From assembly GCF_900101015.1 (NCBI RefSeq), contig NZ_FNFZ01000019.1, positions 1 to 64,000 of the forward strand: a stretch of 64,000 nt of DNA, in the 5' to 3' direction. Source of the stretch: Sarcina sp. DSM 11001 (GTDB taxonomy: Bacteria; Bacillota; Clostridia; Lachnospirales; Lachnospiraceae). Below are positions 1 through 64,000 of this stretch, piece after piece (the first letter of the stretch is position 1; each line of letters starts with the position of its first letter). The notes under the pieces were generated by a model. It was not told where the DNA came from. It saw only the letters and a list, made by a program, of their open reading frames with translations, and ran no database searches. A program made the position numbers and the translations under genes.

Positions 1-207
1 GGGTGGCAACTCGATGCAAAGGTGTACATGGTCAACGCAAACAGCCCCAGCGGTAATCTTAACCTTCTTATATTCACACAGTGTCTTGATTATCTCCCGG
101 ACGTCTTGCTTGACTTTCCCATACATAACCTTTCTACGATATTTTGGAATAAAGACCACATGGTATTGGCATTTCCACCTCGTATGTGATAGACTTTGGT
201 TGTCCAT
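1..207 (-). CDS. tnpA: IS200/IS605-family transposase TnpA, partial (3' end off window)
   Basis: Sixty-nine codons read leftward from an ATG at 207 and run off the window edge. The N-terminal part reads like a Y1 (HUH) single-strand transposase: 'HVVFIPKYRRK' near residues 16-26 and the metal-binding HUH motif as 'DHVHL' near residues 59-63. The catalytic tyrosine would lie beyond the edge, so completeness cannot be judged. A strong AAAGGAGG ribosome site stands a few bases upstream of the ATG. TnpA enzymes of this family (about 130-155 aa) cut and rejoin single-stranded DNA at subterminal hairpins, and a matching hairpin lies at 312-328. No tnpB is visible on this side. Confidence 0.9.
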   Translation of the reverse strand, partial: MDNQSLSHTRWKCQYHVVFIPKYRRKVMYGKVKQDVREIIKTLCEYKKVKITAGAVCVDHVHLCIELPP

Positions 208-334
208 TTGGACCGCCTCCTTTGCTATATGATGTGGCTTGCGAGACCATCATCATTATAGCAAAGGAGGCTTTTTGCTGATCGTCACAACGCTACTGCT
301 TATTCCATTCTCCCCAGCATAGCTGGGGGATTAG
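1..334 (-). mobile_element. IS200/IS605-like element, one end
   Basis: This is the end of an insertion sequence that carries the partial tnpA. Between the tnpA start and about 334 there is a non-coding leader ending in a perfect 7-bp hairpin (CCCCAGC, ATA loop, GCTGGGG; 312-328). Subterminal hairpins, not terminal inverted repeats, are what this family's transposase recognises. The exact outer end is not resolvable because these elements leave no target duplication; it is set just beyond the hairpin. Confidence 0.6.
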
Positions 335-517
335 GACAGTTCATTTATTTCGGAAATTTCACCTTTTGGAGCACCCAGAAAACATTTGGATCCGGATAAT
401 CTTAAGCCTGGCATATGGAATGTATATCCTGTACATAAAGGAGACCATATGTCATTGCAGGGCGGTCTGTTACATAAAAAGGATATCCGATCATTTATAC
501 GGATATGCTCACAATGA
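335..517 (+). pseudogene. Possible gene remnant next to the IS end
   Basis: A 60-codon open frame without its own start begins right at the IS200-like end and stops at 515-517. It reads like ordinary protein (for example 'PFGAPRKHLDPDN' and 'LKPGIWNVYPVHKG') and a good terminator on the same strand follows at 621-665. This fits the 3' tail of a gene whose front was lost when the element inserted. I do not recognise the family, and the frame could be chance. Confidence 0.2.
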
Positions 518-620
518 TCAGTGCTGCTGAGTGACCGATTCGAGTTCATTAACTCTTTTATGCAATAAATGCCTGATTCAAGACTGTCTGACACTCCGAC
601 TCTGTGAAACATGATACAGC

Positions 621-665
621 AAAGGGTACTGCCGCATAATCACTCTGGCAGTACCCTTTCTTTTT
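621..665 (+). terminator. Rho-independent terminator (+)
   Basis: A perfect 13-bp stem (AAAGGGTACTGCC with GGCAGTACCCTTT, 621-633 and 647-659) is followed by C and five T residues on the plus strand. There is no T tract on the minus side, so it serves plus-strand transcription from the IS or remnant region. Confidence 0.85.
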
Positions 666-761
666 GACTTTTGAAATAGTTGGAGCTTGTGTTTACTGAG
701 TATAAAATATTATATAGCTTACTGATTGTGTATCATTATCTATAAGAGTACAGAGCATTAT

Positions 762-1358
762 TTAGTGGATGCATCTGACCATTTCTGTCAGCCTCTCGGC
801 ATTCAGGCCGAAATCATCATCTCCGCCGAGGCCTTCGGCAACGATGCTGTAATACATTCCGTCCACATTCCAGATGCTCTTCGATGCATCGCCTTCCCAG
901 TTGCCGAAGCAGGTCACTTCAATCCCGTCGACATCCTGTGTCCAGGTTTCGGCATACTCTGTGTAATCTCCGGATATGTCGCCATCTTCGGCATTAGTGC
1001 CTTTGCGTACTGTCAGGGCGCTTGCGGGGTATTCCAGACGGGCTTCAGCAATTCCGTCCATACAGCGGTATGTCCTTTCAAAATTTTCTCCGAGATCAAT
1101 GACGGGATCCTCTGCGATCACAAAGCTGCTGATGCCGGCTCCCTTCGCAGCCTCTTCAGAACTTCCCACATCGGTCCAGGGATTTGCGAGGCCTGTGTTC
1201 TCTTCATCAGCGGTGCCTGTTTTCTCCACAGTGTCTTCTGCTTCTGTTGCTGCGGGCTCTTCCTTCGGCGCCGCCGAACCGCCGGAACTACATCCTGCAA
1301 GCATTGCCGAGACCATAACTGCAGCAAGGATAATAGATAAAAATATTCTTTTTTTCAT
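762..1358 (-). CDS. Secreted lipoprotein of unknown function
   Basis: The product is 198 aa. Its signal peptide begins MKKRIFLSIILAAV and ends in a lipobox LAGC with the lipidated Cys at residue 23, followed by a Ser/Glu/Ala/Thr-rich flexible linker to about residue 75. The rest is a small acidic domain with no recognisable catalytic motif. It loosely recalls the DUF4367-like extracellular domains of Clostridia, but I cannot confirm that. An upstream in-frame ATG at 1379 exists; the start at 1358 is preferred because AGGAGG lies 5 bases before it and the signal peptide then has normal length. It appears monocistronic. Confidence 0.8.
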   Translation of the reverse strand: MKKRIFLSIILAAVMVSAMLAGCSSGGSAAPKEEPAATEAEDTVEKTGTADEENTGLANPWTDVGSSEEAAKGAGISSFVIAEDPVIDLGENFERTYRCMDGIAEARLEYPASALTVRKGTNAEDGDISGDYTEYAETWTQDVDGIEVTCFGNWEGDASKSIWNVDGMYYSIVAEGLGGDDDFGLNAERLTEMVRCIH

Positions 1359-1861
1359 TTTTTCCTCCTGATTTTCCATGTACTAAAACTACATTTGAAT
1401 TGAATATGAAAGACAAAAAACTCAGCCTTCATTGATTGATATATCACATTGCAAAAAAAAAAACAATGGAACCGGGTTTATATGTCACATGAAATGTGTG
1501 CATTGCCTGCGTTAACATGTTGGAGAGATCAAAAGGCCGCTCCTAAAACAGCTTCGCGGACTGAAGTAACATTAGCCCGGGCCGCCTGTCCGGAATTCTG
1601 CAGGAGGAGATGTGAATAAATGCTTTTTTCAGGAGGATTTCCAGGTCATGGAATGATACTTGAATCGTATATTTGTCAGAAAAAGTCCATTATTCAAATT
1701 GACTTTTGTGAAATATGTCTATATCATAAATCATAGATTAGTGCGCATAAACAGTTGCATTTTTGACTGTGCGGCTGAATCACATGTGCGCCTGAGGGCA
1801 TACAGGCTGCATGATTGTATTATGTATTCTATTATTTCCAATGTATGAGGAGGGGACCACC
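1359..1861. other. Intergenic region between divergent genes
   Basis: About 500 bases carry no credible gene. They include the leaders of the lipoprotein (minus) and the aldo/keto reductase (plus). The segment near 1580-1660 contains two GGAGG-type motifs and short open frames, none with a convincing protein. The only clear signal is the promoter at 1699-1727. Confidence 0.5.
1699..1727 (+). promoter_or_regulatory. Sigma-A promoter for the aldo/keto reductase gene
   Basis: TTGACT at 1699-1704 and TATCAT at 1722-1727 are separated by exactly 17 bp, each one base from consensus. It lies about 135 bases upstream of the reductase start. Confidence 0.65.
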
Positions 1862-2722
1862 ATGGCAAAGACGATCAACTCTAAATTTAAGATGAATGAT
1901 GGCAGGGAGATTCCTGTAATCGGGTTCGGAACCTGGAAGGCAGATGGAGATACAGCGGCTATGTCAGCCTGTGAGGCGATCAAGGCAGGTTACCGCCTGC
2001 TGGACTGCGCTTCTTTGTACCGCAACGAGGCCGGCGTAGGTGAAGGCATTGCCCGCGGCATCAAAGAAGCAGGGATCAAGAGAGAGGATCTGTTTATCAC
2101 CAGCAAAGTCTGGAACAGGATGCGCGGCTATGAGAAGACCAAAGCCGCTTTCGAAAAATCCCTCACCGCCCTGGGCCTGGACTATATGGATCTGTACCTG
2201 ATCCACTGGCCCGCAGTGAAGAAACAGTTTGAAAACTGGGAAGAGATCAATCTGGACACCTGGAGGGCTATGACCGAGCTCTGCAAGGAAGGAAAGATCC
2301 TTTCCATCGGTGTCGCCAATTTCAAGGAGCACCATCTGAAAGCCCTCATGGAGACAGAGATCAAGCCCGCAGTCGACCAGATCGAATTCCATCCCGGCTA
2401 TACCCAGATGGAGACAGTCAAATTCTGCCAGGAAAACGGAATCATCGTAGAAGGCTGGAGCCCTCTGGGCAGCGGCGCAGTCCTTGCGGATGAACGCCTG
2501 GCGGCTATCGCGGCAAAGTATGGCAAGTCCGTAGCACAGATCTGCCTGCGTTTTGCCATCCAGAACGACATTGTTCCGCTTCCCAAGTCAGTCACCCCTT
2601 CCCGGATCGTGAGCAATCTGGAAGTCTTTGATTTCGAGCTCAAAGATGAGGATGTGGCAGCCATGGCGGCTATGCCTCTGTTCGGCTGGTCCGGCTACAA
2701 TTCAGACGAAGTGGATTTCTGA
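1862..2722 (+). CDS. Aldo/keto reductase
   Basis: The product is a 286-aa NAD(P)H-dependent oxidoreductase with a TIM-barrel fold, expected to reduce small aldehydes or ketones in the cytoplasm. The family tetrad is visible: Asp and Tyr in 'LLDCASLYRNE' (near residues 50-60), Lys in 'ITSKVWN' and His in 'YLIHWP'. The C-terminal cofactor-binding part includes 'PLPKSVTPSRI'. It resembles the 2,5-diketo-gluconate reductase-like (AKR5) group; the substrate cannot be told. An in-frame start 51 bases earlier is possible, but GAGGAGG directly precedes the ATG at 1862 and the family normally begins here. It stands alone on the plus strand. Confidence 0.93.
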   Translation: MAKTINSKFKMNDGREIPVIGFGTWKADGDTAAMSACEAIKAGYRLLDCASLYRNEAGVGEGIARGIKEAGIKREDLFITSKVWNRMRGYEKTKAAFEKSLTALGLDYMDLYLIHWPAVKKQFENWEEINLDTWRAMTELCKEGKILSIGVANFKEHHLKALMETEIKPAVDQIEFHPGYTQMETVKFCQENGIIVEGWSPLGSGAVLADERLAAIAAKYGKSVAQICLRFAIQNDIVPLPKSVTPSRIVSNLEVFDFELKDEDVAAMAAMPLFGWSGYNSDEVDF

Positions 2723-2787
2723 TTAAAGTGAATTTCTGATTGGCGATCGGAAATACGAACACTCTTCCTCCACCGAGGGTAGAAAAG

Positions 2788-2888
2788 CAGCGGCTCCGCA
2801 TGTGTTGAAAGCAGAGAAAACTGTCGTTCTCCACTGAGGAGACAACAGAAAGATGACAGGGTGACCCTGTCTCATCTCTGTGCCGCTG
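2788..2888. ncRNA. Candidate structured RNA (unassigned)
   Basis: The gap after the reductase has nested complementarity unlike its surroundings. An outer stem GCAGCGGC/GCCGCTGC (2788-2795 with 2881-2888) encloses CAGAGA/TCTCTG and two local hairpins, one of them a 7-bp GACAGGG/CCCTGTC stem, giving a multi-branched shape. A further 7-bp hairpin (AAGGCTG/CAGCCTT) follows, then a strong terminator at 2994-3040. No coding frame is convincing. It could be a small RNA on the plus strand or a processed 3' UTR of the reductase mRNA. I recognise no known RNA class. The strand is inferred only from the terminator. Confidence 0.3.
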
Positions 2889-2993
2889 CATATCTCGTCC
2901 AGCAAGGCTGCAGCTGCAAAAATGCTCCAGCCTTACAGCCAGTACAAGCTGTGAAACGTTAATAAATTTATAATAATCACCACCAGAGGTAAT

Positions 2994-3040
2994 AAAAGAT
3001 CCTCCACTGCGCGCAGGGCCGGCGGAGGATCTTTTTCGTT
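2994..3040 (+). terminator. Strong terminator, probably bidirectional
   Basis: A 12-bp stem AAAAGATCCTCC/GGAGGATCTTTT (2994-3005 and 3024-3035) is followed by a T-rich tail on the plus strand. The minus side is also T-rich (TTTTATTA), so it could end both reductase/RNA transcripts and rtcB transcripts. Confidence 0.85.
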
Positions 3041-3066
3041 TTTCTGACTGTTCCAGGACGATTTTT

Positions 3067-3165
3067 ATTCTTCATCGCGTACTACCCGTGTCTTCAGACG
3101 TGGGATACACGCGCAAAAAGAGAAACTCGCTTCATCGCGTAAGACTCGCTCGCGAGTCCTGAATT
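3067..3165 (+). repeat. TTCATCGCG dispersed repeat, copy A (full length)
   Basis: A 99-bp unit runs from ATTCTTCATCGCG to CCTGAATTA. It has a hairpin around CCCGTG/CGTGGG with a TTCA loop, a second internal TTCATCGCG, and a terminal palindrome around GACTCGC/GCGAGTC. It lies 20 bases beyond the rtcB stop. Related copies are at 19088, 19286, 25357, 36085, 39802, 57993, 58935 and 60880. Confidence 0.85.
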
Positions 3166-3184
3166 ACTGTCAGCCCGGCTGCTT

Positions 3185-4435
3185 TCAGTCGTCGCCGCCG
3201 GCTTTGTAGTTATAGATCGGTTTGATCTGTGAGAGGATCTCCGCAGTAGGCTCGATATTCGCGATGATCTCTGCGGCGGGTTTGTAGGCCATCGGGGACT
3301 CATCTACAGTACCTTTACTGACACAGGTCGTATAGATGCCCGCCATGGATTCCCTGTAGTCTTTCATGGAGATTGAGGACCGGGCCTCCGACCGCGACAT
3401 CAGTCTCCCCGCGCCATGGGGCGCGGATTCGTTCCAGTCGGAATTACCCTTGCCGACGCAGATCAAGGCGCCGTCCCGCATGTTGATCGGGATCAGGAGG
3501 CGCTCTCCTTTTCTGGCGGAGACGGATCCCTTTCGGAGGATCATATGGTCTGTATCGATATAGTTGTGGATGGTTTCAAACTGCTCCACAGGGTGGAGTT
3601 TGCATTTTTTCATGATGACTTCCGTGATGATCCGCCGGTTCAGGGCGGCATAAGCCTGCATCAGCTTCATGTCATGGATATAGTCGTCAAACAAATCCCC
3701 CTCGCACCAGGATAATTCGTAAGGGACTTTCATCTCTTCCGGTAAAAAATCAGGCTTCCAGGAACGGAGGAGACGGCTGATCTCATCCGCTCTCCCCTCG
3801 TCTTTGAGCTTTCGTATAAATGCTTCTCTCTGCTTTGCGATCTCCTGTTTTCTTTTTCTTCCCGTTAAGTTCAGACTTTCATAAGCCTGCTTCTGATAAA
3901 ATTCCGCGACATCTTTTCCGCTTCGGCGGGAACCGGTGTGAACAACAAGCCAGATATTCTCTTCTTCATCCCTGTCCAGTTCCCAGAAATGGTTTCCTCC
4001 GCCGAGTGTGCCGAGGCTGAGGCGGAAGACATCGGGAGACACTTTGCATCCGCTTTTCCTAAAGCAGGCCAGATCCTCTGCAGAGATTGTATCGGCGAGG
4101 CTGTGCGCCGTTTTCCTGATGTTCATTCCGGAAGGGATCTCCGCCTGGGAGATGCTGTCAAATTTAGGGAGGTTGATCCTTTGTTCTTTGAGTTTTGTAG
4201 CCAGCATCCCGCAGCCGATATCCACGCCGACAAGATTCGGGATCACTTTATCCCGGATCGTCATGGTCGTACCGATCACACAGCCGGCGCCGGCGTGGCA
4301 GTCCGGCATAATGCGCACCTTCAGGCCTTCCACAGAAGGCTGATCCATCAGGTTTCTGACCTGCGCGACCGTGGCATTGTCGCAGTTTTCCGTAAAGATT
4401 CTGGCAGTGTTGTAGATACCTTTTATTTCTATCAT
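3185..4435 (-). CDS. rtcB: RtcB-type RNA ligase
   Basis: The 416-aa product belongs to the RtcB family, which joins 2',3'-cyclic-phosphate or 3'-phosphate ends to 5'-OH RNA ends using GTP and Mn2+. Signature motifs are 'VGVDIGCGM' (metal-binding Asp and Cys, near residues 70-78), 'GTLGGGNHF', 'HTGSR' and 'APHGAGR' near the C-terminus, which carries the guanylylated His region. The length matches the shorter bacterial RtcB subgroup. The start at 4435 is chosen over the in-frame ATG at 4444 because GGAG is almost touching the latter and is 9 bases from the former. There is no rtcA or rtcR nearby, so its role (tRNA or RNA repair) is inferred from the family. Confidence 0.93.
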   Translation of the reverse strand: MIEIKGIYNTARIFTENCDNATVAQVRNLMDQPSVEGLKVRIMPDCHAGAGCVIGTTMTIRDKVIPNLVGVDIGCGMLATKLKEQRINLPKFDSISQAEIPSGMNIRKTAHSLADTISAEDLACFRKSGCKVSPDVFRLSLGTLGGGNHFWELDRDEEENIWLVVHTGSRRSGKDVAEFYQKQAYESLNLTGRKRKQEIAKQREAFIRKLKDEGRADEISRLLRSWKPDFLPEEMKVPYELSWCEGDLFDDYIHDMKLMQAYAALNRRIITEVIMKKCKLHPVEQFETIHNYIDTDHMILRKGSVSARKGERLLIPINMRDGALICVGKGNSDWNESAPHGAGRLMSRSEARSSISMKDYRESMAGIYTTCVSKGTVDESPMAYKPAAEIIANIEPTAEILSQIKPIYNYKAGGDD

Positions 4436-4672
4436 TCTATTCATTCTCCGCTGTAATTATTCTGCGATTAAACTATTCTTTTTTATCGCGCTATAATCGC
4501 GCAGATTTGTTGTTACGAGTATATAAGAGTATATAACAAGTATATGATATACTTGTTTACGTCAAAAGTCTTTTTACTGTCAGTATAAAATTACTACTAA
4601 TAAAAAAATATGTGAAATCCTCAGAAATATGTAACTCAAGACTTGCTTGTTTGTGTTTTACAGGAGGATCAG

Positions 4673-5470
4673 ATGATGAAGCTTTTCTTGACGAGCAGTC
4701 CGATCGGGATATACAGGAGTGACGAGCCTCTGGATTACATCGGCTTCAATCCTGACAACGGGATGGTAGAGGCGCTTAAGTATTTCTGGGTGGACGGAGC
4801 CCGGTGTCTGCTGATCTCCGCTTTTCCTGATGAGTACAGTGTCAACGACAGGATGCGGAAGGACTATGAGGAAATCGTGAAGGATACAGGCTTGTCCCTT
4901 TCCTACATGGATATTTGTGACTCCCGGAACGGAAAGGAAAAAGCAGATGCCCTGCACAGTTATGATTTCGTTATTCTCGGGGGAGGTCATGTGCCCACGG
5001 AAAGCGCGTTTTTTGCCCGGATCGGTCTTGCGGACAGGTTCAGGGGGTTCGAGGGGATCGTGATGGGGATTAGCGCCGGCAGCATGAACTGCGCCCGCAT
5101 TGTCTATGCCCAGCCGGAGCTTCCGGGTGAGACCGCTGATCCCTCCTACAGCCGGTTTATCCCGGGTCTCGGCCTGACAGAGTACAATATCCTTCCCCAC
5201 TACAACGCTGTCAAAAATGATGTTGTGGACGGACTGCGGCTCATGGAAGACATTACTTACCCCGACAGTTTCGGCAAGACATTTTACGCAATCGTCGACG
5301 GTACTTACCTGCTCCAGACGGAAGGTTCTGCAGTGATCCACGGAGAAGCTTACAGGATCCATGACGGGATTTTCGAGCAGATCTGTGTCCGGGGGAAAGC
5401 TTTCTCACTGACAGATGGGGAACTTATCCCAAAACCCGAGTCCCCTGTTTCCCTTCAGGCAGGAATGTAA
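4673..5470 (+). CDS. Peptidase E-like (S51 family) protein
   Basis: The 265-aa protein has a class-I amidotransferase-like fold. S51 serine peptidases cleave N-terminal-Asp dipeptides or, in cyanophycinase relatives, beta-Asp bonds. The nucleophile elbow 'GISAGSMN' with the catalytic Ser lies near residue 130, and 'ILGGGHVPTE' precedes it. A downstream His in 'ILPHYNAV' fits the catalytic His. It is longer than E. coli PepE (229 aa) and closer to the Clostridial 'Type 1 glutamine amidotransferase-like' group. The start at 4673 follows CAGGAGGATCAG; a second ATG is adjacent. It is divergent from rtcB and the substrate is unknown. Confidence 0.88.
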   Translation: MMKLFLTSSPIGIYRSDEPLDYIGFNPDNGMVEALKYFWVDGARCLLISAFPDEYSVNDRMRKDYEEIVKDTGLSLSYMDICDSRNGKEKADALHSYDFVILGGGHVPTESAFFARIGLADRFRGFEGIVMGISAGSMNCARIVYAQPELPGETADPSYSRFIPGLGLTEYNILPHYNAVKNDVVDGLRLMEDITYPDSFGKTFYAIVDGTYLLQTEGSAVIHGEAYRIHDGIFEQICVRGKAFSLTDGELIPKPESPVSLQAGM

Positions 5471-5475
5471 CAGGC

Positions 5476-5508
5476 GGGGCCAGACTTGTACAAACAGGCC
5501 TTTTTTTA
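5476..5508 (+). terminator. Weak terminator after the peptidase gene
   Basis: GGCC and GGCC arms around a TTGTACAA core are followed by seven T residues immediately after the peptidase stop. The stem is imperfect, so efficiency is doubtful. Confidence 0.4.
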
Positions 5509-5510
5509 CA

Positions 5511-5540
5511 TTGACATCCCCGGCTCTTTTGTGCTACACT
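5511..5540 (+). promoter_or_regulatory. Promoter of the T-box transcript
   Basis: A perfect -35 TTGACA (5511-5516) and an extended -10 TGC-TACACT (5532-5540) are separated by 18 bp, just upstream of the T-box leader. Confidence 0.7.
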
Positions 5541-5546
5541 GCGTTA

Positions 5547-6072
5547 AACCGTTGAAGAAGGGTGAGTAAGCAGAGCTTCCTTTATCACAGAGAACTGCAG
5601 ATGCTGAGAATGCAGTATAAAGCGTTTTGCCGAATGGACTTCCGAGGGCGACCAGAAACACATGACTGTTTTCTTTTTCACGATCAGAAGCGGATCCATA
5701 ATCAACAATGGAGCCCTGATCAAGGAACCCTGATCAAAGAAAAAGCGGATCCACGATAGTAAATGGATCAGAAAACGGTTCGGCGGAGTATGGAAGACGG
5801 AGTGATGGATCTCCGTGATCAAAGTTCAGCATATGCCTGTATGCAGCAGAAATTCGATCCATAGCAGGATTGTCCACAGTATGTCTGATCCTTAGCATGG
5901 TCGATACAAAACATGATCGGGTACCGATTATTCAAGACAAAATCGGCCGGTCGATTGGCTGTCACACTGGCGTATGGCAGAGAGGGCGCATGGCGCCAAG
6001 CCGGGTGGCACCGCAGGCGATAGTATTTCGACCTGTCCCAGCAGAAATCACTGTTTGGGACAGGTTTTCTTT
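5547..6072 (+). promoter_or_regulatory. T-box riboswitch, tryptophan-specific
   Basis: The roughly 500-nt leader senses uncharged tRNA. Stem I landmarks are an AGTA-type 5' element near 5562-5575, AGAGAA at 5589-5594 and the specifier loop GAATGGAC with codon UGG (Trp) at 5635-5637. The conserved T-box GGGTGGCACCGC lies at 6003-6014; its UGGC bulge would pair with a GCCA acceptor end, fitting tRNA-Trp with a G discriminator base. A terminator follows at 6031-6068. Binding of uncharged tRNA-Trp should stabilise the antiterminator and switch on the downstream tryptophan synthase gene. The middle part (5650-5960) is longer than usual and contains GGATC/TGATCA-rich repeats, so stem II/III are not assigned. 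Confidence 0.93.
6031..6068 (+). terminator. T-box intrinsic terminator
   Basis: A perfect 10-bp stem ACCTGTCCCA/TGGGACAGGT (6031-6040 and 6056-6065) is followed by a T-rich tract. Its 5' arm follows the T-box by about 16 nt, as expected for the alternative antiterminator fold. Confidence 0.9.
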
Positions 6073-6310
6073 ATTTTCAGGCCTGATCCCAAAGCTATTA
6101 CAAAACGCATCGTGCGGGTTTTTTCATACGGATTTTTCCATACGGACATTTTCATGCATGTACCTTCAATGTATCTTAATACGAGGTATCTCAATCGGGT
6201 ACTTTCATAGGAAATTTCACAGGAAAGAAAAACATCCGCATAGCGCAGGTGCTGAAACCGATGTCCGGCATATCAGGCGGGCCTATCGGAAAGCAGGAAA
6301 GGAGAAAGAC

Positions 6311-7684
6311 ATGGCTGACAACAAGATCCCTTATAAGATTTATCTCAATGAGGACGAAATGCCGACCAGCTGGTACAATCTGAGGGCGGATATGAAAAAC
6401 AAGCCCGCGCCGCTGCTCAATCCGGGAACTCTGAAACCTCTGACAGCTGAGGAGCTGGCGCCGATCTTCTGTGAGGAGCTGGTGGCGCAGGAGCTGGATG
6501 AGACGACACCTTTTATCGAGATCCCCGCCGAGATCCGTGATTTTTATAAAATGTACCGTCCGTCGCCGCTGGTGCGCGCCTACTGCCTGGAGGAGAAGCT
6601 GCAGACACCTGCAAAGATTTATTACAAGTTCGAGGGAAACAATACGAGCGGCAGCCACAAGCTGAATTCCGCGATCGCTCAGGCCTATTACGCCAAGAAA
6701 CAGGGACTGAAGGGCGTGACGACAGAGACCGGTGCCGGCCAGTGGGGCACGGCCCTGTCCATGGCATGCTCCTATTTTGACCTCGACTGCAAGGTCTTTA
6801 TGGTCAAGGTTTCCTATGAGCAGAAGCCTTTCCGCCGCGAGGTCATGCGCACGTACGGGGCGTCAGTCGTTCCTTCTCCCTCTGAGACGACAGAGGTCGG
6901 CAAAAAGATCCTCGCCGAGCACCCCGGAACCACCGGCAGCCTTGGCTGCGCGATCTCCGAGGCGGTCGAGGTGGCGACAAAGAATCCCGGTTACCGCTAT
7001 GTCCTGGGCAGTGTCCTGAACCAGGTCCTGCTCCACCAGTCCGTGATCGGCCTGGAGACAAAGATTGCTTTGGATAAATACGGCATCAAGCCCGATATGA
7101 TCATCGGCTGCGCCGGCGGCGGCTCGAACCTGGGCGGTCTCATCGCGCCGTTTATGGGTGAAAAGCTCCGCGGCGAAGCGGATTACAGGATCATCGCGGT
7201 CGAGCCTGCCTCCTGTCCGAGTTTTACACGCGGCACCTTCGCCTATGACTTCTGCGACACGGGTATGATCTGCCCGCTGGCAAAGATGTACACACTGGGC
7301 AGCAGCTTCATCCCGTCCCCGAACCACGCCGGCGGCCTGCGTTTCCACGGCATGAGCACCACCCTCTCCCAGCTCTACCACGACGGCTATATGGAAGCAG
7401 TGAGCGTAGAGCAGACCAGTGTCTTTGAGGCAGCCGAGATGTTTGCCCGCGTTGAGGGCATCCTCCCCGCTCCCGAGAGTTCCCACGCGATCCGCGCGGC
7501 TATCGATGAAGCCCTTAAATGCAAAGAGACCGGCGAGGAGAAGACCATCGTCTTCGGCCTGACTGGCACAGGCTACTTTGACCTGGTCGCCTACCAGAAG
7601 TACAACGACGGCGAAATGAGCGACGAGATCCCGACTGATGAGCAGATCGCGGCTTCTGTCGCCAGACTTCCGAAGGTGGAATGA
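6311..7684 (+). CDS. trpB: Tryptophan synthase beta-chain-like protein (TrpB2 type)
   Basis: The 457-aa PLP enzyme condenses indole with serine (or O-phosphoserine in some TrpB2 enzymes) to make tryptophan. The PLP Schiff-base Lys is in 'GSHKLNS' (about residue 117) and the phosphate-binding loop is 'AGGGSNLGG'. Length and N-terminal extension match the TrpB2 (TIGR01415-like) branch, not TrpB1 of trp operons. The start at 6311 has AAAGGAG 6 bases upstream; the frame is open far upstream through the T-box, but that is leader RNA. No trpA or other trp gene is adjacent, so it probably works alone on free or scavenged indole. Expression should follow tRNA-Trp charging through the T-box. Confidence 0.93.
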   Translation: MADNKIPYKIYLNEDEMPTSWYNLRADMKNKPAPLLNPGTLKPLTAEELAPIFCEELVAQELDETTPFIEIPAEIRDFYKMYRPSPLVRAYCLEEKLQTPAKIYYKFEGNNTSGSHKLNSAIAQAYYAKKQGLKGVTTETGAGQWGTALSMACSYFDLDCKVFMVKVSYEQKPFRREVMRTYGASVVPSPSETTEVGKKILAEHPGTTGSLGCAISEAVEVATKNPGYRYVLGSVLNQVLLHQSVIGLETKIALDKYGIKPDMIIGCAGGGSNLGGLIAPFMGEKLRGEADYRIIAVEPASCPSFTRGTFAYDFCDTGMICPLAKMYTLGSSFIPSPNHAGGLRFHGMSTTLSQLYHDGYMEAVSVEQTSVFEAAEMFARVEGILPAPESSHAIRAAIDEALKCKETGEEKTIVFGLTGTGYFDLVAYQKYNDGEMSDEIPTDEQIAASVARLPKVE

Positions 7685-7742
7685 TCCCCGGGATGAAAGA
7701 CAGGCGCTCTTGACATAAAAAATCAGCGGATATCCTTTGTGC

Positions 7743-7841
7743 TATACTTTGATGTTTCCGGTATGCTATACTTAATCAGTAAATAAAAAAGCAGTAAATA
7801 AAGCAGTACAAAAAAGCTATAGGCTGTACTGTATAGTACAG
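7743..7841 (+). promoter_or_regulatory. Leader of the thioesterase gene: two -10-like boxes and a palindrome
   Basis: Two near-identical extended -10 motifs, TGCTATACTT, lie 24 bp apart (TATACT at 7743-7748 and 7767-7772). Neither has a well-placed -35; the TTGACA at 7710-7715 is too far from both. Downstream, CTGTACT-GTAT-AGTACAG (7824-7841) forms a 7-bp inverted repeat that could be an operator or a small RNA hairpin. Confidence 0.4.
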
Positions 7842-7901
7842 TTGATCCGTTCCGCAGCCATCGCGCTCATGGATGCATTTAAGAAAGCAGGAGGATAGGT
7901 A

Positions 7902-8270
7902 ATGGCATTAGAAGTAGGAATGAAGAATTCGGTCACACTCACTGTCACAGACGAGATGTGTGCAGACCATCTGGACAGCCAGCTCCCTCAGCTGGAACTG
8001 CCCCACGTGCTCTCAACCCCCAGCATGATCAATCTGATGGAGCTCACCTGCGCTGAGGTTATGAACAAACATGCGGACGAGGGCAAGTGCTCTGTAGGAA
8101 TGGCTGTTGATATCAAACATGTTGCTGCTACACCCCCGGGCAAGAGTGTTACCTGTGTCGCCGAAGTGGCTGAGACCGACGGCAGAAAAGTTCTCTTCAA
8201 CGTGACCTGCACGGATGAGAACGGCAAGATCGGATTTGGCACCCACAGAAGAGCCTATATCAAAAAATAA
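7902..8270 (+). CDS. Hotdog-fold thioesterase (FlK-like)
   Basis: The 122-aa single-domain protein resembles the fluoroacetyl-CoA thioesterase (FlK)-like family of acyl-CoA hydrolases. Typical stretches are 'VLSTPSMINLMELTCAE' (helix of the hotdog fold, residues 37-53), 'VAATPPGKSVTC' and the C-terminal 'GTHRRAYI'. It should be a cytoplasmic dimer hydrolysing a short acyl-CoA; the substrate is not deducible. GGAGG precedes the ATG by 7 bases. The gene is followed by its own terminator at 8398-8432, so it is probably monocistronic. Confidence 0.85.
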   Translation: MALEVGMKNSVTLTVTDEMCADHLDSQLPQLELPHVLSTPSMINLMELTCAEVMNKHADEGKCSVGMAVDIKHVAATPPGKSVTCVAEVAETDGRKVLFNVTCTDENGKIGFGTHRRAYIKK

Positions 8271-8397
8271 GTCAGAATCTGTAAGCAGACCAGCTGTAAA
8301 AAATGAATAAACAGCGAGTCAAGCAGCCGCACAGACGGATGTGCATAACAAGTATGACTGACCTGAGAGTTTGTCTAAAAAGATTGTCTGACAGACA

Positions 8398-8432
8398 GGG
8401 AGACAGAGAACGATTCTCTGTCTCCCCTTTTT
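8398..8432 (+). terminator. Terminator after the thioesterase gene
   Basis: A perfect 13-bp stem GGGAGACAGAGAA/TTCTCTGTCTCCC (8398-8410 and 8414-8426), a 3-nt loop and a following T run. Confidence 0.92.
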
Positions 8433-8614
8433 TGATTTTTTAGAAAGATGATGTCTGCCATTCATTTTAATATTTGAAAAAAGCCTGAAAATTCAATTAA
8501 AATCGGTATAAACACAAACCATTTCATGCTATATTTTTTTAAAGAGTTTCTGGAGCGAATTTCAATAAACAGACTTATTCTCAAAGAAAAAGTGGAAAGG
8601 AAAAGGATAAAAAA
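8433..8614 (+). other. Leader region of the dehydrogenase gene
   Basis: This is AT-rich, non-coding sequence. An extended -10-like TGCTATATT near 8527-8535 could start the transcript, but I see no good -35. A GGAAAGGA ribosome site precedes the next gene. Confidence 0.3.
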
Positions 8615-9568
8615 ATGAAAATCGTAATTTTAAACGGGGCAAAGGTGAATTATGACGGTATCATCGATTACAGTGTCCTGGCAGAGGAGGAGGATCAGCT
8701 TGTTGTCTTTGACACCTGCGAGGATCATGGCTACAGGGAGATTTCGGAAGGGGCGGAGGTCATCATCAGCAAGGAGCTCCCGATCAGCCGCGAGGATATC
8801 ATGGGGCTTCCGGATACCGTAAAGCTCATCTGCGAAGCGGGGACCGGCTATAACAACATCGACCTGGATGCCTGCCGGGAACGCGGGATCGGCGTCTGCA
8901 ACGTTCCTTCCTACAGTTCAGAAAGGGTCGCCCACACGGCAGTCATGATGATGTTGATGCTGGCTTCCACCATGCAGACCCAGATCAGCATGCTCGCAAA
9001 GGGCGATCACACGAATTTTGACAAGTGCCTGTCTGTGCCGCATGTGGAACTGAATGGAAAGACCCTGGGCGTCATCGGCGCCGGCAATATCGGCAGGCAG
9101 ACCATTGCCGTCGGCCGCGCCCTTGGTATGAATGTTCTCGTTTATAACAGAACAAAAAAAGAAGACTCCGAAGGGGTGCACTTTACGACCATGGAAGAGG
9201 TCTTCCGGAACTCCGATTTCATTTCCCTGCACTGTCCTCTGAACGAACAGACACGGCACCTGGTAAATAAAGATACCCTCGCACTGATGAAGCCGACAGC
9301 CTTCATTATCAATACTGCGCGCGGTCCTCTGATCAATGAGGAAGACCTGATCGAAGCTTTAAAGACCAGAAAAATCGCCGGCGCAGGTCTGGACGTCCAG
9401 GAAGTGGAGCCTCTGTCCGCTTCCAGCCCGCTTTTTGCCCTTGACAATGTCATCGTGACTCCCCATATGGGCTGGAAGGGCCTGGAGACCCGTCAGCGTC
9501 TTGTCTCAATCCTGAAGGAAGGGATCGACGGTTACCGCAGGGGTGAAAAAGTGAACAGGGTAGACTGA
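8615..9568 (+). CDS. D-2-hydroxyacid dehydrogenase
   Basis: The 317-aa NAD(P)-dependent enzyme interconverts a 2-keto acid and its D-2-hydroxy acid (glycerate/phosphoglycerate/lactate dehydrogenase superfamily). The Rossmann motif 'GVIGAGNIG' is near residue 150. The catalytic set is visible as Arg in 'NTARGPL', Glu in 'VQEVEP' and His in 'VTPHMGW'. Length fits the single-subunit NAD-type subfamily without an ACT domain. Substrate and physiological direction are uncertain; fermentation end-product formation or hydroxypyruvate reduction are both possible. The next gene begins 48 bases downstream with its own ribosome site, so co-transcription is possible. Confidence 0.9.
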   Translation: MKIVILNGAKVNYDGIIDYSVLAEEEDQLVVFDTCEDHGYREISEGAEVIISKELPISREDIMGLPDTVKLICEAGTGYNNIDLDACRERGIGVCNVPSYSSERVAHTAVMMMLMLASTMQTQISMLAKGDHTNFDKCLSVPHVELNGKTLGVIGAGNIGRQTIAVGRALGMNVLVYNRTKKEDSEGVHFTTMEEVFRNSDFISLHCPLNEQTRHLVNKDTLALMKPTAFIINTARGPLINEEDLIEALKTRKIAGAGLDVQEVEPLSASSPLFALDNVIVTPHMGWKGLETRQRLVSILKEGIDGYRRGEKVNRVD

Positions 9569-9616
9569 GGAAATACTACTGGAAGATAATTACATTCAAA
9601 CCTTAAGGAGCTAATC

Positions 9617-12600
9617 ATGAAAAAAATGAAAAGACTGTTTGCTGTAATGATGGCAATGCTGGTGATCGCAGGTTCCCTGCCGGTCTATTCCTTTGCCGCA
9701 CAGACAGAAGGTGAACAGCCGGCACAGGAGACAGTGTCTGAATATGCTGAAAACGGTGTTTCTGCAGCGTTTTCAGTCACACTGGATGCCAATGGCGGCT
9801 GCTTTGAAAATGAACAGGATGATATTCTGCAGGTGTTTTTTGAGACAGCAGAGGTCATCAGCAAGGTGGTCAGTGCCGGGGAGGCTGTGGCTGTATTTCC
9901 TGTAAACCGACAGGGCGATACGGAACTGGAGTTTGCCGGCTGGAGCCTTGAAAAAGATGGAGAACTTATCTCCCGGGAATTTGAAGAATATGTTCCCACA
10001 GAGGACTGTATCCTTTATGCTGTCTGGAAATCTGAAGAAAATGCCATGAACGGGGATGAGTTCCTGAATGCTGACGGGACAACCGATCCTTCAGAGCAGA
10101 ACGATCAGGAAGCTCCCGGGGAGACCTTTTTTGACAATGCTCTGAAGGATGAGACAGATTCTGATCCGGATGCTCAGGGGATGTACCGGGACGAAGAGAC
10201 AGATCCTGACGCGGGTCTGGAGGGAACCTCTGAAGATGAGATGGATCCTGACGTGATCCTGGACCAGGAGGAGGATGGCGAAACAGACCCTGACGCGGTT
10301 TTGGAAGAAACCTCTGAAGATGAGATGGATCCTGAAGTGATCCAGGACCAGGCTGAGGACGACAGCACAGACCCTGATGCGGTTTTGGAGGAGACTGTGG
10401 AAAATGATACGGACTCCAACGACACACTGGAGACCACTGCAGACGGACTGGACTCCAACGACGCACTGGAGACCGCTGCAGACGGACTGGACTCCGACGA
10501 CGCTCTGGAGACCGCTGCAGACGGACTGGACGCTGACGACGCATTGGAAGCCGCTGCGGATGGACAGGAGGCCCACGATGACGGGCTGAGTCCTGACGAT
10601 GCGCAGATAGAAGATTCCGAAGAGACCCGGGATCAGGAAAACCAGGATACGGAGGAATACGGTCCTGTACTGACAGGCCAAGAAGACCAGACTCAGGCCG
10701 GGAACGGAAGGTCTCTCGATGCGGACGGCACAGCTGTAGGAAAGACCGGAGAGCCGCCCGCAGCGGAAGAGGAGGAGGAAGAGACGGTCTCGGAGGAGGC
10801 TTCCAATGCCTCGGGAGCGGCGATTCATGTGGACGTCCACAATCAGAATGAGATCAGGAACTTTATCGCGACGCACCCCGCACCCAGGGTCGACGATACC
10901 TTTGATATCCAGCCTTCCGCCCAGGCTCCTTATGTGGCGGGTCAGCTGTCGGTTGAATCCTTACAATACGCCTTTAATATCCTGAACCAGATGCGATACA
11001 TCGCCGGCGTTCCGGCAGATGTGTCTGAAAAAGCAGAGTATACTGAGCTGGCGCAGGCGGCTTCCCTTGTCAATGCTGCCAATGATGAACTGACTCATTA
11101 CCCTGAAAAGCCTGCAGGCATGGACGACGATCTCTACCAGCTGGGCGCGGCAGGAGCCTCCAGTTCCAATATCGCCTGGGGCACGCCGGATCGCCCGCAC
11201 GCAACTTCGCGTCAGATCGTCCATTCCGTCTACCTGTGGATGAGCGACTCGGATGATTATAATATCGATGTGCTCGGACACAGGCGCTGGATCATCAATC
11301 CGGATATGCTCTACAGCGGGTTCGGCGAAGCCGAAGGGTATTCCGCCGTCTATGCACACGATAAAAGCCGGGGAGATTCTTCCTATTATGGAGTTGCCTG
11401 GCCTGCACAGAACATGCCTGTGGAATACTTTAACGATGATGATGCCTGGAGTGTGAGCTTCGGGATGGAGCTTACAGCATCAAATGTCTCCGTGACCCTG
11501 ACAAGGCAGAACGACGGGGAAGTCTGGAACTTTTCACAGAACAATCCAGCGGACGGGTTTTTCAATGTGGAAAACGGGGGTTATGGTCAAAAGGGCTGCG
11601 TCATCTTCCGCCCGAACAACATTTCCTACAGCGCGGGAGACCGGTTTAATGTGTCCATCTCCGGCGTCGGCTCATCCCCGGTGACCTACACTGTCGATTT
11701 CTTCAGTGTCTGCAACAACGGTCACGATTATGAGAGCGAACAGCTCTCCGCGCCCACCTGCACGGAGCAGGGTGAGACAAGGCTGATCTGCCGGAACTGC
11801 TGGGATGTCAAATATGAATATGAGTCCGCTCTCGGACACAGCTATCAGATGACAGGACAGTCCAACGGTCTCTATACCATGACCTGCGGGGAATGCGGGG
11901 ATGAAAAGGTCGGAAGTGTACCGCAGTCTATTCAGGTATACTGGAAGGAAGGAGACCCCACTGGCAATTTCAGCTCTCGCATTCCTGCCGGACTGGAGGC
12001 AGGTGCCAAGGTTTCCTACTACGGTGTCGTTACCCAGTATACTGCTGATTCAAATATCCATTTTGACGACATGGTCGTGGAGATTGAACCTTCGGAAGGC
12101 TGTGAGATCATCCCCCACCCGTATGATCCGACTATTGGAAGTATTGTCTTTAACAATGCGGGTTCCTATAACATCAGGGTCTATTCGAAGTACAATCCGA
12201 ATTGCTTCATGAACAGCGGCATCCGGATCGTCAAACCTTTGGAAAGTGTGACCCTGACATCTCCGGCGCAGTCTGTCCAGAAATTAGGCGCCCGTATCCC
12301 GCTCACCGTGACCACGGATGGCGGAAAAGGAACTCTTAAATATTCCATTATCCTGATCAAGGAGGACGGCAGTGAAGAAGCACTTACTTCCGGACAGTCA
12401 AGCTCTTCATATACCTTTACTCCGCGTAATGCGAAAACATACAGGCTGTACGCAAAAGTGACGGATACCGGTGACGGCAACAGAACCGTAAGCAGCAATA
12501 TTCTGGAATTTGAAATCGAGAAAGGACTTGTCTCCGTAAAAGGAGGAAAGAGGATCACAGCCGCAGGCCCCCTGACCTACGGACAGAAGCTGTCAGAGCT

Positions 12601-14788
12601 AAGCGTCGTCAACAATGCCTTTATTTCCACCGCCGACGGCAGTGATCTGACCGGAACCTTTGCCTTCAATGAACCGGATCTGGTGCTTCCCGCCGGGACC
12701 CATAACGCCGACTGGACCTTCACCCCGGACGATAACAGCAATTATGAGATTCTCCATGGCTCTCTGCGGGTAACTGTGAACAAGGCCGTCCCTGTCATCA
12801 CACAGAATCCCTCTGCCGGGACGGCAGTATACCGCCCGTCAGGCAGGCTGGGCGATGTCTCCCTGTCCGGCGGTGAAGTAAGTGTTCCCGGTTTCTGGGT
12901 ATGGGATGACACATCCCTTTCCCTCCAGGTTCCCGGAGGCACATACACCTGCCTGTTTATTCCAAATGACGGAAATAACTACGAATTCGTGGAAACACAG
13001 GTCGATGTGACCGTCAGCAAAGCTGAGCCTTATGTGAAAACGGTCTCTCCGACAGCCATTACCTACGGAGAAGCCCTCTCCGACTCTGCGCTGAGCGGGA
13101 CCGCGCAGTACAGCAGTAATGACACGACTGCTGTGAGCGGCACCTTCCAATGGGCGGACAACACCGTCAAACCCTCTGTGAGCGACAGCGGAAAAACCTG
13201 GTACGATGTGATCTTCACACCGGACGATACGGCGAACTACAAGACAGCGGCCGGCCGGGCCCGTCTGACGGTCAATAAAGCTGACCACCCCGCTGAAATG
13301 CCTCCGGAGAGTATCAGCGTACCGTATTCGGTAGAGACAGTATCCGATCAGATCCTCAGGGACGTGAATATTTCAAACTGGTCCTTTGCCTCAAATGACC
13401 AGGGCAAAAAACTCAGTGTCGGGACCCCGAAGACCCTTAATGCAGTTTATAACGGTGCTGATGCCGGCAATTTCAATACAGAGACGGTACAGGTCATTGT
13501 GACGAGATCTTCCTGCGAACACAAGGGAAGCTCGTCCATCCGGAACGCGAAGGATCCGACCTGTACAGAAGAAGGCGCGACCGGAGACAGATATTGCGAC
13601 ATCTGCGGGGATCTGCTGGAATCCAGCACTGCGATACCTGCCAACGGCCACTCCTGGGACACCGGCGTTGTCACTAAAAAGCCCTCTGTTGAAGAAGAAG
13701 GGGTCAGGACCTACACCTGCACTGTCTGCTCAGAACAGAGAGAAGAAAGCATAGTGAAACTCATCGACATCAGCGGAGCAACAGTCAGCGCAATCCCTGC
13801 AAAGACCTACAACGGCTCTTCGCAGAAACCTGCCCCGACAGTAACCTACGATGATGAGACGCTCAAATCCGGGACGGATTACTCAGTCTCTTACAAAAAT
13901 AATCTCTATGCCGGCACAGCCACTGTCACTATCACCGGCAAGGGAAAATTCGGGGGAACCCAAACCGTAAACTTCACGATCAAAAAAGCCGAACAGTCCA
14001 TCACAATTAAAGCATCGCCTACGTCGATCGCTGTGGGCAAGACAGCCACAGTCTCCATTTCCGGCGCCAAGGGCACGAAGTATTATAAGTGGATGAAGGA
14101 GGAAACGGACACCGGCTCGGCTACAGTGGACTCCTCTACAGGTAAAGTAACAGCGACCAAGGTCGGCATTGTGACGATCAAGGCAACCTCGAAAGCCACA
14201 GATAATTTTAACGCCGCCTCCAAAAAGGTCAGGATCAAGATCGTTCCCGCCGCGACTTCCTCGATCTCGGCAGTTAACCTTGCGACCGGGATCAGGCTTA
14301 CCTGGAAAAAAGTCACCGGAGCGACAGGATACCTTGTCTATCGCGACGACACAAAGATTGCCACGATCAAGAGCGGAGGCACCGTAACCTACACAGACGC
14401 GAAGGCTAACACCAATGGTATGAAATATACCTTCAAGATCGTCCCGACGGCATCGACGGGAAATGGTACGGCAAAATCACTGGCCGCCTACAGGGTCACA
14501 AGACCGGCCATCTCTTCCGCCGTCAATTCCGCTGCCGGGAAAGTAACTGTAAAATGGGATAAAAACGCCAAGGGAACAGGATACCAGATCCATTACTGCA
14601 CAGATAAGACCTTTGAAACCGGCAATAAGTCCGTGAGCATAAACAGCGCGTCCACAGTATCAAAAGTGATCGGAAGCCTGACGAAGGGCAAGACCTACTA
14701 CCTGCGGATCCGGACTTTCAAGACCGTGGGAAGCACAAAATACTTCTCGGCCTGGAGCGCGGTAAAGAGCGTGAAGATCAGTAAATAA
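9617..14788 (+). CDS. Very large secreted multidomain surface protein (CAP, MBG, Ig-like, FN3)
   Basis: The 1,723-aa product has a signal peptide (KKMKRLFAVMMAMLVIAG with Ala cleavage). In order I see: an InlB-type beta-grasp repeat ending 'LYAVWK' (about 50-140); a very acidic linker with internal tandem repeats (about 140-400); a CAP/SCP-like domain with 'LNQMRYIAGV' and 'LGHRRWIINP' (about 440-610); a Cys-rich ribbon (about 698-740); several MBG-type beta domains with 'LTYGQKL' and 'ITYGEAL' (about 975-1300); a second Cys ribbon (1300-1375); a 'YNGSSQKPAPTV' beta domain; a BIG2-like domain (about 1460-1550); and two FN3-like domains to the C-terminus. There is no LPXTG or membrane anchor, so cell-wall retention would need another mechanism. 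Role inferred: adhesion or cell-envelope interaction. Confidence 0.88.
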   Translation: MKKMKRLFAVMMAMLVIAGSLPVYSFAAQTEGEQPAQETVSEYAENGVSAAFSVTLDANGGCFENEQDDILQVFFETAEVISKVVSAGEAVAVFPVNRQGDTELEFAGWSLEKDGELISREFEEYVPTEDCILYAVWKSEENAMNGDEFLNADGTTDPSEQNDQEAPGETFFDNALKDETDSDPDAQGMYRDEETDPDAGLEGTSEDEMDPDVILDQEEDGETDPDAVLEETSEDEMDPEVIQDQAEDDSTDPDAVLEETVENDTDSNDTLETTADGLDSNDALETAADGLDSDDALETAADGLDADDALEAAADGQEAHDDGLSPDDAQIEDSEETRDQENQDTEEYGPVLTGQEDQTQAGNGRSLDADGTAVGKTGEPPAAEEEEEETVSEEASNASGAAIHVDVHNQNEIRNFIATHPAPRVDDTFDIQPSAQAPYVAGQLSVESLQYAFNILNQMRYIAGVPADVSEKAEYTELAQAASLVNAANDELTHYPEKPAGMDDDLYQLGAAGASSSNIAWGTPDRPHATSRQIVHSVYLWMSDSDDYNIDVLGHRRWIINPDMLYSGFGEAEGYSAVYAHDKSRGDSSYYGVAWPAQNMPVEYFNDDDAWSVSFGMELTASNVSVTLTRQNDGEVWNFSQNNPADGFFNVENGGYGQKGCVIFRPNNISYSAGDRFNVSISGVGSSPVTYTVDFFSVCNNGHDYESEQLSAPTCTEQGETRLICRNCWDVKYEYESALGHSYQMTGQSNGLYTMTCGECGDEKVGSVPQSIQVYWKEGDPTGNFSSRIPAGLEAGAKVSYYGVVTQYTADSNIHFDDMVVEIEPSEGCEIIPHPYDPTIGSIVFNNAGSYNIRVYSKYNPNCFMNSGIRIVKPLESVTLTSPAQSVQKLGARIPLTVTTDGGKGTLKYSIILIKEDGSEEALTSGQSSSSYTFTPRNAKTYRLYAKVTDTGDGNRTVSSNILEFEIEKGLVSVKGGKRITAAGPLTYGQKLSELSVVNNAFISTADGSDLTGTFAFNEPDLVLPAGTHNADWTFTPDDNSNYEILHGSLRVTVNKAVPVITQNPSAGTAVYRPSGRLGDVSLSGGEVSVPGFWVWDDTSLSLQVPGGTYTCLFIPNDGNNYEFVETQVDVTVSKAEPYVKTVSPTAITYGEALSDSALSGTAQYSSNDTTAVSGTFQWADNTVKPSVSDSGKTWYDVIFTPDDTANYKTAAGRARLTVNKADHPAEMPPESISVPYSVETVSDQILRDVNISNWSFASNDQGKKLSVGTPKTLNAVYNGADAGNFNTETVQVIVTRSSCEHKGSSSIRNAKDPTCTEEGATGDRYCDICGDLLESSTAIPANGHSWDTGVVTKKPSVEEEGVRTYTCTVCSEQREESIVKLIDISGATVSAIPAKTYNGSSQKPAPTVTYDDETLKSGTDYSVSYKNNLYAGTATVTITGKGKFGGTQTVNFTIKKAEQSITIKASPTSIAVGKTATVSISGAKGTKYYKWMKEETDTGSATVDSSTGKVTATKVGIVTIKATSKATDNFNAASKKVRIKIVPAATSSISAVNLATGIRLTWKKVTGATGYLVYRDDTKIATIKSGGTVTYTDAKANTNGMKYTFKIVPTASTGNGTAKSLAAYRVTRPAISSAVNSAAGKVTVKWDKNAKGTGYQIHYCTDKTFETGNKSVSINSASTVSKVIGSLTKGKTYYLRIRTFKTVGSTKYFSAWSAVKSVKISK
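10180..10565 (+). repeat. In-frame tandem repeats in the acidic linker
   Basis: Two repeat types follow each other inside the surface-protein gene. First come units of about 28 codons beginning TDPDA-LE-TSEDEMDP, then 13-codon units such as 'ETAADGLDSNDAL' (39 bp) repeated three to four times near 10411-10560. They keep the frame and encode an Asp/Glu-rich spacer, so copy number is likely to vary between strains. Confidence 0.8.
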
Positions 14789-14823
14789 CAGAAATATATT
14801 ATATCTTAAGAAACCATATAATT

Positions 14824-14874
14824 CGGCCTGTACAGATGACGCGTCAATGCGTTCCATCTGTACAGGCCGTTTTT
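14824..14874 (+). terminator. Terminator of the surface-protein gene
   Basis: A perfect 15-bp stem CGGCCTGTACAGATG/CATCTGTACAGGCCG (14824-14838 and 14855-14869) is followed by five T residues. Confidence 0.95.
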
Positions 14875-14883
14875 GTCAGTTAT

Positions 14884-15052
14884 CTTTTCAGTTCTCTTTT
14901 CAGTTCTCTTTTCAGTTCTCTGTTTTAATGCTTTATGATCACTATTTCAGGTAGTTTAAAATACCTGTGATCACAGTTTCTGAAAGCATTTAAACACCTG
15001 CGATCACAGTTTCTGAAAGCATTTAAACACTTGTGATCAACGTTTCAGGAAT
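14884..15052. repeat. Two intergenic minisatellites (12-bp and 33-bp units)
   Basis: CTTTTCAGTTCT is repeated three times (14884-14919). It is followed by a 33-bp unit, starting CCTGTGATCACAG and ending TTTAAACA, in two near-perfect copies (14964-14996, 14997-15029) flanked by degenerate copies. The last degenerate copy overlaps the 3' end of the HMA gene. Confidence 0.85.
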
Positions 15053-15309
15053 CCAAATAAGGAGGCACGCGGCTTTTCCTCATTTCCTTCTTTTTCCACA
15101 CTGCAGCTGATGAGCCGGTATCCTGTGGGATCGATCAGGGCACGCAGGTCTTCCTCGGAAGGCGCTTCCTGAACCAGGAATTCGGTGGTTCCTTTTTTGA
15201 AGGAAGATTTCAGTTTATTGACAGAATATCTGCTCCTGATCGTATCGTTCATGTGCGCTTCGCACATGCTGCAGGACATTCCGTCTATTTTTAACAAAAC
15301 TTTATACAT
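15037..15309 (-). CDS. Small heavy-metal-associated (HMA) domain protein
   Basis: The 90-aa protein has the ferredoxin-like HMA fold. The metal-binding motif 'GMSCSMCEAH' (MxCxxC) is at residues 10-19, as in copper chaperones and P-type ATPase N-domains. The C-terminal 25 residues are polar and basic. It sits 130 bases downstream of the feo genes on the same strand, so it may be co-expressed with them, although HMA domains usually bind Cu(I), Zn or Cd and not Fe. An alternative is a stand-alone metallochaperone whose partner is elsewhere. Confidence 0.85.
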   Translation of the reverse strand: MYKVLLKIDGMSCSMCEAHMNDTIRSRYSVNKLKSSFKKGTTEFLVQEAPSEEDLRALIDPTGYRLISCSVEKEGNEEKPRASLFGFLKR

Positions 15310-15441
15310 CTTTTTTATTCATTCCTGCTCTAAGGCACATCGTCCTTCTGACACAGTCAGGTCTGTCTGCATTGGCATCGTTCTTCTGGAGCGCCCGGGT
15401 CTGCTTATGGCGCTACCCGTCCTTCTGACACTCTCAAGTTC
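15310..15441. repeat. Degenerate tandem repeat between HMA and Feo-associated genes
   Basis: Three imperfect units of roughly 35-50 bp share GGCA/GGCG-TCGT-CTTCTG and end in GTCTG. They fill the gap and contain no gene. This looks like a decayed relative of the other junction minisatellites. Confidence 0.45.
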
Positions 15442-15618
15442 TCAAGTCTGTTTATTATGGCAGGAACCGCTCATAGCGCAGCTTCCGCAGCCACAGCCGC
15501 AGCTTGATTTGCCCTGCCGTCTGTTCCGGATAACAGAACGAAAACTGAAAAATACGATGACAAGCAGGATCAGAATAACCACGATATTCCCAAGATTTGC
15601 ATTCAGCCATGTCAGCAT
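15442..15618 (-). CDS. FeoB-associated Cys-rich membrane protein
   Basis: A short 58-codon gene encodes one N-terminal membrane helix (residues 10-26), a basic stop-transfer stretch 'RSVIRNRRQGK', and a Cys cluster 'CGCGCGSC' followed by one more Cys near the C-terminus. Such proteins lie directly after feoB in many Firmicutes and are thought to help Fe(II) transfer, perhaps as a minimal FeoC substitute. The start at 15618 has AAGGAA a few bases upstream. It is 120 bases downstream of feoB on the same strand. Confidence 0.88.
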   Translation of the reverse strand: MLTWLNANLGNIVVILILLVIVFFSFRSVIRNRRQGKSSCGCGCGSCAMSGSCHNKQT

Positions 15619-15738
15619 GATAATTTCCTTAATTCCTCTGTTTTTTCAACCTTGATTATTTTTAAACTTACTCCCGGTCCTTACAGACTGTAACTTACAG
15701 GCTGTACTATGTCCATCGGAAGTCAGTTTCAGTTGCCT

Positions 15739-18198
15739 TTAACTGACTTTGACAGCTGTTGTCAGTTTGACAGCTTCCGTGTACTTCTTGAAGAAGAGCA
15801 TGTAGACAATGCCAGCCAGGCAGATGACAGCCGCAATGAGGCCGACCGGGTTGACGTGTCCGGTGGCCAGTCCGCCAAACTGGTTGATCATGAGGGAGAT
15901 CACATAGGCAAATCCGCACTGATAGCCGATGGCGAACCAGGTCCATTTCATGTTGTTCATCTCACGCCTGATCGCGCCGATCGCGGCAAAGCAGGGGGCG
16001 CAGAGCAGGTTGAACACCAGGAAGGAATAGGCGGTAACAGGAGTAAAGGCACCTGCCAGTGTCTGGTAGACTGTCCCTTCTCCGCTCCTGTACAGGACGC
16101 CCATGGTACCTACGATGTTCTCTTTTGCCACGAGACCGGTGATAGAAGCGACGGCCGCCTGCCAGTTTCCCCAGCCCAGGGGGGCAAAGATCCAGGAGAT
16201 GGCGCTGCCGACACCGGCGAGGATCGACATATTCAGCTGATCCTCTTCCAGCATCCCGAAGGCTCCGTCCACAAAACCGAAGTTGCTCAGGAACCATATG
16301 ACAATAGTGGAAAGAAGGATAATAGATCCCGCTTTCTTGATAAAGGACCAGCCGCGCTCCCACATGGAACGGAGCACGTTGACGGGCGTAGGCATATGGT
16401 AAGCCGGGAGCTCCATGACAAAGGGAGCGGGGTCGCCCGCGAACATGGCTGTCTTTTTGAGCATGATACCGGAGATGATGATAGCAGCCATGCCGATGAA
16501 ATAAGCGGAGGTCGCCACCCAGGCGGATCCGTTGAAGATCGCGCCGGCGATCATCGCGATGAAGGGCACCTTGGCGCCGCAGGGGATGAAGGTGGTGGTC
16601 ATGATCGTCATCCGGCGGTCACGCTCGTTTTCAATGGTTCTCGATGCCATGACACCGGGGATACCGCAGCCGGTTCCGACGAGCATGGGAATGAAGGATT
16701 TACCGGAAAGGCCGAATTTCCTGAAAATACGGTCAAGGACGAAGGCGATACGGGCCATATAGCCGCAGGCCTCCAGGAAGGCCAGCATCAGGAACAGGAC
16801 CAGCATCTGGGGCACGAAACCGAGGACAGCGCCGACGCCGGCGACGATACCGTCAAGGATCAGGGATTTCAGGACACCGGCAACACCCAGCTTGTCGAGG
16901 ATTCCTTCGATCACGACAGGAACACCGGGAACCCAGGTGCCATAGGCAGCGGGATCGGGAGCCTCGCCCTCGTACTTCTCATAAACTTCCATGGCACCGC
17001 TCAGTTCCTCTGCCGTGTAGGTCACATCCTCCGTGGCGAGCGTCTCTTCATCTTCAAGAGTGTACTGTGCCTGAGCGCCTGCCGGTACAGCGGCAGCTGC
17101 TGCGCGGACACCGTCCATATCAACGCTGCCGTCTTCATTTGTATAATCTCCGACGCCCACGAAAGCATCCACAACATTAAAGGCGTCTCCGAATTCCTCC
17201 GCGTCTGCCTCGTAGGCCTTCGTTCCGTTTCCAAACAGGTGCCATCCGTCTCCGAAAAGACCATCATTGGCCCAGTCCGTGGCAGAAGCGCCGACACCGA
17301 CCATAGCGATCCAGTAGACAAAGAACATGACTGCCGCAAAGATCGGCAGGCCGAGCCAGCGGTTGGTCACGATCTGGTCGATCTTGTCAGAAGTCGTGAG
17401 CTGACCGACTCTGTTCTTTTTATAGCATCCATTGATCAGTTCCGCAATATAAACGTAGCGCTCATTAGTGATGATACTCTCGGCGTCATCATCCAGTTCT
17501 GTCTCGGCAGCCACGATATCCTGTTCCACATGGGCAAGGGTATCCGCATCGATCTTAAGGTATTCCATGACCTTCTCATCTCTCTCGAAGATCTTGATGG
17601 CATACCAGCGCTGCTGCTCCTCCGGCATATTGTGGACGACCGCTTCCTCAATGTGAGCGATTGCGTGTTCCACAGGTCCGGAAAAAGTATGCTGAGGGAT
17701 AGTTTTATCCTTTTCGGCCGCTTCGATAGCCGCCTCTGCGGCATCCATGACACCGATTCCCTTCAGAGCGGAAATCTCCACGACTCTGCATCCCAGCTCC
17801 CTGGACAACTCCCGGAAATTGATCTCATCCCCGTTTTTCTTTACAAGGTCGCACATATTGACCGCCACGACGACCGGGATTCCGAGTTCCACAAGCTGTG
17901 TCGTCAGATACAGATTTCTCTCCAGGTTCGTTCCGTCAATAATGTTGAGAATGGCATCGGGCCTCTCCTCGATGAGATAGTTTCTGGCAACTACCTCCTC
18001 CAGAGTATAGGGAGACAGAGAATAGATACCCGGAAGATCCGTGACGACCACGCCGTCATGCTTCTTTAATTTACCCTCTTTTTTCTCAACAGTGACGCCT
18101 GGCCAGTTTCCCACAAACTGGTTGGAACCTGTAAGCGCATTGAACAAAGTTGTCTTGCCGCTGTTCGGATTTCCGGCAAGAGCGATTCTCACTCCCAT
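15739..18198 (-). CDS. feoB: Ferrous iron transporter B
   Basis: The 819-aa membrane protein imports Fe(II). The N-terminal G domain has G1 'GNPNSGKTT' (residues 9-17), G3 'DLPG' and G4 'VNMCD', followed by the GDI-like helical domain. The membrane part has two Gate motifs with conserved Cys: 'PMLVGTGCGIPGVMASR' and, later, 'LLCAPCFAAIGAIRREM'. Between the first membrane helices there is a loop of roughly 130 residues ('GDYTNEDGSVDMDGV...'), an insertion commonly seen in Clostridial FeoB. It lies downstream of two feoA genes on the same strand and should be co-regulated by the iron-responsive promoter at 19007-19035. Confidence 0.97.
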   Translation of the reverse strand: MGVRIALAGNPNSGKTTLFNALTGSNQFVGNWPGVTVEKKEGKLKKHDGVVVTDLPGIYSLSPYTLEEVVARNYLIEERPDAILNIIDGTNLERNLYLTTQLVELGIPVVVAVNMCDLVKKNGDEINFRELSRELGCRVVEISALKGIGVMDAAEAAIEAAEKDKTIPQHTFSGPVEHAIAHIEEAVVHNMPEEQQRWYAIKIFERDEKVMEYLKIDADTLAHVEQDIVAAETELDDDAESIITNERYVYIAELINGCYKKNRVGQLTTSDKIDQIVTNRWLGLPIFAAVMFFVYWIAMVGVGASATDWANDGLFGDGWHLFGNGTKAYEADAEEFGDAFNVVDAFVGVGDYTNEDGSVDMDGVRAAAAAVPAGAQAQYTLEDEETLATEDVTYTAEELSGAMEVYEKYEGEAPDPAAYGTWVPGVPVVIEGILDKLGVAGVLKSLILDGIVAGVGAVLGFVPQMLVLFLMLAFLEACGYMARIAFVLDRIFRKFGLSGKSFIPMLVGTGCGIPGVMASRTIENERDRRMTIMTTTFIPCGAKVPFIAMIAGAIFNGSAWVATSAYFIGMAAIIISGIMLKKTAMFAGDPAPFVMELPAYHMPTPVNVLRSMWERGWSFIKKAGSIILLSTIVIWFLSNFGFVDGAFGMLEEDQLNMSILAGVGSAISWIFAPLGWGNWQAAVASITGLVAKENIVGTMGVLYRSGEGTVYQTLAGAFTPVTAYSFLVFNLLCAPCFAAIGAIRREMNNMKWTWFAIGYQCGFAYVISLMINQFGGLATGHVNPVGLIAAVICLAGIVYMLFFKKYTEAVKLTTAVKVS

Positions 18199-18244
18199 TT
18201 TTCTCCTCCCTTTCTTAATTATGCCTACGCAGTCTTATTCTTGA

Positions 18245-18469
18245 TCAGTCCTCAACTTCAATCATTGAGGCATCTTCCTTGCGTAAGGAAAGCTCATAAT
18301 TGCGCACAGTGATCTCGATCGGATCTCCCAGGGGGGCTACCTTGCGGACATAAACATCAACCCCTTTTGTGATGCCCATATCCATGATCCTGCGTTTGAC
18401 AGCGCCCTCTCCATGGAGCTTTTTTACCTTTGCGGTGTCTCCGATCTTTACATCTCTTAATGTTTTCAT
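18245..18469 (-). CDS. feoA: FeoA domain protein (second of two)
   Basis: The 74-aa SH3-like cytosolic protein begins 'MKTLRDVKIGDTAKVKKLHGEG' in style, with the FeoA core 'RRIMDMGITKGVDVYVRKVAPLGDPIEI'. FeoA is thought to modulate FeoB gating or its GTPase. It ends 46 bases upstream of feoB. It differs clearly from the other FeoA, and paired feoA genes are common in Clostridia. Confidence 0.93.
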   Translation of the reverse strand: MKTLRDVKIGDTAKVKKLHGEGAVKRRIMDMGITKGVDVYVRKVAPLGDPIEITVRNYELSLRKEDASMIEVED

Positions 18470-18609
18470 TTTCCTCCTCCTGTTATATCAGTCTGCACCG
18501 ACGGGAGATCATCAGAAATGATCTGAGTCCGTGCCTGTAGCCGCACAAATGACTATCAAATGACTATTTTGAAATGATCCTTCCTGTATCCCAGGGTCTG
18601 GCTGATGAG

Positions 18610-18681
18610 CCGGATCATGAACTGGATCATAAGCTGGATCATAAACTGGATCATGAACTGGATCATGAACTGGATTACGGA
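18610..18681. repeat. 12-bp minisatellite between the two feoA genes
   Basis: Six consecutive 12-bp units of CTGGATCATGAA (with CATAAG, CATAAA and CATGAA endings) fill most of the gap between the two feoA genes. They are non-coding and lie just beyond the stop of the upstream feoA. Confidence 0.92.
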
Positions 18682-18693
18682 TTATACGATGAT

Positions 18694-18906
18694 TTAAACC
18701 ATAATCTTTCTCGCCAGCCCGTCATCGATCGCGATCCGTGACTCCTTCACTTTTACGATCACATTTCCTTTTAAAACAGACAGCACTGTCACAGTGCCTC
18801 CCACAACAAAACCCAGGTTTTCAAGATGCTGACGCACTTCTGCATTTCCGCCTACTCTTTTAATTACCTGTTCCTTTCCGGGTTCTGCCAAACTCAGCGG
18901 TATCAT
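18694..18906 (-). CDS. feoA: FeoA domain protein (first of two)
   Basis: The 70-aa FeoA-like SH3 protein has the motif 'RQHLENLGFVVGGTVTVLSV' and ends 'GLARKIMV'. It is the promoter-proximal gene of the feo cluster, with GGAGGAGACAG as ribosome site. It is more divergent than the second FeoA, and a distinct regulatory role is possible but unproven. Confidence 0.9.
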   Translation of the reverse strand: MIPLSLAEPGKEQVIKRVGGNAEVRQHLENLGFVVGGTVTVLSVLKGNVIVKVKESRIAIDDGLARKIMV

Positions 18907-19006
18907 ATTCTGTCTCCTCCGGGATGAAAGCTCTTACAGAAAATCTGCAAACGCAGCAGGTTCTGTTAGAATAATCTAATCTAGTTAGTAGCTGTTAATC
19001 ACAGGG

Positions 19007-19035
19007 ATTGTAGCATAGCGAGTTAGTTTAGTCAA
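19007..19035 (-). promoter_or_regulatory. feo promoter with DtxR-like operator sequence
   Basis: On the minus strand TTGACT (19035-19030) and TACAAT (19012-19007) are 17 bp apart with an extended -10 TG. The -35 is embedded in TTAAGGTTGACTAAACTAA, an imperfect palindrome resembling DtxR/IdeR boxes. A second palindrome-like TTAGA-ATAA-TCTAA lies at 18966-18979, just downstream of the start site. Iron-dependent repression by a DtxR-type regulator is inferred. Confidence 0.6.
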
Positions 19036-19087
19036 CCTTAATTTGCTATGACTAATTTATCTTCCAGTAGAAGGTTTTTAAATGTTT

Positions 19088-19126
19088 ATTCTTCGGTTCG
19101 CAAGACTCGCGGGCAAGTCTTGAAAA
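19088..19126 (+). repeat. TTCATCGCG repeat, copy B (short form)
   Basis: A shortened copy joins ATTCTTC directly to the terminal hairpin GCAAGACTCGC...AAGTCTTGAA. It lacks the middle of the full-length unit. Confidence 0.6.
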
Positions 19127-19190
19127 TAGTAGTTGTTTTTAAATGATTTCATATTTGAATTGTTTATAGATTTTAAAATGGTTTTTAAAA

Positions 19191-19220
19191 TAGAAAAGAA
19201 CACCGGGGATTCCGGTGTTC
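19191..19220 (-). terminator. Terminator of the DUF3881-like gene
   Basis: A perfect 9-bp stem GAACACCGG/CCGGTGTTC (19198-19206 and 19212-19220) is followed on the minus strand by TTTTCTATTTT. Confidence 0.75.
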
Positions 19221-19285
19221 CTTGTCAGTCGCAGTCACTTATCAAAATTCATTACTGCTGATCTATTATTTTGTTTTTTATCGCT

Positions 19286-19325
19286 GTTCTTCATCACTCA
19301 TGATCAACAGGCGAGTACTGAATTT
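19286..19325 (+). repeat. TTCATCGCG repeat, copy C (decayed)
   Basis: GTTCTTCATC, CTCATGA and GGCGAGTACTGAATT appear in the right order, matching the ends of the short repeat form with several substitutions. It lies just past the DUF3881-like gene stop. Confidence 0.45.
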
Positions 19326-19335
19326 ATATTTGGAT

Positions 19336-20229
19336 TTAAAAATCATTCGGAAACTGGATCGTTCCCTGCAGCCAGATCACTCCCTTAAAGCGTCTGCCGG
19401 GTTCGGGATGTCCGAGCAGATCTTTGTCGTTGATCGCAACAGAGAATTCAATTCCACTGCAGCGGATCGTCAGAATGTGGATCCTGTCCAGTGTATAGGG
19501 ATTCCTGACCTGTCTGCAGGCAAGGATCTCCCCAAGAATGTAATAGACGTCACATTCTGCGCCTGTAGGCATGAAAAAGGAATCCACGAGGGTCAGGATA
19601 TCACTTTCCTGGACCTTGTCGATCAGGTCCGAGTATGTATCCATATCCTCCATCGTGATGGTCTGCATCGCCTGTTCATCTCCGTCCCGGGCTGCCTCCA
19701 ACAGCTTCCTGCGGCGGTCGGCACGTCTGTTGATAAGCTTTACGTCCTGAGGGGTTTTTTCCAGTGGAAGGACGACTGTCCCCTCCACGGAAAGTCCGGA
19801 CAGGCAGACGCCGGTACCCGGGTACGGCAGTTCCTCGAATCTGCTGAAAAGCAGGTAATCGACAGGGTTCAGCAGCCGAAAGATCAGGGTCGTCCCGATC
19901 CTCATGTCGTCACAGATTCCGGCAAAGGAGCGGTTATCGATCCGGTCTTCAACGAAGACCTCCTCCATGGTCGTGACCATATCCGGCAGCAGATAAGGCT
20001 CTATTTCCCCTGAGAGAAAATCATTGTCATCCTCGAAAGTGCCTGTCATGGTCAGTCCGCAGCCACCGGCAAGTTCCAGGCGGTATTCCGTCAGCAACAG
20101 GCTTCCGGCCTCAGGACCGGGAGCCTCCCTTCGGTAGGATGATTTTTTCTTGATATCATCGATCAGGTTCAGCCGATCCAGTGAATTCATTGAATCAGAG
20201 AATCCCACTGCTCTCAAATATTTATGCAA
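19336..20229 (-). CDS. DUF3881-like protein of unknown function
   Basis: The product is 297 aa, cytoplasmic, with no signal peptide or membrane helix. The start 'MHKYLRAVGFSD' and overall size recall the Lachnospiraceae-restricted DUF3881 family, whose function is unknown. A TTG at 20229 is chosen as start because AGGAG lies 7 bases upstream; a longer frame from 20259 has no ribosome site. Notable features are a basic Arg-rich stretch 'INRRADRRRKLLEAARDG' near residues 175-195 and a C-terminal beta-rich part. Flanking genes (feo, serS) give no functional hint. Confidence 0.75.
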   Translation of the reverse strand: MHKYLRAVGFSDSMNSLDRLNLIDDIKKKSSYRREAPGPEAGSLLLTEYRLELAGGCGLTMTGTFEDDNDFLSGEIEPYLLPDMVTTMEEVFVEDRIDNRSFAGICDDMRIGTTLIFRLLNPVDYLLFSRFEELPYPGTGVCLSGLSVEGTVVLPLEKTPQDVKLINRRADRRRKLLEAARDGDEQAMQTITMEDMDTYSDLIDKVQESDILTLVDSFFMPTGAECDVYYILGEILACRQVRNPYTLDRIHILTIRCSGIEFSVAINDKDLLGHPEPGRRFKGVIWLQGTIQFPNDF

Positions 20230-20471
20230 AGAATATCTCCTGTGTATTATCGTGCCCAATACTGGTTTCAGCTGCTAATAACAGTTCATGAAACTATGAA
20301 TCTCAGTTTCTTGTTATCTTATTGACTGTCCTTTTATTGACTGTCCTCTGATTAACTATCCTCTGATTGACGGACAAAGTTTCTTTTTTCATTTGGTGAC
20401 ATTATTTAATGACACCATTTGGTGATTTCATTTGCTGACAGACAGTCCGGCACACAGGCAAATAGCATAGG

Positions 20472-21758
20472 TCAGTTTACAGGGACAAGCTCGGTCATGC
20501 CGCCCATGTAAGGACGAAGGACCTCGGGAATGGCAACAGAACCGTCTGCACGCAGATTGTTTTCAAGGAAGGCGATCAGCATCCTGGGCGGTGCCACAAC
20601 TGTGTTGTTCAGTGTGTGCGCCAGATACTTTTTGCCGTTCGCGCCATTCACGCGAATCTGCAGACGACGGGCCTGGGCATCTCCCAGGTTGGAGCAGCTT
20701 CCCACCTCAAAATACTTCTTCTGACGGGGAGACCATGCTTCAACATCGCAGGACTTGACCTTGAGGTCGGCCAGATCGCCGGAGCAGCACTCAAGCGTAC
20801 GGACGGGGATATCCATGCTGCGGAAAAGCTCTACTGTATAGGACCACATCTTATTGTACCAGTCCATGGACTCCTCAGGCTTGCAGACGACGATCATTTC
20901 CTGTTTTTCAAACTGGTGGATCCTGTAAACACCGCGCTCCTCTATGCCGTGGGCTCCCTTCTCCTTGCGGAAGCAGGGGGAGTAGCTGGTCAGGGTCTGA
21001 GGAAGCTTTTCCTCGGGAATGATCTGATCGATAAATTTGCCAATCATGGAATGCTCGGAAGTACCGATGAGATAGAGGTCCTCACCCTCGATCTTGTACA
21101 TCATGGCATCCATCTCCGCAAAGCTCATGACGCCGGTGACGACTCTGCTGCGGATCATGAAGGGAGGAACACAGTAAGTGAATCCTTTTCCGATCATGAA
21201 ATCTCTCGCGTAGGAAATAACTGCGGAATGAAGTCTGGCAATATCTCCCATCAGATAATAGAATCCGTTTCCGGCAACATCGCCCGCGGCATCAAGATCA
21301 ATGCCATTAAAGCGCTTCATGATATCGGTATGATAAGGGATCTCAAAATCAGGAACGACCGGCTCGCCGAATTTTTCAATCTCAACATTACAGCTGTCAT
21401 CGGGGCCAAGCGGGACAGAGGGATCAATGATCTGGGGAATGAGCATCATATCCTTCCGGACAATCTCATCAGCCTCTCTCTTGATCGCATCCAGTTCGTC
21501 GAGACGGGAATTGTCAGCAACCTTCTCCTTGATCGCCTGCGCCTCTTCCTTCTTTCCCTGTTTCATCAGAGCGCCGATCTGTTTGGAAATCTTTTTCTTA
21601 TCCGCACGGATAGCATCCGCTTCCTGCTGGGCGGCGCGGCTCTTCGCATCGTATTCGATCACTTCGTCCACAAGCGGAAGCTTTGCATCCTGAAATTTCT
21701 TTTTGATGTTCTCTCTAACTGCGTCCGGGTTTTCTCTCAGAAATTTAATATCAATCAT
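20472..21758 (-). CDS. serS: Serine-tRNA ligase
   Basis: The 428-aa class II synthetase charges tRNA-Ser (and tRNA-Sec if present). The N-terminal 100 residues form the tRNA-binding coiled coil ('EADAIRADKKKISKQIGALMKQ'). The catalytic domain shows motif 2 'PCFRKEKGAHG' and the C-terminal motif 3 Arg in 'VVAPPRMLIAF'. Length is normal. No T-box is visible upstream, unlike in many Firmicutes. GGGAG precedes the ATG. It is separated from parB by a 535-base gap rich in tandem repeats. Confidence 0.97.
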   Translation of the reverse strand: MIDIKFLRENPDAVRENIKKKFQDAKLPLVDEVIEYDAKSRAAQQEADAIRADKKKISKQIGALMKQGKKEEAQAIKEKVADNSRLDELDAIKREADEIVRKDMMLIPQIIDPSVPLGPDDSCNVEIEKFGEPVVPDFEIPYHTDIMKRFNGIDLDAAGDVAGNGFYYLMGDIARLHSAVISYARDFMIGKGFTYCVPPFMIRSRVVTGVMSFAEMDAMMYKIEGEDLYLIGTSEHSMIGKFIDQIIPEEKLPQTLTSYSPCFRKEKGAHGIEERGVYRIHQFEKQEMIVVCKPEESMDWYNKMWSYTVELFRSMDIPVRTLECCSGDLADLKVKSCDVEAWSPRQKKYFEVGSCSNLGDAQARRLQIRVNGANGKKYLAHTLNNTVVAPPRMLIAFLENNLRADGSVAIPEVLRPYMGGMTELVPVN

Positions 21759-22293
21759 TTTTACTCTCCCTTTTTGTAAACTTCCGGTCCCTTTTCTGTC
21801 TGGATATTTTTGTTCCCTTTTTGCTCCCTATCTGGAACTAGTGGAAATGGTGGTCCCGGATGATTGTGAACTGCTGCAGTGGATCATGCGCGGATATCAT
21901 GCGGATAACATAAGTAAATATTCATACACTGATACCCATGTGTAAATACTCGTATGTAGATATCATGAGCAGATATTCATAGGCGGATACTCATGTGTAA
22001 ATACTCGTGTATAGATATCATGAGCAGATATTCATGCGCAGATACTGTACAGTTATGAATTGTCATTATAACACGGTTTTGTCTTTCGCGACACTGTTTA
22101 TTATATGGTTTGCAGAACTCAATTTAAATCACTTAATTTAAATCACTTAAACTCAAAAGTTGAAATTTAAAGCACAAATTAAAAGGCTCCGATATAAGTC
22201 ATTTAACATTGATGTTTATCAGGCTGTAAATAATGCCGGACTCCATACACGAAAGCGACAGGCTCCCGGTTTCGCCAGTTCACCTCTTCCTGA
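21759..22293. other. Long intergenic region between serS and parB
   Basis: No gene is visible. It contains serS leader sequence, the 55-bp tandem repeat at 21931-22045, then AT-rich sequence with short direct repeats of TTTAAATCACTTAA near 22120-22150. Confidence 0.6.
21931..22045. repeat. 55-bp tandem repeat upstream of serS
   Basis: Two copies of a 55-bp unit (CATGTGTAAATACTCGT begins at 21937 and again at 21992) contain shorter internal echoes of CAGATATTCAT and CGGATACTCAT. A half-copy extends upstream to about 21890. Confidence 0.8.
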
Positions 22294-23625
22294 TCACCCT
22301 AAAAGATCAACGATCCTTTCCAGATCTTCATGACTGTAAAAATCAATTTCCATTTTTCCTTTTCCGTCACGGCCATAGCGGATAGAGACCTTTGTTCCGA
22401 GGGATTGTTTCATTCGTTCTTCGATTTCTCTGTAGGACAATTCCAGGGCAGGATCTGTTTCTGCTCCCGGATTCTTTTTCTTTAAGGCAGCTCCGGAAGC
22501 CTTCCTTTTTTTAATGAGCTTCTCAACATCACGCACACTCAGGTGTCTGTCGGCGATCTGCTGAGCGATCAGGAACTGTTCCTCCGGGATCTCAACGGGG
22601 ATCAGCGCCCGGGCATGTCCCATAGAGATTTCCTTCTGGATTATCATATCCTGTACGCGCTCATCCAGTTTTAAAAGGCGGACGGAATTGGTAATGGCAG
22701 TTCTGGATTTTGAAACTCTGGCTGCCAGATCCTCCTGCCGCAGACCAAATTCATCGAGCAGGCTTTTAAAAGCCTTCGCTTCTTCAATAGGGTTGAGATC
22801 CTCCCGCTGGATGTTTTCGATCAGAGAAAGCTCCAGAGTTTCCTGGTCGGAATATTCACGGATGATAGCAGGGATCTCTTTTAACCCGGCTTTTCGGCAG
22901 GCTCTCCAGCGGCGTTCCCCGGCAATGATTTCATAGCGCCCGTCCTTTTTCTGCACAAGGATCGGCTGAAGGACCCCGAACTGACGGATAGAATCCGCCA
23001 GCTCATCCAGTGCATCCTCTTCAAAAATCCTGCGGGGCTGGCTCCGGTTCGGGTCTACCTGCGACAAGCGCAGCATCTGCACGCCTGTATTTACAGGTCC
23101 CGGAGATGCTCCCCAGCCGGCTCCGGACTCATTTGCTGTTCCCGATGATCCTCCCCAGTCGGTTCCAGATACATTTACTGCTGCTGGCGACCCTTCCCAG
23201 TCGGTTCCGGATACATTTACTGTTGCTGGCGACCCTCCGGCATCAGTTCCAGACATCTCTTTTTCGTCCGGCTGTCCGGGTGAAAAGATCCCGTCCGGCT
23301 GTCCGGACGATGCTTCCTTATCAGGCTGACCCGCGTCAGAATTCTCATTATAAATATTTCTTGTCTGCTCCGGGCCGCCGCTGGGAAATTCCTGTCCGGA
23401 CGTGTTTTCTCTGTCAAAAGCCGGATCGGAAGTTTCAGAGTACTTTTTTTCAGAAGATCTGTCGGACAGGTTTTCCCCTGAAGCCTTATTTATTTCGACA
23501 CCGGCATTCTCTTTGTTATCATCATTATTGCTATTATTTTTTTCCCGGGAGGATCTGTTTATTCCTGCCATGGGGATCAGCGCATCCAGTCCCCTGCCAA
23601 GTCCCCCGTGTCTTTTTTTTGCCAT
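22294..23625 (-). CDS. parB: Chromosome-partitioning protein ParB (Spo0J), long-linker form
   Basis: The 443-aa CTPase clamp loads at parS and spreads. The conserved N-terminal peptide 'GGLGRGLDALIP', which stimulates ParA ATPase, is at residues 7-18. The ParB/Srx domain follows only at about 182, with 'GERRWRAC' and 'ENIQREDLNPIEEA', then the HTH ('GLRQEDLAARVSKSRTAITNSVRLLKL') and the C-terminal dimer domain. About 160 residues of Ser/Gly/Asn/Pro-rich linker, including four 14-residue repeats (125-180), replace the short linker of B. subtilis Spo0J (282 aa). It is downstream of parA with 45 bases between, and the cognate parS sites are nearby. Confidence 0.96.
   Translation of the reverse strand: MAKKRHGGLGRGLDALIPMAGINRSSREKNNSNNDDNKENAGVEINKASGENLSDRSSEKKYSETSDPAFDRENTSGQEFPSGGPEQTRNIYNENSDAGQPDKEASSGQPDGIFSPGQPDEKEMSGTDAGGSPATVNVSGTDWEGSPAAVNVSGTDWGGSSGTANESGAGWGASPGPVNTGVQMLRLSQVDPNRSQPRRIFEEDALDELADSIRQFGVLQPILVQKKDGRYEIIAGERRWRACRKAGLKEIPAIIREYSDQETLELSLIENIQREDLNPIEEAKAFKSLLDEFGLRQEDLAARVSKSRTAITNSVRLLKLDERVQDMIIQKEISMGHARALIPVEIPEEQFLIAQQIADRHLSVRDVEKLIKKRKASGAALKKKNPGAETDPALELSYREIEERMKQSLGTKVSIRYGRDGKGKMEIDFYSHEDLERIVDLLG
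23086..23253 (-). repeat. 42-bp tandem repeats in parB
   Basis: Four in-frame 42-bp units encode variants of 'SGTDWEGSPAAVNV' (residues 125-180), joined to a preceding run of 'GQPD' repeats. The first two W-containing units are nearly identical, so expansion seems recent. Confidence 0.85.
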
Positions 23626-23670
23626 GTATACCCCTCTTTATATACCTCTTTATATTTCACTTTATGTTTC

Positions 23671-24429
23671 TTATTCTCCGAGCATTTCCTTCGCGAGTTT
23701 CTTATATGCCTCTGCACCGGCGGATTTAGGCTCATAAATCGTGATCGGTTCCCCGTAGCTGGGAGCTTCCGCCAGGCGGATATTGCGGGGGATCAGGGTA
23801 TTGTAAATACGCTGTTCCACATTATTGCGGACATTTTCTACGACCTGGGCTGACAGGTTGGTCCTCGCGTCATACATCGTAAAAACGATTCCTTCAATAT
23901 CAAGTTTTGGATTCAGTCTCTCTCTTACCAGATTGATCGTATGGATCAGCTGGCTGAGACCTTCAAGGGCATAGTACTCACACTGGATCGGTACAAGCAC
24001 TGTGTCCGAAGCTGTCATCGCATTTACCGTGAGTACGCTCAGGGAGGGAGGACAATCCAGGAAAATAAAATCATAATCATCCCGGATAAAATCCAGAGCA
24101 TCCCGAAGGATGTATTCCTTGCGGGCAATGCCGATCAATTCTATTTCCGCCGCTGCCAGATTTACATTGGATGGAATCAGGTCCAGGTTCGGTACCACAT
24201 CTTTTATGATCGTCTCATTGACAGAGCAGTCGTCGAGAAGAAGCTCATAAATCGTATTCTCCTGCTCGTTCTTATCAACACCAAAACCGCTGGTCGTATT
24301 TCCCTGGGGATCCACGTCAATGACCAGTATTTTTTTCTGAAGTTCCGCAAGGGATGCCGCAAGGCTGATTGCTGTTGTCGTTTTGCCGACGCCGCCTTTC
24401 TGATTTGCGACCGCAATGATTTTTCCCAT
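23671..24429 (-). CDS. parA: Chromosome-partitioning ATPase ParA (Soj)
   Basis: The 252-aa Walker-type ATPase carries the deviant Walker A 'KGGVGKTT' (residues 10-17), the A' motif 'VIDVDPQGN' and the B motif 'FIFLDCPPS'. It binds DNA non-specifically when ATP-bound and is discharged by ParB, helping origin segregation and DnaA control. Length and motifs are those of chromosomal Soj. A parS site lies about 90 bases upstream of its start, between it and rsmG. Confidence 0.97.
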   Translation of the reverse strand: MGKIIAVANQKGGVGKTTTAISLAASLAELQKKILVIDVDPQGNTTSGFGVDKNEQENTIYELLLDDCSVNETIIKDVVPNLDLIPSNVNLAAAEIELIGIARKEYILRDALDFIRDDYDFIFLDCPPSLSVLTVNAMTASDTVLVPIQCEYYALEGLSQLIHTINLVRERLNPKLDIEGIVFTMYDARTNLSAQVVENVRNNVEQRIYNTLIPRNIRLAEAPSYGEPITIYEPKSAGAEAYKKLAKEMLGE

Positions 24430-24518
24430 ATCTATATCTGTTCCTTTCGTTGAATCTATATATCGACAGTATTCTGACTGTCATTGATCATACCCTGGAC
24501 AGGTGTAAGTGAAGATAA

Positions 24519-24534
24519 TGTTTCACGTGAAACA
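24519..24534. promoter_or_regulatory. parS: parS site 1
   Basis: A perfect TGTTTCACGTGAAACA palindrome between rsmG and parA. A half-site TGTTTCACGT follows at 24536-24545 and overlaps the rsmG stop codon. Confidence 0.96.
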
Positions 24535-24539
24535 TTGTT

Positions 24540-25322
24540 TCACGTTCCCAGGGGGTCCTTTGCCGGAGTCCCCGCTTTGCGAGGATATTTTCCAGATGTA
24601 TGTTTTTCTTTGATCACCTGTACGAGTGTCCTGTTGTAATCTGTGCCAGGAAGCTGGAAGGAAATGACCTGGTCGACTCTGCCGCCCAGAATCTTCACTG
24701 CCTTTTTGCCCTCATCCATTTCTTCTTTAATTTTTTCCGCCTTATAGGCTATAAAATATCCTCCCTTTTTCACAAAGGGCATACAGTACTCGGCAAGGAC
24801 ATTTAGTTTTGCCACTGCACGGGAAACAGCAATATCGTATTTTTCCCGTTCTGTTTCTATCTTTGCATAATCCTCAGCCCGGGCATGGAAGATATGGACA
24901 TTTTCAAGTCCGAGAAGCTGTACTGTTTCCTCAAGAAATTTAACCCTTTTCTGAAGGGAGTCCACCAGCGTGACCTGCGTTTGCGGAAAAGCAATAGCTA
25001 AAGGAAGTCCAGGAAAACCGGCTCCTGTCCCGATATCAATCACGGACAGGTTCACGAAATCCCGGGGCGGAATCAATCCGACAATAGAAAGACTGTCCAG
25101 AAAGTGTTTGCTGTATACTTCCTTCTCTTCAGTGATTGTCGTCAGGTTCATGACTTCATTCACTTTGACAAGATTCTCATAATATCTTCTAAATTTTTCA
25201 AGCTGGGAAGAGGACAGCGTCATTCCAAACATGGAAAGCTGCTGGATGAAATTCTCCTCTGCCAGCTGCAGCTGATGGTCTTCACGATTACCTGTTTGAT
25301 TCTGTTCATAGTTATTGGACAT
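24540..25322 (-). CDS. rsmG: 16S rRNA (guanine-527-N7)-methyltransferase
   Basis: The 260-aa SAM-dependent methyltransferase modifies G527 of 16S rRNA. The SAM motif 'VIDIGTGAGFPGLPLAI' is near residues 75-91, followed by 'VTLVDSLQKRVKFLEE' and 'AVSRAVAKL', typical of GidB/RsmG. The start 'MSNNYEQNQTG' at 25322 has AAGGAAG 4 bases upstream. The C-terminal 'KYPRKAGTPAKDPLGT' is the usual RsmG tail. Upstream in most relatives is mnmG; here about 11 kb of other sequence intervenes. Confidence 0.95.
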   Translation of the reverse strand: MSNNYEQNQTGNREDHQLQLAEENFIQQLSMFGMTLSSSQLEKFRRYYENLVKVNEVMNLTTITEEKEVYSKHFLDSLSIVGLIPPRDFVNLSVIDIGTGAGFPGLPLAIAFPQTQVTLVDSLQKRVKFLEETVQLLGLENVHIFHARAEDYAKIETEREKYDIAVSRAVAKLNVLAEYCMPFVKKGGYFIAYKAEKIKEEMDEGKKAVKILGGRVDQVISFQLPGTDYNRTLVQVIKEKHTSGKYPRKAGTPAKDPLGT

Positions 25323-25356
25323 ATTCTTCCTTCTTTCCCCTGTTCCACAGCTGTAT

Positions 25357-25457
25357 ATTCTTTGCTGCGCAATACCCGTGATTTTAGCCGTGGGATACGC
25401 GTGCAAAAAAAAGAAAATCGCTTCATCGTGGGTATAATCCGGCGATGAAGAATAAAC
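25357..25457 (+). repeat. TTCATCGCG repeat, copy D
   Basis: It starts ATTCTTTGCTGCGCAATACCCGTG, keeps the CCGTGGGATACGCG part and the internal CGCTTCATCG, then ends in an inverted 5' end (CGATGAAGAATAAA). A separate fragment GCGCAAGACTCGCGA lies at 25554-25570. This is a rearranged copy just upstream of rsmG. Confidence 0.7.
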
Positions 25458-26277
25458 GGTCCGATACACCGAAGGTGTGTTGGATGTACCACGCATGAGG
25501 TATGGAAAATGCTGCCAGTCTTTGTCCGGCAAAACCGGCAGCCCGCGCGCGGGGCGCAAGACTCGCGATCGAATTTTTCATAATGTTCTTGTTACTGTTT
25601 ACGCCCTCTCGAGGGGGGTGACGTATCTTACGAAAAACCCATTCCAACAATGCGAAGCTTTATTATCGCCGCGTGATGGAATTTTCGCCGTTCCACTCAG
25701 GTTTTTGCGTTGGAAACCACGCAAAAACGCCTGTTATCTCAAATTTCTTACCGGTCTGAAAAGTAACATGTTCTTCTATACTCTGCAATTATACTCTGCA
25801 ATACATATATAATCTGACGTATACAATTTGTCTGCGTAGATCTATCATGTGATCTGTCATGTAATCTGTCTAAGCAAATTTTATAACTACATCTGTTTAT
25901 TATTTCTTTCCTGATCGAATGTACAGCCTTTTCGTTATATATTCTCTTTTCTAAACATTCATTCTTTTGGCCATGGGCGAGTGCCCGCAAACATGTATGA
26001 ATATACTACGTGCTGCTCCGCGCCACAGGCGCTCTCGCATCGCTCCAAACACTCGGATTCCGCTCATTTTGCATGCTGGAGGAATGCAAAATGGCTCCTT
26101 CCTCGTGTTTGCGGACGCAACAGACCGCAGGCGGTCTGCGTCAAGGCCTCATGAGCTGTTCTGCAGCAAACTGCTGCGCAATTTGCTCACGACGCTCCCT
26201 CGGCTTTTCCTCGCAGTTTATTCACTCTTTTGTTTTCTTCTCAACATGGTATCATAAATAAAAAAAAGCGTAAATCA
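25458..26277. other. Long non-coding region upstream of the metallo-hydrolase
   Basis: About 800 bases carry no convincing gene. There are repeat fragments (25554-25570), a hairpin around CCGGCAAAACCGG, and a GC-rich structured block at 25985-26142: CCGCAAACA pairs with TGTTTGCGG at 26106-26114, enclosing a 10-bp CATTTTGCAT/ATGCAAAATG hairpin, and is followed by a GACGCA..GACCGC/GCGGTC..GCGTC hairpin. Short open frames here have low-complexity, non-protein-like composition. Confidence 0.5.
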
Positions 26278-26293
26278 TGTTTCACGTGAAACA
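26278..26293. promoter_or_regulatory. parS: parS site 2
   Basis: A perfect TGTTTCACGTGAAACA palindrome in the intergenic region upstream of the metallo-hydrolase gene, 1.76 kb from parS site 1. Confidence 0.96.
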
Positions 26294-26414
26294 TTACTTC
26301 CTTCCTCATGTTTGAACGCTCGTCACGGGTTCATAAGCATTCGTGCTATCACGATGCTCCCCTGACTTTTCTCGCTGTTTTTATCATAGTTTATCATTTA
26401 TAAAGGTATTATTG

Positions 26415-27434
26415 ATGGTAGAAGAAGTTTATAGAAATATTTACAGAATCGGGGTCGTGCTCCCGGGAAATCCCCTGAGAAAATTAAACAGTTATTTTAT
26501 AAGAGGAGAGCAGTCTGATCTGCTGATCGACACAGGGTTTAGAAGACCTGCCTGTCAGGAGGCTCTTGAAGCCGGCCTGCAGGAACTAGGCTCGGATCCA
26601 GCACGGAGAGATGTCCTCATTACTCATCTGCATTCTGATCACAGCGGAATGGCAGATCTATTTGCCGGTCCTGACCGCAGGATCTATATGAGCGATGTGG
26701 ATATGGGGATTCTGAAAAGGTTCCAATTGCAAAAAGATCCTCAGGTCCTTCACCAGCGATTTATCGACGAAGGGTTCCCTCTTGATCTCCTTAAAGAAAT
26801 ACATCGCACTAATCCTGCAATAACGGAAAAAATGCCGGAAGCCGATCCCCGTCTTTATGCGATCAATGACGGCGACAAAATCCAGGCAGGAAGCTATACC
26901 CTCGAAACCCTTCTTGTCCCCGGCCATACTCCGGGCAATACCATGTTCTATATTCGTAAAGAACAGATCATGTTTACCGGCGACCATATTCTTTTTGATA
27001 TCACACCTAATATTACGCATTGGAGAGGACTGTCAGATTCTCTGGGAGATTATCTTGACCAGCTCCGCAGAGTCCGTGACCTTCCGGTGAAGCTCGCGCT
27101 TCCGGGACACCGCAAACCCGGTAACTACAGGGAACGGATCGACTCGCTTCTGGAACATCACAAGAAAAGGCTCTCCAATGCCCTGACGATCGTTCAGGAT
27201 AATCCCGGTATGACCGCCTACGAAATAGCCGGGATTATGAGATGGAAGATCCGTGCTGCTGACTGGTCCTCTTTTCCCGTTATACAGAAATGGTTTGCTG
27301 TCGGAGAATGCCTGTCTCATCTGGATTATTTAAAGGAAAGAGGGTATGTAAAGTATGAAATTGTAGATGGTGTAAAAAAGTACTACAGTACAAAAATGTA
27401 TCCCATAGCTGACATTTCAGGTATTTTGCGATGA
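26415..27434 (+). CDS. Metallo-beta-lactamase-fold hydrolase
   Basis: The 339-aa protein has the metal-binding signature 'THLHSDHSG' (HxHxDH, about residue 75) and the further ligands 'PGHTPGNTMF', 'FTGDHILFD' and 'LPGHRKP'. The C-terminal 80 residues look like the winged-helix tail of MBL-fold 'Hydroxyacylglutathione hydrolase-like/LACTB2-type' proteins. The substrate is unknown; thioesterase or nuclease roles are both possible. The start at 26415 (AAAGG upstream) is preferred over an earlier in-frame start. Its stop overlaps the start of the interrupted lipoprotein gene (ATGA), so the two were probably one operon. Confidence 0.87.
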   Translation: MVEEVYRNIYRIGVVLPGNPLRKLNSYFIRGEQSDLLIDTGFRRPACQEALEAGLQELGSDPARRDVLITHLHSDHSGMADLFAGPDRRIYMSDVDMGILKRFQLQKDPQVLHQRFIDEGFPLDLLKEIHRTNPAITEKMPEADPRLYAINDGDKIQAGSYTLETLLVPGHTPGNTMFYIRKEQIMFTGDHILFDITPNITHWRGLSDSLGDYLDQLRRVRDLPVKLALPGHRKPGNYRERIDSLLEHHKKRLSNALTIVQDNPGMTAYEIAGIMRWKIRAADWSSFPVIQKWFAVGECLSHLDYLKERGYVKYEIVDGVKKYYSTKMYPIADISGILR

Positions 27435-27503
27435 GAAAAAAAACAACAGACAGCAAAAAAACAGCAGAAAAGAAATGGCAGGAAAAAAAGTATATGAAGG
27501 CGA
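27431..27503 (+). pseudogene. Lipoprotein gene, 5' fragment (split by the IS21 element)
   Basis: This is the front part of the gene whose remainder is at 34227-34847. Starting at ATG 27431 (overlapping the hydrolase stop) or at ATG 27494, the frame leads into MKA and then breaks at the IS. Joining 27503 to 34234, with one copy of the duplicated AAGGCGA removed, restores an uninterrupted frame whose hydrophobic signal peptide ends in LAGC. Either start works; the second gives a standard 20-residue lipoprotein signal peptide. Confidence 0.8.
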
Positions 27504-27844
27504 TGGAAATTCCAGTAAAAGAGGGCAGGAGTTCCGCACCAACGGTGCGCTAAGTCCGGTTTTATCGGTGCGAAGCACCGCCCTCTATCGCTAAATCAAT
27601 GATTGTTTGTCGTCAGGTTTATAAGGCTTGCTTAACGAAGATCATAGAGATACAAAAAGCGCGATCAGGGTGGGGCGCGGGGGTGCGCCTAAGCGCAGGG
27701 CCGCATGTTGATATTTATCAACATAAAACCTTGCAACAGAACAAATGACGCATTATATCTCTTCCAGTGATCTTGATGCTTCTTCCTGATCCACAAAGCT
27801 GTTTCTGCCTTCCACGAACAGTACTGAGCGCTCCCAGTCTGCTG

Positions 27845-28612
27845 CTATTCTGACTCGCGCATACTGATTCCGTTCATCTCCAGACGATAGCTGTTGTGCC
27901 TGTCGGTAATCCTGGAAAGGCAGGCATCAGCATAGGTATGTTCTTTGAAGAGGTCATACCAGGACTTGACCGGAAGCTGGGAAATAATGATCGTGGATTT
28001 TCGGCCATCTCTGCCGTCTACTACTTCAAACAGATCCCGGCACTTGTCCAGATCAAGATCCATGAGGCCAAAATCATCAATGGCCAGAAGGTCAATTTTT
28101 GAGAGCCCGGTCACATACTCGAGGTACTCCGATTTCAGGCGGGCCTGTTCAAGTTCAAGCATCAGGATGCTGGCCCTGATGTAGCGGACAGTTTTCAACT
28201 GCCGGATAGCAGACAGGCACAATGCATTGCTCAGATATGTCTTCCCGCTGCTGGACATGCCGGTGATAAGAAGATTTTTTCCTTCATCGATCCAGTGACA
28301 TGTGGACAATCTTTCGATAGTTGCAGTATCCAGTTTTCTGGCTGGGTCATAAATAGTCTTGTCCAGGTCGGCATCCTGATATCGGAGATTTGCCTCCTTC
28401 AGGAGCTTTGAGAACTTCTTGTTGTAGCGTATTTCCCACTCATGGTTGACAATCTCTGTGAATCGCTCCAAAAATGGCACCAAGTCTGCATTGGGGTCCT
28501 GCATCTGGTCTGCGAATTTCTCCGCCATGCCTGACATCTTAAAGGAACAAAGTCTTTCAAACATGATGGCTTCTTCTGCATTTAGGGAAGGGATCTTTTT
28601 GCATTTGCTCAT
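27845..28612 (-). CDS. istB: IS21 helper ATPase IstB
   Basis: The 255-aa AAA+ (DnaC-like) ATPase assists the IstA transposase in target choice and strand transfer. Walker A is 'GMSSSGKTYL' (about residue 117) and Walker B 'LLAIDDFG'. The N-terminal helical part begins after 'MSKCKKIPSLNAEEA'. Length is typical (about 250 aa). It overlaps the istA stop by 4 bases, the usual istAB coupling. It appears intact, but with istA broken it would only act in trans. Confidence 0.93.
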   Translation of the reverse strand: MSKCKKIPSLNAEEAIMFERLCSFKMSGMAEKFADQMQDPNADLVPFLERFTEIVNHEWEIRYNKKFSKLLKEANLRYQDADLDKTIYDPARKLDTATIERLSTCHWIDEGKNLLITGMSSSGKTYLSNALCLSAIRQLKTVRYIRASILMLELEQARLKSEYLEYVTGLSKIDLLAIDDFGLMDLDLDKCRDLFEVVDGRDGRKSTIIISQLPVKSWYDLFKEHTYADACLSRITDRHNSYRLEMNGISMRESE

Positions 28613-29424
28613 TGATAGCAGTCCCTCCCTCTTATATTTTCGTGTTCAGGCAGTTTCCCAGACGCACCGGATCCTTTCGATCCGTAATTGACCAGCGTGC
28701 TGAGCGCCTTCTTGAAATACGTGTATTTACAGGCGGATGCATTGATGCACGTCTGTGCTGCTTCTGCTGCGATATGGCGCGGTACATCCTGGCATAAATG
28801 CAGGATCCCTTTGCAGCTGTTATAAGCCTGTTCTTCGTGCCTGGCGCTGCGCAGCACCCGGTCAACCAGGGTTACCATCGGCTCTCCGTATACTGAGGCC
28901 CAGCGCCGGTAATACGCACCGTCATGGGCGTTGAGCTCTTTATAGTAACGGTGTTCCGGAGGCATATGCGTATCGTCAGTTATATAGCGTGGAAACGCTT
29001 TGTAGGAACGGGCATGGGTGCAGATAAGCCTGTTGTTTTCGTCACAGATGCGTATCTCTCCCATAGTAGCCTTAAGCATTGCAGGCTTCCCATGGCGCGT
29101 GTACAATACAGAGTAATAGTGGCCATCATACTCAAGGTGATAATTATCCGGTACGCGCAGGAAGAACTTATAGTCACAGACCGTGAACCTGCCCTGTGGA
29201 AGAGGGCTCATCCGCGGTTTATCATAGGTTTCAAAAGCATACGTTCTGGATCTGCGAATGTCTTTCCTGTCCTGGAAATCACGCTGGTTGATGTCTGCTA
29301 TTATTTTTTTCGTCTCCTGATTGATGCTGTCCAGGCTCGTATAAGTTCCCTCTTTCAAGCGCTCGATCAGGTGCGTTTCAAGGTACTTGACGTGGTTTTC
29401 TATCGCTGCTTTTTCCCTGTTATC
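28609..29424 (-). pseudogene. istA: IstA transposase, C-terminal fragment
   Basis: This is the 3' 272 codons of the IS21 transposase gene, in frame with and continuous to the 5' fragment if 29425-33317 is removed. It begins with 'DNREKAAIENHVKYLE', whose Glu fits the third acidic residue of the DDE catalytic triad, followed by the beta-barrel C-terminal domain ('RFTVCDYKFFLRVPDNYHLEYDGHYYSVL' region). The fragment lacks a native start and cannot encode an active transposase alone. Confidence 0.88.
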
Positions 29425-29445
29425 AGAAATTACCGATAACAGAGA

Positions 29446-29476
29446 TTATCGGCGAAAAAGTGTTATCGGCAATCTC
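29446..29476. repeat. RIT inverted repeat, left
   Basis: A 31-bp perfect inverted repeat partner of 33285-33315. It contains two direct TTATCGGC motifs spaced 17 bp apart, a likely recombinase-binding arrangement. Confidence 0.92.
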
Positions 29477-29541
29477 ATCCTGAAGTCTGATATTTACGGC
29501 AGAGTTCAGGATGAGCAGCTATAAAACTTGCCGATAATTCT

Positions 29542-30606
29542 TTACACAAGTCCGCAGAAATGAAGCAGGTAGTCTTCCTTACCTTTCCACTTTTTCTCCG
29601 GGACAGATACAACGTTGCCATCACTGTCTTTTTCAGGAAGCGCTTCCTGATCCACAGAACGGAGCGCTTCTGCCATTGCATCGTTGTCAGCATGTGCGTA
29701 GACAGCAGTCGAATCGATCGATGAATGGCCAAGAAAGTCCTTTATATATGAGATTGGGATCCCTGCTTTATACATTGCCATTCCAATGCTATGACGGAGC
29801 ACATGACAGTGAAGGCTCTTCGGAAATGTCGGGTCCATCTCGTGCATCTGTTTTGCATATGAGGAAAGGAAGGAATTCACAGTTCTTGGTGACATTTTTG
29901 TATGCTTTCTGCCGTGGATCGTATAGAACAAGTAGTCATCATTTTTGCCGTCCGGATGGAACTCGGAAAGGTATGCATCAAGATGCGGTATCACTTCTGT
30001 CGGAAGAGGATTATATCTGGTCTTGTCACCTTTTCCATGAAGCCGGATCTGAACGCTGTTCCCATTGCGGATGATGTCGCCAAGTGTCATGCCGACCAAT
30101 TCCTCGACCCTGCCCCCTGTTTCATAGGCATGGATCATAAAATACTGGTTCCGCCTGCCATTCCTCGTTGTGGTGTCGGGGGCGGCAAAGACAGTTTCAA
30201 GTTGTTCCTGGGTCAGGTATTCCAGCTTCGGATCGGTTTTGCCCTTAAAGCGGCGAATGGATTTCACTTTCAGGTAGATTGCTGACAATGACGCATCCTC
30301 TTCACTGCAATAGCGCAGAAATGACTTGATCGCTGAAAGCCGGAGATTTATTGTGTTGATCGCTTTTGACTGACTGTCCCGCATCCATATGCAGAAATCG
30401 TATACCATTTCCTTGCTGAAGCAGTGGAATCCAACCTTATCAAACGGGATGCCTTTCTGTTCCCGCAGATACTGCCGGTACTGATCCAGGGAATCCGTGT
30501 AGTTTTTTACAGTTGCTTCCGTGAAATTACGTTGGACAACAAGATATTTATGAAGGAAATCCCGGAGCATTTCATAAAAGTAGAGGTCCGACTTCTTAAT
30601 CTTCAT
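29542..30606 (-). CDS. Tyrosine recombinase, third of the trio (RitC position)
   Basis: The 354-aa phage-integrase-family protein has an N-terminal SAM-like core-binding domain and a C-terminal catalytic domain. Catalytic residues visible are Arg in 'ETGGRVEEL', Lys in 'HGKGDKTR', 'HVLRHS' (HxxRH), 'LGHSS' and Tyr in 'STAVYAH'. All catalytic residues are present, so it looks active. The ATG at 30606 has GGAGGTGCC upstream, and the gene overlaps the preceding recombinase by 11 bases, indicating translational coupling. Confidence 0.92.
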   Translation of the reverse strand: MKIKKSDLYFYEMLRDFLHKYLVVQRNFTEATVKNYTDSLDQYRQYLREQKGIPFDKVGFHCFSKEMVYDFCIWMRDSQSKAINTINLRLSAIKSFLRYCSEEDASLSAIYLKVKSIRRFKGKTDPKLEYLTQEQLETVFAAPDTTTRNGRRNQYFMIHAYETGGRVEELVGMTLGDIIRNGNSVQIRLHGKGDKTRYNPLPTEVIPHLDAYLSEFHPDGKNDDYLFYTIHGRKHTKMSPRTVNSFLSSYAKQMHEMDPTFPKSLHCHVLRHSIGMAMYKAGIPISYIKDFLGHSSIDSTAVYAHADNDAMAEALRSVDQEALPEKDSDGNVVSVPEKKWKGKEDYLLHFCGLV

Positions 30607-31570
30607 GCGGCACCTCCGGAAGTATGGAAGTATTTACTATCCGCATGCGGGCTTCGAATTCCGAATAGAACGGCTCCGCCAATGTCAGGTAATAATCCGT
30701 ATCTGCAAAGTTGGAGTGCCCTACGAATTCACTCAGATAAGGATAAAGTGCATTCAAATCCGCATTATCCCTGACCCACTGATTCAGCCTGTACACACAG
30801 TAGGAATGACGAAAGTCATGGACCCTCGGTTTGTTGCCTTTTGTGACGGCTGCTTCCGGAAGCGTGTCCCAGAACTCATGGAACCAGATGTCAAGTGTGG
30901 ATCTACTATAATAATCCCCTTTCTGGTTTGGGAAGAAAACCTTCCTTACAGGAAAGTGCCTCCGAATGATGTAGTCATACCTGCAAAGAAGATCCAGCAT
31001 ATCCGGACTAACATAGATGATGCGTGCTTCCCAACCCTTGGATCCCCTGATAAAGACCTTTCCGCTATCGAGATCCACATCATCTACGTTTAACAGCCTT
31101 GCTTCTGAAGACCTGAGTCCGCATGTGTAAAGCAATCGGAAGATCACCGGAATCACATAACACCGGTATGGTGAAAACGGGGATTTCCTGCATTGATCGA
31201 TAGAGGAAAAGAACGCCTTCAATTCCGCTTCCGTAAAAATGTGCGCATCATAATGTATCTGCTTACGCGGAATTCCTCCGGGAATAATGTATGCGGGTTT
31301 CCCTGTCCCGACAAGATATTTTCCAAACTGCCTGACAGGCGTCACCCTCCTCAACAAGGTGTTCTGGTGCAGTGAAGAACATTCATCGATCCAGGCGTTG
31401 CAGATCTCCCTGGAAAGGACTCCACTATCAGGAAAGGATTTCGAGATCATGGCATCGAGATATCCCAATACTCTGGCGGAAGTATTGTACGGATACCCCG
31501 CGGCCCGTTTCTGGATGATAAAAGCCTCCATATCGGCACGGAACCTGCTGCGGAATACAGGATCAGCCAT
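30596..31570 (-). CDS. Tyrosine recombinase, second of the trio (RitB position)
   Basis: The 324-aa integrase-family protein has Arg in 'TCGLRSSEAR', Lys in 'RGSKGWEARI', 'HDFRHS', 'VGHSN' and Tyr in 'DTDYYLTL'. The C-terminal domain is complete. The start is ATG at 31570 (AAGGTG upstream); a GTG three codons earlier is possible. It overlaps the first recombinase gene by 8 bases and the third by 11. Confidence 0.92.
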   Translation of the reverse strand: MADPVFRSRFRADMEAFIIQKRAAGYPYNTSARVLGYLDAMISKSFPDSGVLSREICNAWIDECSSLHQNTLLRRVTPVRQFGKYLVGTGKPAYIIPGGIPRKQIHYDAHIFTEAELKAFFSSIDQCRKSPFSPYRCYVIPVIFRLLYTCGLRSSEARLLNVDDVDLDSGKVFIRGSKGWEARIIYVSPDMLDLLCRYDYIIRRHFPVRKVFFPNQKGDYYSRSTLDIWFHEFWDTLPEAAVTKGNKPRVHDFRHSYCVYRLNQWVRDNADLNALYPYLSEFVGHSNFADTDYYLTLAEPFYSEFEARMRIVNTSILPEVPHED

Positions 31571-33149
31571 GGCTTTCACCTTCTTCCCAGTATTTCTGTC
31601 CGATCAGAGAAAAGTCGAGCGGGCATTCGCGAAGCATCTGCTCTTCCATAGACAGATACGGCTTATCAGATTCCCTGGATATATGCCCCAGCGTATCTGT
31701 AATGACCTGGTGAGGAACCTTTTTCAACAGGAGTTTGTGCGTAAGCGTATACCTGCAGACATGGACCCCCTGACTGTCGCGGTTTACAGTCTTAATGCCG
31801 GCCTGTGAAAAAAGCCGGGAACAGACCATGTACATCGAGGCAAGCTTTTTGTAAGGAGCCTGTGTCCTCACAAAAACATACGGACAGGCACGTGCAGCCT
31901 CTGGCCGTTCATTCATGATGTAGTCCATGATGCTATTGCCGACATCCTCAAGTAAAGGAAGGCAGAGCATGACCCCGGTCTTTTCCTGCTCCAGGACGAT
32001 CCGATCTTTTTTCCAGTCGATCTGGTTGAACCGCAAGTTGCAGATATCAATGTCTCTCAGTCCAAGGCGGAGCGCCAGCCTCATCATCGCTTTGGTCCGC
32101 ATGGGAGCTTCCTTCATGGCCTTGTAGAGCTTCGCTTCATCTGAAGCAGTGATATAAGGCCTGAGGTGCATCCGTTGATATGCGGGAGTCAGGATCATAC
32201 CTGAAAAATCTGTTGGCATAAACCCTGCATAGAATAAATAAGACAGAATCCTGCGGACGATTGGAAATATTGTTCCCCTGCTGTTCAGGTTAAGTTTTTC
32301 TGACAGGAAGACAAGCATACCCTGGATCTGTGCGGGCTTTAATGTAAGTAGATCATGAACAGTATTAACACCCAGGCCTTCGATCATATTTCGAAAAGCA
32401 TAGTCACAAAGGTCAAGGGTATTATTTTCAAGGTTCTGAGTACGTAAAAACGCTAAATACTGCTGGCGGAGCTGTTCTAGTGTTTCTTCGTGACAGCATA
32501 CTTTTCGTGAACGAAACAGCTTCCACCCAAAACAGCCTGTATCGGCAACTTCAAGTAGTACACAGGTTGCGCGTCGGCGTATCTTCCTCTTCCATTCGTG
32601 CAGGTTTCCATCCTGATGTTTCTTATTCGCATCTTTAATGAAAGACCTGCATCTGTCTCTGGTGAATGCTGTATCGCCGCCGAGATAAAGAGAAATATAC
32701 AGCTCCCGCCACGCCTTCATGTATTGACCGCCGGTTGATGCGGAAAGCTGGAGATACTCCATTTCGTTTTCCGCCCTGCGGATCAGATGACCGATGTCAA
32801 CACTTCCGTCAATGATCGGAAATGCTACAGTCTGGAATGCACTCTCTGCCTCATAGGAAGATGGGATCTCAGGCTCATTATAGAGATTCCCTTCCGGCAT
32901 AAATGCCCTTGTTCCGGCTTCTTTGTCCACAAGACGTACGGTATGGAATAGCTGGAAACGAAGATCAGGCGTATCTGCTCTGGAAACATAGGAATCATAT
33001 AGTTCCTGGCATGGTTTGGTGAATCCTGTTTTTTCTGCGTGATCAGACAACTGTTCCAAGTAACATCTGCGCACATCGTAAGTTGAAGGAGCAAGTAATA
33101 ACTTCTGTTGTTCAAGGACAGCGTTCACAACTTTTTGCAACTCGTTCAT
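31563..33149 (-). CDS. Tyrosine recombinase, first of the trio (RitA position)
   Basis: The 528-aa protein has a large N-terminal region (about 300 residues) with two core-binding-like helical segments and a C-terminal catalytic domain: Arg in 'LGLRDIDI', Lys in 'QEKTGV', 'HVCRYT', 'LGHIS' and Tyr in 'KPYLSM'. It is longer than the usual RitA (about 400 aa), so an added N-terminal domain is possible. The start at 33149 follows AAAGGAG; a longer open frame to 33233 has no ribosome site. It heads the overlapping recombinase operon. Confidence 0.9.
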   Translation of the reverse strand: MNELQKVVNAVLEQQKLLLAPSTYDVRRCYLEQLSDHAEKTGFTKPCQELYDSYVSRADTPDLRFQLFHTVRLVDKEAGTRAFMPEGNLYNEPEIPSSYEAESAFQTVAFPIIDGSVDIGHLIRRAENEMEYLQLSASTGGQYMKAWRELYISLYLGGDTAFTRDRCRSFIKDANKKHQDGNLHEWKRKIRRRATCVLLEVADTGCFGWKLFRSRKVCCHEETLEQLRQQYLAFLRTQNLENNTLDLCDYAFRNMIEGLGVNTVHDLLTLKPAQIQGMLVFLSEKLNLNSRGTIFPIVRRILSYLFYAGFMPTDFSGMILTPAYQRMHLRPYITASDEAKLYKAMKEAPMRTKAMMRLALRLGLRDIDICNLRFNQIDWKKDRIVLEQEKTGVMLCLPLLEDVGNSIMDYIMNERPEAARACPYVFVRTQAPYKKLASMYMVCSRLFSQAGIKTVNRDSQGVHVCRYTLTHKLLLKKVPHQVITDTLGHISRESDKPYLSMEEQMLRECPLDFSLIGQKYWEEGESHG

Positions 33150-33284
33150 TTCAATTCTCCTTTCTGCCGCAAATATCATAGCGGTCAAGAATAGGATATC
33201 AATTGAGTGAACTGAGAAAAATGTTATCAGCAATCAAGATGATACAATCAAAGAATTAACAGCTTGCATTAAGCTTTATATACC

Positions 33285-33315
33285 GAGATTGCCGATAACA
33301 CTTTTTCGCCGATAA
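33285..33315. repeat. RIT inverted repeat, right
   Basis: A 31-bp perfect inverted repeat partner of 29446-29476. It borders the istA 5' fragment directly. Confidence 0.92.
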
Positions 33316-33317
33316 CC

Positions 33318-34076
33318 TTTTGGCTTGCGCGGCGGGGGCGGCAGGACGATCGTTTCGTAGCAGTCTTCCAGATCGGAGAAAACTGCATTGAGCAGCAGAC
33401 CATCTTTCGTATGCCTGGTTACAGCTGCTTTGAGATTGTCAGGGACAAGGTACTTCGGAACTGCGCCATAATACTCCAGGGCATGGACAACACCGGTAAT
33501 AAAACTCGGGAGTTTTTCGTCGGAAAAAATTTCTGCGTAAACCTTACTGCTGAAACCCATGGTTGTTGCAAACACATGGACCTTCCGCAGCTCGCCCGTA
33601 ACAGTGTCCAGCAGGAGCTCAGGCTGGTCGCCTACCCAGTCAATGTACATCCGCTCACCGGGGATCCTTTCAACCGGCATTTTCACCTTTTCCTGCCCGA
33701 AATTCTCCCTGAGGAACCGCCGGTACAGTTCATAAAACTGTGAAAGCTGATATCCATCAGGATTAGATTCCTTATATTCCAGCCAGAGGAATGCGAGATT
33801 CGGATGCTCCATATCAGCCATACGTGCGTGTATCTGATTAAAATCCGGTAAAGGTTTCTGCATATGACGCAGGTTTTCTGGCGGGTAAAAGGCTTCTTCT
33901 ACCGACTTGGGGGACATGGCCTTAAGCTCTTCAAGCGTGAGGCCGAGCTTCGTGAAGCGGTCCATGATAAGGGTAATGGTACTATTGCCTATGCCGTACC
34001 GCTTTTGGGTGGTTCTGTATCCGATGCCACCCTGGCGCAATTCGATCACGCCGATGATTGTTGAGTAACTTTGCAT
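33318..34076 (-). pseudogene. istA: IstA transposase, N-terminal fragment
   Basis: The 253 codons cover the N-terminal HTH region ('MQSYSTIIGVIELRQGGIGYRTTQKRYGIGNST' region) and the first two acidic residues of the DDE domain ('MYIDWVGD' and 'LVPDNLKAAVTRH'). The frame ends in 'PPPPRKPK' and then runs into the recombinase element, giving a short foreign tail. GGAGC precedes the ATG at 34076. The C-terminal part is at 28609-29424. Confidence 0.9.
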
Positions 34077-34098
34077 TTGGTGCTCCTTTCTCAACTAC

Positions 34099-34209
34099 AA
34101 CGATGTACAGTTACATCGTTTAGTATAGAAAAATCGCACCGTTTATATCAGAATAAATGCACCGTTATGCTGGAATCAGAGCACCGCCCATTTCGGAATC
34201 GGCGCACCG
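34099..34209. repeat. IS21 subterminal repeats and palindrome upstream of istA
   Basis: AACGATGTA-CAGT-TACATCGTT (34099-34120) is a 9-bp inverted repeat next to the istA start, possibly an operator. It is followed by four GCACCG motifs at 34136, 34159, 34181 and 34204 (22-23 bp spacing), each linked to a GGAA-type half, the presumed IstA-binding array. Confidence 0.75.
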
Positions 34210-34226
34210 ATTGACCGGAATTTCCA

Positions 34227-34847
34227 AAGGCGATAACAGGAATATTATTGGCAGGCTTTCTTGCCCTTTTCCTTGCAGGATGCGGGAGAGAATCTTCAAA
34301 GCAGTCCTGGACAGAGGATAATTCCACGGACCAATTGTACTCCGAGACTCAGGCAGACACAGAGATTTTTCTCTTCCAGATAAACGGGAGAGTATATACT
34401 GTGGATGGTGTCTATCCTGTTGACCGGTTTATTGACGAAGAGATGGAGGACGGCGGTTTTTACCGGATCACGGCAGATGTCACGATCCTCAATGGAGGGG
34501 TAGCGGGATACTATAATTTCCCGCAGATCGACCAGGTGAAGGAGTGTGTACCTGTCTCCTGGTCTGATCTGAATCTGCCTGCGGTTACAGAAAAGCAATA
34601 TGGCCTTGTTCTGACCGGAGATTATGGGGATGGAGATGTCTTTCTCCGCGAATCCGGGATGAAAGCGGTCTGGAAAGACGGAGACTGGATCTGGCAGTAC
34701 AGCAAAGAAACAGACAGGGATGACGGAACGCGGATCTGTCTGCGGGAAGGAGTGACGGAAGAAACTGCCGAAAAGGGAATTTCTGAAGGTATCCTGTCCT
34801 GTGAAGATTATTTCGTAATACCCTCGCCTGACAAACAGGTAAAATGA
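34227..34847 (+). pseudogene. Lipoprotein gene, 3' fragment (split by the IS21 element)
   Basis: This is the main part of the interrupted lipoprotein (about 205 codons). It opens with the rest of the signal peptide, 'ITGILLAGFLALFLAGC', with lipobox LAGC, then an SKQSWTEDNSTD linker and a compact domain with 'GRVYTVDGVYPVDRFIDEE' and 'YNFPQIDQVKECVPVSWSD'. The family is not recognised. Without its start it may be silent, although a TTG at 34248 leaves a short hydrophobic leader. It converges on yihY with only 3 bases between stops. Confidence 0.8.
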
Positions 34848-34850
34848 AAA

Positions 34851-35738
34851 TCATGTCTTACATTCCATGGATACCTGTACCTGCAGAGCCCTGTTCAGGG
34901 ATGCCCCTAAAAACAAAATGGCAATGATAAATTTAAGCCACATAGCTGATAAAAAGACAGCGGCAAATGTTCCATAGACAGAAGAGTATTTCCAGAAACG
35001 TCTGATAAAATAGCTGAAAGCATTTGTAAAAAGGATCCACAAAACAGAGGTAAAAATGGATCCCGGCAGCTGATTCTTCATTTTCCGCCGGCCTGCCGGC
35101 AGGAAAGTATAGGTCAGGACGATAACGAGAATAGTGATCGCAAGAGTGACGATCCCGCTGACCCTGAGGATCCTGTTGATCTGCACCGCCACCTTCGGCA
35201 TGGATAATTCTGTAAAAATAAAAGTGATGGCATTGGAGATGGAGGAGCGGAGGACCTGGAAAAGCAGCATGGAAGGAATAAGCAGAGTGAAAATAATAGT
35301 GTACAATATAGCTTTTGGCCTCTGCTTCAAAATGATCTGCTGCGTATGGTTTATCTTTTCCAATCCGGACATCATCGCAAATACTCCGTGAGAACCGGAC
35401 CATAGAGAGGTCAACGCAAACAGATAAGCAGCAATCTGTTTGGACTGGTGGTTCAAATTTACAATGATGTTCAGAAGAGTTCCCCTGATCTGAGGGATAT
35501 CCGGCATCATCCTGTATAAAAAACTGCTGACATCTTCAACAGAAAACCAGGGAAGCATATTGATCAGTGAAATGATCATCATCAGGAAGGGTACGAGAGA
35601 CATCAATAAGTAAAAAGTTGCATTTCCCGAATAAATGGACATTTCATGCTTCGAATAAACTTCTGCCGTTCTGCTGATGGTATGGATAATAATGTGCAGA
35701 GCACGTTTTATTTTTTTCTTTATATTATTAAATTCCAT
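34851..35738 (-). CDS. YihY/BrkB-family membrane protein
   Basis: The 295-aa integral membrane protein has about six helices, with 'YSGNATFYLLMSLVPFLMMIISLINML' near residues 36-62 and the conserved 'FTSVLWILFTNAFSYFIRRFWKYSSVYGTFAAVFLSAMWL' region near the C-terminus. The family was once called RNase BN or BrkB; the biochemical role is unknown, with transport or envelope integrity proposed. No distinctive catalytic residues are seen. It lies between mnmG and the lipoprotein fragment and reads away from parS site 3. Confidence 0.9.
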   Translation of the reverse strand: MEFNNIKKKIKRALHIIIHTISRTAEVYSKHEMSIYSGNATFYLLMSLVPFLMMIISLINMLPWFSVEDVSSFLYRMMPDIPQIRGTLLNIIVNLNHQSKQIAAYLFALTSLWSGSHGVFAMMSGLEKINHTQQIILKQRPKAILYTIIFTLLIPSMLLFQVLRSSISNAITFIFTELSMPKVAVQINRILRVSGIVTLAITILVIVLTYTFLPAGRRKMKNQLPGSIFTSVLWILFTNAFSYFIRRFWKYSSVYGTFAAVFLSAMWLKFIIAILFLGASLNRALQVQVSMECKT

Positions 35739-36084
35739 CGCATTGTCCCTTGTTTGTCTGTTCCATGGTCATTCTCAGATCAGAATAGATCAGAGTATTG
35801 CCATGAAACAATTCGTCAGGCGATTCCAATGCACTTCAACAATGAAAGCATTGTTGAAGCCTTAACGCCGTTCGAACCGGGTTTTCGCAAAAAGACACGC
35901 GAAAACAAACGTCCTTATCTCAAATCCTGTCAACGAGTGACTTGTAAAAATGTTTCACGTGAAACATTTTACCCTATATTCCACATGTTTCACAGTTTCT
36001 TACCATCCCGGTTTATTTCTTTCCTGGTTTTTTCCTTCTTTCTTTCCTGATTTTTTTCTGGTTTCTTCCTTCCTGTCTGTTTAA
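35739..36084. other. Intergenic region between yihY and mnmG
   Basis: It is non-coding apart from very short frames and contains parS site 3. A small palindrome-like GCATTGTTGAAGCC/TTCAACAATGAAAGC cluster near 35830-35865 is unassigned. T-rich blocks with repeated TTTCTTTCCTGGTTTTT occur at 36000-36070. Confidence 0.5.
35951..35966. promoter_or_regulatory. parS: parS site 3
   Basis: A perfect TGTTTCACGTGAAACA palindrome between yihY and mnmG, about 8 kb from the DnaA-box cluster. Confidence 0.96.
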
Positions 36085-36181
36085 TTTTTCATCGCAATAC
36101 TCGTGACTTCAGTCGAAGGATAAGTGCGTAAAAAGGGAAACTTGCTCCATCGCGCAATACCCGTGAGCGAGTATTGAATTA
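36085..36181 (+). repeat. TTCATCGCG repeat, copy E, supplying the mnmG stop
   Basis: A near-full-length copy (CATCGCAATACTCGTGACTTCAG ... GCGAGTATTGAATTA). Its last bases TTA are the complement of the mnmG stop codon TAA, so the element end is fused to the 3' end of the gene. Confidence 0.8.
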
Positions 36182-38206
36182 TCCGTGAAACCTTCCCCTG
36201 TTTTTTTCCAGGTAGATCAAAAGAACTGTGACATCTGCAGGTGTGACTCCCGAGATCCGGGAAGCCTGTCCGATCGAAGAAGGAAGGAACTCTTTGAGTT
36301 TCTGCCTGGCTTCGTTTCTGAGAGATCCCACATCGTCATAATCGATCCCGGAGGGAATTTTTTTCTGTTCCAGCTTTTCGAATTGCAGTACCTGTTTTTT
36401 CTGTCGGTCGATATAGCCTTCGTAGCGGATATTGATTTCCACCTGGCTGGTAATGTCCTGTGTGAGCTTCGGCCTGTCAGGATCCAGCGGGGCGATTTTT
36501 TCATAAGAGAGCTCAGGACGGCAGATCAGCTCAGCCAGGGTACAGGCTGTCTTGAGTTCGGCCGAATTGAGAGAGCGGAGGATCTGCTGATTGGAAGCAG
36601 CTGCCCCGATCCTGATCTTTTTCAATCGCTCAATCTCTTCTGTTATTTTCTGCTCCTTATAGCAGACATAATCATATTGGTCCTGCGTGATCAGGCCTTC
36701 CTGATAGCCATATTTACGAAGTCTCAGATCGGCATTGTCCTGTCTGAGCAATAGACGATATTCCGCGCGCGAAGTCATCATCCTGTAGGGTTCCCGATTA
36801 TCTTTCGTGACCAGGTCGTCGATCAGGACTCCTATATAGGCCTCAGATCGTTTCAGGATGAGGGGCTCCCTGCCGCGGATCTTATTGGCCGCGTTGATCC
36901 CCGCGATAAGCCCCTGGGCTGCAGCCTCTTCATATCCGCTGCTTCCGTTGAACTGCCCGGCGCAGAAAAGGCCGTCCACAGCCCTGGTCTCCAGAGAAAG
37001 CCTGAGCTGGTTCGCGTTGATACAGTCATATTCGATGGCATAGGCATTTTTGACTATCACACAGTTTTCCAGTCCGGGAACAGTACGGTACATTCTCTGC
37101 TGGACATCATCGGGCATGGACGAGGACATACCATCCACATAAACCTCGTTTGTCGATCTTCCCTCCGGCTCAATAAAAACATGATGGCGGCCCTTGTCGC
37201 TGAATTTGACGACCTTATCTTCGATGGAAGGGCAGTACCTGGGACCGGTTCCTTCTATAATGCCGGCGTAGATCGGAGACCTGTCAAGGTTCTCGCGGAT
37301 GATCTCATGCGTCTCTTCATTAGTATAGGTCAGCCAGCAGGGAACCTGCTCGATCTGAACATCGGCAGGATCCGTCGAATAGGAAAAAGGGACGACTACC
37401 GGGTCTCCGGGCTGGATCTTCATTTTGGAATAATCCAGAGTCCTGCCGTCCATCCTGGCCGGCGTCCCGGTCTTGAACCTTCTCAGAGGAATACCCAGCC
37501 TGTTCATGGAATCCTTGAGCCAGGTGGACCGCTGCATACCGCCGGGGCCGGTCTCTGTAATGGATTCACCCACCAGACAGCGCGCGTTCAGATAAGTACC
37601 GGTACAGATGATCACAGCCTTGCAGCTGTAAACTGTCCCGGTATGGATCCTGACTCCCGCGACCCGTTTTTTGTTCAACGCAATATCATTATTACTGCTG
37701 TCATTATTACTTTTTTTATCACTGTTTAAATCACTGTGAGAAACATCTCCGCCAACATTTATACCTGTAGATTTCCGGTCCTGCTCAGTACCGGAAATCT
37801 CCTCCAGATCGAACTGGGTCAGAATATCCGTTACCTCCGCCTGACGGATCGTGAGGTTTTCCTGATTTTCCAGAACCTGGCGCATGACTTTGGAATACTC
37901 CGCCTTGTCCGCCTGTGTCCTTAGGGAATGTACAGCAGGTCCTTTGGAAATGTTGAGCATCTTGGACTGGATAAAAGTCTTGTCGATATTTTTCGCCATT
38001 TCTCCGCCCAGAGCGTCGATCTCCCTGACCAGATGTCCCTTGGAGGAACCTCCAATATGAGGATTACAGGGCATCATGGCAATGCTGTCCACATTCATGG
38101 TAAAGATGACCGTGCGCAGTCCCAGACGGCTGCAGGCGAGTGCAGCTTCGCAGCCTGCATGACCGGCTCCGATCACGCATACATCTGTTTCAATAGTGTA
38201 TTTCAT
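36179..38206 (-). CDS. mnmG: tRNA uridine-5-carboxymethylaminomethyl synthesis protein MnmG
   Basis: The 675-aa FAD protein works with MnmE to place carboxymethylaminomethyl (or aminomethyl) groups on wobble U34 of tRNAs. The FAD motif '[12 protein letters not shown]' starts at residue 11, and '[23 protein letters not shown]' and '[12 protein letters not shown]'-like regions follow. The start at 38206 fits the family; a longer frame upstream lacks support. It is about 45 residues longer than usual owing to a Ser/Asn/Asp-rich insert at residues 131-178. It is downstream of mnmE by 73 bases. Confidence 0.96.
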
Positions 38207-38279
38207 AAAGTCTTTTTTCTTTCTCAGGATAAACTGTAAATAGAGGTCTGACGGCCGGCTGTCAACGCTTTCTGGTCCG

Positions 38280-39770
38280 CTATTTTCCCATGCAGAATCT
38301 TGAAAATATCTCTTCGACGAGGTCGTCTTCCACGGCTTCTCCAACGATCTTTCCCAGGCTTGTGTAAGCATTCATGAGGTCTATGGCAAAAAAGTCCTCG
38401 CTCATCCCCAGCCGGATACTGTCAAGGACAAGGGAGACGGACCGGCAGGCTTCTCTTACTTCCTCTCTGTGCCTGGTGTTCGTGAGAAGTACCTCATTCT
38501 GATGAATAAGTTCTCCCATATGATACATCTTTTCAATGATATGTCCAAGTTCTTCAGCGCCTTCGCCGGTCTTGAGGGAGCAGGAGAGTACGGCGTCCGC
38601 TTCTCCGAAAAATTCCCGGACAGACTTCTCATCGGTCACAGGAGGAAGATCACTTTTGTTTAAGAGAAGGATGCATTTACGGACTGCGGGAAGTTCATTT
38701 TTCCATTGTTTCAGCAGCAGGGATATGGACTTGTCTTCGGGAGTGATTCCTTCCGATGCGTCGATCAGATACAGGACGAGTTCTGACTGTCCGATCGCCG
38801 ATTTGGCCCTTTCGATCCCGATTTTTTCTACCCTGTCCTGTGTCTCGTGGATCCCGGCTGTATCCGTGAGCCTGAGCTGGATCCCTCTGACGCGTACGCT
38901 CTCCTGGAGGGTATCCCGGGTCGTCCCGGCAATCTCAGTCACGATCGCCCTTTCTGTCCCCGCCAGGTAATTGAGCAGGGATGACTTTCCCGCATTGGGC
39001 CGGCCGATAATAGCCGTCCGGATCCCTTCTTTAAGGATCGCCCCCTGTTCTCCTGTTTCCAGAAGATCCTTCATTTCTCCGAGCAGCTTAGTACAGATCT
39101 CTTCGAGATGCTGTGGATAACCATCCAGAGAGTAGCTGTCGGGGTCATCGAGGGCGGATTCTATAAAAGCCATTTCATACAGGATCATTGAGCGGAATTC
39201 CCTGATCTTTTCAGAGACACTCCCCTCCAGCTGGGCCAGGGCGGATCTGCGTGCGAATTCATTCTGGGAAGAGATCAGATCCATGACAGCTTCCGCCCTG
39301 GACAGGTCGATTCTTCCTCCCAGGAAAGCCCGCTTTGTAAACTCACCGGGTTCCGCCAGACGGGCACCGGCCTTAAGGACCAGATCAAGTATTCTACCCA
39401 TCAGATAAGTCCCGCCATGGGTATTGATCTCAACCGTATCCTCTGTGGTATAGCTGCGGGGCGCGCGGAAAACACTGACCATGACTTCATCGATCCTGCT
39501 GCCTTCCTCATCCACGACATAACCGAACACGATCGTATTGGAAGCGTGTGTCTCAAGGTCGTGCATGCCTTTTGCGTTCGTGCAGATCCCGGTACAGATC
39601 CTGATCGCATCCGGTCCGCTGACGCGGATGATCCCGATTCCGGCATCCGACATAGCAGTGGCCGAAGCCGCTATCGTATCATTTCCTGACCCATCAGATT
39701 CTGTAAGATCATGACCTGAATAATCATAACCTGCAGGGTCGATTCCTGTAAGTTGATCAGATACAGTCAT
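38280..39770 (-). CDS. mnmE: tRNA modification GTPase MnmE
   Basis: The 496-aa protein is the partner of MnmG in U34 modification. The N-terminal formyl-THF-binding domain begins 'DTIAASATA' only at about residue 30, after an unusual Gly/Asp/Ser/Tyr-rich extension. The G domain has 'GRPNAGKSS' (G1), 'DTAGIHET' (G3) and 'NKSD' (G4). The C-terminus ends 'FCMGK', matching the conserved CI/MGK motif that carries the catalytic Cys. GGGAGG lies 6 bases before the ATG at 39770. The gene heads the mnmE-mnmG pair. Confidence 0.96.
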
Positions 39771-39801
39771 GGGAACCTCCCTTAAAAAAAATAAGAAAAT
39801 C

Positions 39802-39850
39802 AAAATTTCAAGACTTGCTCACGGGTATTGCGCAATGAAGAATAAACTAT
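39802..39850 (-). repeat. TTCATCGCG repeat, copy F (short, inverted)
   Basis: Read on the minus strand: TTTATTCTTCATTGCGCAATACCCGTGAGC then AAGTCTTGAAATTT. It is the short form lacking the central 60 bp. It lies just upstream of mnmE, inverted with respect to copy E. Confidence 0.8.
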
Positions 39851-39897
39851 AAAAATATAAAACTATAAATCCTGAGATCTGTAAATCCCTGATTCAG

Positions 39898-39934
39898 AAA
39901 AAAAACTGCCGCTTCAGTGTTCCTGAGGCGGCAG
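39898..39934 (-). terminator. Terminator after jag
   Basis: A 12-bp stem (CTGCCGCTTCAG with CTGAGGCGGCAG, one wobble; 39906-39917 and 39923-39934) is followed on the minus strand by eight T residues. It ends the rpmH-to-jag transcript before mnmE. Confidence 0.92.
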
Positions 39935-39961
39935 TATGAATAATTTTATTCTGACCAGGTT

Positions 39962-41173
39962 TTACCTGTTGTCCTTCATGGTGACGATGACTTTTCTGTA
40001 AGGTTCTTCCCCCTGGCTGTAGGTCGTCACATAGCGGTCTGACTGCAGAGCCGAGTGGATGATCCTTCTCTCATAAGGATTCATGGGTTCGAGTGCCACG
40101 CTGGCTCTGTTACGCTTGACCTTGGAAGCGATATTCTTCGCAAGGTTCTCCAGTGTTTTTTTGCGGCGCTCGCGATAGTTTTCCGTATCTGCCTTGACAT
40201 GGATATATCCGTCGATCCCTTTGTTGACCACCAGGGAGACAAGATACTGAAGGGAATCCAGAGTCTGTCCTCTCTTGCCGATCAGGACTCCCATGTTATC
40301 CCCCTTCATGTCTATGTTCAGGATAGCCGATTCCCTGTCATAGGTACTGCTGATCTCGGCTTCCAGATCCATGGCATGAAAAACGTCGGTCAGAAATACA
40401 GAGGCGCGCTGTTTGATCTCTTCGATCTGCTCATCTGTAAGGACAGGAGCAGCGCTTCTCTTTTTAGGTGCTGAGAAAGTCTCGGCATCCGCTCTGCCCT
40501 GCTCGGGAGCCTGGACATTTCTGCCTTCATCCTCTTTATCCGCAAAACGGCGGTGTCTGCGGGAACCTCTTCCCCTCTCTCGAAAACCTTTTTCCTGGTT
40601 TTTTTCTGAAAAGCTCTTTTTCCCGCTCTTTTTTGCAGGAGCTGTATATTCAGAGGACTCTTCCTTCTGGACAGAAGCAGCTGTCTGTGCCTGACTGTCT
40701 TCGGAGACAGGTTTCTTTTCTTCCGCCTGTTTTTCTACAGCAGAACCGGCTTTCTTTTCATTCTTCTGTTCGTATTTCTTTTCAGCCTTCTTTTCGGTCT
40801 TTTTTTCAAAATCCCTGGCTAAAGAGCGGTTCTCATTTTTTGCTGATTCTTTTTTATTCTGTGCAGCAGCTTCTTTACCGGCGTCTGCGGATGCTTCCTT
40901 CTTTACAGGCTCCTGTGCTTTCTTCTTTTCCTTTTTTCCTTTGAGGACATCATTGATGATCGCACTGGTATCGATCTCCGTGCTCTCTTCCATTCCCTTG
41001 CGGATACGGGCGCGGATCCTGGCCGCTCTTGCCCCGATCCCCAGAAAACCGGTCTTACCCTGGTCGATCACCTCATATTCAAGGCGCTCACTGGGAACTC
41101 CCAGCTTCTGGCAGGCAGCTGTGATGGCTTCGGCAACTGTCCTCTCCGATATTTCAATATATTCCTGAGACAT
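39962..41173 (-). CDS. jag: Jag/KhpB RNA-binding protein
   Basis: The 403-aa protein has a Jag-N domain (residues 1-55, 'ISERTVAEAITAACQKLGV'), a long Lys/Glu/Ala-rich linker (about 60-235), a KH domain with 'GVLIGKRGQTLDSLQYLV', and a C-terminal R3H domain ('ERRIIHSAL'). KhpB binds RNA with KhpA and affects cell elongation. The linker is much longer than in B. subtilis Jag (about 208 aa) and is probably disordered. AGAGAGGAT precedes the ATG at 41173. It sits 34 bases downstream of yidC, the standard yidC-jag pair. Confidence 0.95.
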   Translation of the reverse strand: MSQEYIEISERTVAEAITAACQKLGVPSERLEYEVIDQGKTGFLGIGARAARIRARIRKGMEESTEIDTSAIINDVLKGKKEKKKAQEPVKKEASADAGKEAAAQNKKESAKNENRSLARDFEKKTEKKAEKKYEQKNEKKAGSAVEKQAEEKKPVSEDSQAQTAASVQKEESSEYTAPAKKSGKKSFSEKNQEKGFRERGRGSRRHRRFADKEDEGRNVQAPEQGRADAETFSAPKKRSAAPVLTDEQIEEIKQRASVFLTDVFHAMDLEAEISSTYDRESAILNIDMKGDNMGVLIGKRGQTLDSLQYLVSLVVNKGIDGYIHVKADTENYRERRKKTLENLAKNIASKVKRNRASVALEPMNPYERRIIHSALQSDRYVTTYSQGEEPYRKVIVTMKDNR

Positions 41174-41206
41174 ATTTATCCTCTCTGCACTCTCGTACAT
41201 TGTCTA

Positions 41207-42532
41207 TTATGAATCCTGACTGTCTCCCTCATTGAATCTTCTGACCATGTCAGCATTATAGGAAAGGGAATCCTTTTTATATTTTCTTCCCTTCCTGGAC
41301 TGATTCATTTCTTCAATCCTGCTTTCCTCAGCCGGGCTGAGCTTTGTGATCAGGCGGTTGTTTCTGTTGCTTCCAACCCTCCTGGTCGCACCTGCGTCAG
41401 ACCTTGAAGAACCGGAGGCTTCGGAAGCTTCCTGTGCCTTTTCTCTTCTCTTTTCTGCCTTGGCTTTTGCCTTCTCCGCATTCTTTTCGATCATCTCATC
41501 GATATTCATCTTATCGATGTGCTTATTGATGAAAATCTGCTGGACGATACGGACGACAGCACCGATGATCCAGTACAGTCCCATACCGCTGGGAAGGGAA
41601 AAACAGAAAACCGCTGACATCGCAGGCATCATGATGTTCATGGTCTTCATGGTTGAAGCAGTCTGGTCATTGGAATCCGTAGTGGCCTGGGGCATCAGCT
41701 TGACATTGAGCCACTGGGTAAAAGCAGCCAGAAACGGAATGATCAGGGCGATGACGATCATGATCCCGCCCCTCGACATGATCGTGGAGGGAGACTCCGC
41801 GATGTTGATTCCCAGAAAGTTATTGTACTGGTTGAGCCTGGTAGCCGTAGCTGTGATATCTTCACTCAGGGAAGAAACCTTCTCCCCCAGCTTTGTCCAG
41901 TCGGCAGTCTGGAATTTATTAAGGACATCAATGAATGTATTCTTAATATAAGTTACATCCCCGTCTGTGAAAGCCTGGTTTGTAAACCTCTTTGCAAACA
42001 TGGAGATGCCGGAAAAAATGTATTTTCCCTCCGCATCCTGTTCGATCAGGATCTTTCCTGCGGGATCAAGCTTGTACAGATTGTCCACCAGAGGGAAGAA
42101 GGCATCCTTGACCAGGGGAAGATAAGCGGGAACATTATAGAAAACACGGTACAGGGCCAGCAGAATAGGCATCTGGATCAGAAGCTGCACGCAGCTGCCG
42201 GTCGCGGAAACTCCATATTTTTCATAGACCTGCTTGATTTCTTCCTGCTGCGCCGCAACAGAAGCATTGTCCGTTCTTCCTTTATATTTTTTTTGAATCT
42301 TGTTGATCTCAGGCTGCATTTTCCTCTGAAGTTTGGAAAACTTCTGCTGACGGATCGTCAGAGGAAGCATGCACATGTAGATCAGAATCGTCATGATAAT
42401 GATGGCAAGCCCGATATTCGGCAGTCCGATCCTTCCCAGAATATAAAAAATTCCGTTCATGATGTAGCCGATCAGTTCAGCGACCGGACCGATGATGAAT
42501 GTCGTGCTTTTTGTCAATAGTATGGGAGCCAA
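41207..42532 (-). CDS. yidC: Membrane protein insertase YidC
   Basis: The 441-aa multi-spanning protein inserts and folds membrane proteins, alone or with Sec. The core shows 'NIGLAIIIMTILIYMCMLPLTIRQQKFS', 'GSCVQLLIQMPILLALYRVF' and 'FSLPSGMGLYWII'. The C-terminal tail is long, positively charged and Lys/Ala/Glu-rich. The TTG at 42532 is taken as start because AAGGAGG lies 6 bases upstream; an in-frame TTG at 42553 lies before that ribosome site. The gene follows yidD after a tandem-repeat spacer. Confidence 0.95.
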   Translation of the reverse strand: MAPILLTKSTTFIIGPVAELIGYIMNGIFYILGRIGLPNIGLAIIIMTILIYMCMLPLTIRQQKFSKLQRKMQPEINKIQKKYKGRTDNASVAAQQEEIKQVYEKYGVSATGSCVQLLIQMPILLALYRVFYNVPAYLPLVKDAFFPLVDNLYKLDPAGKILIEQDAEGKYIFSGISMFAKRFTNQAFTDGDVTYIKNTFIDVLNKFQTADWTKLGEKVSSLSEDITATATRLNQYNNFLGINIAESPSTIMSRGGIMIVIALIIPFLAAFTQWLNVKLMPQATTDSNDQTASTMKTMNIMMPAMSAVFCFSLPSGMGLYWIIGAVVRIVQQIFINKHIDKMNIDEMIEKNAEKAKAKAEKRREKAQEASEASGSSRSDAGATRRVGSNRNNRLITKLSPAEESRIEEMNQSRKGRKYKKDSLSYNADMVRRFNEGDSQDS

Positions 42533-42547
42533 TGAAATCCTCCTTAT

Positions 42548-42660
42548 AGTCAATCAGGAATTTAGTTGATCAGAAATCCTGTTGATCAGAAATCCAGTCA
42601 ACCAGAAATCAGTCCATACAGAAATCCAGTCAATCCGTAAATCCGGTCAATAAGAAATTA
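42548..42660. repeat. 15-17-bp minisatellite between yidC and yidD
   Basis: Seven consecutive units such as AGTTGATCAGAAATCC fill the entire gap between yidD and yidC. The outermost unit (GGTCAATAAGAAATTA, 42645-42660) contains the yidD stop codon. Confidence 0.9.
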
Positions 42661-42870
42661 CGGGACCGGATCATATCCCCCGCTGGAAAAAGGGTTGCAT
42701 CTCATGATCCTCCAGGCAGCGAGAGCTCCCCCTTTCACAGGACCGTATTTTTCTATCGCCTCCAGCCCGTACTGAGAGCAGGTAGGGATATACGGACACC
42801 TTGTATGTTTCAGGGGAGACAGATACTTCTGATACATCCTGATTGATTTAATCATTGCTTTTTTTATCAT
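42658..42870 (-). CDS. yidD: Membrane protein insertion efficiency factor YidD
   Basis: The 70-aa protein with 'YQKYLSPLKHTRCPYIPTCSQYGLEAI' and a C-terminal 'NPFSSGGYDPV' is YidD, a peripheral inner-face protein that helps YidC-dependent insertion. Three Cys residues are conserved in the family. The start at 42870 is 9 bases from the rnpA stop. It lies between rnpA and yidC, the canonical order. Confidence 0.95.
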   Translation of the reverse strand: MIKKAMIKSIRMYQKYLSPLKHTRCPYIPTCSQYGLEAIEKYGPVKGGALAAWRIMRCNPFSSGGYDPVP

Positions 42871-42879
42871 TTTTCTAAA

Positions 42880-43215
42880 TCAGAGTCTGTTTTCCATGAT
42901 GCCGGCTTTTTTTGCCAGCTGCAAAAGCGAACCTTCCATCTCGGAGTATTTGATTCCTTTTGCCCGGACACGGGCGATGAATACAATGTCATTTCCTGTA
43001 CTAAACTTGTGTCCGTGCAGCCGGCAGACCTCCCTGATCAAACGGGTGGTCCGGTGGCGGACGACGCTGTTCCCCACCTTCTTGCTGACGGAAATCCCGA
43101 TCCTGTTTTTTCCCAGTTCATTGCCGCACACATAAATGACCAGGTACCTGTTCACAAAGGATCTTCCTTCCGAATAGCATTTTTTAAAATCTGTGTTTTT
43201 TTTCAGAGATTCCAT
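42880..43215 (-). CDS. rnpA: Ribonuclease P protein component
   Basis: The 111-aa basic protein is the protein subunit of RNase P, which matures tRNA 5' ends. The hallmark 'KNRIGISVSKKVGNSVVRHRTTRLIRE' (RNR-like motif) is visible. The ATG at 43215 is preferred; a TTG seven codons upstream (43236) is in frame, and neither has a good ribosome site. It is downstream of rpmH, with a hairpin between them that may damp expression. Confidence 0.95.
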   Translation of the reverse strand: MESLKKNTDFKKCYSEGRSFVNRYLVIYVCGNELGKNRIGISVSKKVGNSVVRHRTTRLIREVCRLHGHKFSTGNDIVFIARVRAKGIKYSEMEGSLLQLAKKAGIMENRL

Positions 43216-43265
43216 TTTATGGTCTGAGACTTTCAAATAAGATTTCAGGAACTGTTAACTTTGCG

Positions 43266-43297
43266 CAAAAGAGTCATGCTGGAACCAGCATGACTCT
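43266..43297 (-). terminator. Attenuator/terminator between rpmH and rnpA
   Basis: A perfect 13-bp stem AGAGTCATGCTGG/CCAGCATGACTCT with an AA loop (43270-43297) is followed on the minus strand by TTTT. It would favour rpmH over the downstream rnpA-jag genes, matching the far greater need for L34. Confidence 0.75.
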
Positions 43298-43333
43298 AAC
43301 GTACTCTAACGTCCAGGAAACGGATACACCGGA

Positions 43334-43471
43334 TCAGACCGCGATCTGTTTTCTGCCTTTGCGCCTGCGTGCAGAAAGGACCTTTCTGCCGCCCTTGGTG
43401 CTCATTCTGGACAGGAAGCCGTGTACTTTAGCGCGCTGTCTTTTCTTGGGCTGGAATGTCATCTTTGCCAT
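43334..43471 (-). CDS. rpmH: 50S ribosomal protein L34
   Basis: A 45-aa, very basic protein: '[20 protein letters not shown]' continues into '[20 protein letters not shown]' and ends KQIAV. This is the complete L34 family, slightly variable at the C-terminus. A strong AAGGAGG lies 8 bases upstream of the ATG. It is the promoter-proximal gene of the left-ward origin operon and lies opposite dnaA across the DnaA-box region. Confidence 0.97.
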
Positions 43472-43780
43472 TTATATTTCCTCCTTATTCCTAAAATATT
43501 GAGTTGACCGGGGACCTGCGATGATCAGGTAGATAACAGATCCTGAGGACCTGTCCGGGATCCTGAATGAAAGTCCCCTGCTTGCGATCCATCACTGCCG
43601 CGTGCGGCCGCGGCGGGAAAACTCCGAATAGTCGCATATCCTTTCTGTATCCGGAAAATCTGTGACGGCTGCTCCGGCACTTTCCAAAAACTGCCTCTGA
43701 GGCGTCGATACGGATACGGTTGCTGTTTCGGGCATAGTTTCCCCTGTAGAGACACTAACATTGCTATTATATAGGAGAGT

Positions 43781-44155
43781 TTATCCAGAGTCAACAAATA
43801 TTTTTTTCCACTTATCCACATGTTATCCACACAAAAATGTGGATAACATACATATGCCTGAAAAATTCGAATATTTATTCGACACCAGATATGGAATATA
43901 AAAATTTTTTTTAGCAAAATGTTGTATATAAAAAGTTATCCACATTTCCACAAAATCAGGTTATTCTCATTTTCACTTATCCACAAATTGTGCATAACTT
44001 GTGGATAAGTTATCAATTCTTTCTCAATTTCTTGTCAAATACGCCAATTCACAAGGGTTTTTAATGTGTATAAGTCTTGTTTAAAACTTTGTGAAAATGA
44101 GTTTTCCTTTGTGTAAATATAGTTATTAACATTGTTATCCACAAAATGTGGAAAA
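43781..44155. other. oriC: Chromosomal origin region (oriC) DnaA-box cluster
   Basis: Seven exact TTATCCACA boxes lie at 43812-43820, 43823-43831, 43838-43846 (inverted), 43936-43944, 43977-43985, 44000-44008 (inverted) and 44135-44143, with one-mismatch boxes at 43781-43789, 43989-43997 and 44147-44155. The intervening sequence is AT-rich, a candidate unwinding element. Position between rpmH and dnaA is the classic Firmicute oriC. Confidence 0.93.
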
Positions 44156-44302
44156 CCTGCCTCGTTTGAAGTTTCCACATTTTTATTATATATTGATAAC
44201 TGTTCTATCGTTTCCGTTCACTCTCTGAACGGAAACGATATGTTTTCCCGCCTGATCTGTCCCCGCCTTTATTCAGGTCTTTTTTTACTGCCGGAGGAAT
44301 TT

Positions 44303-45670
44303 ATGAACGAAGAAATAATCAGACAAAGATGGCTGTGGATCAAAGAACATATCCACAATGAATACGGTCTGTCTAATATTTCCTATACAACCTGGATCAA
44401 AAATCTGGAGATCGCGGATATCCGGGACAATGTCGTCTATATACGCATTCCCTCTGATAAGCCGATCATGCTTGATTATATTGTCAATAATTTTAAGGTT
44501 TTTTTCCAGATCACGATAACGGAAATGCTCGATGAAGCCTATGATGTCGAGTTTCTGCTCCGGGATCAGGAAGGTCAGGAACCGGAACCTGAACAGGCCC
44601 CGGCTCCGGTCATCACCACTCAGCAGATTGAAAACGCGAATCTCAATCCCAAGTACCGCTTTGACACCTTTATCGTCGGCAGCAACAACAATTTTGCCCA
44701 TTCTGCCTGTGTCGCGGTGGCGGAATCTCCGGGAAATACCTATAATCCCCTGTTTCTCTACGGCGGAGCCGGAATGGGAAAAACGCACCTTATGCATTCG
44801 ATCGGCCACTATATCCTGGAGATGAATTCCTCCATGCGTGTCCTCTATGTCACCAGCGAGCAGTTCACCAATGAAGTGATCGAATCCATCAGAAGCGGTA
44901 ATGCCACGTCCATGGCAAGACTCCGCGACAAGTACAGGACTGTGGATGTCCTGCTCATCGACGATATCCAATTTATAATAGGAAAAGAATCCACTCAGGA
45001 GGAGTTTTTCCACACATTTAACGAGCTCCACCAGGCAGGAAAACAGATCGTTCTTTCCTCTGACCGTCCGCCCAAGGAGATGGTGACCCTCGATGAGCGC
45101 TTCCGCTCCCGTTTTGAATGGGGCCTGATCGCGGATATCCAGCCCCCGGATTATGAGACCCGCATGGCGATCCTGAAAAAAAACGCGGAGGCGACAGGAA
45201 AGCATTTTGATGACGAGATCCTTCAGTATATAGCTGCCAATATCAAGTCCAACATCCGTGAACTTGAGGGGGCCATCCTCAAGATCATGGCTTATTCCAG
45301 ACTCAGGAATTCAGAACCCAGCCTGACCATAGCCAGAGAGGCCCTCAAGGATATCATCGATCCGGACAAACAGAATATCATCACGCCGGAGATGATCATG
45401 CGTGTGGTCTGTGAGCACTACGATGTGAGGAGCAGCAATATCCTTTCCAGAAAAAAGAATGCCGCCGTCGTGGTCCCCCGTCACGTGATCATGTACATCT
45501 GTAGAGAATATACAGATGCCACCCTTGAACAGGTCGCGTATCTTCTGGGCAAGAGAGATCACTCTACAGTCATACACGGCGTCGAAAAGATCAAAAAAGA
45601 GATCGAGACGAATAGTGAACTTCGTGGAAATGTGGAAATCATCCTCAAAAAGCTCAACATAACTCCCTGA
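44303..45670 (+). CDS. dnaA: Replication initiator DnaA
   Basis: The 455-aa protein has N-terminal domain I (residues 1-85), a short acidic linker, the AAA+ domain with Walker A 'GGAGMGKTH' (154-162) and Walker B 'LLIDDIQF', the box VII-type Arg region 'ERFRSRFEWG', and the C-terminal domain IV HTH signature 'LLGKRDHSTVIHG'. It binds the adjacent DnaA boxes, melts oriC and probably autoregulates. The start at 44303 has GGAGGAATTT upstream; the frame is open further upstream into the box region, but that is not coding. Confidence 0.98.
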   Translation: MNEEIIRQRWLWIKEHIHNEYGLSNISYTTWIKNLEIADIRDNVVYIRIPSDKPIMLDYIVNNFKVFFQITITEMLDEAYDVEFLLRDQEGQEPEPEQAPAPVITTQQIENANLNPKYRFDTFIVGSNNNFAHSACVAVAESPGNTYNPLFLYGGAGMGKTHLMHSIGHYILEMNSSMRVLYVTSEQFTNEVIESIRSGNATSMARLRDKYRTVDVLLIDDIQFIIGKESTQEEFFHTFNELHQAGKQIVLSSDRPPKEMVTLDERFRSRFEWGLIADIQPPDYETRMAILKKNAEATGKHFDDEILQYIAANIKSNIRELEGAILKIMAYSRLRNSEPSLTIAREALKDIIDPDKQNIITPEMIMRVVCEHYDVRSSNILSRKKNAAVVVPRHVIMYICREYTDATLEQVAYLLGKRDHSTVIHGVEKIKKEIETNSELRGNVEIILKKLNITP

Positions 45671-46010
45671 CTGTCCTGCCTGACAAATGGCGGATGTGGA
45701 TATCTTTTTCGATTTCCACACTCCTGTCCACCCTGATTTCGGCAATGCCAGATTGTATTTTACGGCATAAAAAGGTATAATATTGTAGGTTATACACATT
45801 TTCACATCGCCTATTATGTAAGAATACGATTTAACACTTTTTAAAGCGCGCACCCTGTTTTTTTCTTTTATGCACATGCACGCCGATCATGACAGACAGG
45901 CTGACGATGATCAGGAACATCCGGAACGCAGAAATATTAAACAAGAATGTCAAACAGGAATATTAATCAAAAATAATAGACAATAATATTTAAGGGTACA
46001 AAAATATCTC
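45671..46010. other. dnaA-dnaN intergenic region
   Basis: 340 bases without a gene. It is AT-rich toward dnaN, with CAAACAGGAATATTAA-type short repeats near 45935-45970. No clear DnaA box or terminator is seen. Confidence 0.5.
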
Positions 46011-47117
46011 ATGAAAATCAGAATTTCAAAAGAGAACCTGCTCAAATCCATACAGATCGTTTCCAGGGCCATACCAGGCAAGACCACGATGTCGATCATG
46101 CAGTGTATCATGATCAACGCATCGGGAATGGAGATCTGCCTGATCGCCAATGATATGGAGCTCGGGATCCAGACAGTGGCGCAGGGAATCATACTGGAGA
46201 GGGGAATGATCGCGGTCGATGCGCAGATCTTTTCAAACATCATCAGGAAGCTTCCCGACAATGACGTGGAGATCGGGACAGCCGGAGAAAGGGTCACGAT
46301 CAAATGCGAGAACTCCAAATTCGTTATTCTGGGAAGAGAAGGAAATGATTTTCCTTTCCTTCCGGAAATTGACCGCACCTACGGGATCCGTCTCTCCCAG
46401 TTTACGCTCCGCGACATGATCACAAAGACGATCTTTTCCATTTCCGGAAATGAGAGCAACGGCATGATGACCGGCGAACTGATGGAGATCATCGACCACC
46501 ATATCCGCATGGTGGCTCTTGACGGACACAGGATCGCCACACGCAGGGCGCAGATGAAGGAGCCCTATGATGACCGGAAATCCATTCTTCCCGGCAAGAC
46601 TCTTCAGGAGATCAGCAGGATCCTGAGCGGCGATACCGAAAAGAATGTGGATATCTTTTTTACGGATAAGCATGCTCTTTTTGAATTTGATGACACGATC
46701 GTGGTCTCTCGCCTGATCGAGGGGGAATATTACAAGGTCGACAAGATGCTCTCCAGCAATTACAAGACAAGGGTCATCTGCAGGAGAAGAGATTTCCTGG
46801 ATTGTCTGGACAGGGCCACGCTCCTCGTCAAGGAAGAGGATAAAAAACCGGTCATCATCATGATCAGGGATGATGAAATGGAGCTGCGGATCAATACGAC
46901 CCTTGGCAGCATGGATGAAAAGATCGCCATCCGCAAGGAGGGGGAGGACCTGAATATCGGCTTTAATCCCCGGTTCCTCATCGATGCCCTCCGGGCGGTC
47001 GATGAAGAAGAGGTCACAATGTACCTGGTCAGCCCCAAGGCTCCCTGCTTTATCAGGGATGAGCAGGACATGTACTGCTATCTGATCCTTCCGGTAAACT
47101 TTATCACTATTGACTGA
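46011..47117 (+). CDS. dnaN: DNA polymerase III beta subunit (sliding clamp)
   Basis: The 368-aa clamp protein has three topologically similar domains and the family start 'MKIRISKENLLKSIQIVSRAIPG'. The C-terminus 'CYLILPVNFI' resembles the usual 'LIMPMR' end without the exact motif. It encircles DNA and tethers Pol III, mismatch-repair and other proteins. There is no strong GGAGG before the ATG. It lies downstream of dnaA as in nearly all Firmicutes. Confidence 0.96.
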   Translation: MKIRISKENLLKSIQIVSRAIPGKTTMSIMQCIMINASGMEICLIANDMELGIQTVAQGIILERGMIAVDAQIFSNIIRKLPDNDVEIGTAGERVTIKCENSKFVILGREGNDFPFLPEIDRTYGIRLSQFTLRDMITKTIFSISGNESNGMMTGELMEIIDHHIRMVALDGHRIATRRAQMKEPYDDRKSILPGKTLQEISRILSGDTEKNVDIFFTDKHALFEFDDTIVVSRLIEGEYYKVDKMLSSNYKTRVICRRRDFLDCLDRATLLVKEEDKKPVIIMIRDDEMELRINTTLGSMDEKIAIRKEGEDLNIGFNPRFLIDALRAVDEEEVTMYLVSPKAPCFIRDEQDMYCYLILPVNFITID

Positions 47118-47257
47118 TCTATCCTGGTCACTCCATGAAAAAACCGGAATGTTCCTCCTGCTTCTGTTGTAAAGATCAGGGTGGAACGATGAACTGATCA
47201 GTGGTCCGGTCAAAGATTTGATCAAGGATCTGTCAAAGAACAAGGATCTGTTGAAAA

Positions 47258-47485
47258 ATGGAAAAAGAAGTACGTATACACGATGAATTTATCAGGCTCG
47301 GGCAGGCTCTGAAGCTCGCCGGCATAGCACAGACAGGGATCGAGGCAAAGATCATGGTCACTTCAGGCGAAGTGATGGTGAACGGCGAACAGGAGACAAG
47401 GCGGGGCAGGAAGCTCCGTGATGGGGACAAAGTGGAGACAAAGACCGGTACCTTTGTCGTCAGGACCCCTTCCGAAAGTGTTTGA
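47258..47485 (+). CDS. S4-domain RNA-binding protein (YaaA/RlbA type)
   Basis: The 75-aa single S4 domain has 'FIRLGQALKLAGIAQTGIEAKIMVTSGEVMVNGEQETRRGRKL', typical of the small protein encoded between dnaN and recF (B. subtilis RlbA/YaaA, linked to ribosome assembly). The ATG at 47258 lacks a strong ribosome site. Its stop lies 12 bases from the recF start, so the two are probably coupled. Confidence 0.93.
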   Translation: MEKEVRIHDEFIRLGQALKLAGIAQTGIEAKIMVTSGEVMVNGEQETRRGRKLRDGDKVETKTGTFVVRTPSESV

Positions 47486-47496
47486 AAGAAGCTTTT

Positions 47497-48630
47497 ATGT
47501 ATATCAGCAGCCTGGAACTGGCAGATTTCAGAAATATTGCTTCCCTGCACATGGAGTTTTCTCAGGGAACAAATATCCTGTACGGGGAGAACGCGCAGGG
47601 AAAGACCAATATTCTGGAATCGCTCTATATGTTATCCACCACAAAATCCCACCGCGGCGTCCGCGACAGGGACATGATCCGGTTCGGAAGGGAGGAATCC
47701 CATATCCGGAGCCTGATCATGAAGGGCGGAATCGATTACCGCATCGACATGCATCTGCGAAAAAACAAGTCCAAGGGGATCGCAATCAACGGGCAGAGGA
47801 TCAAAAAGGCCTCCGAGCTGATCGGGATCCTTCACATCGTATTTTTTTCGCCGGAGGATCTTGGAATCGTCAAAAACGGTCCTGCGGAGCGCAGAAGGTT
47901 TATGGACATGGAACTGTGTCAGCTGGATGCGTCCTATCTGCATAATCTGAATCAGTACAATAAAACAGTTGAAAACAGAAACAGGCTGCTGCGCGATATC
48001 TATATGTTTCCGGACCTGAAGGAGACATTGGATGTGTGGGATGCCCAGCTCGTCAATTTCGGGAGTAAAATCATAGAGAGCCGCCGCCGGTTCATCCTGG
48101 ATCTGAACGGGATCGTCGGGGAGATCCACGGGAAACTGTCGGGAGGAAGGGAGCATCTGTCTCTTTTGTATGAACCCAATACGGCCGCGGAAGACCTGGA
48201 GGAAAGGCTCCGCTTTTCGCGGGAGAGAGATATCCACATGAAGACGACCTCTACAGGTCCGCACAGGGATGATTTTTCCTTTATGGACGGTGAGATCGAC
48301 CTGCGCAGATATGGTTCACAGGGGCAGCAGAGGACCTGCGCCCTCTCCTTAAAGCTCTCCGAGATCGATCTGGTAAAAAAAATGATCGGCCACCGCCCTG
48401 TACTCATGATGGACGATGTTTTATCCGAGCTTGACAGCGGGCGTCAGAATTATCTCCTCAATACGATAGGGGGGATCCAGACCTTTATCACCTGTACGGG
48501 CCTGGATGAATTTGTCAATAACCGGTTCAGGATCGATCAGGTCTACAGGGTCGAAAACGGAATGTGTACAAAAAAACAGGAACCGGATATGACCGGACTG
48601 GAGAATGACATTGCGGTCCGGTCAGAATAA
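47497..48630 (+). CDS. recF: DNA replication and repair protein RecF
   Basis: The 377-aa SMC-like ATPase helps RecO/RecR load RecA at gaps and stalled forks. Walker A 'GENAQGKTNILES' is near residues 30-42, the ABC signature region 'RYGSQGQQRTCALSLKL' and Walker B 'PVLMMDDVLSELD' follow. The ATG at 47497 is chosen; an in-frame TTG five codons earlier overlaps the S4 gene stop. Length matches the family. Confidence 0.96.
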   Translation: MYISSLELADFRNIASLHMEFSQGTNILYGENAQGKTNILESLYMLSTTKSHRGVRDRDMIRFGREESHIRSLIMKGGIDYRIDMHLRKNKSKGIAINGQRIKKASELIGILHIVFFSPEDLGIVKNGPAERRRFMDMELCQLDASYLHNLNQYNKTVENRNRLLRDIYMFPDLKETLDVWDAQLVNFGSKIIESRRRFILDLNGIVGEIHGKLSGGREHLSLLYEPNTAAEDLEERLRFSRERDIHMKTTSTGPHRDDFSFMDGEIDLRRYGSQGQQRTCALSLKLSEIDLVKKMIGHRPVLMMDDVLSELDSGRQNYLLNTIGGIQTFITCTGLDEFVNNRFRIDQVYRVENGMCTKKQEPDMTGLENDIAVRSE

Positions 48631-48664
48631 CTGTTTCCGGTCACACGCTGGCCAGTAACGATAA

Positions 48665-50722
<2,058 letters not shown>

Positions 50723-50794
50723 GGCCCAGGACTTCCGGGAAGGTCCGGATCAGAGTCCTGACAGAGCAGGCATACAGGTACAGCGAGGAAAAGC

Positions 50795-53413
50795 ATGGAC
50801 GACACTATTTTTGACCGTGTACAGGACGTAGACCTGAAAAAGACAATGGAGAGCTCGTATATCGATTACGCCATGAGCGTGATCGCGCAGCGCGCGCTTC
50901 CGGATGTCCGCGACGGCTTGAAACCCGTTCAGCGGCGTATTCTGTATGCGATGAGCGAGCTCAATAACGGACCGGACAAGCCGCACAGAAAATGCGCGCG
51001 TATTGTCGGCGATACGATGGGTAAGTATCACCCTCACGGCGACTCCTCGATCTACGGGTCGCTGGTCAACATGGCGCAGCCCTGGTCCATGCGCTATACC
51101 CTTGTGGACGGGCACGGAAATTTCGGCAGTGTGGACGGAGACGGCGCCGCGGCTATGCGTTATACGGAGGCCCGCCTGGCAAAGATCTCCATGGAGATGC
51201 TCGCGGACATAGGCAAGGACACTGTGACTTTTGTCCCCAACTTTGACGAAACGGAGAAAGAACCCTCTGTCCTGCCCAGCCGCTTCCCCAACCTCCTGGT
51301 AAACGGCACGACCGGTATCGCTGTCGGTATGGCGACAAACATTCCTCCCCACAATCTGCGGGAGGTAGTGGCGGGCGTCACAAAGATCATAGACAACAAA
51401 ATAGAGGAGGACAGGGATACGGAGATCTCCGAGATCCTGCCCATCATCAAGGCGCCTGATTTTCCCACAGGCGGGATCATCATGGGCACCTCCGGAGCCG
51501 TTCAGGCCTATATGACCGGAAAAGGCAAGGTGGTCACCCGCGCCGTGACGGACATAGAGGCGATGAACAATGGCAAACACCGTATCGTCGTCACAGAACT
51601 CCCCTATCTGGTCAATAAAGCCAACCTGATCCAGAAGATCGCGGAGCTCGTCAAGAACAAGAAGATCGAGGGCATCACCGACCTGAGGGATGAGTCCGAC
51701 CGGGAAGGTATGCGGGTCGTCATCGAGCTGAGGCACGACGCCAATCCCAATATCGTCCTGAACCGGCTCTTCAAGCACACCCAGATGCAGGATACCTTCG
51801 GCATCACCATGCTGGCCCTGGTCAACAACGAGCCCAAGGTCATGAACCTGCTGGAGATGCTGACCTATTACCTCCACCACCAGGAGGATGTCGTCACCCG
51901 CAGGACAAGATATGACCTCAACAAGGCGGAGGAACGCGACCATATCCTGCAGGGACTGCTCATCGCCCTCGACAATATAGATGAAGTCGTAAGGATCATC
52001 AGGGAGAGCCCCAATGTTCAGGCCGCCAAGACGGGCCTGACCGAGCGGTTTGGTCTGGACGACGTCCAGGCCCAGGCTATTGTGGATATGCGCCTGAGAG
52101 CTCTGACAGGTCTGGAAAGAGAGAAGCTGGAGAAGGAACACCAGGATCTCCTGAAGAGGATCGAAGAGCTCAAAGAGATCCTCGCCGACCCCAAAAAACT
52201 CCTTGCCGTGATCAAAAATGAGATCAATATCATCGCGGACAAGTACGGGGACGAACGCCGCAGCCGTATCGAGACGGATGCGGAGGACTTCCAGGTGGAG
52301 GACCTGATCAAGAACGAAAATGTCGTCATTGCCAGGACATCCCTGGGTTACATCAAGCGCATGACGGAGGACAATTTCCGCGTGCAGGGCAGGGGCGGCC
52401 GCGGTATCAAGGGCATGCAGACTCTGGACAATGATTATATCGCCGACCTGCTCATGACCAGGACCCATGATACTATCATGTTCTTCACCAACCTCGGGCG
52501 CGCCTACCGCCTCAAGGCCTACAAGATCCCTGAGGCCAGCCGGGTGTCCAGAGGAACAGCGATTGTAAACCTCCTCAATCTTCTGCCGGAGGAAAAGGTC
52601 ACGGCCATCATTCCGATCATGGATGAGAATGAGGACAAAAACAACCTGTTCATGGCGACCCGCAGGGGGATCGTCAAAAAGACTCCCCTGAGCGCCTTTG
52701 ACAATATCCGCAATATAGGGATCATCGCCATTAATCTCAGGGAGGACGACGAGCTCATCGATGTCAAGCAGACCAACGCCGACAACGATATCTTCCTGGT
52801 GACAGCGAAGGGAATGTGCATCCGCTTCCATGAGACGGATGCCCGCGCCATGGGGCGCACGGCAGCCGGTGTCAAAGCCATTGATCTGGATAAAGATGAC
52901 AAAGTAGTCGGCATGCAGATCGACACACAGGGGGATTATCTCCTCTTTGCCACTGAAAACGGCATGGGCAAGCGGACTTCCATGGAGGAATTCCGGTCGC
53001 AGAACCGCGGCGGCAAGGGACTCAAGTGTTATCATGTCACGGAGAGGACTGGAAAACTGATCGGCGTTAAGGCAGTCACCGATGAACACGAGATCATGAT
53101 GATCAATACAGCCGGCATCATCATCCAGCTCCGCGCCAGTGATTTCAACCCGATCGGAAGGATCACTTCCGGTGTCAAGATGATGAATCTCGACGAGGGT
53201 GTGAAGGTCGTCCAGATCGCGAAGGTGCGCGGAAGCGTGACCGACGATGAACCGAAAGAAGACGACCTCACAGAGAATGGCCTTACAGATAACGATTTTA
53301 CAGATGTAGACCCTGCAGATAATGATCTTACAGAGGATGAAGTTACAGACAGTGGATTTACAGACGACGGATCTGAGGAAGAAGAGGAAAACGGGCCGGA
53401 TTCTGTCTCCTGA
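50795..53413 (+). CDS. gyrA: DNA gyrase subunit A
   Basis: The 872-aa breakage-reunion subunit has its catalytic Tyr in '[10 protein letters not shown]' (about residue 124). The quinolone-determining region reads '[17 protein letters not shown]', with Ser84 as usual but Gly at 88, where E. coli has Asp87. The GyrA box '[10 protein letters not shown]' in the C-terminal beta-pinwheel confirms gyrase, not topo IV. The last 50 residues are an acidic Asp/Thr/Glu tail with repeating 'LTDNDFTD'-like units, longer than usual. Together with GyrB it introduces negative supercoils. Confidence 0.97.
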
Positions 53414-53497
53414 TAAAAATGATATAAAAACCTGTTTCTGTGTTCCCTGACAATCCAATAGGTTGCAAAAAATATACAAAAACAGGGAAAATACAGC

Positions 53498-53526
53498 TTG
53501 CGGCTTTGTTAAAATTTGCATAGAAT
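53498..53526 (+). promoter_or_regulatory. Promoter of the thiolase gene
   Basis: TTGCGG (53498-53503) and TAGAAT (53521-53526) are spaced by 17 bp, about 110 bases upstream of the thiolase ATG. Confidence 0.6.
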
Positions 53527-53637
53527 AGTTAGTACAGATGTTGCAAATGCTTTAGAAGCAGATAACATTTTTTTCAAATGTATATCGTTCAGGATATCAA
53601 ATGAAAAGTACACAAACCATCAAAGGAGGAACCAAGT

Positions 53638-54819
53638 ATGTCTAAGAAAGTTGTTATTGCGGGTGCATGCCGTACTGCGATCGGTAAGATGGGCGGTGCT
53701 CTTTCCACAGTTCCTGCAACGGAGCTTGGTGCTATCGTCATCAAGGAAGCTCTGAAGCGCGCAAATGTACCCGCTGATCAGGTAGATGAAGTCATCATGG
53801 GCTGTGTTATTCAGGCTTCCCAGGGACAGAACGTAGCTCGTCAGTGCACACTGAAAGCAGGCCTTCCTGTGACCTGCCCTGCTGTCACGATCAACGTTGT
53901 CTGCGGTTCCGGACTGAACGCGATCAACATGGCTGCAGAGATGATCAAGGCAGGCGATGCTGATATCGTTATCGCCGGCGGTACAGAGAATATGTCCATG
54001 GCTCCCTTCGCTCTGGAGAAGGGCCGTTATGGTTATCGTATGAACAATGGTGTCCTGGTCGATACCATGATCAAGGATGCTCTTTGGGATGCATTCAACA
54101 ACTATCACATGATCAAGACTGCTGACAATGTAGCTGAGGAGTGGGGCCTGACCCGTGAAGAGCTCGATGAGTTCGCAGCAAACAGCCAGCAGAAGGCCGT
54201 TAAGGCTCAGGAGAACGGCTGGTTCGATAAAGAGATCGTTCCTGTTGAGATCAAGCAGAAGAAGAAAACTGTTATCTTTGACAAGGATGAAGGTCCTCGT
54301 CCCGGCACAACGGCAGAATCCCTCTCCGGCCTTCGCCCCATCAATCCGGGCGGCTTCGTAACAGCAGGTAATGCCTCCGGTATCAATGACGGCGCAGCAG
54401 CTGTTGTCGTTATGAGCGAAGAGAAGGCTAAAGAGCTCGGTGTCAAGGCACAGGTTGAGTGGCTCGGCGGCTGCCTGGGCGGCGTAGATCCCCGCATCAT
54501 GGGTGTCGGCCCTGTCGAATCCACCACCAAGCTTCTCAAGAGACTCAACATGACCATCGATGATATCGATATCTATGAGGCAAATGAGGCATTTGCAGCA
54601 CAGTCTGTAGCAGTAGGCAAGGATCTGAAGTTTGATCTTTCCAAGCTGAACCTGACCGGCGGTGCCATCGCCCTCGGACATCCCGTAGGCGCTTCCGGCT
54701 GCCGTATCTTCGTCACTCTGCTTAACAACATGGAGAGGACAGGAGCCAAGGTCGGTCTTGCAACTCTCTGCATCGGCGGCGGCCAGGGTTGCTCCTGCAT
54801 CGTCAAGGCACTTGACTGA
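53638..54819 (+). CDS. thlA: Acetyl-CoA acetyltransferase (thiolase)
   Basis: The 393-aa enzyme condenses two acetyl-CoA to acetoacetyl-CoA, the entry to butyrate formation in Clostridia. The acyl-accepting Cys is in 'NVVCGSGLNA' (residue 89); the second active-site set is 'GHPVGASG' and 'CIGGGQG'. Codon use is strongly biased and AAAGGAGG precedes the ATG, consistent with high expression. Other butyrate genes (crt, hbd, bcd) are not in the window. A terminator follows at 54924-54955. Confidence 0.96.
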   Translation: MSKKVVIAGACRTAIGKMGGALSTVPATELGAIVIKEALKRANVPADQVDEVIMGCVIQASQGQNVARQCTLKAGLPVTCPAVTINVVCGSGLNAINMAAEMIKAGDADIVIAGGTENMSMAPFALEKGRYGYRMNNGVLVDTMIKDALWDAFNNYHMIKTADNVAEEWGLTREELDEFAANSQQKAVKAQENGWFDKEIVPVEIKQKKKTVIFDKDEGPRPGTTAESLSGLRPINPGGFVTAGNASGINDGAAAVVVMSEEKAKELGVKAQVEWLGGCLGGVDPRIMGVGPVESTTKLLKRLNMTIDDIDIYEANEAFAAQSVAVGKDLKFDLSKLNLTGGAIALGHPVGASGCRIFVTLLNNMERTGAKVGLATLCIGGGQGCSCIVKALD

Positions 54820-54923
54820 TCACACAGTCCACAGTTTGTCTGACAGATAGACAGGAGGGATTGCCCTTAAAGGGCAGACTTTTCCACTATTGAATTTCAT
54901 AATTTCATTCTTTTATAAAAAGA

Positions 54924-54955
54924 GCAGGACCGGTTTTGTACCGATCCTGCCTTTT
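54924..54955 (+). terminator. Bidirectional terminator after the thiolase gene
   Basis: The stem GCAGGA..CGGT/ACCG..TCCTGC (arms 54924-54934 and 54940-54950) is followed by CTTTTT on the plus strand, and TTTTTATAAAA follows on the minus strand. It serves the convergent thiolase and carboxypeptidase genes. Confidence 0.85.
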
Positions 54956-55011
54956 TATTTCAAATCTCAGATTATGATTGTAAGCGTCAAATAGTTAGTG
55001 TCTGGATTTTC

Positions 55012-55046
55012 CTGTCAGAGATGATCTTGTAGATCATTTCTGACAG
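55012..55046. other. Long hairpin 3' of the carboxypeptidase gene
   Basis: CTGTCAGAGATGATCT pairs with AGATCATTTCTGACAG around a TGT loop (16 bp, one wobble). There is no T tract on either side, so it may protect an mRNA end instead of terminating. Confidence 0.6.
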
Positions 55047-55088
55047 ATTTTCCGCATTTTTCACATTATCCCTGTTATTCGTATTATA

Positions 55089-57089
55089 TTATTGTCTTCC
55101 CCTGAAAGTGGGAGTGCTGCTGCCGCGTCTGTTTCTGCTGCTGCCCGATGGATTTGATGGACGATTCGATGGACTTCCGGGCGCAGGTTTTTTAACAGTG
55201 CGGCGGGTTTTTCTCATCCGCATTCTCTTCAGTCTGGCAAAATAGCTGTTGATAAAGAAGAATACACATAAAAAGAAGGAAACTATGAGCAGGAGGGGCA
55301 GGACGACCAGGATGTTGATATAGATGGAGCCATGGGCGCCCGTGTGCACTGTATTGAAAAAGAAAGCGCGGATACCGTGGATTTCTTCCTGAATTGCATT
55401 TACAGTATTTGTCTCTTCTGTACTTTCGTCCTGCTTAACTGTCTCTGTCCCGTCACTGTCTGCGGTACCTTCTTCCTGCAGAAGGCCTGCATTTTCCAGG
55501 CTCGAAGATTCCAGGCCTGAAGAGGATCCTTCTCCGGAATTGTCCGCAGTCAGAGATGTTTTTCTGGGAAACAGCTTTTTTTGAACAGGAAGGAAGAGGA
55601 CATCGGCTGTGGTCAGATCGTAACCATGATAGCTGTAGTGGATCTGTCCGAGGAGCCTGCTTCCGTCCTTTCTGTTTATCTCTGGTAAAGAGGATCCGGA
55701 GAGTCCGGTACTGCTGTCAGTCCGGGTACCGGCCTGAGCTTCAGTCTGCTTGTCTGCCTTGTCTTCTGCCTTTTTATCCGTCTGATCCTCTGTCTGTTTG
55801 TCTGTCTCCTCTTTTGTCTGTTGATCAGGCTTGTCTACAGCCTGTTCCTCAGCCGACCCGGTGGAAGCGGTCCCGCTGTCCTGTCCGGAGGCTGTTTCAT
55901 AGGTCAGTGGAATGATCTCCGAATCCAGGTCCGAAAAAGAGGCTTTTTTCGGGATCATAAGGGAGGAGGTTTCTTCAATACGGTAGGCCGGTTCGGATTT
56001 GCCGAAAATGTCGGGCCCGAAGGAGAGAAAATCGGGAGAGCTGAGCGTATATTTTCTTTCCGATTCCTTGATATTTACTTTGGTGAAATTATCGAAGGCA
56101 TAGTTCAGCAGGTCGATCGTGTCATAATATTCATAGGGAGGTTCCTCCTTCATGATGACACAGATCAGGTGCACATCCTCTCTCTCGGCAAAGGTGACCA
56201 GAGTTTCCCGCGCCTGGTCGGTATAGCCGGTCTTGCCGCCGACGATACCGTCATATTCCATTTCCCCGGTCAGGAAATCGTTGGTGTTTGAGATCCAGAA
56301 ATCATCAGGCTGCTTTTCGGATTTTACAAAATGATAATTATAGTCGGACATATACCGGATGAGATCGGTATGCTGATAGACCTGGCGCGCGATCAGGGCC
56401 ATATCATAGGCACAGGTGTAGTGATTGCGGTCATGCAGCCCGTTGAGGGTGACGAAATTTGTGTTTTCACAGCCCAGCTGCCGGGCCCGCTCATTCATAA
56501 GGTCCGCAAAGTCTTTCTCAGACCCGGACACCTTTTCTCCCAGGGCTATAGCGACTTCATTGGCAGAAGCAATCAGAAGGCCGTACAGGGCCTCTTCGAC
56601 GGTGATGGATTGTCCGACATCCATGCCTATGTTGGAGCTGCCGATCTCGATCCCGTAGACAGCGTTTTCAGAGAAAGTGATATGGTCTGCCAGGTCGAGG
56701 TTTTCATAAGCCAGCAGCGCAGTCATGAGTTTTGTGATACTGGCTGGGTATAGGTGTTTGTAAATGTTCTTGCCATACAGGATCTCCCCGCTGTCCGCGT
56801 CCATGATGACAGCTCCGGCGGCTCCTACCCGAGGTCCTTCCGGCCAGCCTGCAGTGCTGTTGGTCTGGATGGGTTCTGACTTTCTTTTTTCGCGTTCCGC
56901 CATATAATCCTCGAGACCGTCCGCATTATAGATCGCTTCGTCTTTTACCTTGGCTATTGCGGTCACGGGTGTGTATGCAAAGGAAAGCGTCATCGCAAGG
57001 GCGATCCCGCTGCACAATAATTTTACTGCTCCCGGAAAGAGCAGTTTTCTTTTTATCATCTCCATATAAATCGTATATATCCTCATCAA
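55089..57089 (-). CDS. Serine-type D-Ala-D-Ala carboxypeptidase (DacF/PBP5-like) with C-terminal anchor
   Basis: The 666-aa low-molecular-weight penicillin-binding protein trims the terminal D-Ala of peptidoglycan stem peptides. A signal peptide or N-terminal membrane helix spans residues 13-45. Active-site motifs are 'PASITKLMT' (Ser117, Lys120), 'SAN' (near 174) and 'GGKTGYT'. After the catalytic domain come a 'DKQTEDQTDKKAEDKADKQ'-type low-complexity linker, a predicted membrane helix ('ILVVLPLLLIVSFFLCVFFF') and a basic Arg/Ser/Pro tail. Classical DacF ends in an amphipathic helix, so this layout is unusual. Its start overlaps the trmB stop (ATGA). Confidence 0.93.
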   Translation of the reverse strand: MMRIYTIYMEMIKRKLLFPGAVKLLCSGIALAMTLSFAYTPVTAIAKVKDEAIYNADGLEDYMAEREKRKSEPIQTNSTAGWPEGPRVGAAGAVIMDADSGEILYGKNIYKHLYPASITKLMTALLAYENLDLADHITFSENAVYGIEIGSSNIGMDVGQSITVEEALYGLLIASANEVAIALGEKVSGSEKDFADLMNERARQLGCENTNFVTLNGLHDRNHYTCAYDMALIARQVYQHTDLIRYMSDYNYHFVKSEKQPDDFWISNTNDFLTGEMEYDGIVGGKTGYTDQARETLVTFAEREDVHLICVIMKEEPPYEYYDTIDLLNYAFDNFTKVNIKESERKYTLSSPDFLSFGPDIFGKSEPAYRIEETSSLMIPKKASFSDLDSEIIPLTYETASGQDSGTASTGSAEEQAVDKPDQQTKEETDKQTEDQTDKKAEDKADKQTEAQAGTRTDSSTGLSGSSLPEINRKDGSRLLGQIHYSYHGYDLTTADVLFLPVQKKLFPRKTSLTADNSGEGSSSGLESSSLENAGLLQEEGTADSDGTETVKQDESTEETNTVNAIQEEIHGIRAFFFNTVHTGAHGSIYINILVVLPLLLIVSFFLCVFFFINSYFARLKRMRMRKTRRTVKKPAPGSPSNRPSNPSGSSRNRRGSSTPTFRGRQ

Positions 57090-57763
57090 GATCCTGAGTT
57101 ATCCTTTCTGTCCTCTTTGTCCTCTCTGCGGCGCAGGATATACTTACAGATCTTGTTTCCTTTTTTGGAAAATTTCTCTTCATATTCTGTCATGATGTTG
57201 CCTATGTTCATGACGGGATCATTGTGCAGGTCATAAGTGATCTGAGCGATCTCAAAGGCGCTCTGTGCAGTCTCGTCCACAGCAAAATCAAACAGGCCTC
57301 TGTTGTCCGTTTTAAATTCGATCGTTCCTCCCTGCGCCAGGATCCTGTCATAGCGGCGCAGATAATCTGAGGAAGGGAGGCGCCGCCGGGCGTGCCTTTC
57401 CTTCGGCCACGGGTCGGAAAAATTGAGATAGATTTTCTCTATCTCCCCCTCCGTAAAAAAGGTGTTGATCAGTTCCGCGTCTCCGCGGATAAAAATAAGA
57501 TTCTGCAGCTGCAGTTCCTCCTGTTTTTCAAGGCAGCGAAGCAGAACGCTGGAATATTTCTCAATACCGATATAATTGATCTCAGGATGCTCCTGCGCAA
57601 GCTGCATGATAAAGCGGCCTTTGCCGGTGCCGATCTCCAGATGAAGAGGTTTTTCATTTCCAAAAACAGATTTCCAGTGTCCGCAGTGTTTTTCCGGTTT
57701 CTGTATGACCCAGGGACTGGCGGCGATCGCGTCGCGCGCACCCGGTATATTTCTTAAACGCAT
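57086..57763 (-). CDS. trmB: tRNA (guanine-46-N7)-methyltransferase
   Basis: The 225-aa SAM enzyme makes m7G46 in tRNAs. Motifs are 'LEIGTGKGRFI' (SAM loop), 'NFSDPWPKERHARRRL' and 'EFKTDNRGLF', all diagnostic. Length is normal. It lies upstream of and overlaps the carboxypeptidase gene by 4 bases, so the pair is translationally coupled, a mixed tRNA-modification and cell-wall operon. Confidence 0.96.
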   Translation of the reverse strand: MRLRNIPGARDAIAASPWVIQKPEKHCGHWKSVFGNEKPLHLEIGTGKGRFIMQLAQEHPEINYIGIEKYSSVLLRCLEKQEELQLQNLIFIRGDAELINTFFTEGEIEKIYLNFSDPWPKERHARRRLPSSDYLRRYDRILAQGGTIEFKTDNRGLFDFAVDETAQSAFEIAQITYDLHNDPVMNIGNIMTEYEEKFSKKGNKICKYILRRREDKEDRKDNSGS

Positions 57764-57992
57764 AGATTTCCTCGCTGTTAATATTTATTTGCGTTGCAAT
57801 CCTAAGATTATTCATATATGTTTTTACCCGTATATGAATGAATACATGGATCTATGTATTATCCGTTTATAAATTTTTACCTTATACTTACACCATATAA
57901 ATTTACACATGGATTTCATTGTACCACATTTTATGGTCTATGTTATAATCTATTGGGACTTTGACATGTCAGAAAATAATGTGTGGATCCCG

Positions 57993-58069
57993 TTTATTCT
58001 TCATCGCGCAATACCCGTGACTTCAGTCGTTGTATACGCGCGCAAGACTCGTGAGCGAGTCTTGAATTT
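57993..58069 (+). repeat. TTCATCGCG repeat, copy G
   Basis: A 77-bp copy: ATTCTTCATCGCGCAATACCCGTGACTTCAGTCG continues to the terminal hairpin GCAAGACTCGTGAGCGAGTCTTG. The AAAAAGGGAAACTCGC segment between the two CGCGCAA motifs is missing. It lies 34 bases upstream of the next gene. Confidence 0.88.
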
Positions 58070-58102
58070 GTTTATAGAATATTACCACGGTTTTTTGAAA
58101 TA

Positions 58103-58903
58103 ATGATGAATTATAACAGAAACAGTATGAAAAATAATATTGATCCGGGTTTATATACAAAAGATACCCCGAAAGATAATGCCCGGAAAAATAATATACA
58201 GGAAAAAAATATCCGGGGAATTTGTTTCCGGAAAAGAAATATAGTGCTGTTTTTTTCAGTGGTCTTCTTGTGTTTTTGTGTACTGACTTCCTGCCGGAAG
58301 GAGAAGGACGGAGATACCGGGATCAGTATCCTGATCCATGAATCTGAGACAAAGGACGGGATGGCCGTGCAGATCCCCGAGTTCAGATCCGGCAATGAGG
58401 AAGTACAGAAGAGGCTTAGGGAGCTGGAAAAGCAGACGAATATGCTCCAGAAGACCTGTGAAAGGGAGGAAAGCAGAGGCTCCCATATGGAGATGCGCTC
58501 CTATGTCGATGAGGTAAAAAACTATCCTCAGGTGACAGTTGTGTGGTTTGTGGCGGATAAGGATATTCAGACATATAATCTGATTTCCCTGTGTGCGGAT
58601 GAAAAGCAGGGACTGCCGGTCACCTGCAAGGAAGCTCTGGAAATGACTGGTCTGACCGGGGTCGATCTGAGCCTGCGCGTGGGCAGACTGCAAAAGGAAA
58701 TGAAGATAAGGGGAGAACTTTCTTCAACAGAAATGCAGGGATTCAGGATCGACGAGAGCGGAAAAGTTACGGAAATCTACATGAAGCTGATCATGAAAGT
58801 GACAGAGGGAGAACAGACAATTGAGGAGGAACATTTCTTTTCCTATTTTCCTGATAAGGAAAAGCTTGTCCGTCTGTCGGAGAGAGGATTTGACATTCCA
58901 TGA
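58103..58903 (+). CDS. Membrane-anchored or lipoprotein of unknown function
   Basis: The 266-aa protein has a polar, basic N-terminal stretch of about 45 residues, then a hydrophobic segment (47-63) ending 'LTSC', a possible lipobox with Cys64. An N-terminal extension that long is unusual for a lipoprotein, so it could instead be a type II membrane protein. The extracellular part is Glu/Lys-rich, with 'YVDEVKNYPQVTVVWFVADKD' and 'EEEHFFSYFPDKEKLVRLSERG', vaguely like DUF3298-type domains. There is no catalytic motif. No strong ribosome site is seen at the ATG (58103); starts at residue 2 or 9 are possible. The gene is bracketed by repeat copies G and H. Confidence 0.6.
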   Translation: MMNYNRNSMKNNIDPGLYTKDTPKDNARKNNIQEKNIRGICFRKRNIVLFFSVVFLCFCVLTSCRKEKDGDTGISILIHESETKDGMAVQIPEFRSGNEEVQKRLRELEKQTNMLQKTCEREESRGSHMEMRSYVDEVKNYPQVTVVWFVADKDIQTYNLISLCADEKQGLPVTCKEALEMTGLTGVDLSLRVGRLQKEMKIRGELSSTEMQGFRIDESGKVTEIYMKLIMKVTEGEQTIEEEHFFSYFPDKEKLVRLSERGFDIP

Positions 58904-58934
58904 GGTGAGTTTCCGTTACTTTTCAGGCTGGCAC

Positions 58935-59050
58935 GAAATTCGAGGCGTTTTTCGCGCGCTTTTCGCGAAAAACCCGGGTTTTCCTTTTTGCGCGTGTATC
59001 CAGCGACTGAAGTCATGAGTATTACAGTATTACCGCAATGAAGAATAAAC
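58935..59050 (-). repeat. TTCATCGCG repeat, copy H (full length, inverted)
   Basis: Read on the minus strand it starts TTTATTCTTCATTGCGGTAAT, has CATGACTTCAGTCGCTGGATACACGCGCAAAAAGG and ends in a long GC-rich hairpin (TTTTTCGCGAAAAGCGCGCGAAAAA type) and CTCGAATTTCG. It is the longest and most diverged copy. Confidence 0.75.
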
Positions 59051-59136
59051 AGCACACCGGCTTTTATACTGAGGCTGGCGTGCTGTTTATTATTACGTGT
59101 TTCGAAAGATCCGGGACAGATCATTTTCGAAGCCGA

Positions 59137-60798
59137 TTATTTGTTCATTTCACTTTCCGCGTTCATTTCATTTTCCGCGGCGACCAGGAAGGCTGCGCCG
59201 TATTTTTCCCGGAGCTTGGGCTTTTCAATCTTGCCTGTGGGATTCCTGGGAACTTCCGCAAAGATGATCTTGCGGGGACGTTTATAGCGGGGAAGCTTTC
59301 TGCAGTATCTGTTGATCTGCTCCTCTGTGCATGTATAGCCCTCTTTGACCTGGATGATGGCGGCAGCGATCTCTCCCAGACGTTTGTCAGGAAGACCGAT
59401 GACAGCGACATCATTGACGGGTTCAAAGGCGTGGAGGAAATCTTCGATCTGGACGGGATAGATGTTTTCACCGCCCATGATGATCACGTCCTTTTTCCTG
59501 TCGACCAGATAGTAGAAGCCGTCTTCGTCCTGCATGGCCATATCGCCGGTGTAGAGCCAGCGGTCCTTGTCGAGGACCTCGTCGGTCGCCTTTGGATTAT
59601 TATAGTAGCAGATCATGACGCCGGGGCCTTTGACAGCAAGCTCACCAACCTCTCCCTGAGGGACGGTGTTCCTGTTTTCGTCCACGATCTTGCATTCCCA
59701 CTTGTATCCGGGGATTCCGATCGCGCCGACCTTGTGGATATTTTCCACACCGAGATGGACACAGCCGGGTCCGAGGGATTCGGAGAGGCCGTAGTTTGTG
59801 TCATACTGATGATTGGGAAAATAATCCATCCAGTGCTTGATCATTGAGGGCGGGACAGGCTGGGCTCCGATATGCATCAGGCGCCACTGGTCAAGCTGAT
59901 AGTCCTCGAGTTTGACAGAGCCGTTGTCGATCGCGTCGAGGATGTCCTGGGCCCAGGGTACAAGGAGCCAGACAACGGTGCAGTGTTCTTTGGAAACAGT
60001 ATCAAGAATGATTTCCGGTGTGGTGCCTCTGAGGAGGACGGCACTGCCGCCGGAGACCAGGGAACCGAACCAGTGCATCTTGGCGCCTGTGTGGTACAGA
60101 GGAGGGATGCAGAGGAAGGTATCATCCTTCTGCTGGCCGTGATGGCGCTGCTCCATGACCGCTGCGTGGGTGATGGCGCTGTGTTTGTGAAGGATCGCCT
60201 TGGGAAATCCTGTTGTTCCTGAGGAAAAATAGATGGCGCCGTAATCATCCTCGTCAACCTGGATGTTCGGTTTCTTACTGGAATAATTAGCTGTCTGCGC
60301 GCCGAAATCCTCCGCGAAGGAAGGGCAGGAAGAGCCCAGATATAACAGAAGTCTGTGGTTGGAGATATTGTCCGCGATCTCTTCGACACGGCCGACAAAT
60401 TCCGGACCGAAAACCAGGATGTCCGCTTCAGCCAGATTGACGCAGTATTCAATTTCATCTGCGGAATAACGGAAATTGAGCGGGACGGCGATAGCTCCGG
60501 CCTTGAGGACGCCGAAATAGATTGGAAGCCAGTCCAGGCAGTTCATCAGAAGGATCGCGACCTTGTCGCCCTTGACAATACCGCGGGCGATGAGAAAGTT
60601 AGCGACGCGGTTTGCCTTTTCTTCAAAGACACTCCAGGTGATCTGCGAGCGGAAAGGAACTTCATTCAGAGGCTGGATCAGTTCAAATTCTTTCCATGTA
60701 GTCAGCTTTGGAGTCTTAATCTCCGGATTGAGTTCCACAAGCGCTATGTCATCGGGATACTCACGGGCGTTTTTTTCCAGAAAATCTGTGATTAGCAT
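59137..60798 (-). CDS. Acyl-CoA synthetase (AMP-forming)
   Basis: The 553-aa adenylate-forming enzyme activates a carboxylic acid to acyl-AMP and then acyl-CoA. The P-loop is 'SSGTTGFPKAILHKHSA' (about 197-213); 'NYGLSE' and 'YTGDMAM' mark A4/A7 motifs, 'GGENIYPVQIED' A8, and the catalytic Lys lies in 'NPTGKIEKPKLREKY'. Sequence style fits the medium/long-chain or aromatic acyl-CoA ligase group; the substrate cannot be read. AGGTCC/GGGAGG precedes the ATG at 60798. Its promoter at 61084-61112 is followed by an operator-like palindrome. Confidence 0.93.
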   Translation of the reverse strand: MLITDFLEKNAREYPDDIALVELNPEIKTPKLTTWKEFELIQPLNEVPFRSQITWSVFEEKANRVANFLIARGIVKGDKVAILLMNCLDWLPIYFGVLKAGAIAVPLNFRYSADEIEYCVNLAEADILVFGPEFVGRVEEIADNISNHRLLLYLGSSCPSFAEDFGAQTANYSSKKPNIQVDEDDYGAIYFSSGTTGFPKAILHKHSAITHAAVMEQRHHGQQKDDTFLCIPPLYHTGAKMHWFGSLVSGGSAVLLRGTTPEIILDTVSKEHCTVVWLLVPWAQDILDAIDNGSVKLEDYQLDQWRLMHIGAQPVPPSMIKHWMDYFPNHQYDTNYGLSESLGPGCVHLGVENIHKVGAIGIPGYKWECKIVDENRNTVPQGEVGELAVKGPGVMICYYNNPKATDEVLDKDRWLYTGDMAMQDEDGFYYLVDRKKDVIIMGGENIYPVQIEDFLHAFEPVNDVAVIGLPDKRLGEIAAAIIQVKEGYTCTEEQINRYCRKLPRYKRPRKIIFAEVPRNPTGKIEKPKLREKYGAAFLVAAENEMNAESEMNK

Positions 60799-60879
60799 AC
60801 AATAGGACCTCCCTGCATGTGCTCAGCGGTTACAGACTGCGCACCGGCCGGCATAAGACCGGTGTTATTAGAGTATTTT

Positions 60880-60978
60880 TATTCTTCATCGCGTAGTACC
60901 CGTGGCTTCAGTCGTGGGATACGTGCGAAGAAAGTGAAACTCGCTTCATCGCACAGGATTCGCGAGTGAATATTGAAT
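60880..60978 (+). repeat. TTCATCGCG repeat, copy I (full length)
   Basis: ATTCTTCATCGCGTAGTACCCGTGGCTTCAGTCGTGGGATACG continues through AAACTCGCTTCATCGCAC to GCGAGTGAATATTGAATGA. It lies in the 5' leader of the acyl-CoA synthetase, between promoter and start codon, so it is part of that mRNA on the opposite strand. Confidence 0.88.
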
Positions 60979-61061
60979 GAGTATTTTTACTCTGCCTGCA
61001 CATGCAATACTATCAGTACTTTTAATCAGTACTTTAATGAGTTAAAGTGTTACGCGTTTAA

Positions 61062-61112
61062 GCACTAAAGTGCAACTTTATATACTATACGGATTTGCAG
61101 AACAAAAGTCAA
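61062..61112 (-). promoter_or_regulatory. Acyl-CoA synthetase promoter with operator-like palindrome
   Basis: On the minus strand TTGACT (61112-61107) and TATAGT (61089-61084) are 17 bp apart. Just downstream GCACT-AA-AGTGC (61062-61073) forms a 5-bp inverted repeat, with an extra AAGTGTT echo nearby. A fatty-acid or acyl-CoA-responsive repressor is plausible but unproven. Confidence 0.6.
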
Positions 61113-61204
61113 GGATAATATAAACCTGTCAGACTCTGGGTGTCAGAACCTGTGAAACCTGCCGGAAACTGCTTCAGCTCTGACTTGACCCGTTCGGCCC
61201 TGCT

Positions 61205-61708
61205 TCAATACCTGCTGATCCCGGCTTCATCCGCTGCTCCTGTCGTACAGATTTTACGGATCTCGGCTTCATAGCTGTAATTGTCATTGACACGGACCTT
61301 TATCGTATCCCCGACATGGTGACCGATCAGGGATTTTCCTAAAGGGGATTCAATGCTGATCAGACCATGAATGGAATCCTGCCGCATCGTGCTAACCAGT
61401 GTGTAGGTCTCTTCCTCATCATCCTCGGGAATGTAGATCGTGACCGTCTTGCCGATCCCGGCTTCATCCTCCCCGTGTGTATCCTCTATGACCTTTGCCG
61501 TGCGGATCATTCTTTCGAGGTAGCGGATCCGGCTCTCGTTAATATTCTTTTCTCTTTTAGCGGCATAATATTCGAAATTTTCGCTCAGATCGCCCTGAGC
61601 CCTTGCCGTTTTGACATCTTCCAGAAGCTGATGGCGCACGACGATCTTCCGGTGCTCGATTTCTTTCTCCATCTCTTCAATATCTTTTTCAGTAAGTTTG
61701 TTGTACAT
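61205..61708 (-). CDS. greA: Transcription elongation factor GreA
   Basis: The 167-aa protein rescues backtracked RNA polymerase by stimulating transcript cleavage. The N-terminal coiled coil holds the acidic tip 'ARAQGDLSENFEYYAAK' with the conserved Asp and Glu; the C-terminal FKBP-like domain shows 'SIESPLGKSLIGHHVGDTIKV'. GGAGGTAAA directly precedes the ATG at 61708; a longer in-frame start at 61780 has none. It stands alone on the minus strand. Confidence 0.93.
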   Translation of the reverse strand: MYNKLTEKDIEEMEKEIEHRKIVVRHQLLEDVKTARAQGDLSENFEYYAAKREKNINESRIRYLERMIRTAKVIEDTHGEDEAGIGKTVTIYIPEDDEEETYTLVSTMRQDSIHGLISIESPLGKSLIGHHVGDTIKVRVNDNYSYEAEIRKICTTGAADEAGISRY

Positions 61709-61855
61709 TTTACCTCCACGTTGATGTGTATTAAGGCGGGTTTTAAACATATCGGTTATCTTATCATAGTTTTTATTCATCTTGCAAAGGCAAATAGTGA
61801 CAGATATAATGGACGGGAACCCTTAAGAGATTGGGATCAGGATTTGCAGGCCCGC

Positions 61856-61977
61856 AGTCTGCAGATTTATAGTCTGTAGATTTATAGTTTGCAGATCCAT
61901 AGTTTGCGGGTTACTTTGCGGGTTACAATTTACAGGCTTACAATTTGCAGGTACACAGTTTGCGGGTACACAGGCAG
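61856..61977. repeat. 15-bp minisatellite forming the leader of the AIR-synthase-like gene
   Basis: About eight units such as AGTTTGCAGATCCAT and TTTGCGGGTTACA run without gap up to the ATG at 61978. The usual ribosome-binding position is occupied by repeat sequence (GCGGGTACACAGGCAG). Confidence 0.85.
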
Positions 61978-62952
61978 ATGGAACTCAGATATGGAACGAT
62001 CGATGAAAATGTGAAAAAGCGCTCGGTGCAGGATGTGATCCTGCATGAGAGACAGAGGATCCCGGTCAGTAAAGGAGGGCTGCCTTCCGGAGTGACTTCC
62101 GTACCGGTCGTGTCTGGTGAAAAAAGGGCCGGGGAGCTGGCGGTGATCGCCGCCGTAAATGATCTGGCGGCACAGGGGATCAGGACGACAGAATTTTTTC
62201 CGACGATCCTGCTGCCTGCAGGCACCCAGGAAGAGTTTCTTCGTAGTTTGATGAAGCAGATCTGTCGGACAGCCTTTTCTATGGGAATCGATGTCAGAGA
62301 AGGCCGTACAGAGGTGACAGACTTTGTCAGGCGTCCGGTAGTCATCGGTACGGCATCGGGAATCCCTTTTTTTACAGCGATCCGTGAAAAGGACAATAAG
62401 ATACAGAATTGCAGGGGCATGGATATTGTGATGGCGGGCTTCGCCGGACTGGAAGGAACCTTTATCCTTGCCACTGAATATGAAGAAGAACTGACGGACA
62501 GGTTTTCGGGGTCTCTTCTGTACAGAATACAGAAGGCTGAGACAGAACTCTGCATAGCTGAAGCTGCCGAAAGAGCCTTTTTTGCCGGGGCCGGGCCGAT
62601 GGTCAGTCTGGCCGGGGGCGGGATCCTGGCAGGTCTGTGGGAGCTTTGTAAGAAAACGGGCTGCGGTATGGAAGTGGATCTGCCGCTGATCCCTGTCCTG
62701 CAGGAAACCATCGAGATCACAGAGTATTTTGGCATCGATCCCTATGCGCTCCAGTCAGGGGGCGGCCTCCTGATCGCTGCGCGGGACGGTGAGAGCCTCG
62801 TCCGCACGCTTACGGAGTGCGGCCTTTATTCGGTCAGGATCGGCAGGCTTACGGGGGCAAAGGACAAGATCCTACGGAACGGGGAGGAGATCCGGCATCT
62901 GGACAGACCCGGTTCGGATTCCCTGACAAAGCAGTGCAGATCAGGGAAGTGA
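61978..62952 (+). CDS. AIR synthase-related (PurM/HypE-like fold) protein
   Basis: The 324-aa protein shows the PurM-like superfamily pattern: an N-terminal domain with 'AGELAVIAAVNDLAAQGIR', and a C-terminal domain with 'GAGPMVSLAGGGILAGLWELCKKTGCGMEVDLPLIPVLQET' and 'YALQSGGGLLIAARDGES'. Such proteins bind ATP and a small substrate (HypE, SelD, PurM, ThiL). The HypE C-terminal Cys motif and hyp genes are absent, so it is not the hydrogenase factor. The start at 61978 is chosen over 61945 (within repeats). The function is unassigned. Confidence 0.75.
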   Translation: MELRYGTIDENVKKRSVQDVILHERQRIPVSKGGLPSGVTSVPVVSGEKRAGELAVIAAVNDLAAQGIRTTEFFPTILLPAGTQEEFLRSLMKQICRTAFSMGIDVREGRTEVTDFVRRPVVIGTASGIPFFTAIREKDNKIQNCRGMDIVMAGFAGLEGTFILATEYEEELTDRFSGSLLYRIQKAETELCIAEAAERAFFAGAGPMVSLAGGGILAGLWELCKKTGCGMEVDLPLIPVLQETIEITEYFGIDPYALQSGGGLLIAARDGESLVRTLTECGLYSVRIGRLTGAKDKILRNGEEIRHLDRPGSDSLTKQCRSGK

Positions 62953-63142
62953 ACCTCTGTTTTCTGATGGGCAGGGATCATCTGAATAAAATAAACATTT
63001 TTAAATAAATCCACTGGATACATTAAATCCATTGGATACATGTAAAACCATTTTACTGTTCATCTTTACTGCATATTCCTGCTGTAAAGGTCGATAACAG
63101 GATTATTGTAAATATAGTATCAACGAAAAAGGGAGAATCATA

Positions 63143-63634
63143 ATGGATACTTTGAGACAGAAAATTCTGACGATCATTGAAAAAAACAGCCGCATTGATA
63201 TGAGGGAACTGGCTGTACTGCTGGGCACAGGGGAGATCGAGGTCCTCAATGCCATGCAGGAGATGCAGGAGGAAGGCATTATCTGCGGTTACCACACTAT
63301 GATCGACTGGGAAAAGACCGGGATCGAGCGCGTTACAGCCCTGATCGAAGTCCGTGTGACGCCTCAGAGGGGCAAGGGCTTTGATGACATTGCTGAGCGC
63401 ATCTACAAATATCCGGAAGTGGACTGCACCTATCTGATCTCGGGAGGTTATGACCTGATGGTTATCCTTGAAGGAAAGACTCTGAAAGAGGTCTCCGGAT
63501 TTGTGACCAACAAGCTCTCCACTCTGGATACTGTCATCAGCACGGCAACTCATTTTATTCTGAAAAAGTACAAGGACCACGGCACGATCATGACCAAAAA
63601 GCATGAGGACCAGAGAGAGCTCGTTTCTCCGTGA
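63143..63634 (+). CDS. Lrp/AsnC-family transcriptional regulator
   Basis: The 163-aa regulator has an N-terminal winged helix ('KILTIIEKNSRIDMRELAVLLG') and a C-terminal RAM/ACT-like effector domain ('CTYLISGGYDLMVILEG'). The HTH is slightly unlike canonical Lrp ('MREL' in place of 'L..LA'), as in the Clostridial subgroup. GGGAG precedes the ATG. It is followed 106 bases later by an aminotransferase gene on the same strand, a common regulator-enzyme pair that suggests amino-acid-responsive control. Confidence 0.92.
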   Translation: MDTLRQKILTIIEKNSRIDMRELAVLLGTGEIEVLNAMQEMQEEGIICGYHTMIDWEKTGIERVTALIEVRVTPQRGKGFDDIAERIYKYPEVDCTYLISGGYDLMVILEGKTLKEVSGFVTNKLSTLDTVISTATHFILKKYKDHGTIMTKKHEDQRELVSP

Positions 63635-63661
63635 CCGGTTCAGAGGATTCTGTCTGCGTTC

Positions 63662-63683
63662 CACAGAAAACTTTCTGTGTTTC
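63662..63683 (+). terminator. Weak hairpin between regulator and aminotransferase
   Basis: An 8-bp stem CACAGAAA/TTTCTGTG (63662-63669 and 63672-63679) is followed by TTTCC. It could partly attenuate read-through. Confidence 0.35.
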
Positions 63684-63740
63684 CGGCTGAGTTTCATGGA
63701 GTTATTTATTAGTACAGGGACTGTTACCAGGAGATGATTT

Positions 63741-64000
63741 ATGGATAACAAAAAAGTGCTGTCGGAGAAAACGGTGGGATTAAAGCCTTCCGGGATCCGT
63801 AAGTTTTTTGATATTGTCAGTGAAATGAAGGATGCTATTTCCCTGGGTGTGGGCGAACCGGATTTTGACACACCCTGGCATATCCGCGATGAGGGCATCT
63901 ATTCCCTGGAGAAGGGAAGGACTTTCTATACCTCCAATTCCGGACTGAGGGAGCTGAGAGAGGAAATCTGCACCTACATGAAACGGACGCAGGACATCGA
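63741..64000 (+). CDS. PLP-dependent aminotransferase, partial (class I/II)
   Basis: The first 86 codons are visible before the window ends. 'MDNKKVLSEKTVGLKPSGI' leads into 'ISLGVGEPDFDTPWHIRDEG' and 'YTSNSGLRELREEI', typical of AAT-I aminotransferases (aspartate/aromatic, AraT/PatA group). The PLP Lys lies beyond the edge. GGAGATGATTT precedes the ATG. The neighbouring Lrp-type gene suggests joint regulation. Confidence 0.93.
   Translation, partial: MDNKKVLSEKTVGLKPSGIRKFFDIVSEMKDAISLGVGEPDFDTPWHIRDEGIYSLEKGRTFYTSNSGLRELREEICTYMKRTQDI

Follow-up and report, generated by a model that had tools for sequence, protein, structure and literature searches.

The window, the whole stretch of 64,000 nucleotides that was analysed, carries one complete IS21 copy in which istA is interrupted by a RIT (recombinase-in-trio) element. 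A sequence-only reading of this DNA had described a RIT-type element lying within the transposase gene of an IS21, and the identification was right. The host has istA and istB, TG..CA ends and a short target duplication, and its two istA halves match positions 3–225 and 225–294 of NF033546, a model of IS21 transposases, the score of each half alone being below the whole-protein cut-off. The inserted DNA spans 29414–33315 (3,902 bp) and begins with a foreign hexamer, which is followed by a near-palindromic core of 20 bp, another foreign hexamer and a 3,870-bp ritABC body. The features are as follows:

27497–27503 and 34227–34233: 7-bp target duplication of the host IS21, AAGGCGA
27504–34226, minus strand: host IS21-family element with the insertion inside it, 2,821 bp when this is subtracted; TG..CA ends
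27845–28612, minus strand: istB, open, 255 aa (NF038214, 1.2e-56)
28609–29413, minus strand: istA, C-terminal part
29414–29419, minus strand: hexamer on the core side (t6), foreign and brought along; CAGGGA in istA sense
29420–29439, minus strand: near-palindromic core, 20 bp, TTATCGGTAATTTCTGATAA in istA sense
29440–29445, minus strand: inner hexamer (c6), the core/body spacer; its reverse complement, CAGAGA, is similar to t6
29446–33315, minus strand: element body, 3,870 bp, bounded by 31-bp inverted repeats
29446–29476, plus strand: 31-bp terminal inverted repeat, ritC end; holds TTATCGGC twice, 17 bp apart
29542–30606, minus strand: ritC, tyrosine recombinase of 354 aa (PF00589)
30596–31570, minus strand: ritB, tyrosine recombinase of 324 aa (PF00589)
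31563–33149, minus strand: ritA, tyrosine recombinase of 528 aa (PF00589)
33285–33315, minus strand: 31-bp terminal inverted repeat, ritA end
33316–33321, minus strand: hexamer on the coreless side (s6), part of the resident istA; AAAAGG in istA sense
33322–34076, minus strand: istA, N-terminal part

The only genes between the element ends are three tyrosine-recombinase genes, which had been read as overlapping and catalytically complete; each product has a Pfam PF00589 match, and the R, HxxR, H and Y motif letters are present in all three. The adjacent genes overlap by 8 and 11 bp according to the start codons used (overlaps of four to eight are given in PMC3414803). Their best matches fall in the order A, B, C in complete trios, for example L040–L042 and the plasmid loci L120–L123. 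The length of RitA had been considered unusual, but 528 aa is within the range at comparable loci, where most RitA ORFs are 399 to 672 aa and two are shorter (333 and 354). RitA is described with two core-binding domains and RitC with an additional C-terminal helix in the available part of PMC8138268. A peptide-pattern search of viral contigs found no relatives of RitA or RitC, and no plasmid record was found with a RitA match over 80% of its length. The 31-bp inverted repeats are perfect, as had been noted, and at a separation of 3.8 kb such a match is well above chance expectation. RIT elements have inverted repeats of approximately 28–34 bp with an overlapping palindrome, which correspond here to the 31-bp repeats and the 20-bp core. 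The palindrome on the left had been taken for an oddity; it is this core, located between two 6-bp spacers, and cores of its kind recur at RIT ends.

The sequence-only reading had placed the crossover at 29425–33317. Removal of that interval does preserve the istA frame, but it leaves three extra codons (DNR) that are absent from intact IstA proteins. Removal of 29414–33315 instead leaves the hexamer AAAAGG and the motif RKPKGKAAIEN, which is found in all eight intact IstA relatives spanning the site (five distinct, four of the eight being identical copies from one genome), and this interval was therefore taken as the insert. In the comparison of IstA homologues that had been proposed for this junction, all eight relatives read KGK, in keeping with the hexamer on the coreless side and at odds with that on the core side. 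The assignment of t6 as native istA sequence was overturned by these relatives and by an empty site. A single full-length copy of the element and a single copy of the IS21 stretch are present in the genome of the window, which thus has no empty site. An empty istA at locus L075, with flanks 86% and 88% identical, contains CCGTTT once, whereas L034 reads CCGTTT-element-TAAGGA, which gives the L034 junction to the base. The side of the native hexamer is established for the window and L034 only.

Two further independent copies of the element, with RitA 91% and 73% identical, occupy the same position of unrelated istA genes; the IstA halves of the three IS21 hosts are only 24–29% identical to one another. 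The target stretch lies a few codons ahead of the presumed catalytic glutamate of IstA. The target halves and the element arms, compared by eye, show no resemblance. The element represents a new istA-specific RIT clade. No relatives of the L038 IstA were found in viral contigs by peptide-pattern search. Target specificity, seen in three independent copies at one istA position and an empty site, had not been raised in the sequence-only reading.

These observations are, in our judgement, quite probably explained by tyrosine recombination over a 6-bp overlap, through a circle, into catalytic-motif DNA, by an istA-specific clade that keeps hexamers from earlier hosts. The cycle that we infer, including the circle, the movement itself, the role of each recombinase, the strand order and present activity, would run as follows. 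The substrates of the three recombinases would be arms located at both body ends and within the core, and the element would be excised or copied as a circle with the predicted junction IR-6bp-core-6bp-IR. Because the core is near-palindromic, integration could proceed through either spacer, so that the gene body may point in either direction, while asymmetry of the target would always place the core on the same side. Exchange over the 6-bp overlap would keep the resident hexamer at the coreless side and leave the hexamer of the circle at the core side, and the hexamers beside the core would thus be remnants of earlier hosts.

Over 27 RIT ends, the reverse complement of c6 equals t6 at 114 of 162 bases (shuffled mean 45.9; none of 20,000 shuffles as high), compared with 33 of 162 without reverse complementing. 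The signal is weaker when each class is represented by a single element (n = 7), s6 and t6 then agreeing at 28 of 42 bases (35 of 20,000 shuffles as high). Such likeness could also arise if c6 were no remnant but an inverted copy of t6 made at each insertion, perhaps when repair proceeds via a hairpin or fold-back over the palindromic core. The match is exact in 6 of the 27 ends and covers at least five of six bases in 13, as this explanation would predict; however, the differences are often synonymous, as in L041 (CTTTTA/CTGCTG, both Leu-Leu), L052 (CCCGTC/CCTGTG, both Pro-Val) and L114 (ACGGGC/ACTGGT, both Thr-Gly), which is expected of one codon motif drawn from other genes. In L041, moreover, it is the coreless-side hexamer, not t6, that is identical to the reverse complement of c6. 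Inverted copying is therefore unlikely, and carriage from earlier hosts is preferred. Across RITs with identified targets, the carried hexamers tend to suit the same codons. It speaks against the preferred reading that none of the six carried by the three istA copies is synonymous with the native hexamer; their pattern is P-[KR]-[DE], which is present at 4 of 16 intact istA sites (17 before removal of one spurious line). For the L115 target, comparison with an intact IS66 relative added only a little, and none of the L041 relatives yielded the motif.

The side of the core is set by the target. In L034 the body is reversed relative to the window, and the core is nevertheless on the istA C side. 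In IS3 targets the core is on the C side in all five cases (two at the ritA end, three at the ritC end), and in group II targets it is on the N side in both (one at each end). The palindrome was accordingly rejected as part of the element's own polarity, since its side is constant while the body flips. A constant istA side would also be expected if the core and 6-bp spacers had resided in istA beforehand, with only the body bounded by the 31-bp repeats being mobile. This is very improbable, as the core is absent from the site in the empty istA of L075, the more distant L072 and the eight intact relatives of the window's istA, and cores adjoin RIT bodies in unrelated target genes. Many other RITs, including the C. 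necator pHG1 trio, share the arrangement of core and hexamers. The scan for cored ends covered 50 sequences, many of them without one; L120 and L121 were followed further, and L060 was flagged but dropped because its core is not palindromic. L051 is an exception to the pattern, and no target was found for L051, L102, L117 or one end of L116.

Most identified RIT targets are conserved, often catalytic, motifs in mobile-element genes, and the trees of RitA, of RitB and of RitC all place the IstA, IS3, DDE-E and group II targets in one clade apiece. Near-random insertion, with mobile-element genes hit because they are common and the shared istA position due to coincidence or shared ancestry, agrees with RITs on record in other mobile-element genes (available parts of PMC2864759 and PMC3414803), but is hardly credible given these clades and an identical position in three such dissimilar hosts, unless the three copies represent one insertion, against which the unrelated IS21 hosts argue.

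The RITs of Cupriavidus metallidurans and relatives, as far as described in the parts of PMC2864759 and PMC3414803 available, likewise have three overlapping tyrosine-recombinase genes in A-B-C order and inverted repeats with a palindrome, and they too sit in a transposase gene (IS66 tnpA, Tn6049-like), or in radC. They are approximately 3,500 bp long, compared with 3,896 bp for the element here, and their archetype recombinases are 315–410 aa, compared with 528 aa for RitA; IS21 istA as the target is a further difference. Six-base carry and one-sided placement are known from SE elements (PMC10214605 and PMC9345347, available parts). In SE and Tn554-like elements, the six bases adjoining one end are carried over to the opposite side when the element next inserts, and the resident six stay at the other, as proposed here. 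The gene content differs: SE elements have four conserved genes (intA, tfp, intB and srap), two of them for non-recombinase proteins, and Tn554 combines the recombinases TnpA and TnpB with the non-recombinase TnpC, whereas the third gene here encodes a full tyrosine recombinase. The published SE descriptions examined, as far as available, give no 20-bp core between spacers. The SE circle contains 6 bp of one flank and leaves no empty site, and the present element may behave alike.

RITs as a class may be parasites of mobile elements, each clade homing on DNA for a conserved, usually catalytic, motif and stamped with hexamers of earlier hosts, a view towards which we lean. For IS21, other DDE transposases and IS66 TnpC the motif would be the glutamate; for IS3, the second aspartate; for tyrosine recombinases, Arg-His or Tyr; for group II reverse transcriptase, PQG; for ParA, the P-loop; and for C5 methyltransferases, ENV. 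Thanks to the hexamers, a single sequence would then reveal part of the travel history of a RIT. Three recombinases may be needed, one for the element's own arms and two for the unlike target halves. Inteins and group II introns also favour DNA for invariant catalytic motifs, a site thus present in many hosts, but these are removed by splicing and the host gene is spared, whereas the element here breaks istA. A literature search on istA and nested elements found nothing relevant, and RIT target specificity and movement have the status "not formally tested" in the available part of a 2023 paper (PMC10214605). The target rule and the hexamer memory may be new for RITs. The exact ends and the empty site, together with the predicted circle junction and the target rule, make RIT specificity and movement accessible to experiment in a laboratory strain. 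If the rule is general, RITs would serve in nature to silence transposases, integrases and retroelements, with the hexamers logging the elements that they have met. The 17-bp spacing of the TTATCGGC pair in the ritC-end repeat is also found in L038.

The window element is a real recombinase-in-trio (RIT) insertion, exactly placed in the istA gene of an IS21-family element, and represents a new istA-specific clade. RIT trios, their inverted repeats and the end palindrome are already described in earlier papers (PMC3414803, PMC2864759). The window features are as follows.

27504-34226, host IS21-family element with TG..CA ends and a 7-bp duplication
29420-29439, 20-bp near-palindrome (core), left of the body, with six bases on either side
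29446-29476 and 33285-33315, perfect 31-bp inverted repeats, the body ends
33149-31563, minus strand, ritA, ORF with a phage-integrase family match
31570-30596, minus strand, ritB, ORF with a phage-integrase family match
30606-29542, minus strand, ritC, ORF with a phage-integrase family match

Neighbouring rit genes overlap by 8 and 11 bp, and RitA, RitB and RitC all contain the R, HxxR, H and Y letters of the tyrosine-recombinase motif. The body between the inverted repeats measures 3,870 bp, and each 31-bp repeat carries TTATCGGC twice, 17 bp apart, a spacing shared by a copy in another genus (L038). A lipoprotein-like ORF (34248-34847) directly adjoins the IS21 end at 34226, and the IS21 insertion may have cost it its start. 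Elsewhere in the window, two very long ORFs (786 and 819 aa) overlap on opposite strands at 15709-18198, one probably being the mirror frame of the other.

The istB gene of the host IS21 is open, while its istA is split at the point matching position 225 of the IS21 model (294 positions). Deletion of 29425-33317, as proposed in the sequence-only reading, does restore the istA frame, but RKPK and EKAA are then separated by DNR, residues absent from aligned intact IstA. Among 397 family genomes searched, seven had an istA match, including the window's own; one (G410) holds only a fragment short of the insertion site, and the other five hold eight intact copies (five distinct by motif and identity), with 55-70% identity over the N-terminal part. 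All eight read RKPKGK[AP]T[VI]ENHV. Removal of 29414-33315, keeping the coreless-side hexamer AAAAGG, results in RKPKGKAAIENHV in the window, whereas the core-side hexamer CAGGGA, if kept instead, would yield RKPREK. Since the eight intact genes read RKPKGK, matching AAAAGG, the core-side hexamer is foreign.

Two roe-deer metagenome-assembled genomes (L034, whose contig is also present as genus genome G016, and L035) carry RitA relatives at 91% identity in the same insertion, and the RitA relative of L038 is 73% identical. Copies this close are rare: 2 of the 62 genomes searched in the genus carry one, as do 2 of the 397 in the family, and each figure includes the window's genome. Every copy lies inside istA at the same motif, with halves that match the IS21 model up to 221-225 and from 225. 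The IstA halves of the three hosts are 24-29% identical; the hosts are unrelated IS21 elements, and three independent insertions are therefore counted. An intact istA in a genus genome (L075), with flanks 86% and 88% identical to those of L034, contains the resident hexamer CCGTTT once, compared with CCGTTT-element-TAAGGA in L034. This empty site fixes the L034 junction to the base.

Scanning 50 sequences (the window together with the trio loci retrieved) for an arm-6 bp-core-6 bp layout gave 28 ends, of which one (L060) was excluded for its non-palindromic core, leaving 27. Visual reading added seven ends (two in L053 and one each in L049, L065, L054, L042 and L051), and two identified later belong to Rhodococcus opacus and Cupriavidus necator plasmids. 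A target gene was assigned for 29 of the first 34 ends and then for L125 (a C5 methyltransferase, 1.6e-18), leaving four without a target. Target pieces have HMM support for IS21, IS3, IS66 TnpB and TnpC, ParA, reverse transcriptase, integrase and YhcG-nuclease; the phage lysozyme match falls below the cut-off, and for L055, L057, L116, L042 and one L053 flank the target was identified only by visual inspection.

The cut falls at a conserved motif or within a few codons of one. This is the presumed catalytic E in IS21, other DDE and IS66 proteins, DQG in IS3, PQG in reverse transcriptase, the Arg-His or Tyr motif in tyrosine recombinases, and in ParA the P-loop (L040) or a conserved stretch further along (L052). 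The sites in phage lysozyme (L126) and TnpB (L041, L114) show no nameable catalytic motif. The window's own genome (G000) has three further RIT trios: one in parA (L040, C65), one in IS66 tnpB (L041, C37) and one in the reverse transcriptase gene of a group II element (L042, C56). At L053:740-955, a RIT end apparently lies inside the ritB of another RIT, at an RHTF motif (by eye; no Pfam match).

In the RitA, RitB and RitC trees (24 elements; 23 for RitC), the IS3, IstA, DDE-E and group II target classes each make up a single clade, and IS66 TnpC, ParA and TnpB targets do not. Each tree requires 11 target changes against shuffled means of 16.6-16.9 (0 of 200 shuffles as low), in a test favoured by near relatives. 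Target choice seems to be inherited together with the recombinases, apart from a few switches.

Over the 27 ends, to which three loci contribute two or three each, the reverse complement of the inner hexamer (between core and body) agrees with the outer, core-side hexamer at 114 of 162 bases (shuffled mean 45.9; 0 of 20,000 shuffles as high), and without reverse complementing there are 33 matches. Sixteen elements have two readable ends, just one of which bears a core; in these, the coreless-side hexamer matches the outer hexamer at 68/96 bases (mean 28.7) and the reverse-complemented inner hexamer also at 68/96 (mean 28.8), with 0 of 20,000 shuffles as high in either case. When each class is represented by a single element (n=7), the signal weakens to 28/42 in both comparisons (35 and 8 of 20,000 shuffles as high, respectively). 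Outer and coreless-side hexamers are identical in 5 of 16 elements, and 6 of the remaining 11 pairs are synonymous (1.15 expected, P 1.7e-5). With the reverse-complemented inner hexamer in place of the outer one, the figures are 4 of 16 and 4 of 12 (1.23 expected, P 0.012). Both P values assume uniform hexamers and independent elements, and both treat the coreless-side hexamer as the native one, a point proved in the window and L034 only. The IS21 copies are a poor case, as not one of the six hexamers they carry encodes the same residues as the native hexamer. P-[KR]-[DE] fits all six and is present at 4 of the 16 intact istA sites, as would be expected if the element hopped from one IS21 family to another, dissimilar one. 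L051 is a counterexample to the hexamer rule. Its RIT end (L051:1922-1947) has a perfect 20-bp palindromic core with hexamers mismatched to each other, in a flank that by eye resembles a DNA polymerase A end (no Pfam match).

Published RIT insertions include ones in an IS66 tnpA, a Tn6049-like transposase gene and radC (PMC3414803, PMC2864759), and a 2023 paper marks RIT movement and target specificity as not tested (PMC10214605). Neither the motif rule nor the hexamers turned up in the paper listings and passages searched, and both may be new.

The ritABC body of L034 lies the other way round with respect to istA, and the core nonetheless faces the C-terminal half of the gene. The core is on the C side in IS21 (3/3), IS3 (5/5), DDE (5/5) and IS66 TnpC (2/2) targets and on the N side in group II (2/2), with both body directions seen within each class; the two TnpB cases have different motifs and cores on opposite sides. 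We infer the mode of movement from the junctions and from a likeness to strand-biased circularizing integrative elements, used as an analogy for how the window RIT may move. A palindromic core between two spacers would form a symmetric circle junction at which either spacer could recombine, and use of either would account for the free body orientation and fixed core side. L065 has a second core, perhaps within the same gene. Cores at both ends, each bordering a piece of a different gene copy, occur in L053 (605-4462), L126 (862-4740), L057 and L116, and these bodies may reflect recombination between two RIT insertions.
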